From Azoarcus sp. (lineage in GTDB: Bacteria; Pseudomonadota; Gammaproteobacteria; Burkholderiales; Rhodocyclaceae): a stretch of DNA of 36,904 nt. A model generated the notes under the pieces. It was not told where the DNA came from and did not search any database. It saw only the letters and a program-made list of their open reading frames with translations. The position numbers and the translations under genes were made by a program. How positions within the stretch are numbered: the stretch's first letter is position 1; the number at the start of each line of letters is the position of its first letter. The stretch is taken from the NCBI GenBank assembly GCA_031258965.1, contig JAIRMC010000014.1:1-36904 (forward strand), written 5' to 3'. Below are positions 1 to 36,904 of the stretch, one piece after another.

Positions 1-932
1 CCCGCCAGCGCACCGGCCAGCCGCGCCGGGCAACGCAGCGCGAGCCACTGCACGCGCCGCCACAGCGCCATGCATAACCCGCCCACGGCCAGCGCCACCA
101 GCGAAATGTGCAAGCCCGAGATCGCCACCAGGTGTTGTACGCCGGTACGGCGCAGGATCTCCCACTGCTCAGGCGGAATCGCGCCCTGATCGCCCACGGC
201 CAGCGCCACTAGGATGCCGCGATACGGCGCATCCGGCAGTCTTGCCTCGAATTGCTGGCGGATGCGCCCCCGTAGCCGATGCACGCGGTTCATGAAGCCG
301 CCGATGTCCGCCGGCAGCCGCTCTCCACGCCGGACGTAGCCGGTCGCCCGCAATCCTCGTTCCAGCAGCCAGGCTTCGTAATCGGAACCGCCCGGCGCCG
401 CCGAGCCGTGTGGCCGCTTCAACCTCGCCGTGAGCCGCCAGCGTTCTCCCGGCTGCAATACGGGCACTGCGCGCGCCGTCCGAGGATCGCCCCAGGTGTT
501 GCGATACCACGACAGCAGTACCCGCGTCGGCGTTTCCACGCAGGATTTAGTTTCCGGTTCAAGACATTCGGATTTAAACTCAAAGCGCACGGCATCGCCG
601 CTGTCGCGTGGCAGCGACGCGACGTTCCCGGTGATTTGTACGTCCCGGCCTTCGAGCGCCTCATCGAGCGCGTCGCCCAGGCGTGAATCCGCGCGCCATG
701 CTGCATAGGCATACCCCGCCAAGATCGCAGCCGCCAGCCCGGACACCCAGGCCACGCGGGCGACATCCGCCGCTCGCCTTTTTCCGCTCGCCCTCCCGCA
801 AACCGCGAGCGCGCCAAGCGCCAAAGCCGCCACGATCCAGCCATGACCCGCCCACGGCGGCAAGTCCGCCGAGACTTGCAGCAGCCAGATACCCGCGAAA
901 ATGCCAAGGATGTTTTTGCACATGGCCTGCAT
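1..932 (-). CDS. comEC: ComEC/Rec2-type DNA uptake channel protein, N-terminal part (truncated by window edge)
   Basis: The inner-membrane channel that passes single-stranded DNA into the cytoplasm during natural transformation. The reading frame is open from the left edge, so about 310 N-terminal residues are seen. They begin with hydrophobic helices, continue through the soluble N-terminal domain (DUF4131-like, around VQITGNV and LPRDSGDAVRFEF), and reach the Competence-domain signature GDQGAIPPEQWEILRRTG followed by HLVAISGLHI, which is highly characteristic of ComEC. Two ATG starts are possible, at 932 and at 923; neither has a strong Shine-Dalgarno sequence. The metallo-beta-lactamase-like C-terminal domain would lie beyond the edge, so intactness cannot be judged. 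The family is recognised by motif; that it works in transformation here is inference. Confidence 0.88.
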   Translation of the reverse strand, partial: MQAMCKNILGIFAGIWLLQVSADLPPWAGHGWIVAALALGALAVCGRASGKRRAADVARVAWVSGLAAAILAGYAYAAWRADSRLGDALDEALEGRDVQITGNVASLPRDSGDAVRFEFKSECLEPETKSCVETPTRVLLSWYRNTWGDPRTARAVPVLQPGERWRLTARLKRPHGSAAPGGSDYEAWLLERGLRATGYVRRGERLPADIGGFMNRVHRLRGRIRQQFEARLPDAPYRGILVALAVGDQGAIPPEQWEILRRTGVQHLVAISGLHISLVALAVGGLCMALWRRVQWLALRCPARLAGALA

Positions 933-966
933 GATGTCTTGTGCATCGGATGGGGTCAAGTCCTTG

Positions 967-1323
967 TCATGGCGTATGCCGTGTTGCGGCCTTTGGGCGG
1001 CGCTGGGCTTTGATCCACTGGCCCAGTTGGGTCTGGACGGCCCGCGCGGTGGCGTTGGCTAGGCCCGGCAGCGGTTGCAGTCTGAGGGGGGCGATGAGCG
1101 TCCAGGCGAGGGCGCGTTGCTGGAAGGGCGCGGCGGCTGGGGGCGGGGCCGAGGGGAAACTATCCGGACGGGGCAATCCGAATGAAAGGAATCTGGATTG
1201 CCAGGGCGCATCAAGCGTCGCAATGACGGTTTCGGGCGAGATGATGCAGGCGCGTCCGATCATTGATGCCGGGATTCTGCCGCACAGGGGTATCCGGCGC
1301 GGCGGACAAAATGGCGTGAACAC
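967..1323 (-). CDS. Doubtful small ORF upstream of comEC
   Basis: A 118-codon frame with a GTG start lying 34 bases before comEC on the same strand. The protein is proline- and alanine-rich in the middle (PSAPPPAAAP) and ends in a basic tail; I recognise no domain. Third codon positions in the second half are rich in G and C as in real genes nearby, which is the only support. No clear ribosome binding site is seen. Together with the untranslated leader of the next gene this fills the 933-1380 gap, which otherwise holds nothing I can name. Confidence 0.3.
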   Translation of the reverse strand: MFTPFCPPRRIPLCGRIPASMIGRACIISPETVIATLDAPWQSRFLSFGLPRPDSFPSAPPPAAAPFQQRALAWTLIAPLRLQPLPGLANATARAVQTQLGQWIKAQRRPKAATRHTP

Positions 1324-1380
1324 TGCTACGATGCTCGACTCTGATTTTATTCATCGTTTTCATCGTCCCTGAGAGACCGC

Positions 1381-2790
1381 ATGAGCCATTCCGGCGACCC
1401 GTTCATCCAGAACCGCACTTTCGATGAGATCGAAGTCGGTGATTCGGCGCAACTCACCCGCACCCTGAGTACGGCGGACATCCAGCTTTTCGCCGCCATT
1501 TCGGGCGACATCAACCCGACGCATCTCGATACCGAGTTCGCGCAGGCCGGGCAGTTCCGCGATATCGTCGGCCACAGTCTCTGGGGCGGCACGCTGGTTT
1601 CGGCCATCCTCGGCACCGAGTTTCCTGGCCCCGGCACGGTTTACGTCTCGCAAAATTTCAATTTCTGGCGGCCCGTGACGGTCGGTGACACGATCACCAT
1701 CAGCGTGACCTGCCGGGAAAAGCATGAACACAATCACCACATCGTCTTTGACTGCAAGGCAGTCAACCAGAGCGGCGTCAAGGTCATGGACGGCTGCGCG
1801 GAGGTGGCCGCGCCGACCCAGAGAATCCGCCGCCCAAAGGTGCTGCCGCCCGAAATCAAGATCGCCGACCGGGAGGAACGCTTCCGCCGCATGCTCTCGC
1901 TCGTCGATGGGCTGCCCCCGATACGGCTCGCGGCGGCCTGTCCGTGCGATGCCGATTCTTTGCGCGGCCCGCTCCAGGCCGCCGTGCTCGGGCTGGTGAC
2001 GCCCATCCTGATCGGCCCGGACCGCAAGATTCGCGCCGTGGCCGAAGAGCAGATGCTGGACATCAAGGGCATCCGCATCATCAATGTGCCGGACAATTTC
2101 GCCGCCGCCGAAACCGCCGTGGCGCTGTGCCGCGACGAGGGCGTGAGCGCCCTGATGAAAGGTTCGCTCTCCACCCGCGACCTCATGCGCGCCGTGCTCT
2201 CGAAAACCGCCGGGTTGCGCGGCGCGCGGCGCATCAGCCATGTTTCCGTCGCCAGCGTGCCGACTTACCCGAAGCTGCTTCTCGTGACCGACGCGGCCAT
2301 CAATATCGCGCCCACGCTGGAAGAAAAGGCCGACATCATCCAGAATGCCATCGACCTCGCGGAAATGATGGGCATTGCCGCCCCCAGGGTTGCCCTGCTT
2401 GCCGCAACCGATACGGTCAACCCGAAGATGCCCGCGACGCTGGACGCCGCGGCACTGTGCGAAATGGCGGAACATGGCAGAATCCGAGGCGGCCTGCTCG
2501 CCGGGCCGCTCGCCTTCGACAAGGCCGTCTCGCCCAGGGCCGCCAACATCAAGGGCATCCGTTCGCCGGTGGCGGGCGATGCCGATATTCTTGTGGTGCC
2601 CGACATCGAGTCCGGCAACATCGTCGTCAGACAACTGGAATATCTGGCCGATGCGCTGATGGGCGGCATCGTATTGGGGGGGCGCGTGCCTATCGTTCTC
2701 ACCACCCGCGCGGATACCGCGCAAACCCGCACGGTTTCGTGCGCCATTGCTCAGTTGATCCACTACCATAACAGCAGGGAGGCCAAGTAG
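1381..2790 (+). CDS. Bifunctional enoyl-CoA hydratase / phosphate acetyltransferase
   Basis: A 469-residue cytoplasmic fusion. Residues 10-145 are a MaoC-type hot-dog hydratase: the motif SGDINPTHLD at 41-50 carries the catalytic Asp43 and His48 of (R)-specific enoyl-CoA hydratases. Residues 150-469 are a phosphate acetyl/butyryltransferase domain ending in the usual PIVLTTRADT-type segment. The length fits annotated fusions of this kind (about 465). It would exchange CoA of an acyl-CoA for phosphate, giving an acyl phosphate for the kinase encoded 2 bases downstream. The ATG follows a GAGAGA ribosome binding site. The substrate (acetyl, butyryl or other) cannot be told from sequence. Confidence 0.92.
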   Translation: MSHSGDPFIQNRTFDEIEVGDSAQLTRTLSTADIQLFAAISGDINPTHLDTEFAQAGQFRDIVGHSLWGGTLVSAILGTEFPGPGTVYVSQNFNFWRPVTVGDTITISVTCREKHEHNHHIVFDCKAVNQSGVKVMDGCAEVAAPTQRIRRPKVLPPEIKIADREERFRRMLSLVDGLPPIRLAAACPCDADSLRGPLQAAVLGLVTPILIGPDRKIRAVAEEQMLDIKGIRIINVPDNFAAAETAVALCRDEGVSALMKGSLSTRDLMRAVLSKTAGLRGARRISHVSVASVPTYPKLLLVTDAAINIAPTLEEKADIIQNAIDLAEMMGIAAPRVALLAATDTVNPKMPATLDAAALCEMAEHGRIRGGLLAGPLAFDKAVSPRAANIKGIRSPVAGDADILVVPDIESGNIVVRQLEYLADALMGGIVLGGRVPIVLTTRADTAQTRTVSCAIAQLIHYHNSREAK

Positions 2791-2792
2791 CC

Positions 2793-3974
2793 ATGAAGTC
2801 CATACTCGTTCTCAACGCGGGTTCGTCGAGCCTGAAATTCGCGCTTTTTCCTCTTGAACCGGCGCTGTCCGAACATCCGGCGGTGTCGGGCCAGATCGAA
2901 GGCATCGGCGCTACGCCCAAGCTTTCCGCCAAGGTCAACGGCGCCCGCCATCAGGAAGATGTCGCTGTTTCCGGCGACCAGACCGAACAGCATCGCGCAT
3001 CGCTGGCTTATCTATTCCACTGGCTCGCCGCTCATGCGCCAGAGCTGAAAATTTCCGCCGCAGGCCATCGCGTCGTACACGGCGGCGAACGTTACAGCGC
3101 CCCGGTCCGGCTCGATGCGTCGACGCTGGCCGAACTCGAAACCCTCATCCCGCTCGCGCCCCTGCACCAGCCGCACAACTTGCGCGCGGTGCGGGAAATT
3201 TTCACCCTGCTGCCGGATGTGCCGCAGGTCGCTTGTTTCGATACCGCCTTCCATCGCAGCAATCCCGAGGTCGCGCAAATCTACGGCCTGCCGCGCGCGC
3301 TCACGGAAGGCGGCATTAAAAGCTACGGCTTCCACGGTCTTTCCTACGACTACATCACCCGCAGCCTGCCGGAAGTCATCGGCGAAAGCGCTTTGGGCGC
3401 GGTCGTGATTGCCCATTTGGGCAACGGCGCTTCCATGGCCGCTGTGCGTGGCGGCAAGGGCGTGGCGACGACGATGGGTTTTTCCACCATCAACGGCCTC
3501 ATCATGGGCACCCGCTCCGGCTCGATCGACCCCGGCGTCCTGCTTTACCTGATCGACCAGAAAGGCATGGACTACAAAACGCTCACCCAGTTGCTGTACA
3601 AGGATTCGGGGCTGCTCGGCGTATCGGGGCTGAGCCAGGATATGCGCGTCCTGCTCGCATCCGAGGAAGCCCCGGCCAAACAGGCGGTCGAGCTTTTCTG
3701 CTACCGGATTGCCCGCGAACTTGGCTCGCTGGCGGCGGCGGCGGGCGGACTCGACGCACTTGTCTTTACCGGCGGCATTGGCGAACACTCCGCGGTCATT
3801 CGAGAGCGCGTCGGCGCGCTCTCGGCCTGGCTCGGTATCCATATCGACCCGGCGGCCAACAGTGAGGACAAACTGCGTATCGATAGCCCCGGCAGCCGCG
3901 TCGCCGTCGCCGTGGTGCCCACGAACGAAGAAGGCATGATCGCCCGCTATACAGTCGAGGTTCTGAAGCTGTAA
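2793..3974 (+). CDS. ackA: Acetate kinase (acetate/propionate/butyrate kinase family)
   Basis: Makes ATP and a carboxylate from acyl phosphate and ADP, or the reverse. The 393-residue length is normal. Family signatures are all present: the N-terminal NAGSSSLKF phosphate-binding motif (residues 8-16), GFHGLSYDY, AHLGNGAS, STINGLIMGTRSGSIDPG and the FTGGIGEHS motif near the C-terminus. The ATG lies two bases after the stop of the hydratase-phosphotransacetylase gene with a GGAGG ribosome binding site inside the upstream gene's end, so the two are surely co-transcribed. This gives a complete acyl-CoA to carboxylate plus ATP route. Confidence 0.95.
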   Translation: MKSILVLNAGSSSLKFALFPLEPALSEHPAVSGQIEGIGATPKLSAKVNGARHQEDVAVSGDQTEQHRASLAYLFHWLAAHAPELKISAAGHRVVHGGERYSAPVRLDASTLAELETLIPLAPLHQPHNLRAVREIFTLLPDVPQVACFDTAFHRSNPEVAQIYGLPRALTEGGIKSYGFHGLSYDYITRSLPEVIGESALGAVVIAHLGNGASMAAVRGGKGVATTMGFSTINGLIMGTRSGSIDPGVLLYLIDQKGMDYKTLTQLLYKDSGLLGVSGLSQDMRVLLASEEAPAKQAVELFCYRIARELGSLAAAAGGLDALVFTGGIGEHSAVIRERVGALSAWLGIHIDPAANSEDKLRIDSPGSRVAVAVVPTNEEGMIARYTVEVLKL

Positions 3975-4055
3975 GACGCAGGCGAATAATTCCCTCCCGC
4001 CCGCCGCCGCTCTTGCCGGGCGCGGCGGCGCGGGCGACACACCAAGGAGAAAACC

Positions 4056-4634
4056 ATGGGCTACAAAGTTCCCGTCGGCATCTCGAACAAACATCTGCAC
4101 CTGTCCGAGCAGGACCTCGCCGCGTTGTTCGGCCCCGGACATAAACTCACGCCGTACAAGGAGCTTGTACAGCCGGGCCAGTACGCTGCGCACGAACAGG
4201 TCGACTTGGTCGGCCCCAAGGGTTCGTTCAGGAATATCCGCATCATCGGTCCCACCCGGCCACAGACGCAGGTCGAGATTTCCAGGACCGACGCGCGCGC
4301 GCTCGGCATCGACGCGCCCGTGCGCGAATCCGGCAAGCTGGACGGTTCCCCCGGTCTCAAGCTCGTCGGCCCCAAGGGCGAAGTCGAACTGAAAGCGGGA
4401 GCCATCGTCGCGCTGCGCCATATCCACCTCTCCCCGGCGCAAGCCGTGGACGCGGGTCTGAAAGACAAGGATCTCGTCGATGTAAAAACCTACGGCACGC
4501 GCCCGCTGGTATTCGAGGATGTGCTCATCCGCTCGGGCGACGGGCATTTCCGCGAATTCCATATCGACACCGACGAAGCCAACGCGGCGGGGCTGGCGAA
4601 TAGCGACGAAGTGGAAATCGTGGGGAAGACGTAA
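4056..4634 (+). CDS. pduL: PduL-type phosphate propanoyltransferase (phosphotransacylase)
   Basis: A zinc-dependent phosphotransacylase unrelated in fold to Pta. The 192 residues hold the two repeated beta-barrel halves with the metal-binding histidine motifs SNKHLHLS (residues 11-18) and RHIHLSP (near 125). It lacks the long N-terminal extension that targets PduL to bacterial microcompartments, and no shell-protein genes are nearby, so a soluble housekeeping role is inferred. The ATG has a strong AAGGAG ribosome binding site, 81 bases after ackA. Its presence beside a Pta-domain fusion makes the cassette redundant for acyl-phosphate formation or gives it two different acyl specificities. Confidence 0.92.
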   Translation: MGYKVPVGISNKHLHLSEQDLAALFGPGHKLTPYKELVQPGQYAAHEQVDLVGPKGSFRNIRIIGPTRPQTQVEISRTDARALGIDAPVRESGKLDGSPGLKLVGPKGEVELKAGAIVALRHIHLSPAQAVDAGLKDKDLVDVKTYGTRPLVFEDVLIRSGDGHFREFHIDTDEANAAGLANSDEVEIVGKT

Positions 4635-4730
4635 GGGAAACGTTGAACCCGCGTCATTGCGAGCAAGGCGGCGACGGCACACCACGGCGTTGCGCGCCTC
4701 GCAATGGCGCGCGGGTTTAGCGTTTCCTCT
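4634..4730 (+). repeat. Large palindromic repeat, GTCATTGCGAG family, copy A
   Basis: Imperfect inverted repeat with arms 4634-4663 and 4698-4730; both arms contain the core CATTGCGAG and outer GGAAACG/CGTTTCC halves. It fills the whole gap between the convergent pduL and iscX genes, where it could act as a two-way terminator or a REP-like element. There is no T-tract. Related copies occur at 15074-15128 and 28990-29062. Confidence 0.75.
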
Positions 4731-4733
4731 TCC

Positions 4734-4928
4734 TCAGCCCGTTTCTTCGATCCATGCCTGCTGGATGGCTTCCAGGACGCGCTCGCCGCAATGGCCGGGG
4801 TCGTCGTCGAATTCCGGCAGCGCCCTGACCCAGTTCATCAGGTCGACGAAGTTGAGTTTCGCGGGGTCGACATGCGGGTGGGCGTCGGCTAGTTGAATGG
4901 CGATTTCGGTGACATCGGTCCATTTCAT
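4734..4928 (-). CDS. iscX: Fe-S cluster assembly accessory protein IscX
   Basis: A 64-residue acidic protein that binds IscS and acts as an iron-dependent regulator of cluster assembly in well-studied bacteria. The sequence starts MKWTDVTEIA and contains the family segment DPAKLNFVDLMNWV and the acidic patch EFDDDP. Last gene of the isc operon; its ATG overlaps the stop of fdx by four bases (ATGA), which suggests translational coupling. Longer upstream reading in the same frame is only the shadow of fdx. Confidence 0.95.
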   Translation of the reverse strand: MKWTDVTEIAIQLADAHPHVDPAKLNFVDLMNWVRALPEFDDDPGHCGERVLEAIQQAWIEETG

Positions 4929-5269
4929 TCGTGTTTCTCTTCCCGTGCAAGGTTGATGGTGTAACGCGGGATTTCCACGACCAGCGGCGCGTCGCCTACC
5001 ACGACCTGGCAGGACAGGCGCGAGCATGGCGTCAGGCCCCAGGCGCGGTCGAGCAGGTCTTCTTCCATTTCGGAAGCTTCGGGCAGGGAGGCGAAGCCTT
5101 CGCGCACGATGATATGACAGGTGGTGCAGGCGCAGGATTGTTCGCAGGCATGCTCGATCCAGACGCCGCCCGCGAGTAGGGCGTCGCACAGGGATGCGCC
5201 CGCTTCGGCTTCGATGACCGCGCCCTGGGGGCATAGGCTCGTGTGGGGAAGGACGATGATCCGGGTCAT
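4925..5269 (-). CDS. fdx: Isc-type [2Fe-2S] ferredoxin
   Basis: Adrenodoxin-like electron carrier that serves cluster assembly on IscU. The 114 residues carry the four ligand cysteines C42, C48, C51 and C87 in the motif HACEQSCACTTC and RLSCQ, and the family's conserved tail VEIPRYTIN. The start chosen is the ATG before TRIIVLP, 14 codons inside a longer open frame, because it matches the normal N-terminus. It follows hscA by 13 bases and overlaps iscX. Confidence 0.96.
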   Translation of the reverse strand: MTRIIVLPHTSLCPQGAVIEAEAGASLCDALLAGGVWIEHACEQSCACTTCHIIVREGFASLPEASEMEEDLLDRAWGLTPCSRLSCQVVVGDAPLVVEIPRYTINLAREEKHE

Positions 5270-5282
5270 GGGCGGGTCTTTT

Positions 5283-7151
5283 TTAAAGTTCTTCGATTTT
5301 GTGCCCGGCAAGCGCGGCGCGGATGGCGTGATCCATGCGGCGAGCGGCGAATTCTTCGGTCGCGCGGCTCAGGGCGGCGATGCCGCTGGCAAGCGCCCGG
5401 GCGTCGCCGTGGCCGTCGATCAGCCCTTGCAGGCGGGCCATGGCGGCAGTGATGGCGGCGCGTTCTTCGGCGTCGAGCAGTTCGCCGTCGGCGGCGAGCG
5501 CCTGCGCGATGGCGTCGAGCAGCCGCCCGGCTTCGACTTGTTGTTCCCGCAGGGCGCGCGCGGCGAGGTCGTCTCCGGCGCGCTCGAATCCGGCGCGCAG
5601 CATGTCGGCGATTTCGCCGTCGGCAAGGCCGTAGGTGGGATTGACGAGGATGCTGGCTTCCACGCTGGTGCTGGCTTCGCGCGCCGATACCGAAAGCAGG
5701 CCGTCGGCATCGACCTGGAAGGTGACGCGGATGCGCGCCGCGCCCGCCGCCATGGGGGGGATGCCGCGTAGCTCGAAGCGGGCGAGGGAACGGCAGTCGG
5801 CGACGAGTTCCCGCTCGCCCTGCACGACGTGGAAGGCCATCGCGGTCTGGCCGTCTTTGTAGGTGGTGAATTCCTGTGCCCGCGCGACCGGCAGGGTGGC
5901 GTTGCGCGGGATGAGTTTTTCGGAAAGGCCGCCCATGGTTTCCAGCCCGAGCGAGAGGGGGATGACGTCGAGCAGCAGCCAGTCGCCGTCGTCCGGTTTG
6001 CGGTTGCCGACGAGCGCGTTAGCCTGCATCGCGGCGCCGAGGGCGACGACTTTGTCGGGGTCGAGGTTGGTGAGCGGTTCCTGCCCGAAGAAGTTGGCTA
6101 CCGCGCGCTGGACGTGAGGCATGCGCGTGGCGCCGCCGACCATGACTACGCCTTTGATGTCGCGCGCCGTCAGCTCCGCGTCGCGCAGGGCGCGTCGCAC
6201 CGGGACGAGGGTTTTTTGCACGAGTGGCCGGGTCATTTCGGCAAAGGCGGCACGGCTTACGGTGAGGTCGAGCGAGACGCCGGAATCAAGCCGGAGCCGG
6301 AACGGGGCTTCTTCACTCACGCTGAGCAGTTCTTTGACTTCGCGCGCTTTCATTTGCAGGCGGCGGGTGTCTTCGACCGAGGGTGGGGCGATGCGGGTCT
6401 GGTCGAGCACCCAACAGTAGAGACGATGGTCGAAGTCGTCGCCGCCGAGCGAGGCGTCGCCGTTGGTGGCGAGCACTTCAAATACGCCGTGCGTGAGTTT
6501 GAGGATGGAGAGGTCGAAGGTGCCGCCGCCAAGGTCGTAGACGGCATAGACGCCTTCGACGGCATTGTCCAGCCCGTAGGCGACCGCTGCGGCGGTCGGT
6601 TCGTTGAGGAGCCGCAGTGCATGCAGTCCCGCGAGCCGCGCGGCATCCTTGGTTGCCTGCCGTTGTGCGTCGTCGAAGTAGGCTGGTACGGTAATGACGG
6701 CGCCGGCAAGCTTGCCGCCCAGGCTGGCTTCGGCGCGCAGGCGCAGGGCGCGCAGGATTTCGGCGGAGATTTCGACCGGGCTTTTGCTGCCCTGCACGGT
6801 GCGCAGGCGCAGCATGCCAGGGGTTTCCTCGAAGATGTAGGGCATGGTCTCGATGTGCGCCACGTCGGTAAAGCCGCGTCCCATGAAACGCTTGACCGAG
6901 ACGATGGTGTTCCTGGGATCGGCGACCCGCGCGCCCAGGGCGGCATGCCCCACGTCCCGGCCATCATCGTCGCGGTAGTGCACGACCGAAGGCATGAGAG
7001 CGCGGCCCTCTTCGTCGGGCAGGCATACGGCGATGCCGTTTTTCACTGTTGCCACCAGGGAATTGGTGGTGCCGAGGTCGATGCCGACCGCCAGCCGGTG
7101 CTGGTGCGGCGCGGCGGACATGCCAGGCTCGGCAATCTGCAACAGGGCCAT
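5283..7151 (-). CDS. hscA: Fe-S protein assembly chaperone HscA (Hsp70 family)
   Basis: A 622-residue Hsp70 that uses ATP to release clusters from IscU. N-terminal ATPase domain (residues about 20-390) with the phosphate-binding [10 protein letters not shown] and [11 protein letters not shown] motifs and [13 protein letters not shown]; the substrate-binding domain follows, with [14 protein letters not shown] as the linker. The C-terminus ends in a short HKIEEL sequence, as in HscA rather than DnaK, which has a longer lid tail. It lies 48 bases after hscB and just before fdx, in the standard order. The partner peptide LPPVKIHC is present in IscU. Confidence 0.96.
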
Positions 7152-7199
7152 GTTTTCCTTTCTGCCGGTCAGGGGTTGGAGGTTTGCGGTTTGTCCGGA

Positions 7200-7730
7200 T
7201 CAGTTGTCGAGCGCAGCCAGACCGTCGTCAATGTCGCGCCGCAGTTTGTCGAGGAACATCAGCCGCCGTACCGTGTCGGCGGCGGCTTCGCGGTCGTTGC
7301 GGCTGTCGAATTGTTCCGCCAGCAGCGTCGTGACTTCGTCCGTGTGCATGCGCAGGCGCAAGGCCAGTTGTTCGAGCGCGTCGACGTCACCGAAGGCGCG
7401 TGCTTCTTCCACCGCCTCGCGCCATTCCATTTGCTCGATGAGGAAGCCAGAGGCCATGGCGGCGTTGTCGATTTTGTCGGCGTCGACACCGGCCAAATCG
7501 AGCAGGTATCGCGCGCGGGAGATCGGTTTCTTGAGCGTGGCGTAGGCTTCGTTGACCCGCATCGCGCCCCGCATCGCGCGATGGCGTTCGCTGTCGGGCA
7601 GGCGCGCATGGCGGTCAGGGTGTACTTCGGCTTGCATGGCATGCCAAGCGCGGTCGAGATCCGCTTCGGCGATGCCGAACCGGCGGGGCAGGCCGAACAG
7701 GGCGAAATAGTCGAGAGAGAGGTCAGACAT
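7200..7730 (-). CDS. hscB: Co-chaperone HscB (J-domain protein)
   Basis: A 176-residue J-protein that brings IscU to HscA. The J-domain covers residues 6-75 with the essential HPD at 37-39; the C-terminal half is the helical IscU-binding domain. The ATG at 7730 (MSDLSLDY) was chosen over an in-frame GTG four codons earlier because it matches the family's start. The start overlaps the iscA stop by eight bases. Confidence 0.95.
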
Positions 7731-8046
7731 TGAAGCTTTCACCGCAACCGCACTGGTTTTTGGCGTTGGGGTTGTCGAACCTGAAACCCTCGTTGAGTCC
7801 TTCGCGCACGTAGTCCAGTACGGTGCCGTCGAGGTAGATGAGGCTTTTCTGGTCGACGACGACCTTGACGCCGTGACTGTCGAAAATGGTGTCGCCGTCT
7901 ATGGTTTCGTCGACGAACTCCAGTTTGTAGGCCATGCCCGAGCAGCCGGATGTTTTTACGCCCAGGCGGATGCCAAGCCCCTTGCCACGTTTGCCGATGA
8001 AACCAGCGACGTGTCTGGCGGCGCGTTCGGTCAGGGTGACGCTCAT
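7723..8046 (-). CDS. iscA: A-type Fe-S scaffold/carrier IscA
   Basis: A 107-residue A-type carrier that passes Fe-S clusters or iron to target proteins. The three ligand cysteines are present: C35 in SGCSGM and C99/C101 in the terminal CGCGESF motif. It overlaps hscB by eight bases and follows iscU by one base, so it is inside the operon. The context separates it from the related ErpA. Confidence 0.95.
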
Positions 8047-8047
8047 T

Positions 8048-8434
8048 TCACTGTTCTCCGTGTTTTTTCCTGTAATCGGCCACCGCGGCGCGAATGGCGT
8101 CCTCCGCCAGCACCGAGCAATGGATTTTTACCGGCGGCAACGCCAGTTCTTCGGCGATCTGGGAATTTTTGATGGACAACGCCTCGTCGAGCGTCTTGCC
8201 CTTGACCCATTCGGTGACGAGCGACGAGGAGGCGATCGCCGATCCGCAGCCGTAGGTCTTGAAACGCGCATCCTCGATCACGCCATCCTTGCCGACTTTG
8301 ATCTGGAGCTTCATCACGTCGCCGCAGGCGGGCGCGCCGACCATGCCGGTAGCCACGCCTTCTTCATCCTGCCCGAATGAGCCGGCGTTGCGCGGGTTTT
8401 CGTAGTGATCCAGAACTTCGTTGCTGTAGGTCAT
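8048..8434 (-). CDS. iscU: Fe-S cluster scaffold IscU
   Basis: The scaffold on which [2Fe-2S] clusters are built from IscS-derived sulfur. The 128 residues have ligands C37 and C63, H105 and C106, the stabilising D39, and the HscA-recognition motif LPPVKIHC at 99-106. The ATG at 8434 ([16 protein letters not shown]) is the normal start; the open frame extends 50 codons further upstream only as overlap with the iscS 3' end. A GGAGAACA-type ribosome binding site lies in front. Confidence 0.97.
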
Positions 8435-8498
8435 GCTGTGTTCTCCTGTCAAACCATGCCGGACGATAGTCTGCTGGCGGTTTTTTGTCTGGCGGATT

Positions 8499-9710
8499 TT
8501 ACCGGGCCGACCATTGCACGGTGGCGGGATCGATACCTGCCTGTACCATCTCCCACAAGGGCGAGAGGTCGCGCAGTTTGGCAACTTTGGCTTTCAGCAG
8601 TTCGACGGCGTAATCGGTTTCTTCGGCGGTGGTGAAGCGGCCAAGGGTGAAGCGGATCGAGCTGTGGGCCAATTCGTCCTCTCGCCCGAGCGCGCGCAGC
8701 ACGTAGGAGGGTTCCAGGCTGGCGGATGTGCAGGCCGAACCCGAGGATACCGCGATGTCCTTGATCGCCATCATCAGCGATTCGCCTTCGACGTAGGCAA
8801 AGGAAACGTTGAGATTATGCGCGACCCGGTGTTCCAGATCGCCATTGACATAGGTTGCCTCGATGCCGGAGATGCCCGCGAGCAGGCGGTCGCGCAGGGC
8901 GCGGATGCGCGGCAGTTCATCCGCCATTTCCTCGCGCGCGAGGCGGAAGGCTTCGCCCATGCCGACGATTTGGTGCGTCGGCAGGGTGCCTGAGCGCAGG
9001 CCGCGCTCGTGGCCGCCGCCGTGCACCTGCGCTTCCAGCCTGGCCCGCGGCTTGCGGCGCACGTAAAGCGCGCCAATGCCCTTGGGGCCGTAGGTTTTGT
9101 GCGCGGAAAAGCTCATCAAGTCGACAGGCAGGTTTTTCAGGTCGATGGCGACTTTGCCGGTGGCCTGCGCCGCGTCGACGTGGAAGACGATGCCCTTTTC
9201 GCGGCAAATGGCGCCGATTTCCTTGATGGGCTGGATCACGCCGATTTCGTTATTGACCAGCATCACCGACACCACGCTGGTATCCGGGCGCAACGCGGCG
9301 CGTAGCACGTCGAGATCGACGAGACCGTTTTCCCGCACGTCGAGATAGGTTGCGGCGTAGCCCTCGCGTTCGAGTTCGCGCACGGTGTCGAGCACGGCCT
9401 TGTGCTCGGTCTTGACCGTGACGACGTGCCGCCCCTTGTCCCGGTAAAAATGCGCCGCGCCCTTGATGGCGAGGTTGTCCGACTCGGTTGCGCCGGAAGT
9501 CCAGATGATCTCCCGAGGCTCGGCGCCGACCAGCGCCGCGACGTTCTCGCGCGCTTCTTCCACCGCCGCCTCCGCTTCCCAGCCGAAAGCGTGAGAGCGG
9601 CTCGCCGGATTGCCGAAGCGTTCGGTAAGCCAGGGAATCATCGCCTGCGTCACCCTCGGGTCGACCGGGGTGGTCGCGGAGTAATCCAGGTAGATAGGGA
9701 GTTTCAGCAT
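8499..9710 (-). CDS. iscS: Cysteine desulfurase IscS
   Basis: PLP enzyme that takes sulfur from cysteine as a persulfide and gives it to IscU and other acceptors. The 403-residue protein has the PLP lysine K205 (SAHK), H103, and the mobile-loop cysteine C327 in [10 protein letters not shown] typical of group I desulfurases. The C-terminus (SPLWEMVQ) fits IscS, which binds IscU there. The start at 9710 ([15 protein letters not shown]) matches family members; the frame stays open for 23 codons upstream but that overlaps the previous gene's end. Preceded by a second desulfurase gene. Confidence 0.96.
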
Positions 9711-9775
9711 ATCGTTATCTCTCTGTTTGTTTTTTTGCCGCGTAAAGCAAGGAAGCGTTTTTACACCATTATTCG

Positions 9776-10924
9776 TCATACCGATACAGCCGCGAGATTT
9801 TTTAGTTCCAAAACGCTACGCGCCAGCGCCGCAACGAACGTCTCGATTTCCCCCGCGCGGGTCTCGCGGCCCATGCTCACCCGCACCGCGCCGCGCGCTA
9901 GACCAGCCTCCACGCCCATTGCGCGCAGCACATGCGATGTGCCGGGCCGCGCGCTGGAACAGGCCGAACCGCTGCCGCAGGCAAAACCGGCGCGGTCGAG
10001 CCGATCCACGAGCGCGCCGCCGTCGATGCCCGCAAACGCGAAGTAAATCGTATTGGGCAAGCGTTCGACGCCATGGGCGAATACCGTCGCGCCCGCCGCC
10101 GCGAGTTGCGCCTCGCATTTGTCGCGCAAGGCCGCGAGCCGCCGCGCTTCCGCCTCCCGCCGCGCCACGGCTTGCTCGGCGGCAAAGCCGAAACCGACCA
10201 GCGCGGCGACGTTTTCCGTTCCGGCGCGCAAGCCTCTCTCCTGTCCGCCGCCCGCGATGAGTGGAACAGGTTCCAGCCGCTTGTCGAGCAACAGCGCCCC
10301 CGCACCGGGCGGGCCGCCGATCTTGTGCGCCGACAATGTTGCCGCCGTCAGGCCGAGGGCATGGAAATCCCATGGCAGCCTGCCGAATGCCTGCACCGCG
10401 TCGCTGTGGAAACATGCCCCCGCCGCGCGCGCTTCGGCGGCCAGCGCCGCCACGTTCTGTACTACGCCGGTCTCGTTGTTGGCGCTCATCACCGAAACGA
10501 TGACGGGCTGTCGCGCCAATGCCTCGCGCCAGGCGGCTTCGTCGATCATGCCCGCGCCCGTCACGCCAATCTCGAACGATTGCCAACCCTGCCGCCCGAG
10601 CTGGCGCGCCGGTTCCAGCACGCTGGGATGCTCCACGGCGCTCACGGCGATCCCTCCCGGTTTGCGGGAAGCCGCCACGCCCTTGACGAACAGGTTATTG
10701 GCCTCCGAACCGCCGCTAGTGAAGATCACCTCGCCCGGCAAGGCTCCGACCGCCGCCGCCACCCGCTCCCGCGCGGTCTCTATCGCTGCCCGCGTGCGCC
10801 GCCCGTATTCGTGAACGCTCGATGCATTGCCGAACCGCTCGCCAAGCCACGGCAGCATGGCTTCGCGTACGGTTGGATCGAGCGGCGCGCTCGCGTTCCA
10901 ATCGAAATAGACGAGGTCGGCCAT
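9776..10924 (-). CDS. Second cysteine desulfurase (IscS/NifS-like) within the isc operon
   Basis: A 382-residue group I cysteine desulfurase with PLP lysine K201 (SAHK), H99 and active cysteine C322 in [12 protein letters not shown]. It clearly differs in sequence from the adjacent IscS and lacks IscS's extended IscU-binding C-terminus, so a separate acceptor or NifS-like role is possible. It sits between iscR and iscS, 19 bases after the iscR stop, a placement I associate with Rhodocyclales and relatives. All catalytic residues are kept, so it is not a decayed duplicate. Confidence 0.9.
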
Positions 10925-10943
10925 GCGGATGCTCCGGAAGGGT

Positions 10944-11423
10944 TCAGGATGGGTGATTCTCTACCCGCACCACCTTCGTCGGCAAGGTTTGCCCGCCCGC
11001 GCCAGCACCCGCGACGGGACAGGTTCTTTGCCCGACCAGCGAACCGAGCGTGACCGAGTCCAGATAATCGAACATGCGCTTGTTGAGATTGGCCCACAAG
11101 TCGTGCGTCATACATTGGGCCGCGTTGTTACAGTTCGCCCGCCCGCCGCAGCGGGTAGCGTCGAGCGGCTCGTCGACCGCGAGTACGACATCGGTCACGG
11201 TGATCTCGTCCATGTCGCGCGCCAGTTTGTAACCGCCGCCCGGTCCGCGCACGCTTTTCACGAGGTTGTAGCGTCGCAGACGGCCAAAAAGCTGTTCGAG
11301 GTACGAAAGGGAAATGTTTTGGCGTTCCGAAATGCCGTTCAGCGTCACCGGCCCGTCACTCTGGCGCGACGCCAGATCAATCATTGCCGTGACCGCAAAA
11401 CGTCCCTTGGTTGTAAGTCTCAT
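10944..11423 (-). CDS. iscR: Fe-S cluster-sensing transcriptional regulator IscR
   Basis: Rrf2-family repressor of its own operon when it carries a [2Fe-2S] cluster. The 159 residues contain the winged helix at the N-terminus (MRLTTKGRFAVTAMIDLA) and the ligand set C92, C98, C104 and H107 in CGGRANCNNAAQCMTH. The ATG has an excellent AGGAGGGAG ribosome binding site. First gene of the isc operon; operator-like sequences lie upstream. Confidence 0.96.
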   Translation of the reverse strand: MRLTTKGRFAVTAMIDLASRQSDGPVTLNGISERQNISLSYLEQLFGRLRRYNLVKSVRGPGGGYKLARDMDEITVTDVVLAVDEPLDATRCGGRANCNNAAQCMTHDLWANLNKRMFDYLDSVTLGSLVGQRTCPVAGAGAGGQTLPTKVVRVENHPS

Positions 11424-11492
11424 GGCTCCCTCCTCTTTTTGGTATGAACACGCACAGCGTGCGCCTGGCTGTCGTTATTACACGACTAAATT

Positions 11493-11530
11493 TGTCAACT
11501 ATATATACCTGTGCAAATTTGTCAACTATT
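11493..11530 (-). promoter_or_regulatory. iscR promoter with duplicated IscR type 1-like operator
   Basis: On the minus strand, TTGACA at 11525-11520 and TATAGT at 11503-11498 are separated by 16 bases, a strong sigma70 promoter. The sequence ATAGTTGACAAATTT occurs twice (11529-11515 and 11502-11488), 27 bases apart. It resembles the E. coli iscR type 1 operator (ATAGTTGAC...). The upstream copy covers the -35 and spacer; the second covers the -10 and start site. Binding by IscR is inferred from this resemblance and position. Confidence 0.7.
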
Positions 11531-11689
11531 CATGCCTAGCGGCGATTTTTCATTGGGAATGGCGCGCGGGATCGTCGACTGTGCCGCATGGATCGTGCGA
11601 TCTTGCCCCTCAGGGTAATTTCCGCCATGGGCGCGCCGCCGCGTGGGCGTTACAATCGGCAGCGTTGCCAACCAGACGCCGACTGGATC

Positions 11690-11995
11690 ATGGATTACGC
11701 TTCTCCACTGGATCGCCGCCTCGACCGTCGCATCCCCCTTGGCTGTTCCGCCAGCATTCGCGCCAGCAACGGCGAGGAGATCGAGGCGGAATGTATCGAG
11801 TTGAGCGTGAGCGGCATGACGCTGCACGTTCCCTATGTGCCCGGTGAAGGCGAGGTGATCGAAGTCGTCATCGCGTCCCCGAACGAACGAGTGTCGCGCC
11901 CGCCGCTGGTGACGCATCTGCGCGTGACCCGCTGCCATGCACTGCCCGACGGGCGCTACGAGATCGGCGGAGCCACCGTCCGCGTTGTTGGCTGA
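11690..11995 (+). CDS. Small PilZ-domain protein
   Basis: A 101-residue protein consisting only of a PilZ domain, which usually binds cyclic di-GMP. The arginine motif RRLDRR at residues 9-14 fits RxxxR. The second motif normally reads [D/N]xSxxG; here it is ELSVSG (37-42), with Glu in the first position, so binding may be altered. The start at ATG 11690 was chosen because the upstream extension is low-complexity and lies over the promoter region. It diverges from iscR and stands alone; targets are unknown. Cyclic di-GMP signalling also appears at lapD in this window. Confidence 0.8.
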   Translation: MDYASPLDRRLDRRIPLGCSASIRASNGEEIEAECIELSVSGMTLHVPYVPGEGEVIEVVIASPNERVSRPPLVTHLRVTRCHALPDGRYEIGGATVRVVG

Positions 11996-12025
11996 GTCTT
12001 CGGGCGCGTGGGCAGCGCCATCCTG

Positions 12026-12532
12026 TCAGCGTGCCGAACGGCGCTGCATCATCCAGAGCGTGGCGATCACGATGCCGATGAAGGTGACAAGCCCCCAGTT
12101 GGCAATCGATAGGCCGAGGAAGGTCCAGTCAACCGCGCTGCAATCGCCCGCGCCGTGGAACAGCTTCGGCAAAAGTTCAGTGAGCGGAAAGCTCTCGATC
12201 AAGAATTCGAGATCGGGACCGCATTCCGAAACAGCGGGCGGATTCCATTGCAACCAGCTTTGGCGGACGGCGACGCCTCCGCCCGCGAGGGCGATGAGCG
12301 TCACGAGCGCGCCATGGATGCGCGGGCCGCGATTGTGAATGGCAGCGACCAGCGAGACGAGACCCACCCCCGCCAGGGCGTATCGCTGCATGGCGCACAT
12401 CGGACAAGGTTCCAACCCCTTGATCTCTTGCAAGTAAAAAACCCCGAAACACAGCTCGCCCACGCACAGTGTAAACAGCATCAGAAAATACAGGCGGAAG
12501 GGTAGGCGCGACAGCGATTGCAGGAGCAGCAT
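12026..12532 (-). CDS. dsbB: Disulfide bond formation protein DsbB
   Basis: Inner-membrane quinone-dependent oxidase that re-oxidises periplasmic DsbA. The 168 residues have four transmembrane helices and both essential cysteine pairs: C43/C46 in EPCPMC in the first periplasmic loop and C104/C131 in the second (SECGP and GDCSA). Length and topology are typical. It is convergent with the PilZ gene and divergent from the azoreductase. Confidence 0.95.
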   Translation of the reverse strand: MLLLQSLSRLPFRLYFLMLFTLCVGELCFGVFYLQEIKGLEPCPMCAMQRYALAGVGLVSLVAAIHNRGPRIHGALVTLIALAGGGVAVRQSWLQWNPPAVSECGPDLEFLIESFPLTELLPKLFHGAGDCSAVDWTFLGLSIANWGLVTFIGIVIATLWMMQRRSAR

Positions 12533-12734
12533 GGCGAATCCTTGGAGGGGGAATCAGCTCCGCATTGTAGGCGAACCCCGCCCATTTCAGACGGATGCCT
12601 TTCCCGGACAGGGCTGCCGCGCATGAGCGCGCCGCGCGGCAAATGGCACGCCCATGCATTTCTCGGCTTTCCTGAATGGCGCGACATGTATTACAGTTCG
12701 TGTCTTCCATCGTCACGCAAAGACGTCGAAAACC

Positions 12735-13334
12735 ATGAACATTCTGCAAATCAACTCAAGTATCCAGCGAGAAAACAGCCATTCTTCCCGTATTGCCGGT
12801 CTCGTCGTCGAACGCTTGCGCACGTTTCATCCCGATGCCAAGGTGACTGTGCGCGATTTGGGACGCGATCCGCTGCCGCCGCTCGACGTTGCCGCGGTGA
12901 CGGCGCTTTTTACGCCGACCGACAAGCGCACGCACGAACAAATGGCGCTGGTCGCCAAGAATGATGTCCTGATCGCCGAACTCCAGGCCGCCAATGTACT
13001 GGTGCTCGGTGTGCCGATGTATAACCTGGGCATCCCGGTCCAACTCAAGGGCTGGATCGACGCCATCAGCCGCGCCGGGGTGACTTTCCGCTATACCGAG
13101 GCTGGTCCGGAAGGTCTGGTGAAAGGCAAGAAGGTCTATGCGGCGCTGGCGCGCGGCGGTCGTTACCGTGACACCGCACTGGACACGCAGGCGCCGTATC
13201 TCAAAGCCATACTCGGCTTTCTCGGCATGATCGACGTGCAATTCATCTACGGCGAGGGTTTCGCCATGGGTGCGGAATCCGTGCTGCAAACCGAACACGA
13301 CATCACGGCACAGATAGCGGCTCTGCAAGGCTGA
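12735..13334 (+). CDS. azoR: FMN-dependent NADH-azoreductase (quinone reductase)
   Basis: Cytoplasmic flavodoxin-fold reductase of quinones and azo compounds. The 199 residues begin [17 protein letters not shown], which forms the FMN phosphate loop, and contain the flavin-contact segment [20 protein letters not shown]-like region at about 95-115 ([10 protein letters not shown]) and [14 protein letters not shown]. The ATG at 12735 starts the conserved N-terminus; earlier in-frame starts add unrelated sequence. Ends 13 bases before the convergent aldolase gene. Confidence 0.92.
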
Positions 13335-13347
13335 ATCCGCGCGTTTC

Positions 13348-13986
13348 TCAATTCCGCCGGGGCCGTCCGTACCAGCGGAAACCTTCGAGCGCCTCGGCCA
13401 TTTCCGTCGCTGTCAGCAAGATCGGCGGCCCGATTTGGCATGTGCGCCAGTATTGTTCACACAGCGTTTCGAGTTCGACCGCCTGCGCCAGGGCGTGATC
13501 GAGATTGCGGCCATGGACAAGCATGCCGTGGTTGGCGAGCAGGCATGCGCAACGCCCTTCGAGTGCGGCGAGCGCGTTTTCCGACAGCGCCGCCGTGCCA
13601 AAAGCGGCATATGCCGCGCAACGCACGTTGTTGCCGCCGAAGCGCGCGATCATGTAGTGAAACGGCGGGATGTCCGCGCGCTGGCAGGCCAGCGCCGTGG
13701 CGAAGGGCGAGTGGGCGTGGATGACCGCGCCCGCTTCGGGAAATCCGGCATAGATGTCGCGGTGGATGCGCCATTCGGACGAGGGAGCCAATGCGCCGCT
13801 GTGGCGGCCATCCATCGTCATCGTCACCATGTCGGCGGCTTCGCACTGCGCGGGCGGCAGTCCGCTCGGCGTGATGATGAAACCGTCGTCAGCGCGTACG
13901 CTGACATTGCCCGCCGTGCCTGCGTTGAGGCGGCATGCCACCGTGGCGCGGGCCGTGGCGAGCAATGCGGCGGCATCGTCGCTCAT
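13348..13986 (-). CDS. FucA-like class II aldolase, probable 5-methylthioribulose-1-phosphate aldolase
   Basis: A 212-residue zinc aldolase of the L-fuculose-phosphate aldolase type. Motifs match FucA closely: GTAGNVSVR (23-31), ITPSGLP (38-44), SSEWRIH with the catalytic Glu71, zinc ligands H90, H92 and H153, and HYMIA with Tyr111. These are not the MtnB dehydratase motifs. Its ATG overlaps the mtnA stop by four bases. In Rhodospirillum rubrum and some E. coli an aldolase of this type next to mtnA splits methylthioribulose-1-phosphate into DHAP and methylthioacetaldehyde (the DHAP shunt). That role here is inferred from gene pairing; a fuculose-phosphate or MtnB-like role is less likely. Confidence 0.78.
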   Translation of the reverse strand: MSDDAAALLATARATVACRLNAGTAGNVSVRADDGFIITPSGLPPAQCEAADMVTMTMDGRHSGALAPSSEWRIHRDIYAGFPEAGAVIHAHSPFATALACQRADIPPFHYMIARFGGNNVRCAAYAAFGTAALSENALAALEGRCACLLANHGMLVHGRNLDHALAQAVELETLCEQYWRTCQIGPPILLTATEMAEALEGFRWYGRPRRN

Positions 13987-15053
13987 GTTCCGGCACCTTG
14001 CGGAAGCTCGTTCAAACGGCTGGCGGCGATGACGCCATGCTCGGTGATGAAACCGGAAACGAGCGCCGCCGGGGTAAGGTCGAAGGCCGGATTGGCGGTA
14101 CGTGTGCTTTCCGGGGCGAGCCGCACCCGGCGCGGGAAGCTGTCGTCATTGAGTCCGGTAATGGCAAGTACTTCTTCGGCGGCGCGTTCCTCGATGGGGA
14201 TGGCCTCGCCGCTGGCCGCGTCGGCATCGACCGTCGAAACCGGCGCGGCGACGTAGAACGGTGTTCCGGACGCCCGCGCGGCCAGCGCCTTCAGACAGGT
14301 ACCGACCTTGTTGACGGTGTCGCCGTTGGCGGCGATGCGATCCGCGCCGACGATTACCGCGTCGACTTCGCCGCGCGCGAGCAGTAGCCCGGCGGCGTTG
14401 TCGGCGATGAGAATATGATCGATGCTCACCGTGGCGAGTTCCCAGGCGGTGAGCAAGCCTTGGTTGCGCGGGCGGGTTTCGGAGACATACACCTCGACTG
14501 CGATGCCTGCGTCGCGGGCGGCATAGATGGGCGCGAGCGCCGTACCCGCGCCCGTCGTGGCGAGCCAACCCGCATTGCAATGTGTCATCACCCGCAAGGG
14601 CCGCCCGGTGCGCTCTGGCAGGGCGCGAAGCAATGCGAGGCCATGCGCGCCGATGGCCTCGCATGTTGCGGCGTCCTCGGCGAGAATCGCGGTGGCCTCT
14701 GCCCATGCCGCCTCGCGCCGCGCGGCGATGGGGAGCGGGCGCAAACGTTTTTCCATGCGGGCCAGCGCCCAGGCGAGGCTGACCGCCGTGGGCCGCGTGG
14801 CTCGCAATACGGCAAGCGCGTGATCGAGCGCGGCATCGTCCGGCGCGTCCGACACCAGCGCGAGGGCGATGCCATGGGCGGCGGTGACGCCGATGAGCGG
14901 CGCGCCACGCACTCGCATCGACGCGATGGCTTCAGCAGCGGCTGCCAGCGTGGCGAGCCGCCGCTCCACGCACTGCCAGGGCAGCGCGGTCTGGTCGAGG
15001 ATCACCACGCCATTGCCTTGGCGGTGCAGGGTGGGAACGGGCGGGATGAACAT
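13983..15053 (-). CDS. mtnA: S-methyl-5-thioribose-1-phosphate isomerase
   Basis: Converts methylthioribose-1-phosphate to methylthioribulose-1-phosphate in recycling of methylthioadenosine, the by-product of polyamine synthesis. The 356 residues carry the MtnA catalytic cysteine C159 in THCNAGW and aspartate D238 in GADRIAANGDTVNK, plus the RVRGAPLIG motif. ATG at 15053 (MFIPPVPTLHRQ) is chosen; a longer frame to 15122 runs into the palindromic repeat and is unlikely to be translated. The next gene overlaps the stop, so isomerase and aldolase are coupled. No phosphorylase gene (mtnP) is in the window. Confidence 0.93.
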   Translation of the reverse strand: MFIPPVPTLHRQGNGVVILDQTALPWQCVERRLATLAAAAEAIASMRVRGAPLIGVTAAHGIALALVSDAPDDAALDHALAVLRATRPTAVSLAWALARMEKRLRPLPIAARREAAWAEATAILAEDAATCEAIGAHGLALLRALPERTGRPLRVMTHCNAGWLATTGAGTALAPIYAARDAGIAVEVYVSETRPRNQGLLTAWELATVSIDHILIADNAAGLLLARGEVDAVIVGADRIAANGDTVNKVGTCLKALAARASGTPFYVAAPVSTVDADAASGEAIPIEERAAEEVLAITGLNDDSFPRRVRLAPESTRTANPAFDLTPAALVSGFITEHGVIAASRLNELPQGAGT

Positions 15054-15073
15054 GGACGGAGCCTCTGGATATC

Positions 15074-15128
15074 TGGCAATCCATGTGGCGCATGGATTTC
15101 CACGGGCCTTCGGGCCTTGCAATGACGG
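15074..15128 (-). repeat. Palindromic repeat, GTCATTGCGAG family, copy B
   Basis: On the minus strand it reads CGTCATTGCAAGGCC then, further on, GGAAATCCATG and ends ATTGCCA, matching the layout of copy C. It contains a perfect hairpin AATCCATG(5)CATGGATT at 15079-15098. It lies about 20 bases upstream of the mtnA start, where it could influence expression. Confidence 0.6.
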
Positions 15129-15205
15129 CTAATCAGTTGCCTTGAATCTTTCTCGCGGCGTCGTCGGAAATATACGACACCGTGGCCCGAAAGCTTCAAA
15201 CACGC

Positions 15206-16555
15206 TCAGTCGGTTTCCAGCAAGGCGTTGATGGCGCGCACCTCGTCTTCGCCCAGTGCGCCGACAGCGGCCTTCAAGCGTAGCTGGGCAAGCACTGTGT
15301 CATATCTTGCGCGTGAAAGCTGTTGCAGGGTGTCGGCAAGTTGGCTTTGTGCGTTGAGCACGTCGATGTTGATCCGCACGCCGACCTTGTAGCCCAGGCG
15401 GTTGGCTTCGAGCGCCGAGGTCGACGAGATTTGCGCCGCTTCCAGTGCGCGCACCTGGGCCATGCCGCTGGTGACGCCAAGATAGGCTTCACGCGCTGTC
15501 AGCGCGGCGGCGCGGCGGGCTTCTTCGAGGTCGGCGTCGGCTTTGATCTTGAGTGCCGCCGCTTCGCGCGTGCGCGACAGAACAGAGCCTCCTTGATAAA
15601 GCGGCATGTCGAATTGCAATCCCACGGCGCGGCTTTTGTTATGCTCGGCTGTCATCGACGGGTTGTTGCTGCGGCTGATGTTTGCTACCAGATCAAGGGT
15701 GGGCAGATGCCCAGCGCGCTGGCGTTCGAGAGTTCGCACTGCGATTTCGCGTATCAGGGCTTGCCCCTGTACGCCGAGGTCATTTTTCTCGGCGGCATCT
15801 TCCCAGGCGGAGATGTCGGCGGGGTCTGGGTCGGAAAGCGCCACGCCGGGTTTGAGTCCCGCCAGGCGTTCAGGGGAATGGCCGATGATGCGGGCGAGCG
15901 TTTCGTGTGCCACGTCAAGCGTATTGTGGGCGGCAATCTCCTGGGCCGAAGCCAAGTCGAAACGCGATTGTGCTTCGTGCACGTCGGTGACTGTCACCGT
16001 GCCTACCTGGAAGCTGGCGCGCGCCAGTTCGAGTTGTTCGCCCGCCGCAGTGCGCAACTGCGTGATGGCGCCAAGCGAGTCCCGGGCATTGAGCACGTTG
16101 AAATAGGCTTCCGCCGTGCGCAGGATCAACGCCTGGGTTTCTTGGGCGAAAATACTTTCGGCCAGCTCCGTTTGCAGCGCGCTTTCCTGATATTGACGCC
16201 AGTTCTGGGGCCGGAAAAGCGGGGCGGTGAGTTGCAGGGCGTAACTTTCGCTGTTGTAGCGTTTATCGGTTTTTTGGCCGTACAAATCCTGGATTTCGTT
16301 GTCGTTCCGGTTCGCGCCCGCGCTTGCCGCGATGACTGGCAACAGGCCGCTGCGACCTTGGACGACTTTTTCCTGGTCGGCTACGTATTGCGCGCGCGCG
16401 GCGGCGTAGCGGGCGTCATTGGCGAGGGCGTCGAGATAGACCTGGAACAGGTCGGCGGCGCTCGCCATGCCTGCCGTCAGCGCGAGAACGGCAGCTAGTG
16501 CGATATGTTTGGGAAAGCGCTGGCATACGGACAAGCCGGGAAAATGGATGTTCAT
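15206..16555 (-). CDS. tolC: TolC-family outer membrane efflux/secretion channel
   Basis: Outer-membrane and periplasmic tunnel protein used by drug efflux pumps and type I secretion. The 449 residues start with a signal peptide (hydrophobic core AALALTAG region, cleavage after ASA near residue 34) and contain two OEP repeats with the typical AYFNVLNARD and APLF segments, and the second repeat with MPLYQGGSV and GYKVGVRINIDVLNAQ. Length is normal for TolC. It follows pcm by 15 bases on the same strand, a common betaproteobacterial pairing. No inner-membrane pump partner is nearby. Confidence 0.93.
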   Translation of the reverse strand: MNIHFPGLSVCQRFPKHIALAAVLALTAGMASAADLFQVYLDALANDARYAAARAQYVADQEKVVQGRSGLLPVIAASAGANRNDNEIQDLYGQKTDKRYNSESYALQLTAPLFRPQNWRQYQESALQTELAESIFAQETQALILRTAEAYFNVLNARDSLGAITQLRTAAGEQLELARASFQVGTVTVTDVHEAQSRFDLASAQEIAAHNTLDVAHETLARIIGHSPERLAGLKPGVALSDPDPADISAWEDAAEKNDLGVQGQALIREIAVRTLERQRAGHLPTLDLVANISRSNNPSMTAEHNKSRAVGLQFDMPLYQGGSVLSRTREAAALKIKADADLEEARRAAALTAREAYLGVTSGMAQVRALEAAQISSTSALEANRLGYKVGVRINIDVLNAQSQLADTLQQLSRARYDTVLAQLRLKAAVGALGEDEVRAINALLETD

Positions 16556-16570
16556 TGGGGGATGCTCTCT

Positions 16571-17224
16571 TCAGAGAAGGAATTCGCCCGTGCGGGGCGC
16601 GTGGCGCAGCATGGGCACTTGTGTTTCAAACAGATCGCGGCATTGGGTCTGTTTTTCGTTTTTCCGTACGATCAGGCGGGCTTTCATGGTTGGCGCTTCG
16701 CCAACGAAGGCGAACAGCCGCCCGCCGGGTTTGAGTTGCGCCAATAGCGCACCGGGCAGCTCGGGCAGGCAGCCGGAGACCACGATCACGTCGTACGGCG
16801 CTTGTGCGAACCAGCCTTGCGCGCCATCGCCTTCTTCCACGATGACGTTTGCCATGCCGTTACGGGCGAAATTGCCGCGCGCCAGTTGTGCCAGCTCAGG
16901 TTCGATTTCGACTGTGTATACTTTTTTTGAGAATGAAGCCAGCAACGCGGCGAAGTAGCCGCTGCCCGTGCCGATTTCCAGCGCCGATCTGGCGCGCTTC
17001 GTTCCGAGTGCTTGCAGGATGCGCCCTTCAATGGCAGGTCTGAGCATTGTTTGTCCATGGGACAGCGGCATCTCAATGTCGGCAAAAGCCAGGCTGCGCA
17101 GGGAAGGCGGTACGTAGTCTTCGCGCTGCGTCGTCATCAGCAGTTGACACACTTTCGGGGCCGTCACATCCCATGGACGAATCTGCTGTTCGACCATGTT
17201 GAAACGCGCACGCTCAAAATCCAT
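16571..17224 (-). CDS. pcm: Protein-L-isoaspartate O-methyltransferase
   Basis: SAM-dependent repair methyltransferase for isoaspartyl residues in damaged proteins, or a family member. The 217 residues include the N-terminal helix with NMVEQQIRPWDV, the substrate region MPLSHGQTMLRP (52-63) and the SAM motif ALEIGTGSGYFAALLA (81-96). In this TolC-linked subfamily the usual serine-rich active loop is replaced by LSHGQ; true isoaspartyl activity is therefore not certain. ATG at 17224 has a GGAGGGAA ribosome binding site. Likely co-transcribed with tolC. Confidence 0.88.
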   Translation of the reverse strand: MDFERARFNMVEQQIRPWDVTAPKVCQLLMTTQREDYVPPSLRSLAFADIEMPLSHGQTMLRPAIEGRILQALGTKRARSALEIGTGSGYFAALLASFSKKVYTVEIEPELAQLARGNFARNGMANVIVEEGDGAQGWFAQAPYDVIVVSGCLPELPGALLAQLKPGGRLFAFVGEAPTMKARLIVRKNEKQTQCRDLFETQVPMLRHAPRTGEFLL

Positions 17225-17374
17225 TATTCCCTCCAGTAGCATAAGAACCATCGTGGTGGTTGTGCTTTATGTATTGACAGAGTGATTCTATGAGATTTTT
17301 GCCGTGACGTCACCTTACTGTGCTCAATACGTGACGTGCGATTAATTTTCTTCGGCCATGGTTCGTGGGAGAGT

Positions 17375-19273
17375 TCAGGTCACGGTCGGCCCGGCGAGGC
17401 CGTCGAAACCGAGATCGGCGAGAATCGCTTGCTGTTCAGGGCGGTCGATACCTTCCGCGATGGCGATCAGGCCGAGGGTATGAGCAAGCATGACGAGGCT
17501 GCGAACAAAAGCCTGATTACCTTTGTTGTCGTCGATGTCGCGCAAAAGAGACATGTCGACTTTGAGGTAGTCAAGGCCAAGATCGTGCAGATCGCCCAGA
17601 GCGGAAAAGCGCGGCCCGGCGTGCTTGATGCCAAGCTTGCAGTCGAAAGGTTTGACCGTCAGGCAGAAGGCGTGGAAAGCGTCGGCGTCGTGTACCGCGC
17701 TTTCTTCGGGAATTTCCATCCACAGGCGTTGAACCAGATCAGGTGCGTTGCGCAGCAGGGCGATCAGTCCGGTAACGAAGCGTCCGTCCTGGAGAGCCTG
17801 CGCCGAAATGGTGATGGCCACCGGCGTTTCGCTGTGCCGGATGTGTTCGAGCGCGCTGGCGGCCACGGACTGGTTCAGATGTCCAATCAGTCCGAGCCGG
17901 GCGGCCCATGGCAGGAAATCGCCGGATTTGATGATGCCATCGTCCGTGCCCAGATCGACCTGCGCTTCGTTGTGGATCAACTCGCCAGCGATGGTGCGCA
18001 CCGGGAATGTTTCGAAACGAAGCCCGTTCCGGGCCAGCGCCTTTGTTAGTATCTCGCGCCATTGTTCCTGCGCGCGCGCAGGCCGGGCAGCGTCGGCGCG
18101 TTCTTCGATCTTCAGGGCGCGGTCGCCTTCCAGCTCGGCTTCGGCCAGGGCTGTGTCGAGATGGGCCAGGATGGCGGCCACGGTATCGCCGCGGGAGTAC
18201 GGCACGGCGGCCATGGGCATGGCAAGAATGGCGCCGTTTACATGACTGTCGGCGGCGGCATGGACGCGCCCGGCGACGGCAGCCGCCCATGGCGCGAGTT
18301 CGCTGGCGGGAGCGAGCAGGACGAAATCGCTGCCGTTGAGACGGCCGCCGATCTGGTCAGCCTCGCCCTCGCTTCCGAGCGCCCCGGCCAACGCGCGCAG
18401 CAATTTGTCGGTGCCGATCCGGCCAAGATCGCGGTTGAGTTCGTTGAGATTGCGCACGCGCAAAATGAGCAGCGCGCCTTGTCCAGAAGTGTCCGGGCCG
18501 GACAGCCGGGCGGAGAAAGCATTGAGGAACTGGCGGCGTTCGAGCAACCCCGTGACGGCGTCTTCTTGAACCTGGCGGCGCAGGTTTTCGAGCCGTTGCG
18601 CCTCGTCGGCGAGCATTTGCCTGACACGTTCGGAGAGCGCGTTCATGGCGCGCACGACCACCTTGAGTTCGGCGGTTCGGGGTTCCTGCGTAGTGATGAA
18701 ACGGCGCTCGCCAATTGCCTGGGCATGGTTGACAAGCGTGCGCAAGGGCGCGGTGATCCGGCCCAGCAAGAAACTGCCCAAGATCCCGGCCAGACCGGCG
18801 GTGATGCAAAACCACGACAACAATTGGCGGGTGTTGTTCCAGAGCGCCGCGTAGACATAACCGGTATGGCTTTCCACGGTAAGCGTGCCGAACTGACGCC
18901 AACCGTCCTGCACATGGGCGATTCCCGGATGCTCTGCGATCGACGCCAGTCTCACGAACCAGTCGGGCACGCCCTCGACATGGGGGTCGGCGTGAAAATC
19001 GACGATCACCCCGCCATCGGGGTTGACGAGGCGAATCGAACGATAATACCCGGTATCGAATTGCGAGGCGAGCTGCAATTCGATGGTGACTGGGTCCTTG
19101 TCGCGCTGTGACGACAAGGACAATGCCAAGGCCGTAGCATTGTCGGAATTCTTGATGTTGAGCTGCTGTTCAAGGTATTGGCGCGCGGTCAGCGTGCTCA
19201 CGACCAGGCTGCCGCCAAGGGCAAGCAGCGTGACTGCCACGATAGCGATCCAGAGTTGCTTAATCAGGGACAT
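17375..19273 (-). CDS. lapD: LapD-type cyclic di-GMP receptor (degenerate GGDEF and EAL domains)
   Basis: Inner-membrane receptor that, when bound to cyclic di-GMP, holds the periplasmic protease LapG away from a surface adhesin. The 632 residues show a first TM (7-28), periplasmic LapD/MoxY domain (about 30-150) with a DGW loop at W125, the position known to contact LapG in Pseudomonas, a second TM (151-171), HAMP (172-225), a GGDEF domain (238-395) and an EAL domain (405-632). The GGDEF motif is NGSDF (313-317) and EAL reads NEAQ (435-438), so neither cyclase nor phosphodiesterase activity is expected. The terminal GFDGLAGP also fits LapD. It lies 60 bases after lapG. Confidence 0.93.
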   Translation of the reverse strand: MSLIKQLWIAIVAVTLLALGGSLVVSTLTARQYLEQQLNIKNSDNATALALSLSSQRDKDPVTIELQLASQFDTGYYRSIRLVNPDGGVIVDFHADPHVEGVPDWFVRLASIAEHPGIAHVQDGWRQFGTLTVESHTGYVYAALWNNTRQLLSWFCITAGLAGILGSFLLGRITAPLRTLVNHAQAIGERRFITTQEPRTAELKVVVRAMNALSERVRQMLADEAQRLENLRRQVQEDAVTGLLERRQFLNAFSARLSGPDTSGQGALLILRVRNLNELNRDLGRIGTDKLLRALAGALGSEGEADQIGGRLNGSDFVLLAPASELAPWAAAVAGRVHAAADSHVNGAILAMPMAAVPYSRGDTVAAILAHLDTALAEAELEGDRALKIEERADAARPARAQEQWREILTKALARNGLRFETFPVRTIAGELIHNEAQVDLGTDDGIIKSGDFLPWAARLGLIGHLNQSVAASALEHIRHSETPVAITISAQALQDGRFVTGLIALLRNAPDLVQRLWMEIPEESAVHDADAFHAFCLTVKPFDCKLGIKHAGPRFSALGDLHDLGLDYLKVDMSLLRDIDDNKGNQAFVRSLVMLAHTLGLIAIAEGIDRPEQQAILADLGFDGLAGPTVT

Positions 19274-19333
19274 AGCCGAGCCTTTCGGAAAATGCTGAAA
19301 ACGGGCGGAACAAGGGAGGAGACAGGCGGTTTG

Positions 19334-20308
19334 TCATTGTCTGCGCGCTTTCCGTAACGAAAACCTGGATTTTGTTGCTTTTTTTGTCTTGGATTTTGCC
19401 ATTTTCGACACAGGTCGTGACTTGGCCGCTTTCTTGGCAAGCCGGGATGAAGCGGCCTTGCGCGCCAACGACCTGTATTTACCCTTGCCCGCCTTTTGCG
19501 AAGCAAGCGAAGACCGCGACTTTGCCCGCTTCCACGACAGGATTGATTGGGCGCTGAGCGTTGCCAAGGACGGATCCCATCCCTCCTGGCGCATGCGCTG
19601 AAGCACATCGCGCCAGCGCGACAGTCGCGCCGTGGGGCTGGAAGAAGCTGTTTTTTCCCCCTCCATCCAGAGTCCTTCGTGGTTGAAGCTGAACACGGGG
19701 AAAAGGTCGGGGCGCTGCTTTGCCGGGTGAATCCGGCGGACCAGATTATCCAGCACCAGCGGTTCGGATGTCGGCGTTTCGTAATAGCTCAATACCATGT
19801 GAGCCTGGAGCGCCTTGCCACCCCCGCCGTCCAGGCGCGCACGCGCGTAAACGAGGCGCAGCTTCTGCACGGGAATATCCAGCAGGCGCAAGGTGACATA
19901 CTTGGCAATGGCGAAGTCCTCGCAATCGCCTGCCTGCTTGCCGAAAAGTTCCAGTGGCGTGGCCCAGTAATCCACCTGTTTCCAGATAACGATGTCGCTT
20001 TCGTAAAAGACGCGCCGGTTGACGAAATCGTTGGCGCGTTCAAGTTTTGCGCGGTCAGGCAGTGTGCGGGAGTCTTCGATCATGCTGCGCCATGCCCGGA
20101 TCGTATCGACGGCAACTTTGCCATATTGCGTTTCGGCCAGTTGTTCCATGCGGGCGAAATCAGTGCGCGCTTCGGCCAATCCCGCCATGCAGACGCAAAC
20201 GATGGCAACAAGCCGCCCTGGCCACGCTACCCGCAAGGAAGGTAGAAGGCGCGAGACGCGAGCAGGCGCATGCCAGGCCCGCTCCAGGATGGCGGTCGTT
20301 ATGGACAC
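19334..20308 (-). CDS. lapG: LapG-type periplasmic cysteine protease with basic C-terminal tail
   Basis: Transglutaminase-like (BTLCP) calcium-dependent protease that releases a LapA-type adhesin when cyclic di-GMP falls. The triad is C129 (GDCEDFA), H170 (LQAHMVL) and D187 (LVLDNLV). A hydrophobic export segment at residues 30-46 ends near AEA. Start is a GTG at 20308; no good ribosome binding site is seen, so the exact start is uncertain. The enzyme domain ends near residue 255. Residues 259-324 form a Lys/Arg/Ser/Ala-rich tail (for example AKKAAKSRP, KSKTKKATKSR) not expected in LapG, whose usual length is about 230-250. Operon with lapD. Confidence 0.92.
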   Translation of the reverse strand: MSITTAILERAWHAPARVSRLLPSLRVAWPGRLVAIVCVCMAGLAEARTDFARMEQLAETQYGKVAVDTIRAWRSMIEDSRTLPDRAKLERANDFVNRRVFYESDIVIWKQVDYWATPLELFGKQAGDCEDFAIAKYVTLRLLDIPVQKLRLVYARARLDGGGGKALQAHMVLSYYETPTSEPLVLDNLVRRIHPAKQRPDLFPVFSFNHEGLWMEGEKTASSSPTARLSRWRDVLQRMRQEGWDPSLATLSAQSILSWKRAKSRSSLASQKAGKGKYRSLARKAASSRLAKKAAKSRPVSKMAKSKTKKATKSRFSLRKARRQ

Positions 20309-20677
20309 TTTTCGGAGGAATGACGGTAAGCTGGCGCTATGATGTTTACCCGTAAGAGAGCGGGGTGAGCATGAAATACTTCACGGTATAGACACAAATT
20401 ATATTGCGCAGACGCGGATCTGGGGCCACGCTTACAAATGTATGCGGACGGATTTCATGCGGGCAAATTGCGTTACCGGGCTGATTCGCGGGGGTGTCTC
20501 GGGCGATTCGCGGAAGCGTTCCGGGTAAAAAATAAAGCGGTCAGTGTTGTTTTTAGGCCAGACTAGTTGTCGGCGCGATTGTTGTAGACTCATGAAACTC
20601 CATAATATAAACTGTCGTCCAAGTCAGCATTGTGGACAATGCACGTTGAGTGCTTACAACTCTTGGAGATAGCCACC
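20309..20677. other. Divergent intergenic region between lapG and the lapE-like gene
   Basis: 369 bases that should hold promoters in both directions. Toward the lapE-like gene a weak promoter candidate is TTGTTG at 20579-20584 with CATAAT at 20601-20606 (16-base spacer). The stretch is more AT-rich than the flanking genes around 20515-20625. I see no riboswitch or RNA gene that I can name. A mini-ORF of 11 codons at 20320 has a GGAGG site but no other support. Confidence 0.5.
20627..20642. promoter_or_regulatory. Perfect palindrome upstream of the lapE-like gene
   Basis: GCATTGTGGACAATGC, seven-base arms around GG, about 21-25 bases downstream of the candidate -10 and 36 bases before the ATG at 20678. 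It has the form of a dimeric regulator's operator or a short leader hairpin. The binding protein is unknown. Confidence 0.4.
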
Positions 20678-22162
20678 ATGAGCAGGATCAAGACGCTGGT
20701 TTGTTTAGCGGTAGCCGCTACCCTACAAACGGTACCGAGTATCACGGGCGCGCAAGCGCCTGCCGAGCCTTTCAGGGGCGGCGCCCTGCTGGATGCCGTG
20801 CGCAAGGCGGTGGTCAGCAATCCCGATGTGCAGGCGGCTTGGCATGGATACCATGCCGCGACCGCCGCGCAGGACGCCGCGCGTGGCGGCTACCTGCCGG
20901 AGGTCGACCTGAATGCTTCGGCGGGGCACCGCTGGCGCAGGGATCCCACTATCATGTGGGACGGCAAGAAGTCCGACGACTGGAATTATTCCGACGCCGC
21001 GTTGGAACTCAACCAGTTGATCTACGACGGCTTTGCCACGAGCAGCGAAGTCAGCCGCATGGGCTATCAACGGCTCGTGCGCTATTACGAGTTGTTGGAC
21101 GCTTCAGAAAACGCCGGTCTTGAAGTCACGCGCGCCTATGGCGATGTCGAACGCCAGCGCGAGCTGGTTGAACATGCCAAGGCGAACTACGCCGCCCACA
21201 AGCAGCTTTACGATCAGATCAACAATCGCACCACGGCTGGCGTGAGCCGCCGGGTAGACCTCGATCAGGCGGCCGGGCGTCTGGCGCTGGCTGAATCCAA
21301 TCTCCTGACCGAAGTTTCCAATCTGCACGATGTTAGCGCACGCTATCAGCGTCTCGTTGGCGAACTGCCGACTGACCGATTGCCTCCGTTGGCGGACAAC
21401 TTTGCCAATGCGCCCTTGCCCGAAAACGTCGTCGCGGCCTTGCGCACGGCGTATGTGAGCAATCCTTCTTTCAATGCCGCAATCGAGAACGTACGTGCGA
21501 ACCTGTCCAAACGCGACGTGGCACGCGCCGCTTACCATCCCAAGCTCAATCTGCACGCGAGCACCGGAGTCAATCGCAACATCGACAACGGTAAGGACAG
21601 CCTCAGGGGAAACCGGCGTGAAAGCCTCGTTGAAGTGTTGTTTTCCTTCAACATCTTCCGTGGCGGCGCCGATCAGGCCCGTGTTCGCCAGGCGGGCGAG
21701 GAAGTAAACCAGGCCAGGGATTTGCGTGAAAAAGCCTGCCGTGACTTGCGCCAAACCCTGACCATCGCTTATCAGGACGCCCGCAGTCTGGTCGAGAAGC
21801 TCGGCTATCTTGATCTGCACCAATCGTCGACCGCCAAGGCGCGCGAAGCCTACCGCCGCCAGTTCGACATCGGTCAGCGTACCCTGCTCGACCTGCTCGA
21901 CAGCGAAAACGAGTATTTCAATGCCCGCCGCGCCTATACCAATGCGCGCTTCGACCTGCTGGTCGCGCAAGCCCGCACCCTGGCCGGAACCGGACAACTC
22001 CTGCATACCCTTGGTGTCGTGCGCGAAGACTTGCCGACGGCGCGGGATGCCGGGCAGGATCGTGAAACCGTCGATCCCGCAGAGTTGTGTCCAGCCGACG
22101 CGCCTGCCCCGCTCGAAGTCAACAAGAGCGCCTTGCTCACTACCGAGGCTGCGTACAGGTAA
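20678..22162 (+). CDS. TolC-family type I secretion outer membrane protein (LapE-like)
   Basis: Outer-membrane channel, 494 residues, of the subgroup used by type I secretion of large adhesins. A signal peptide (residues 1-27, ending GAQA) is followed by GGALLDAVRKAVVSNPDVQAAW, typical of agglutination-protein/LapE channels, and the two OEP repeats with LNQLIYDG and FNIFRGGADQARVR, GQRTLLDLLDSENEYFNARR. ATG at 20678 (MSRIKTLVC) has a TTGGAGA ribosome binding site. Divergent from lapG-lapD, so a role in exporting the Lap adhesin is inferred. The inner-membrane partners LapB and LapC are not in the window. Confidence 0.88.
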   Translation: MSRIKTLVCLAVAATLQTVPSITGAQAPAEPFRGGALLDAVRKAVVSNPDVQAAWHGYHAATAAQDAARGGYLPEVDLNASAGHRWRRDPTIMWDGKKSDDWNYSDAALELNQLIYDGFATSSEVSRMGYQRLVRYYELLDASENAGLEVTRAYGDVERQRELVEHAKANYAAHKQLYDQINNRTTAGVSRRVDLDQAAGRLALAESNLLTEVSNLHDVSARYQRLVGELPTDRLPPLADNFANAPLPENVVAALRTAYVSNPSFNAAIENVRANLSKRDVARAAYHPKLNLHASTGVNRNIDNGKDSLRGNRRESLVEVLFSFNIFRGGADQARVRQAGEEVNQARDLREKACRDLRQTLTIAYQDARSLVEKLGYLDLHQSSTAKAREAYRRQFDIGQRTLLDLLDSENEYFNARRAYTNARFDLLVAQARTLAGTGQLLHTLGVVREDLPTARDAGQDRETVDPAELCPADAPAPLEVNKSALLTTEAAYR

Positions 22163-22196
22163 GGCATTGAATCTCGCGCATTGCGCGGCCTTGTAC

Positions 22197-22231
22197 AAAA
22201 ATGGCGCAACTGTTCCGGTTGCGCCATTTTT
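22197..22231 (+). terminator. Rho-independent terminator after the lapE-like gene
   Basis: A perfect 14-base-pair stem, AAAAATGGCGCAAC paired with GTTGCGCCATTTTT, with a seven-base loop (22211-22217), ending in a T run. It lies 35 bases after the lapE-like stop. The flanking A and T runs make it usable in either direction, though the only convergent-free reading is for the upstream gene. Confidence 0.9.
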
Positions 22232-22369
22232 ACGTTTTATTTCCATCGTTTCCGGCGTGGCGAAAACCCGGCGTTCCCAGTGCCGTTTACTTCCGCGTGG
22301 AGCAAGCGATTGCCCATTGCCTCCCACTGGAGCGCGTTCGCTTCCCCCTGCGACCGTGAGCGCGGTCCC

Positions 22370-25300
22370 ATGACGGAAAATCCCGCGCCGCAACGGGTGG
22401 TCGCGGTGCGGCGCGATTACAACACCTGGGTAGCCAATGAAACGCTGGAAGACTACGCGCTCAGATTCACCCCGCGCAGCTTTCGCAAACTCTCCGAATT
22501 CCGTGTCGTCAATACGGCCTTTGGCGGCGCGGCCTCGTTCTTGGTACTGGAAGCCGTGGGCGCGACCATGCTGCTCGGCTACGGCTTCATCAACAGTCTG
22601 TGGGCGATCCTCGCCGTTGGGTTGCTCATCTTTCTTGCCGGGCTGCCGATCAGCTTGTATGCCGCACGCTATGGGGTGGATATGGATCTGCTCACCCGCG
22701 GCTCGGGCTTTGGCTATCTCGGCTCGACCCTGAGTTCGTTGGTTTATGCCTCCTTCACCTTCATCTTCTTCGCCCTCGAAGCGGCGATCATGGCCTACGC
22801 GCTGGAAATGGCGCTCGGCATCCCGCCAGCCTGGGGCTATCTGATTTGTGCGCTGGCAGTCATCCCGCTGGTCATGCACGGCATCACAGCGATCAGCCGC
22901 CTGCAAACCCTGACTCAGCCGTTGTGGCTCTTCCTGCTCGCGCTACCGTTTTTCTTCGTGCTTGCCCATGATCCCAGCACGCTTTCCGGTCTGTGGCATT
23001 ACCCCGGCGTGGCCGGACAGGGCGGTGCATTCGATTGGCGCCTGTTTGCCGGGGCGATGACGGTGGGCATCGCCCTGATGACACAGATGGGCGAACAGGC
23101 CGACTATCTGCGATTCATGCCACCGCGCACGGCGCGGAACCGTTGGCGCTGGCTGTTCGGCGTCGTGCTCGGCGGCCCCGGTTGGGTGCTGATCGGCGCG
23201 GCCAAGATGATTGGCGGCGCGTTGTTGGCGTGGATGCTTTTGGAATCCGGCGCGCCGCCGGAAAAAGCCATTGATCCTAGTCAGATGTACCTGCTGGGCT
23301 TTTCCGGCGGCATCGGCAACCTGAGCGTGGCGGTCGCCGTGACGGCGCTTTTCGTCGTTGTCTCCCAACTCAAGATCAACGTCACCAACGCCTACGCCGG
23401 GTCGCTGGCCTGGTCGAATTTCTTCTCCCGCCTCACCCACAGCCACCCCGGGCGCGTGGTTTGGGTCGTCTTCAACGCCCTGATTGCCCTGCTGCTCATG
23501 GAAATGGACGTGTTCCAGATACTGGGGCAAGTGCTGGGGCTATATTCCAACGTAGCCATCTCCTGGATGATGACCGTAGTGGCTGACCTCGTCATCAACA
23601 AACCGCTGGGCCTTTCACCGCCGGGCATCGAATTCAAGCGCGCCTACCTGTACGACATCAACCCCGTGGGCGTGGGCGCGATGCTGATTGCCTCGGCGCT
23701 CTCGGTCGCGGTATTCGCCGGGCTGTTCGGCACAGCGATCCAGCCCTTCGCTCCTTTCGTCGCGCTCGTGACTGCCTTGCTCGTCTCGCCGTTGATCGCC
23801 TGGATCACCGGTGGACGCTACTACCTTGCCCGTCCGTCCGAAACAGGCGCGGACTGCGGCGGAAAAAGCGGCGACACTGGAGAAAACGCCAGCAGCGAAC
23901 CCCGTCAATGCAGCATCTGCGGCCAATATTTCGAATCGGAAGACATTTGCCACTGCCCAGCCTATCAGGGCGCGGTCTGCTCGCTATGTTGCTCGCTCGA
24001 CGCACGCTGCGACGACCTGTGCAAACCACATGCCCGCCTGGCAGCCCAATGCTCGGCGCTTCTGGACCGCTGGCTGCCCACGCGGCTGCGCCGCCTACTG
24101 AGCGCGGGGCTTGGACAGTATCTCCTCCTGATGTCCAGCGTCGCCGCGATACTGGCGCTGGTGCTGGGTACGCTCCACTATCACGAAATCTCCGCTGGAG
24201 CGCCCGCCGGACGGCTCGATGCGGTACTGCTGCGAGTATTCATCGTTCTCATGCTGCTCTCCGGCATCGGTGCGTGGTGGATGGTGCTCACCCACAAAAG
24301 CCGCCAAGTCGCGCAAGAAGAATCGAACCGCCAGACGCGGCTGCTGATGCAGGAAATCGAATCGCACCGCCGCACCGACCTGCAACTGCAAAACGCCCGC
24401 CGCGCCGCCGAACATGCCAACCAGGCCAAGAGCCGCTACGTCACCTCGATCAGCCACGAACTGCGCACACCGCTCAACAGCCTCCTCGGCTACGCGCAGA
24501 TTCTCGACGGCGACGAAACCATTCCCCCGCATCGGCGCGCGGCGGTCGGCGTCATCAAAAAAAGCGGCGAACACCTGCTCTCGCTCATCGAAGACACCCT
24601 CGATATCGCCCGCATCGAAAGTGGCCGCTTCACTCTCGACATCCGCCCGCTCGCCTTTCCGGCCTTCATTCAACAACTCACTGGCATGTTCGAGCTGCAA
24701 GCGCGCGACAAAGGGCTGGATTTCCACTTCGACCTCGACGGCGCGCTGCCCGCTGTCGTGCGCGCCGACGAAAAACGCCTGCGCCAAATACTGATAAACA
24801 TCATCGGCAATGCCGTGAAATACACCCCCTCGGGCGCCATCCGCGCGCGCCTGACCTACCGGCGCGAAATGGCCCTTTTCGAGATCGCCGACAGTGGGCC
24901 GGGCATCTCGCCCGAAGACATCGCCCTCATCTTCGAGCCATTCGCCCGTGGCGGCGCGCGCATGGGCACCATCGGCACGGGACTAGGCCTCACCATTAGC
25001 CGCATGCTCACCGACATGATGGGGGGCGACCTCACTGTCGAAAGTCGCATCGGCGAAGGCAGCACCTTCCACGTGCGTCTTTTCCTGCCCCAACTGCATG
25101 GTGCGCAAGCCGATAGCGCCTTCCCCAAAGCGCGCCGGATCGGCTATCGCGGCGTGCGCCAGCGCATCCTCACCGTAGACAACGAACGCATCGACCGCGA
25201 ACTCCTGCGCAACCTGCTCGAACCGCTTGGGTTCGAGATCGGCGAAGCCGCTTCGGGCGAAGAGTGCCTCGCCATGGCGGGAGCCTTCCAGCCGCACCTC

Positions 25301-25804
25301 GTCTTCATGGATCTCGCCATGCCCGGCATCGACGGCTGGGAAACCATCCGGCGGCTACGGGCGGCGGGCTTTGGCCAGACGCCGCTGGCGGTCATCTCCG
25401 CCAATGCCTTTGACAAAGGGCTGGATCACGACGTCGAACTCCCTGCGGAAGACTTCATCCTCAAGCCGGTTCGTTTCGATGACCTGCTCGACTGGATCGG
25501 CCGCCGCCTGCGGCTCGAATGGGTCTGGGCCGAAACCCCCGCCCCCGGACAGACGCAGCTCCCCTCCGTCATGCCCGCGCCGAGAACGCCCCCGATGTAT
25601 CTACCGTCGCCGGAAATCCTGCGCGCACTCGAAGAGGTCATCGACCTCGGCTTTGTGCGCGGCATCCACGCCCGCCTCGACGAAATCGAAGCCCTTGATC
25701 TTCGCCACGGCGAATTCGTCCGCGTCCAGCGCGGCCTCCTCCGGCAATTCCAGTTCGATGCCATGCGCGCCCTGCTGCACCGGGAAGAATCTCCCGCGCC
25801 GTGA
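22370..25804 (+). CDS. NCS1-like permease / cysteine-rich module / hybrid histidine kinase with receiver domain
   Basis: A 1144-residue membrane sensor. Residues 45-482 form about twelve transmembrane helices resembling purine-cytosine permeases, with YGVDMDLLTRGSGFGYLGS (101-119) and GEQADYLRFMPP (241-252). Residues 496-561 hold a cysteine-rich module (C514, C517, C527, C529, C537, C540, C541, C547, C551, then H554 and C561), a probable metal-binding site. Two more TMs follow (about 581-603 and 616-640), then a coiled coil, HisKA with H696 in SHELRTP, HATPase with N814 and DSGPGIS/GTGLGL, and a receiver with D981 and K1032. The C-terminal 70 residues are unassigned. By analogy with CbrA (SLC5 transporter plus kinase) it may sense or import a solute and signal; the ligand is unknown. 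The ATG at 22370 was chosen because upstream sequence overlaps the terminator. Confidence 0.9.
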   Translation: MTENPAPQRVVAVRRDYNTWVANETLEDYALRFTPRSFRKLSEFRVVNTAFGGAASFLVLEAVGATMLLGYGFINSLWAILAVGLLIFLAGLPISLYAARYGVDMDLLTRGSGFGYLGSTLSSLVYASFTFIFFALEAAIMAYALEMALGIPPAWGYLICALAVIPLVMHGITAISRLQTLTQPLWLFLLALPFFFVLAHDPSTLSGLWHYPGVAGQGGAFDWRLFAGAMTVGIALMTQMGEQADYLRFMPPRTARNRWRWLFGVVLGGPGWVLIGAAKMIGGALLAWMLLESGAPPEKAIDPSQMYLLGFSGGIGNLSVAVAVTALFVVVSQLKINVTNAYAGSLAWSNFFSRLTHSHPGRVVWVVFNALIALLLMEMDVFQILGQVLGLYSNVAISWMMTVVADLVINKPLGLSPPGIEFKRAYLYDINPVGVGAMLIASALSVAVFAGLFGTAIQPFAPFVALVTALLVSPLIAWITGGRYYLARPSETGADCGGKSGDTGENASSEPRQCSICGQYFESEDICHCPAYQGAVCSLCCSLDARCDDLCKPHARLAAQCSALLDRWLPTRLRRLLSAGLGQYLLLMSSVAAILALVLGTLHYHEISAGAPAGRLDAVLLRVFIVLMLLSGIGAWWMVLTHKSRQVAQEESNRQTRLLMQEIESHRRTDLQLQNARRAAEHANQAKSRYVTSISHELRTPLNSLLGYAQILDGDETIPPHRRAAVGVIKKSGEHLLSLIEDTLDIARIESGRFTLDIRPLAFPAFIQQLTGMFELQARDKGLDFHFDLDGALPAVVRADEKRLRQILINIIGNAVKYTPSGAIRARLTYRREMALFEIADSGPGISPEDIALIFEPFARGGARMGTIGTGLGLTISRMLTDMMGGDLTVESRIGEGSTFHVRLFLPQLHGAQADSAFPKARRIGYRGVRQRILTVDNERIDRELLRNLLEPLGFEIGEAASGEECLAMAGAFQPHLVFMDLAMPGIDGWETIRRLRAAGFGQTPLAVISANAFDKGLDHDVELPAEDFILKPVRFDDLLDWIGRRLRLEWVWAETPAPGQTQLPSVMPAPRTPPMYLPSPEILRALEEVIDLGFVRGIHARLDEIEALDLRHGEFVRVQRGLLRQFQFDAMRALLHREESPAP

Positions 25805-25901
25805 ACGGCGCATCGGTACTGGCATCCCGTCCCCTCCCAAGACCCGCCCCCCTATTCCTGGCTATCATGACGGCGCACATTGCCGCACGGGAGACCGTCC
25901 T

Positions 25902-26180
25902 ATGAAATCCACCCGTTTTTGCTTTCTCATATTGCTGGCCTGTGGTGCGCTGTTTTCGTTCGCCATTCAGACACTTCCGGATGATCGGGCGCAGACTGCC
26001 AGGACGCTCTTTGACAAAGGCCGGAGCCTGGAGCAGCAGGGTCAGGCTGACGCCGCCATCGCCGTCTATGACGACATCGAGCGCTACTTTGGCCAGGACA
26101 ATTCGCCCGCCGTGCGAGAGCAGATCGCCAGAGCGCGAAAAGCCAGACAGCTTCTGGAAAAGCCTCGCGGCAATCGCTGA
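25902..26180 (+). CDS. Small exported TPR-like protein
   Basis: A 92-residue protein with an N-terminal export segment (residues 6-23, FCFLILLACGALFSFAI) and one or two helix pairs resembling a tetratricopeptide unit (ARTLFDKGRSLEQQGQADAAIAVYDDIERYF). No strict lipobox is evident, so it may be membrane-anchored or released by signal peptidase. It lies 97 bases after the permease-kinase fusion in the same direction with a GGGAG-type site 10 bases before the ATG. It could interact with the sensor's periplasmic face, but this is speculation from position. Confidence 0.7.
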   Translation: MKSTRFCFLILLACGALFSFAIQTLPDDRAQTARTLFDKGRSLEQQGQADAAIAVYDDIERYFGQDNSPAVREQIARARKARQLLEKPRGNR

Positions 26181-26267
26181 CCTGTGGGGGCATTCCGCTC
26201 GCGGCGCTTTGCGCCCGGGTCCGTCGTTGTGGACGCAGTACACTTCCCGGTGCGGGTGGGCCGCTTT

Positions 26268-26873
26268 TCAGCGCCCGTCCGCGTCGCGCGCTTTCTTTTC
26301 TTCGAGTTCTCGAATGCGGGCATCGTATCGTGCACGGTCGCGGCGAGCGGTTTGGGCGCGGGAGCTGGCACGTTTCTGGGCGCTGACCCGTTCGCGGGAT
26401 TTTTTGGCGTTCGCGGACTGACGCACGATGGGTTTATGCGCGCCAGCGTTTTCGGGGTGTATCGTCGGCGTGGCGACATCGGCGGTGGGACTGGCGGCGG
26501 CGGTCGAGCGCGGAACGCCGCGTTCCTCGGCTTTCTTCGCCGCTTCGGTAGCGGCACGGTTGCGTTCGACAAGATCAAGGCGATGCGCTTCGGCTTCGAG
26601 CATGCGCGCCTTGCGGACGACGGCGAGACGTTCGCCCTTGGCTTTGTCGATGCAGCGGTTGACCAGGAAACGCTTGTAGCATGCCGCTTCCGCCGTCTGG
26701 TAGACGGCATCGGCCTCGTCGCGCAGACGTTCGGCTTCATCGCGCAAGGCTTCGATGCGCCCGGGGTTGTCGGACGCGGGCGGGTTGCCGCCATCGTCCC
26801 CGGCAGCGGACGGCATGACCGTTGCGGCGAGGAATGCGCAGGCAAGGAAACGGTATGGAAAACGGGCGGACAT
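26268..26873 (-). CDS. Exported coiled-coil protein of unknown function
   Basis: A 201-residue protein with a signal peptide (cleavage after SAA near residue 24). Residues 37-118 are a charged helical region likely to form a coiled coil, containing two cysteines (C65 and C74 in ACYKRFLVNRC) that could form a disulfide. A low-complexity Ala/Pro/Thr linker (120-150) is followed by a highly basic, helical C-terminus (155-201). ATG at 26873 was chosen over an in-frame TTG three codons earlier. I recognise no named family. It is divergent from the ABC-F gene and convergent with the small TPR-like gene. Confidence 0.72.
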   Translation of the reverse strand: MSARFPYRFLACAFLAATVMPSAAGDDGGNPPASDNPGRIEALRDEAERLRDEADAVYQTAEAACYKRFLVNRCIDKAKGERLAVVRKARMLEAEAHRLDLVERNRAATEAAKKAEERGVPRSTAAASPTADVATPTIHPENAGAHKPIVRQSANAKKSRERVSAQKRASSRAQTARRDRARYDARIRELEEKKARDADGR

Positions 26874-26942
26874 ATAGGGCAACCAAGGTGTATTCGAGTG
26901 TGCGTAGAATAGCGCCTTCCGTCATTTTCCGCGAATTCTGGC

Positions 26943-28880
26943 GTGATCCGTTTCTGCAATCTGCGCCTCACCCGGGGGGCGCGCATCCTGATCGACGAGG
27001 CATCGCTCCAGATTTTCCCCGGCTGGAAGGTGGGCCTCACCGGGGCGAACGGCAGCGGTAAGTCGAGCCTTTTCGCGCTGTTGCGCGGGCAGATTTTGCC
27101 GGATCGCGGCGATTTGGTCATGCCGTCCGCCTGGGTGATTGCTCACGTCTCGCAGGAAACGCCCGCCTTGCCGCAGGCGGCCATTGAATACGTGCTCGAC
27201 GGCGACGCTGAATTGCGCCGCATTGAAGCGGAGTTGGAGAGGGCCGAGGCCGCGCACGATGGGGTGCGCATCGCGGGATGGCACGCGCGCATGCAGGAGA
27301 TCGGCGCTTACGCGGCGCGCTCGCGCGCGGCGGCGCTGCTCGACGGGTTGGGTTTCGCCCCCGGCGACGCGGGGCGGCCCGTGGCGGATTTCTCCGGCGG
27401 TTGGCGGATGCGTCTCAATCTCGCGCAAGCTCTGATGTGCCGCTCCGATTTGTTGTTGCTCGATGAACCCACTAATCATCTCGATCTCGATGCAGTGATT
27501 TGGCTCGAACAATGGTTGCGCGACTATCGCGGCACTCTGCTGATGATTTCGCATGACCGCGAATTTCTCGATGCCAGTGTGGCGCGCATCGCGCACATTG
27601 AACAGGGGCGGCTCGCGCTCTACAGCGGCGGCTATTCTGACTTCGAGCGCCAGCGCGGCGAGCGCCTGGCCCAGCAGCAAGCGACGTTCGAGCGCCAGCA
27701 ACGCGAAATCGCGCACATGGAGGATTACATCCGGCGTTTTCGCGCCAAGGCCACGAAAGCGCGGCAGGCGCAGAGCCGCATCAAGGCACTGGAACGCATG
27801 GAGCGGATCGCGGCTGCCCACGTCGACACGCCTTTCACGTTTTCATTCCGCGAGGCCGCGCCCGCGCCTGATCCGCTGCTGCAAATCGAGGACGGCGCGG
27901 CGGGGTATGGCGAAACGCTCATCCTTGAAAACATTCGCCTGACTTTGCGGCCTGGCGAGCGCGTCGGCCTCCTGGGGCGCAACGGCGCGGGCAAGTCGAC
28001 GCTGGTCAAATTGCTGGCTGGGCGGCTCGCACTCGCGGCGGGGCGGCGGCGTGAAGGCAAAGGGCTGGCCGTGGGGTATTTTGCCCAGCATCAACTTGAA
28101 ACCTTGCGCCCGGACGAATCCGCGCTCCAGCATATGACCCGGCTCGACCCCGCCGCGCGCGAGCAGGATTTGCGTGATTATCTTGGCGGCTTCGATTTTT
28201 GCGGCGACGGCGGGGATGGCCGCTCCACCCCGGCCACCGTGCCTTGCGGGCCGTTTTCCGGCGGCGAGAAGTCGCGTTTGGCACTGGCGCTTCTCATCTG
28301 GCAACGGCCCAATCTGCTGCTGCTCGATGAGCCTGCCAACCACCTCGACCTCGAAATGCGCCACGCGCTCACGCTCGCGCTTCAGGAATACGAGGGCGCC
28401 ATGGTGCTGGTTTCTCACGACCGCGCCTTGCTGCGGGCATGTTGCGACCGGCTGTTGCTGGTCGACGATGGCCGCCTCCAGCCCTTCGATGGCGACGTCG
28501 ATGATTATCGCGCCTGGCTGGTGGCGCGCCGCGCCAGGCGCGACCGGAACGACGCCGATGCCGCCGGGCGTGCCTCGCGCCGCGCCAGCCGTCTCCAGTC
28601 CGAAGCCGAACGCCAGGCGGTGTTGGCCGCCCGCCGCCCGCTCGCCAAAGAGGTCGAACAGATCGAGAAAAAACTGGCCGTCTGGACGGGCGAGCAAAAA
28701 CTGCTGGAAGCCCGACTTGCCGATCCCACGCTCTACAATGCCGTTGATCATGGCAAGCGCGAGTCATTGCGGAATTTGCTCAAGCGCCAGACTGAACTGG
28801 CCGCCTGGATAGAGCAGGCCGAAATGCGCTGGATGGAGTTGTCGGCGCGGCTCGAAGATTTGACGCCGGATCGGGCGTGA
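26943..28880 (+). CDS. yheS: ABC-F family ATPase, YheS-like
   Basis: A soluble protein of 645 residues with two ABC ATPase domains and no membrane part; ABC-F proteins act on the ribosome. First domain: Walker A GANGSGKSS (34-42), signature SGGWRMRL, Walker B LLLLDEPTNHLDL. Second domain: GRNGAGKST (about 345-353), SGGEKSRLAL, LLLLDEPANHLDLE. The inter-domain linker with the PtIM helices is present and the C-terminus is a helical hairpin extension as in YheS. Start is GTG at 26943; no stronger start is available. The exact ABC-F subgroup (YheS rather than Uup) is my best match by motif and length. Confidence 0.9.
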   Translation: MIRFCNLRLTRGARILIDEASLQIFPGWKVGLTGANGSGKSSLFALLRGQILPDRGDLVMPSAWVIAHVSQETPALPQAAIEYVLDGDAELRRIEAELERAEAAHDGVRIAGWHARMQEIGAYAARSRAAALLDGLGFAPGDAGRPVADFSGGWRMRLNLAQALMCRSDLLLLDEPTNHLDLDAVIWLEQWLRDYRGTLLMISHDREFLDASVARIAHIEQGRLALYSGGYSDFERQRGERLAQQQATFERQQREIAHMEDYIRRFRAKATKARQAQSRIKALERMERIAAAHVDTPFTFSFREAAPAPDPLLQIEDGAAGYGETLILENIRLTLRPGERVGLLGRNGAGKSTLVKLLAGRLALAAGRRREGKGLAVGYFAQHQLETLRPDESALQHMTRLDPAAREQDLRDYLGGFDFCGDGGDGRSTPATVPCGPFSGGEKSRLALALLIWQRPNLLLLDEPANHLDLEMRHALTLALQEYEGAMVLVSHDRALLRACCDRLLLVDDGRLQPFDGDVDDYRAWLVARRARRDRNDADAAGRASRRASRLQSEAERQAVLAARRPLAKEVEQIEKKLAVWTGEQKLLEARLADPTLYNAVDHGKRESLRNLLKRQTELAAWIEQAEMRWMELSARLEDLTPDRA

Positions 28881-28989
28881 GGCTTCGGTGTTGTTTGGGG
28901 TTTGCCACGCGGCGCTTTCAAGGGGCAATATTGCTCGTTGTTTCAATCAGGGAATACAAAAGCAATGGAGGAAACGCCGGTTAAGTTGA

Positions 28990-29062
28990 TCGTCATTGCG
29001 AGCGAAGCGTGGCAATCCACGAACCGCATGCCACACTACGGCCTTTCGGTTCTCGCAATGAC
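28990..29062 (+). repeat. Palindromic repeat, GTCATTGCGAG family, copy C
   Basis: Arms CGTCATTGCGAG (28991-29002) and CTCGCAATGAC (29052-29062) enclose GCGAAGCGTGGCAATCCA, the form in which this repeat is often met dispersed in bacterial genomes. It lies in the 245-base gap between yheS and the next small gene, which holds nothing else I can identify. Confidence 0.8.
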
Positions 29063-29125
29063 ACTTGTCCAGTGTTCCTGGAGTATATTTGCTCTTGTCA
29101 AATCTGATGACCACGGGAGGAAACC

Positions 29126-29590
29126 ATGAACCGCATCATTTGCGTCGCACTGCTGTTGTTTGTCTTCGTGACGCCGCTGGCGCAAGCTGCAAACATCGCC
29201 CCGATGAAAACGTTCAAGAACAGGATCATCTTGAAAGAAGACGCGCCGGACGCTGCCAAAAAAACCTACAACGCCCTTGTCAAAGCCGCGCAGCAGGAAA
29301 AATGGGACATCGTCGGTGACGATGGCAATACCTTGCGTCTGAAACGTATCGTGCGGAAAAGGCACACCGTTGTCATTGACGTGCATATTCGCGGAAAGGC
29401 CGTGGACGTCGATTATGTCAGCAGCGAAAACATGCATTATCAAAAGAACGTGCAGGACACGCGCGGAGTATGTGGCGGCGAGCGAATCCCCGGCTTGACG
29501 GCTCGCTGTGCGGATGGTGAGGTCATCAACCCGAATTACGGCGCATGGGTATCGAGACTACTGAAAATCGCCAGCCGCGCGTCGAACTGA
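29126..29590 (+). CDS. Small exported protein of unknown function
   Basis: A 154-residue protein with a clear signal peptide (MNRIICVALLLFVFVTP, cleavage after AQA at residue 21). The mature part has a Lys-rich start, an alternating beta-strand region (TLRLKRIVRKRHTVVIDVHIRGKAVDVDYV, here broken into strands) and a C-terminal pair of cysteines (GVCGG and ARCADG). I recognise no family. The ATG has a good GGGAGGAAA ribosome binding site. It stands alone, after repeat copy C and convergent with orn. Confidence 0.78.
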   Translation: MNRIICVALLLFVFVTPLAQAANIAPMKTFKNRIILKEDAPDAAKKTYNALVKAAQQEKWDIVGDDGNTLRLKRIVRKRHTVVIDVHIRGKAVDVDYVSSENMHYQKNVQDTRGVCGGERIPGLTARCADGEVINPNYGAWVSRLLKIASRASN

Positions 29591-29611
29591 AAGACCGGGC
29601 CTCACGGTATT

Positions 29612-30160
29612 TCAGGGCAGTTTCAGGAAGGTATCGCGGTAGTGGCGCAGTTCGACGATGGATTCGGTGATGTCGGCGAGCGCCGTGTGCGAACCGGCTT
29701 TTTTTACGCCCTTATGGACTTCCGGATTCCAGCGTCTGGCGAGTTCCTTGAGCGTGGAAACGTCCAGGTTGCGGTAATGGAACCATGCCTCGAATCGGGG
29801 CATGTAGTTCGCTAGAAAGCGGCGATCCTGGCATACCGTGTTGCCGCACATCGGCGAGATGCCCTTTGGCGCCCATTGTTCAAGGAAGGCCAGCATCGTC
29901 GCCTCGGCTTCGGCCTCGGTGACGCGGGAAGCGCGTACACGCTCGATCAGGCCGGATCGGCCATGGGTGCCTTTATTCCACGCATCCATGGCACCGAGCA
30001 CGGCATCGGATTGATGCACCGCGATCACCGGCGCTTCGGCAACGATATCAAGCGCGTTGTTGGTGATGACCAGGCCGATCTCGATGATGCGGTCGCGTCC
30101 GGGGTCGAGGCCGGTCATCTCGAGGTCGAGCCAAATCAGGTGGTTCGCGTCCTGTGCCAT
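29612..30160 (-). CDS. orn: Oligoribonuclease
   Basis: 3'-5' exoribonuclease of the DEDDh family that degrades 2-5-nucleotide RNAs, including pGpG from cyclic di-GMP breakdown. The 182-residue length is typical. Catalytic residues are D11 and E13 (WLDLEMTG), D112 (CQDRRFL) and H158/D163 in the SHTALADI segment. ATG at 30160 ([10 protein letters not shown]) is the normal start. It diverges from rsgA, a very common arrangement in proteobacteria. Confidence 0.97.
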
Positions 30161-30230
30161 AATTTCCAATCCTTTTCGCCCATGCCGGGCCGCGCCGCGG
30201 CAACGACAAAACACCCCAAAGGCCGCGATT

Positions 30231-31163
30231 GTGTCACAAAATGCCCGCCGATCTCCCCTGCCGCGAGCGGACGCGCGCATCGAAGGTACCGTCGCCGCCG
30301 CATTTGGCCGCCATTTCGAGGTGCGCACAGCCATGGGCGTCATGCGTTGCCACACACGGGGCAGGAAAAACGCTTACGCCTGCGGCGACAAAGTCGAAAT
30401 TGCCCCTGCGGGCGTCGGACTCGGCGTTATCGAAACCCTGCTCCCGCGACGCAATCTGTTGTGGCGCTCCGACGCATTCCGCCAAAAACTGATTGCCGCC
30501 AATCTCAGCCGTATCGTCATTGTCGTCGCGCCCGAGCCGCGTTTCTCCAGCCTGCTGGTGTCACGCTGCCTGGCGGCGGCGGAAAGCGAAAACATCTCCG
30601 CGCTGATCGTGCTTAACAAAGTGGATCTCGCAGCCGGCCTGCCCGTTGCGCGCGAGCGGCTGCAAATCTTCGCCGCGCTCGGTTATCCCGTGCTCGAACT
30701 CTCGGCGCTGACGGACATGGACGCGCTTGTGCCATGGCTGCATGGCGAACGCGCCATTTTCGTCGGCCAATCGGGCATGGGCAAATCCACCCTCATCAAT
30801 GCGCTCGTGCCCGAAGCGTCGGCGGCTACCGCTGAAATCTCCGGCGCGCTTGGCAGCGGTCGCCACACCACGACATTTTCCCGGCTCTACCCGCGCGTCG
30901 GCGACGGCTGGCTTATCGACAGCCCCGGCCTGCAAGCATTCGGACTTGCTCACCTCGATGCCCTGGCGCTGGAAGCCGCTTTCATCGAATTTCGCCCTCA
31001 CCTCGGGAAATGCCGCTTCCGCGACTGCCGCCACGCCGCCGAACCGGGGTGCGAACTCCGCGCCGCCGTGGATGCGGGCATTATCGACGCGCGCCGCTTC
31101 GAGCATTTCCGGATCATCCGCGCGGAAATCACCGCCGCCCGCCGCGCCAATCCGGGTTGGTGA
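30231..31163 (+). CDS. rsgA: Small ribosomal subunit biogenesis GTPase RsgA
   Basis: Circularly permuted GTPase that checks late maturation of the 30S subunit. With a GTG start at 30231 the protein has 310 residues: an OB-fold domain (about 17-75, [13 protein letters not shown] and CHTRG), then G4 NKVD (129-132), G1 GQSGMGKST (179-187), G3 DSPG (230-233) and a zinc motif C261, C266, H268, C274. The GTG was chosen because an AAAGG site lies eight bases before it; no ATG is suitably placed and the longer open frame covers the intergenic region and orn. Divergent from orn. Confidence 0.92.
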
Positions 31164-31220
31164 ATCCGGTCTCGGAAAGAAAAGCGGCGACTTCTTCTCC
31201 ACCGCTTTACGATTTCAATT

Positions 31221-32669
31221 TCAGCGAAATTCCGTGAGACGTGAATTCTGCGAATATTTCGTTGAACTCACGCCCTGCTGGAAAGCAAAGCCGTAATCTT
31301 CCAGATAATAATAGGTGGAAAGTTCATCGTCCCGATCGCCAACGATATGGCACTTCAATTCCTTGGCATTTCCCTGAAGTTGCGGATTCAGCCCGTCCGC
31401 CGAAACATTTCGGATGATCTTGCAAATGACTTCTACCTCCTTGCTGGACAGGTTCGTCACAATATCCGCAACACGCGTCCGCTGCCGGTAGCTCAATTGG
31501 CCATTGACGGGCATCTTGTTCCAGTCTCCCCGCAACTCCAGCCGGTCTACGATGGAAACATTCTGGATATCGGTACTATTGAATGACTGGCCGATGGGTA
31601 TCATCCCCAGGAAACTCATTTGTTCGGTTTTGTCGCCGCTCTCGAATTGCACGATGTGAAAGACGCCCGGTGTTTCCGTGCCTTTTATTGATGCCTCTTG
31701 CAAGAAAGAACCAGACTTGCTGTTCAGCCGCGCCGCTGCGCTGCCGCTTTTGAATGTTTTGGTGCCTTCGACACGTATATAACTGAGCGGTTGCTTGGGC
31801 TGCGCGAAATGGAGTTTCGCAATCTGGTTCACGACATTGGCGTCGAGCGCGGGCAAGGCAGCGAAATCCGGGAATTGCTTATCGCGCGTTTCGGGTGGCA
31901 CCAAGGTTTCAAGCAATTCCTTTTTACCGCAGACGGTTGTCAGCAAAGTAGAGAAGTCGCTGGGCGCCTGGCCGAAATTGACTGCCGGGGGGCGCGCGGC
32001 CAGGCCGCCGTCCGTTACCGTCTGTTGTTGATCCAGATAATGGACATAAAGAAGGGAATAGCTCTGCCTCAGGCAATCCACATGGTAGAACCCGGCCCGG
32101 CGCGCATAAGGCGCCTTGAACAGCCGGATATATGCAAGATAGGGATAGTCGATGGCTGCCCAGAAATGCAGGCTGCCATCGCCCCGATCTTGCACGCTCG
32201 TGACATCGAGAAGAATCTGCGTATCGCTCCGTTTGTTGTAGACGACCTCGCGCCACGCAGGCTCGCGTTCGCATGCTTGCTGCACTTTGGGCAACTGGCG
32301 AATGAGATCAGCGGTGCGTTCGCTCAGCGCGAGCGGCGGCGAGTATGTTGCCGTTCCGCTGCCGTAGCGCCTCACCCCCGTGGCATGGGATGGCTTGTCG
32401 GCGGCAAGATCGGCATAAACCCAGGCAGCCGACCCGGCGGCACAGCTTGCCTGGAGATAAAACAAGCCTTCGTCACTCTGCACGGACAGGGAAACCTTGT
32501 TTCCATCGCGCAGCAAACTTTGTTCGACGACCTCGCCCTTGTCAAGCGCCGACGAAACCGCTCGATCAGTTTGTTCCAGCTCATCAGCAGGCTTTACCGG
32601 GAGAGAAGCACTGCACGCGGACACCGCAATAACCACGGGAAACACAGCCAACCGAAGCATCATGGACAT
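31221..32669 (-). CDS. Large lipoprotein of unknown function
   Basis: A 482-residue predicted lipoprotein: signal peptide with lipobox VSAC, Cys19 the acylated residue. The mature protein is mixed alpha/beta without an obvious repeat; it has scattered cysteines (for example near residues 77, 131, 199, 247) that could make periplasmic disulfides. I recognise no domain. The ATG at 32669 has an AAGGAT ribosome binding site. Codon use is visibly more A/T-rich than in neighbours such as rsgA, suggesting acquisition by transfer. Its neighbours are also envelope proteins, which is the only hint at role. Confidence 0.8.
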   Translation of the reverse strand: MSMMLRLAVFPVVIAVSACSASLPVKPADELEQTDRAVSSALDKGEVVEQSLLRDGNKVSLSVQSDEGLFYLQASCAAGSAAWVYADLAADKPSHATGVRRYGSGTATYSPPLALSERTADLIRQLPKVQQACEREPAWREVVYNKRSDTQILLDVTSVQDRGDGSLHFWAAIDYPYLAYIRLFKAPYARRAGFYHVDCLRQSYSLLYVHYLDQQQTVTDGGLAARPPAVNFGQAPSDFSTLLTTVCGKKELLETLVPPETRDKQFPDFAALPALDANVVNQIAKLHFAQPKQPLSYIRVEGTKTFKSGSAAARLNSKSGSFLQEASIKGTETPGVFHIVQFESGDKTEQMSFLGMIPIGQSFNSTDIQNVSIVDRLELRGDWNKMPVNGQLSYRQRTRVADIVTNLSSKEVEVICKIIRNVSADGLNPQLQGNAKELKCHIVGDRDDELSTYYYLEDYGFAFQQGVSSTKYSQNSRLTEFR

Positions 32670-33156
32670 GATGGATCCTTAAAATTTCCGAGAACCTCGC
32701 CGGTTCGTGCCATAAAATATCGAAAGGCCGTCATTTTAACGCTTTCCCCGTGCCGTGCAATCGCCGTACCCGCGAAATGGCGGCGGACGGCGGGGTCGAG
32801 TATCCGTCGCCATGTCATATTCGAGGCACAATCGCCGAAAGGCGGATTCGAGGAAATGCTTCCCGATATTCATCTTTTGGAAAACTGCTTCATGGAAAGC
32901 GAATCCAATTGCAATGCGTGCGATGCGCATTTACATTTTTGGCCGTTTACAAATCGACAAAAGAATCTTCCAATCAATTTGCCATGAGAGCGCCTTCACG
33001 AACCCCGCGAAAGACCCTGGATGACGAGAATTACGCAGAAGAATTATTATTATTCAATTCACGTAAAATAGTATGTCCGGCATTTTCACGCCACGAAGAA
33101 ATGATATGATTCCAGTGTTTTAGCTTTTCCTGTTTTTGTCGAAGGGGAACCCTTTC
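32670..33156. other. AT-richer intergenic stretch
   Basis: 487 bases without a gene I can support. The part from about 32830 to 33130 is much richer in A and T than the rest of the window. A 43-codon frame at 32856-32987 on the plus strand has GAGGAA directly against its ATG (too close for a normal ribosome binding site) and no recognisable product. Promoters for the flanking divergent genes should lie here. Confidence 0.5.
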
Positions 33157-34062
33157 ATGTCACCGCACATCGTCCGCAAACCTTTGTTCTACATGTATGG
33201 CATCATCGTTGTGTTTTTGCTGCCCTGTCTCAATATCGCGGCCCGCGCGCAGGACAGCGCCGCCGAGCAGGAAATCCAGGCCGCAGCCGAGGTCATGAAG
33301 AAGGCTCTCGTGCCAGGGCCGAAAAACGTTCCGCTTGGCGGACGGGCCGTCATCGAACTACCGGAAAAATTCGCCTTCGTTCCAAAGGCAGAGGCGGCCC
33401 GCTTCATGCGCGCGCTTGGCAACATGGTCGATAAGGATTTCATCGGGCTGGTCCTCGGTGAACGGCTGAGCGGTTTCGTCGCCATCGAATTCTCGCCCTC
33501 GGGTTACATCAAGGACGACGACGCCAAAGATTGGAACACCGACGAATTGCTGCAAAACCTGAAAGACGGCACCGAGCGCGCCAACAAAGAACGCACCAAG
33601 CGCGGCTTGCCCGAAATCGCCGTGCTGGGCTGGATCGAAAAACCGGCCTACGATGCCAGCGCGCACCGACTGGTATGGTCGGCTTCCTCGCAGCGCAAGA
33701 ACGCGCCTCCCGGTGAGGAACAGGGCGTGAATTACAACACTTATTTGCTCGGACGCGAGGGTTATCTGTCGCTCAATCTAGTGACTGACGCCGATAGCGT
33801 CGAAGGGGAAAAGCCCGTGGCGAAACAGCTACTTGCCGCTGTCGGCTTCAACAATGGGCAGCGTTACGAAGATTTCAACGCCGCCACCGACCATGTGGCG
33901 GAATACGGGCTGGCCGCGTTGGTCGGCGGCCTTGCCGCAAAGAAACTCGGGTTGCTGGCGGTCATTGGCGTTTTTCTCGTCAAGACGTGGAAAATCATCC
34001 TGCTCGGGTTGCTCGCCGCCGTGGCGATTGGCAAGCGTTTTTTTAAGCGCAAGGAAACTTGA
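33157..34062 (+). CDS. DUF2167 family membrane protein
   Basis: A 301-residue protein with a signal peptide or N-terminal anchor (residues 9-32, cleavage possibly after ARA), a soluble region resembling DUF2167 (GGRAVIELPEKFAFVPKAEA, then GLVLGERLSGFVAIEFSPSGYIKDDDA), and one or two C-terminal transmembrane helices (about 250-292) followed by the basic KRFFKRKET. The function of DUF2167 is not established. ATG at 33157 has an AAGGGGAA site. It is convergent with the DUF799 lipoprotein gene. Confidence 0.85.
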   Translation: MSPHIVRKPLFYMYGIIVVFLLPCLNIAARAQDSAAEQEIQAAAEVMKKALVPGPKNVPLGGRAVIELPEKFAFVPKAEAARFMRALGNMVDKDFIGLVLGERLSGFVAIEFSPSGYIKDDDAKDWNTDELLQNLKDGTERANKERTKRGLPEIAVLGWIEKPAYDASAHRLVWSASSQRKNAPPGEEQGVNYNTYLLGREGYLSLNLVTDADSVEGEKPVAKQLLAAVGFNNGQRYEDFNAATDHVAEYGLAALVGGLAAKKLGLLAVIGVFLVKTWKIILLGLLAAVAIGKRFFKRKET

Positions 34063-34169
34063 GGAAGCGCCGCGCCGGATGAGTTGATACCCGGATCCAG
34101 CGTGAGTCGCCGAGCCGAAGGCGAGTCGCCGAACCGACCATTTGCCGCATGGCGCGGTTCGAAGAAAGC

Positions 34170-34859
34170 TCAGTCGGTACCGAACCCAGGGTGATAGGGG
34201 CCGTAAAGGAGACCGTTGAAGCGTCCGACGGAAAGAAGCTGGTAACTCGCGGCCCGTCCTACTTCGTGCGATCTGTCCGTCAGGCTGTTGACGATCTGCT
34301 TGATGGCCGCGCTTACCAGCATGCCGATTAGGCCGCCGCCATTGTTGTTGTTTTGCCCGGTGGAAACATAGGTATATCCCTGCCAGAGTTCATCGCCGCT
34401 TCGGAGGTCGACGAGCCTGGCGGAAGCGGAGGCTTCCACCACGCTGTCAACCAGGCGGTAACTGACGCCGAAGCGGTCGATTGAAATGTAAAGCGCCGCG
34501 TCGGCGCCAAAGATTTCGCGCAATTTGTCCAGCGGAAGCGCCTGTGCCTCATCGGCGACGGTGACGCCGTTCTGCTTGAAGGTCTCTTCCGAGAGTGTCA
34601 CCGGAATCACATAATAGCCGCCTTCTCCCAGAGGGAGTGTCGCGGCGGACAAAATACTCAGGGGGGCCTTGATTTCCGGAGAACGGTTGACCGGCGGCAA
34701 CACCAGGATGGAACGCGGACGGCTTGCCCGATAGGCGGTGTAATCAAGCCGCTTGGGCGGCGTCACGCATGCGACAAGCAAAAGCGACGCCCCGGCCGCC
34801 ATGGCAAGACGCATCGCCGAAAAACGCGATGCGGGAAAAAGACTTGTGCGTGAGATCAT
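34170..34859 (-). CDS. DUF799 (GNA1162-like) lipoprotein
   Basis: A 229-residue outer-membrane-type lipoprotein with lipobox LVAC and acylated Cys31. The mature part contains the DUF799 core: SILVLPPVNRSPEIKA, GGYYVIPVTLSEETFKQNG, and FGADAALYISIDRFG. The Neisseria homologue is GNA1162. The ATG at 34859 overlaps the upstream stop by four bases, so the long N-terminal extension before the hydrophobic segment is probably real; MRLAMAAG at codon 16 is an alternative. Third gene of a three-lipoprotein operon. Confidence 0.9.
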   Translation of the reverse strand: MISRTSLFPASRFSAMRLAMAAGASLLLVACVTPPKRLDYTAYRASRPRSILVLPPVNRSPEIKAPLSILSAATLPLGEGGYYVIPVTLSEETFKQNGVTVADEAQALPLDKLREIFGADAALYISIDRFGVSYRLVDSVVEASASARLVDLRSGDELWQGYTYVSTGQNNNNGGGLIGMLVSAAIKQIVNSLTDRSHEVGRAASYQLLSVGRFNGLLYGPYHPGFGTD

Positions 34860-35221
34860 TGTTGTTGGCGGTATTTATTTAGCAAAAAATCCATGAACAC
34901 GGCGGACTCGGGAAAACGCGCCTTTTCTTTCCCGAAACATTCAGCCGCCTTGTCATCATGGCCGGTTTCCGCGTAAAGCAGGCCCAGGTGCGCGTAAAAC
35001 CCCGGCGGCGCAATCTTGCCGCTGGCGTCTATTTTGTTGATGTCGCGCTCCATCGCTTCGATTTGTGCTTCCCGGCTTTCGCCTTTCAAATGCGCATAAA
35101 CCTGCGCCTCGTAGCTTCCCCAACGGTAAAGCGGTTCCGGCCTGCTCGCGCAGCCGGAAAGAAAGGCGACAAAAACGAATACCGGGAAAAAGCGGCGCGG
35201 CCAGCGCGTTTTCATCGCCAT
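34856..35221 (-). CDS. DUF4810 lipoprotein
   Basis: A 121-residue lipoprotein, lipobox LSGC with Cys24, followed by helices of TPR character (YAHLGLLYAETGHDDKAAECFGKEKARFPESAVFMDFLLNKY). The sequence PLYRWGSYEAQVY is typical of DUF4810. ATG at 35221 lies two bases after the CsgG-like stop; an alternative ATG is at 35215. It sits between the CsgG-like and DUF799 genes as in other proteobacteria, pointing to one envelope complex. Confidence 0.9.
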   Translation of the reverse strand: MAMKTRWPRRFFPVFVFVAFLSGCASRPEPLYRWGSYEAQVYAHLKGESREAQIEAMERDINKIDASGKIAPPGFYAHLGLLYAETGHDDKAAECFGKEKARFPESAVFMDFLLNKYRQQQ

Positions 35222-35223
35222 TT

Positions 35224-35901
35224 TTACTTGCCCACGGGCCGCCACGCGCCGCTGTCGATAGCGGCGGTCAAACGGTCGACCGCTTCACGGATGGCCAGAT
35301 CCAGCACTTTCCCATTCAGCGTGGAATCATAGCCGGAGGTGCCGCCGAAGCCGATGACCTCCCGGCTGGAAAGCGCGTATTCCCCCGCACCCTGCACCGA
35401 ATGGACAACTTCCGTAGTGTGGGTGTCGACGATATTGAGGCTCACCTTGGCATAGGCAACCTGCCGCTTGCCGCGCCCGAGAATGCCGAACAACTGGTGG
35501 TCGCCCACTTCCTTGCGGCCAAACTCCGTCACATCGCCGGTGAGGACATACGCGGCGCCTTTCAGCGCCTGGGCCTCGTTGCGGATCTGGGCTTCTTGCG
35601 ACGCCTCCGCCATGTTGTCGCGGTCGAGCACGGTAAAGCGGTTGGTCTGCTGCAAATGCGTTATCAGGATGGTTTTGGCCTGGCTGCCGAGGCGATCCAC
35701 GCCGTCCGAAAACAAGCCGCGCATGAAACTGGAGCGGTTGTCGAACTTGCCGACCGCGATGGGGGAACGCGGGCCGTGATAAGCAACCGCCGCGCTGGCG
35801 GTTTGTTCGACGGCCAGGGACCGATGACTTTCCGTGGCGCATCCTGCGAAAAGCAAGGCCAGGAGGGAAGTTGCAATGCAAGAAGTGTAGGAGCGCTTCA
35901 T
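35224..35901 (-). CDS. CsgG/HfaB-family outer membrane lipoprotein
   Basis: A 225-residue lipoprotein (lipobox FAGC, Cys21) of the CsgG family, which includes the curli secretion pore. Family segments include FDNRSSFMRGLFSDGVDRLGSQ, NRFTVLDRDNM, ALKGAAYVLTGDVTEFG and KVSLNIVDTHTTEVV; it is shorter than CsgG of E. coli (about 277). No curli subunits or csgE/F genes are present, so pore function is not shown. The ATG at 35901 has an AAGGTGGA site. First gene of the operon with DUF4810 and DUF799. Confidence 0.9.
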   Translation of the reverse strand: MKRSYTSCIATSLLALLFAGCATESHRSLAVEQTASAAVAYHGPRSPIAVGKFDNRSSFMRGLFSDGVDRLGSQAKTILITHLQQTNRFTVLDRDNMAEASQEAQIRNEAQALKGAAYVLTGDVTEFGRKEVGDHQLFGILGRGKRQVAYAKVSLNIVDTHTTEVVHSVQGAGEYALSSREVIGFGGTSGYDSTLNGKVLDLAIREAVDRLTAAIDSGAWRPVGK

Positions 35902-36065
35902 TAAAAATCCACCTTGGTTCAGATTTAGGTTCGGATAGCAAACAGGCATGAAATGGCGCTGATGCCAAAATCAAAAATCAGCGCACATGCTACCATGCCC
36001 GCCGACACAGGTCACGATTAGTTAGAATGCGCAACCCAGTATTTTTGAACATCCTTGTTTGCACC

Positions 36066-36904
36066 ATGGAATTGCCCAAGAGTTTCGAGCCTGCGGTGAT
36101 CGAATCCCGCCTTTACAGTGAATGGGAATCCTGCGGCTATTTCGCCGTCGGGCTGGATGCCGCAAAGCCCAAGGATGAAGCGTTCTGCATCCTGTTGCCG
36201 CCGCCAAACGTCACTGGCACCCTGCACATGGGGCACGGCTTCAACCACACGCTCATGGATGCCCTCATCCGCTACCATCGGATGCGTGGCGCGAACACGT
36301 TGTGGCAGCCGGGCACCGACCACGCGGGCATCGCCACCCAGATCGTCGTCGAACGGCTGCTTGGCGCGCAAGGCGTCTCCCGCCACGACCTGGGGCGCGA
36401 AAAATTCCTGGAAAAAGTCTGGGAATGGAAAAAGCACTCCGGCGGCACGATCACCCGCCAGATGCGCCGCCTGGGCGACAGTCCGGACTGGACGCGCGAG
36501 CGCTTCACCATGGACGAGGGCCTGAGCCGCGTCGTCACCGAAACCTTTGTCCGCCTCTATAAGGAAGGCTTGATCTATCGCGGCAAGCGCTTGGTCAACT
36601 GGGACCCGAAGCTCAAGACCGCCGTCTCCGACCTCGAAGTGGAAAGCGAGGAAGAAGACGGTTTCCTGTGGCACATCCGCTATCCGCTGGCCGACGGCAG
36701 CGGCCATCTCACCGTCGCCACCACCCGCCCCGAAACCATGCTCGGCGACACCGCCGTGATGGTGCACCCCGAAGACGAACGCTATCGCCATCTGATCGGC
36801 AAGACCGTGAAGCTGCCGCTCGCCGGACGCGAAATTCCCGTCATCGCCGATACCCATGTGGATCGGGAATTCGGTACCGGCGTGGTGAAAGTCACCCCGG
36901 CGCA
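36066..36904 (+). CDS. valS: Valyl-tRNA synthetase, N-terminal part (truncated by window edge)
   Basis: Class I aminoacyl-tRNA synthetase that charges tRNA-Val. About 280 residues are seen, starting [20 protein letters not shown] as in ValRS. The class I signature is [13 protein letters not shown] (HIGH variant HMGH), followed by [13 protein letters not shown] and, in the editing-domain part, [15 protein letters not shown] and [10 protein letters not shown] at the edge. An in-frame ATG at 36027 would add 13 residues but does not match the family; 36066 is preferred. The gene diverges from the CsgG-like operon. Confidence 0.96.

Follow-up and report, generated by a model that had tools for sequence, protein, structure and literature searches.

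A divergent NCS1-type permease fold joined to a hybrid histidine kinase in Azoarcus sp. and its association with urea genes

Can a permease fold of the NCS1 type serve as the input of a sensor kinase and, if so, which compound does it report? The question is raised by a gene in a stretch of 36,904 nucleotides from an Azoarcus sp. (the window), in which a transporter-like domain and two-component signalling domains share one polypeptide. A preliminary description, read from the DNA letters, had recognised a single frame of 1144 residues with a permease, a cysteine module, two additional transmembrane helices, a HisKA/HATPase pair and a receiver, and the open frame, Pfam matches, a structural model and orthologues all agree with this layout.

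Results and Discussion

The fusion gene (22370 to 25804, forward strand, as for all features below) runs as one open frame from ATG to stop and encodes 1144 amino acids, arranged as an NCS1-related permease head, an eight-cysteine module, two transmembrane helices, HisKA-HATPase_c, a receiver and a C-terminal helical module. A TTG at 22181 is a possible alternative start, upstream and in frame; strong conservation sets in from residues 8-14 onward, and the ATG at 22370 thus suits as the start. The gene was compared across 97 orthologue rows, made up of the window, 80 named loci (the best 80 of at least 565 relatives, a selection that favours the kinase form) and 16 rows from the G-numbered genomes; 95 of these are distinct, as L031 and L033 duplicate L072 and L073. 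An assembly chimera or a frameshift at 23.8-24.1 kb is ruled out, since the identical junction is kept in all 97 rows. An AlphaFold2 model of residues 1-680 (pLDDT 76.3, pTM 0.75), with its helices read by eye, shows 12 membrane-spanning segments, followed by a small cysteine module of beta-beta-alpha form and then by two more helices. A terminator-like hairpin (22197 to 22231; 16-pair stem, T tail) lies 3' of the upstream OEP/TolC gene, and the fusion gene therefore probably has its own promoter; a promoter scan upstream of it found none. The OEP/TolC gene was rejected as a functional partner, as the pairing occurs only in the window and three congeners among 25 loci and the hairpin separates the two genes.

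The 12-helix head (residues 1-490; 22370 to 23839), the putative sensor domain, is a divergent NCS1 relative. Pfam and NCBIfam scans and an hmmsearch against PDB sequences, taken alone, suggest that it belongs to no transporter family: PF02133 (Transp_cyt_pur) has no match in the fusion protein at E<=1 and none in any of 23 heads at E<=10, the best 25 of the 151 NCBIfam families listed for the protein are all kinase or signalling models without a transporter family among them, and the head profile found no match among PDB sequences. This reading is overturned by profile-profile and fold comparison, which relate the head to NCS1. In hhalign the head profile matches ten NCS1 proteins with an E of 3.5e-17 over 389 columns (one comparison) and the free-standing PF02133 permease L278 with an E of 1.4e-33 (29%), whereas the control alignment to 15 SSF proteins gave an E of 0.1 (prob 0.6). 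A fold search with the head returned Mhp1 and CodB as top matches, and by both profile and fold the NCS1-similar region spans nearly the entire head. The head is also better conserved than the kinase, with a mean majority share in the orthologue rows of 0.82 (residues 12-488) compared to 0.75 for the kinase (686-906) and 0.69 for the receiver. At least 97% conservation is seen at 177 of 477 head positions, many of them polar; E61, Q179, Q239, E242, Q243, K279, K335, N337 and N340 are present in 97 of 97 rows and E137 in 96.

Between head and kinase lies the cysteine module (residues 514-551; 23909 to 24022). Nine cysteines can be counted in it, as described earlier (514, 517, 527, 529, 537, 540, 541, 547 and 551), and eight of these, all except C527, are found in 97/97 orthologue rows and in 36/36 additional loci, in the pattern CxxC-x11-C-x7-CxxCC-x5-CxxxC. 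As to the zinc site considered for this region, the eight cysteines are invariant and the predicted models show a beta-beta-alpha fold; a Foldseek query with only this module yielded no match of significance (best E 0.29; RING/PHD/FYVE fingers are frequent among the weak matches). Pfam matches to the module are weak, occur among 95 members and are absent from the window's protein. The spacing may accommodate two zinc sites, and topology would place the module in the cytosol. Metal or redox sensing by its cysteines is possible; a structural zinc module would be the simpler reading, with weak fold support. The two extra transmembrane helices that follow (residues ~580-645; 24107 to 24304) are modelled by AlphaFold2 at 580-608 and 613-679, and the second, which runs on toward the kinase, is predicted to continue as a signalling helix.

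The output part is that of a hybrid histidine kinase, with a HisKA histidine, HATPase_c N and G boxes and a receiver aspartate and lysine. Pfam places HisKA at residues 686-752 (24425 to 24625; E 4.3e-17), with the phospho-acceptor H696 at codon 24455-24457, HATPase_c at 800-906 (24767 to 25087; E 1.2e-27) and Response_reg at 933-1041 (25166 to 25492; E 4.5e-20), in accordance with the HisKA/HATPase pair and receiver reported before. H696, N814 and D841 are present in 97/97 rows, D981 in 95 and K1032 in 94, the gaps belonging to L040 and L148, which have no receiver, and L126, which meets a contig end. The earlier statement that all phosphotransfer residues are intact is true of these five and of S1010, but the receiver's acidic pair is Asp-Asn (D937-N938) instead of Asp-Asp; Asn occupies position 938 in 90 of the 97 rows, with Asp in five and a gap in two. 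The C-terminal helical module (residues ~1079-1136; 25604 to 25777) is, by alignment column counts, the least conserved part of the protein. A role as Hpt domain was rejected, with no Hpt match in Pfam and no conserved histidine in the 97 rows. By eye, a similar segment is seen in kinase-less paralogues; a tblastn search at 1e-10 failed to detect it there.

A gene for a REC-LuxR regulator (domains REC-GerE) follows the kinase in 74 of the 80 named loci, on the kinase strand in 74/74 and at most 200 bases from the end of the kinase frame in 73, and is likewise present in 19/19 loci from other classes of the phylum. Judged by position, this protein is the probable cognate response regulator. The window itself contains neither regulator nor urea gene, and the link is made via relatives and via genes at other sites of the genome, among them an unlinked regulator orthologue at G000:C23:5379-6278. 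The regulator matches in G002 and in G031 each contain one internal TGA.

The gene neighbours in relatives suggest that the kinase controls both urea uptake and urea breakdown. Among the 80 named loci, urt genes occur in 27, urease genes in 46 and either in 59, and 43 of the 57 loci of at least 17.9 kb have one or the other; a stricter count of UrtA and UreB/C/E/G only gives 58/80 and 42/57. NCBIfam names the linked genes UrtA-D, UreB, UreC, UreE and UreG; the UreF reference had no NCBIfam match, and dropping UreF alters no urease count. In the other classes, UrtA lies upstream of the kinase on the opposite strand in 18 of the 19 loci, at most 0.7 kb away in 16 of the 18, and the sole miss, L265, has just 375 bases upstream before the contig ends. 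Of the 25 genomes with a match outside the class, 19 are in this set, to which one free-standing permease was added; G683, G685, G708, G720, G736 and G746 (four weak, partial or short-frame matches and two full ones) were left out. The search was first made at lower score limits, and its repetition at the limits of the named loci gave the same 19 and 18. As a control, 20 regions of ~18 kb surrounding matches to other hybrid kinases were taken from 12 genomes that have urease and are not those of the named loci; urea genes were found in none of the 20. Neither urt nor urease is found in 14 of the 57 well-flanked named loci, in L219 and L220, and in seven of 15 loci of an extra set, three of the seven being L226-L228, which deviate from the usual HK-REC form.

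Co-occurrence across genomes, counted with shared ancestry ignored, points the same way. Within the window's genus (21 genomes), urease alpha is present in 7/7 genomes with the kinase and 0/14 without it, and UrtA in 6/7 versus 1/14; kinase and urease were found without UrtA in G004, a genome 78% complete, and UrtA without the kinase in G014. Over 60 genomes, urease exceeds the cut-off in 15 of 16 with the kinase versus 11 of 44 without, G024 being scored as having the kinase on the basis of a fragment at a contig end and as lacking urease because its pieces fall below the cut-off. The kinase is thus not required for urease. The purines, pyrimidines and hydantoins proposed earlier as ligands find no support here, because both neighbourhood and co-occurrence favour urea, although on linkage alone the signal could also be ammonium, nickel or nitrogen status.

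It is likely, in our judgement, that the fusion protein is a membrane sensor kinase with an NCS1-type fold as its input (a transceptor), responding to urea and acting via the REC-LuxR regulator on urt and urease genes. External or periplasmic urea would most likely bind in the pocket at the centre of the NCS1 fold, and the altered fold would be relayed to the HisKA dimer by way of the cysteine module and the extra helix pair. There, H696 would be phosphorylated and the phosphate then handed to the separate REC-LuxR regulator, in the window's genome presumably the unlinked orthologue, which would in turn switch on urtABCDE and/or the urease genes. The built-in receiver would probably tune or buffer the signalling, because L040 and L148 retain the neighbouring regulator in its absence.

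It is rather unlikely that the head is a working transporter whose turnover the kinase reads, as has been argued for CbrA, or that the protein itself carries urea. The strong conservation of the head and the existence of kinase-less copies (L050, L051 and L224) would suit transport, as would the ability of the SLC5 part of CbrA to take up histidine, reported in the available part of PMC13022988. Against it, the loci from other classes mostly have a dedicated urea ABC transporter next to the kinase, and every full-length match in the order sample lies in a frame of more than 1100 amino acids, i.e. with an output part (one additional match is partial), yet both observations are compatible with transport all the same. 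Improbable, in turn, is a general nitrogen-limitation sensor with ammonium or an amide as ligand: the linkage is to urea genes, although urt and urease genes themselves serve nitrogen scavenging and, according to the portion of PMC8467165 consulted, are induced in Azoarcus olearius when it fixes nitrogen. The CN_hydrolase gene adjoining the relative L278 would be in line with such a sensor.

Slightly more doubtful still is a head that senses nucleobases, hydantoins or allantoin, with the urea genes as targets since urea is an end product of purine breakdown. The NCS1 homology and fold speak for it, the closest solved structures, Mhp1 and CodB, being hydantoin and cytosine transporters, and one of ten NCS1 sequences (L160) likewise has Glu at the +4 place in TM3, so that this residue is compatible with an NCS1 ligand. 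However, the linked genes observed are urt and urease, and the two aromatic places in TM3 and TM6, which we take to be the nucleobase-stacking positions in Mhp1, are changed: the former is Phe (87/97 rows) or Leu, versus Trp in nine of ten NCS1 sequences, and the latter, aromatic in four of ten, aligns with Leu236 or a gap in the head family. The least probable reading makes the cysteine module the true sensor, of zinc, redox state or nickel (apt for a urease regulator, as urease requires nickel), and the permease fold a mere anchor; it can draw on eight cysteines kept in every row and a conservation equal to that of the head (0.84 versus 0.82 mean majority share), but in an anchor the strong polar conservation of the head would be unexpected, the four-plus-four cysteine spacing appears structural with weak fold matches, and the module is retained alongside other outputs.

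The rarity hinted at in the preliminary description is not borne out. The family, with at least 565 relatives in one scan, is found in 46 of the 349 genomes sampled from the phylum, a few matches being partial or weak; the window's own genome is counted at order, class and phylum level alike, and these tallies overlap in some genomes. The head and cysteine module are joined to PAS-GGDEF-EAL in L226 and to multi-receiver/Hpt relays in other members, and a kinase-less chain ending in REC-LuxR occurs in the window's own genus. Its occurrence in kinase-less and c-di-GMP versions suggests that the head is portable. Beyond the urea-responsive kinase preferred here, it is tentatively proposed that the NCS1 fold and the eight-cysteine module form a portable receptor head, as an NCS1 equivalent of SLC5-STAC, that senses urea (or an amide) and feeds hybrid kinases, PAS-GGDEF-EAL proteins, multi-receiver/Hpt relays and the kinase-less REC-LuxR chain, the last being perhaps a response regulator tethered to the membrane beneath a receptor with a transporter fold. 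With the cysteine module as common coupling part, the family would then be a class of bacterial urea receptors hidden by a blind spot of Pfam.

Similar designs are known. In the available portions of PMC13022988, PMC9100948 and PMC5715377, the SLC5-STAC kinases CbrA, CrbS and RpuS likewise combine a LeuT-type fold, a small cytosolic adaptor and a histidine kinase in one chain with nutrient-linked targets, and CrbS is a hybrid kinase as well. The fusion protein differs in its transporter family, without an SSF match in Pfam, in its apparent targets, the urea genes, and in carrying the eight-cysteine module and two transmembrane helices where the others have a four-helix STAC; STAC gave no Pfam match in it, in a library that may hold no STAC model. 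CbrA thus holds as a precedent built on another transporter family. AmtE of Azoarcus olearius, as far as covered by the same portion of PMC8467165, also unites a transporter fold with signalling (GGDEF/EAL, compare L226), but with an ammonium-transporter head and another signal. The NCS1 permeases (PF02133) resemble the head over almost the entire domain and differ from it in being detected by Pfam and in the TM3 Trp, the head in addition being fused to signalling domains. Hybrid histidine kinases with a LuxR-type regulator have the same HisKA-HATPase_c-REC order and neighbouring REC-GerE protein, and differ in the input domain and in the C-terminal helical module, which is without an Hpt match. 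To our knowledge, the only bacterial urea receptor is a Helicobacter chemoreceptor, and we know of no urea-sensing kinase. A literature search, with most subscription journals outside its coverage, found no NCS1-kinase fusion or comparable urea-linked kinase, in agreement with the earlier remark that no characterised protein of this domain order is known; the parts consulted of PMC11109136, PMC1183210 and PMC3164672 hold nothing on NCS1 or urea kinases.

Bacterial urea use bears on nitrogen in soils, on the activity of urease and on losses of fertiliser. If the family senses urea, it would offer a testable urea sensor in the 46 sampled genomes of the phylum, some few of them with partial or weak matches. 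The fusion would also be a second, independent case of a LeuT-type transporter fold turned into a kinase input, and thus comparable with CbrA as to how kinases read transporter motions.

A conserved transporter-kinase fusion

The preliminary description of a permease-like domain and a kinase joined in a single frame is upheld: window positions 22370-25804 (forward strand) form one open frame of 1144 codons plus a stop, and among 60 related genomes those of six further congeners and of several other genera contain full-length matches. The fusion is real and conserved. The proposed Pfam search recovered HisKA (residues 686-752), HATPase_c (800-906) and Response_reg (933-1041) but nothing in the transporter part, the first 680 residues being without a match. 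For these residues an AlphaFold2 model based on an alignment of 22 sequences (pLDDT 76.3, pTM 0.75) predicts, in our reading, a LeuT-type bundle of 12 helices (the NCS1-related head), followed by a small cysteine module and two more helices, the last of which would run unbroken into the kinase linker.

A scan of named genomes returned at least 565 relatives, the best 80 of which (the named loci) all combine head and kinase and represent Azoarcus, Parazoarcus, Azonexus, Zoogloea, Variovorax, Hydrogenophaga, Acidovorax, Ramlibacter and other genera. Counting the window's own genome each time, the fusion is found in 36 of 200 genomes of the order, 16 of 274 in the class sample and 46 of 349 in the phylum sample, a few of the latter being partial or weak. 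H696, N814 and D841 are invariant across the 97 aligned orthologues (95 distinct), as are eight cysteines (514, 517, 529, 537, 540, 541, 547 and 551), a pattern repeated in 36/36 further loci (29 from one search, 7 from a looser one). Head and cysteine module (mean majority share 0.82 and 0.84) are conserved above the kinase core from HisKA to HATPase_c (0.75) and above the receiver (0.69).

Elsewhere in the window, the genes at 15209-22162 look like a LapD/LapG adhesin-release set: a LapD-like protein (17378-19273; LapD_MoxY_N, EAL, GGDEF and a sub-threshold HAMP), a Peptidase_C93 protease (19337-20308), the putative Lap protease, and two OEP/TolC genes (15209-16555 and 20630-22159).

Urea genes and a partner regulator

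The kinase neighbourhood is one of urea genes. Among the named loci, the urea ABC transporter genes (urt) occur in 27/80, urease in 46/80 and either in 59/80 (43 of the 57 loci of at least 17.9 kb); the strictest markers give 58/80 and 42/57. Gene identities were tested with NCBIfam on representatives. UrtA lies upstream on the opposite strand at 18 of 19 loci from other classes of the phylum, and urea genes accompany 8 of 15 extra loci, mostly from the class; none were found in 20 control regions around other hybrid-kinase matches in urease-bearing genomes. UrtA beside the kinase is of two types, about 38-43% identical to each other and in different lineages (e.g. L043 and L046); in many genomes, proteins of either type pass NCBIfam's urea cut-off.

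Within the window's genus, urease alpha is present in 7/7 genomes with the kinase and 0/14 without (Fisher 8.6e-6), and UrtA in 6/7 and 1/14 (8.5e-4), both tests ignoring ancestry and genome incompleteness; over 60 genomes, urease occurs in 15/16 with the kinase versus 11/44 without. The window's genome carries urease and UrtA on other contigs.

A separate REC-LuxR response regulator gene is found at 74 of the 80 named loci, always on the same strand and in 73 within 200 bases of the kinase frame's end. Of the other six loci, three end no more than 75 bases past the frame and 301 bases follow it at L139; with these four set aside, L072 and L096 lack the regulator. The regulator is present at 19/19 loci in other classes and 11 of the 15 extra loci. 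Pfam detected the receiver in 7/7 regulators scanned and GerE in 6/7, the L034 copy being cut by a contig end. In the window's genome an orthologue with both domains, 72% identical to the G027 regulator, is unlinked to the kinase (G000:C23:5379-6278).

The same head with other outputs

In relatives the head precedes varied output domains: PAS-HK-REC-Hpt (L219), HK-REC-REC-Hpt (L220), PAS-PAS-HK-REC (L227), HK alone (L228) and, in a c-di-GMP version, PAS-GGDEF-EAL (L226:4852-8526, genome G196; urea genes absent from the 18 kb fetched). L224:9593-11443, a second copy divergent from a full kinase copy, is a free-standing 617-aa frame that ends after the head and the cysteine module, without output domain. 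Three genomes of the window's genus, including its own, encode a kinase-less paralogue (L047:7551-10880 on G000:C53, L048 and L049; 1100-1110 aa) continuing in-frame into REC-LuxR, 35-36% identical to the normal partner and with an HTH under the Pfam cut-off; it would amount to a membrane-tethered response regulator. The L050 and L051 chains end ahead of the receiver. A head tree of 36 rows, a small set with a midpoint root, splits the non-HK-REC forms into two groups, and outputs therefore changed at least twice. The fetched stretches around these forms yielded no urea gene, and they may therefore have another ligand than the main form.

A head-like 504-aa frame, L053:9282-10793 (G001; 34% identity), lacks several conserved motifs, the cysteine module and the kinase, and may be a decaying copy. 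A free-standing NCS1 permease (PF02133; L278:7784-9439) strongly matches the sensor head; the gene that immediately follows it encodes a nitrilase-type CN_hydrolase.

Proposed mechanism

Transporter-kinase fusions are already known in the SLC5-STAC kinases CbrA, CrbS and RpuS, but the present fusion has a different transporter family, a different coupling module and a different apparent signal; no description of it was found in the literature searched. The proposed urea-linked function is drawn from genomic context, and urea as ligand, the direction of the response and the metal are inferred. The cysteine module, which has many zinc fingers among its weak fold matches (best E 0.29), would most simply form a pair of structural zinc sites at the face of the membrane. 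L040 (by Pfam) and L148 (by alignment) lack the built-in receiver and still have the regulator, which suggests that this receiver is optional. Most likely, external urea would be bound in the NCS1-type pocket of the head, and the motion of the head would be relayed to the kinase by way of the cysteine module and the final two helices. Once phosphorylated, the regulator would raise urea uptake and hydrolysis.
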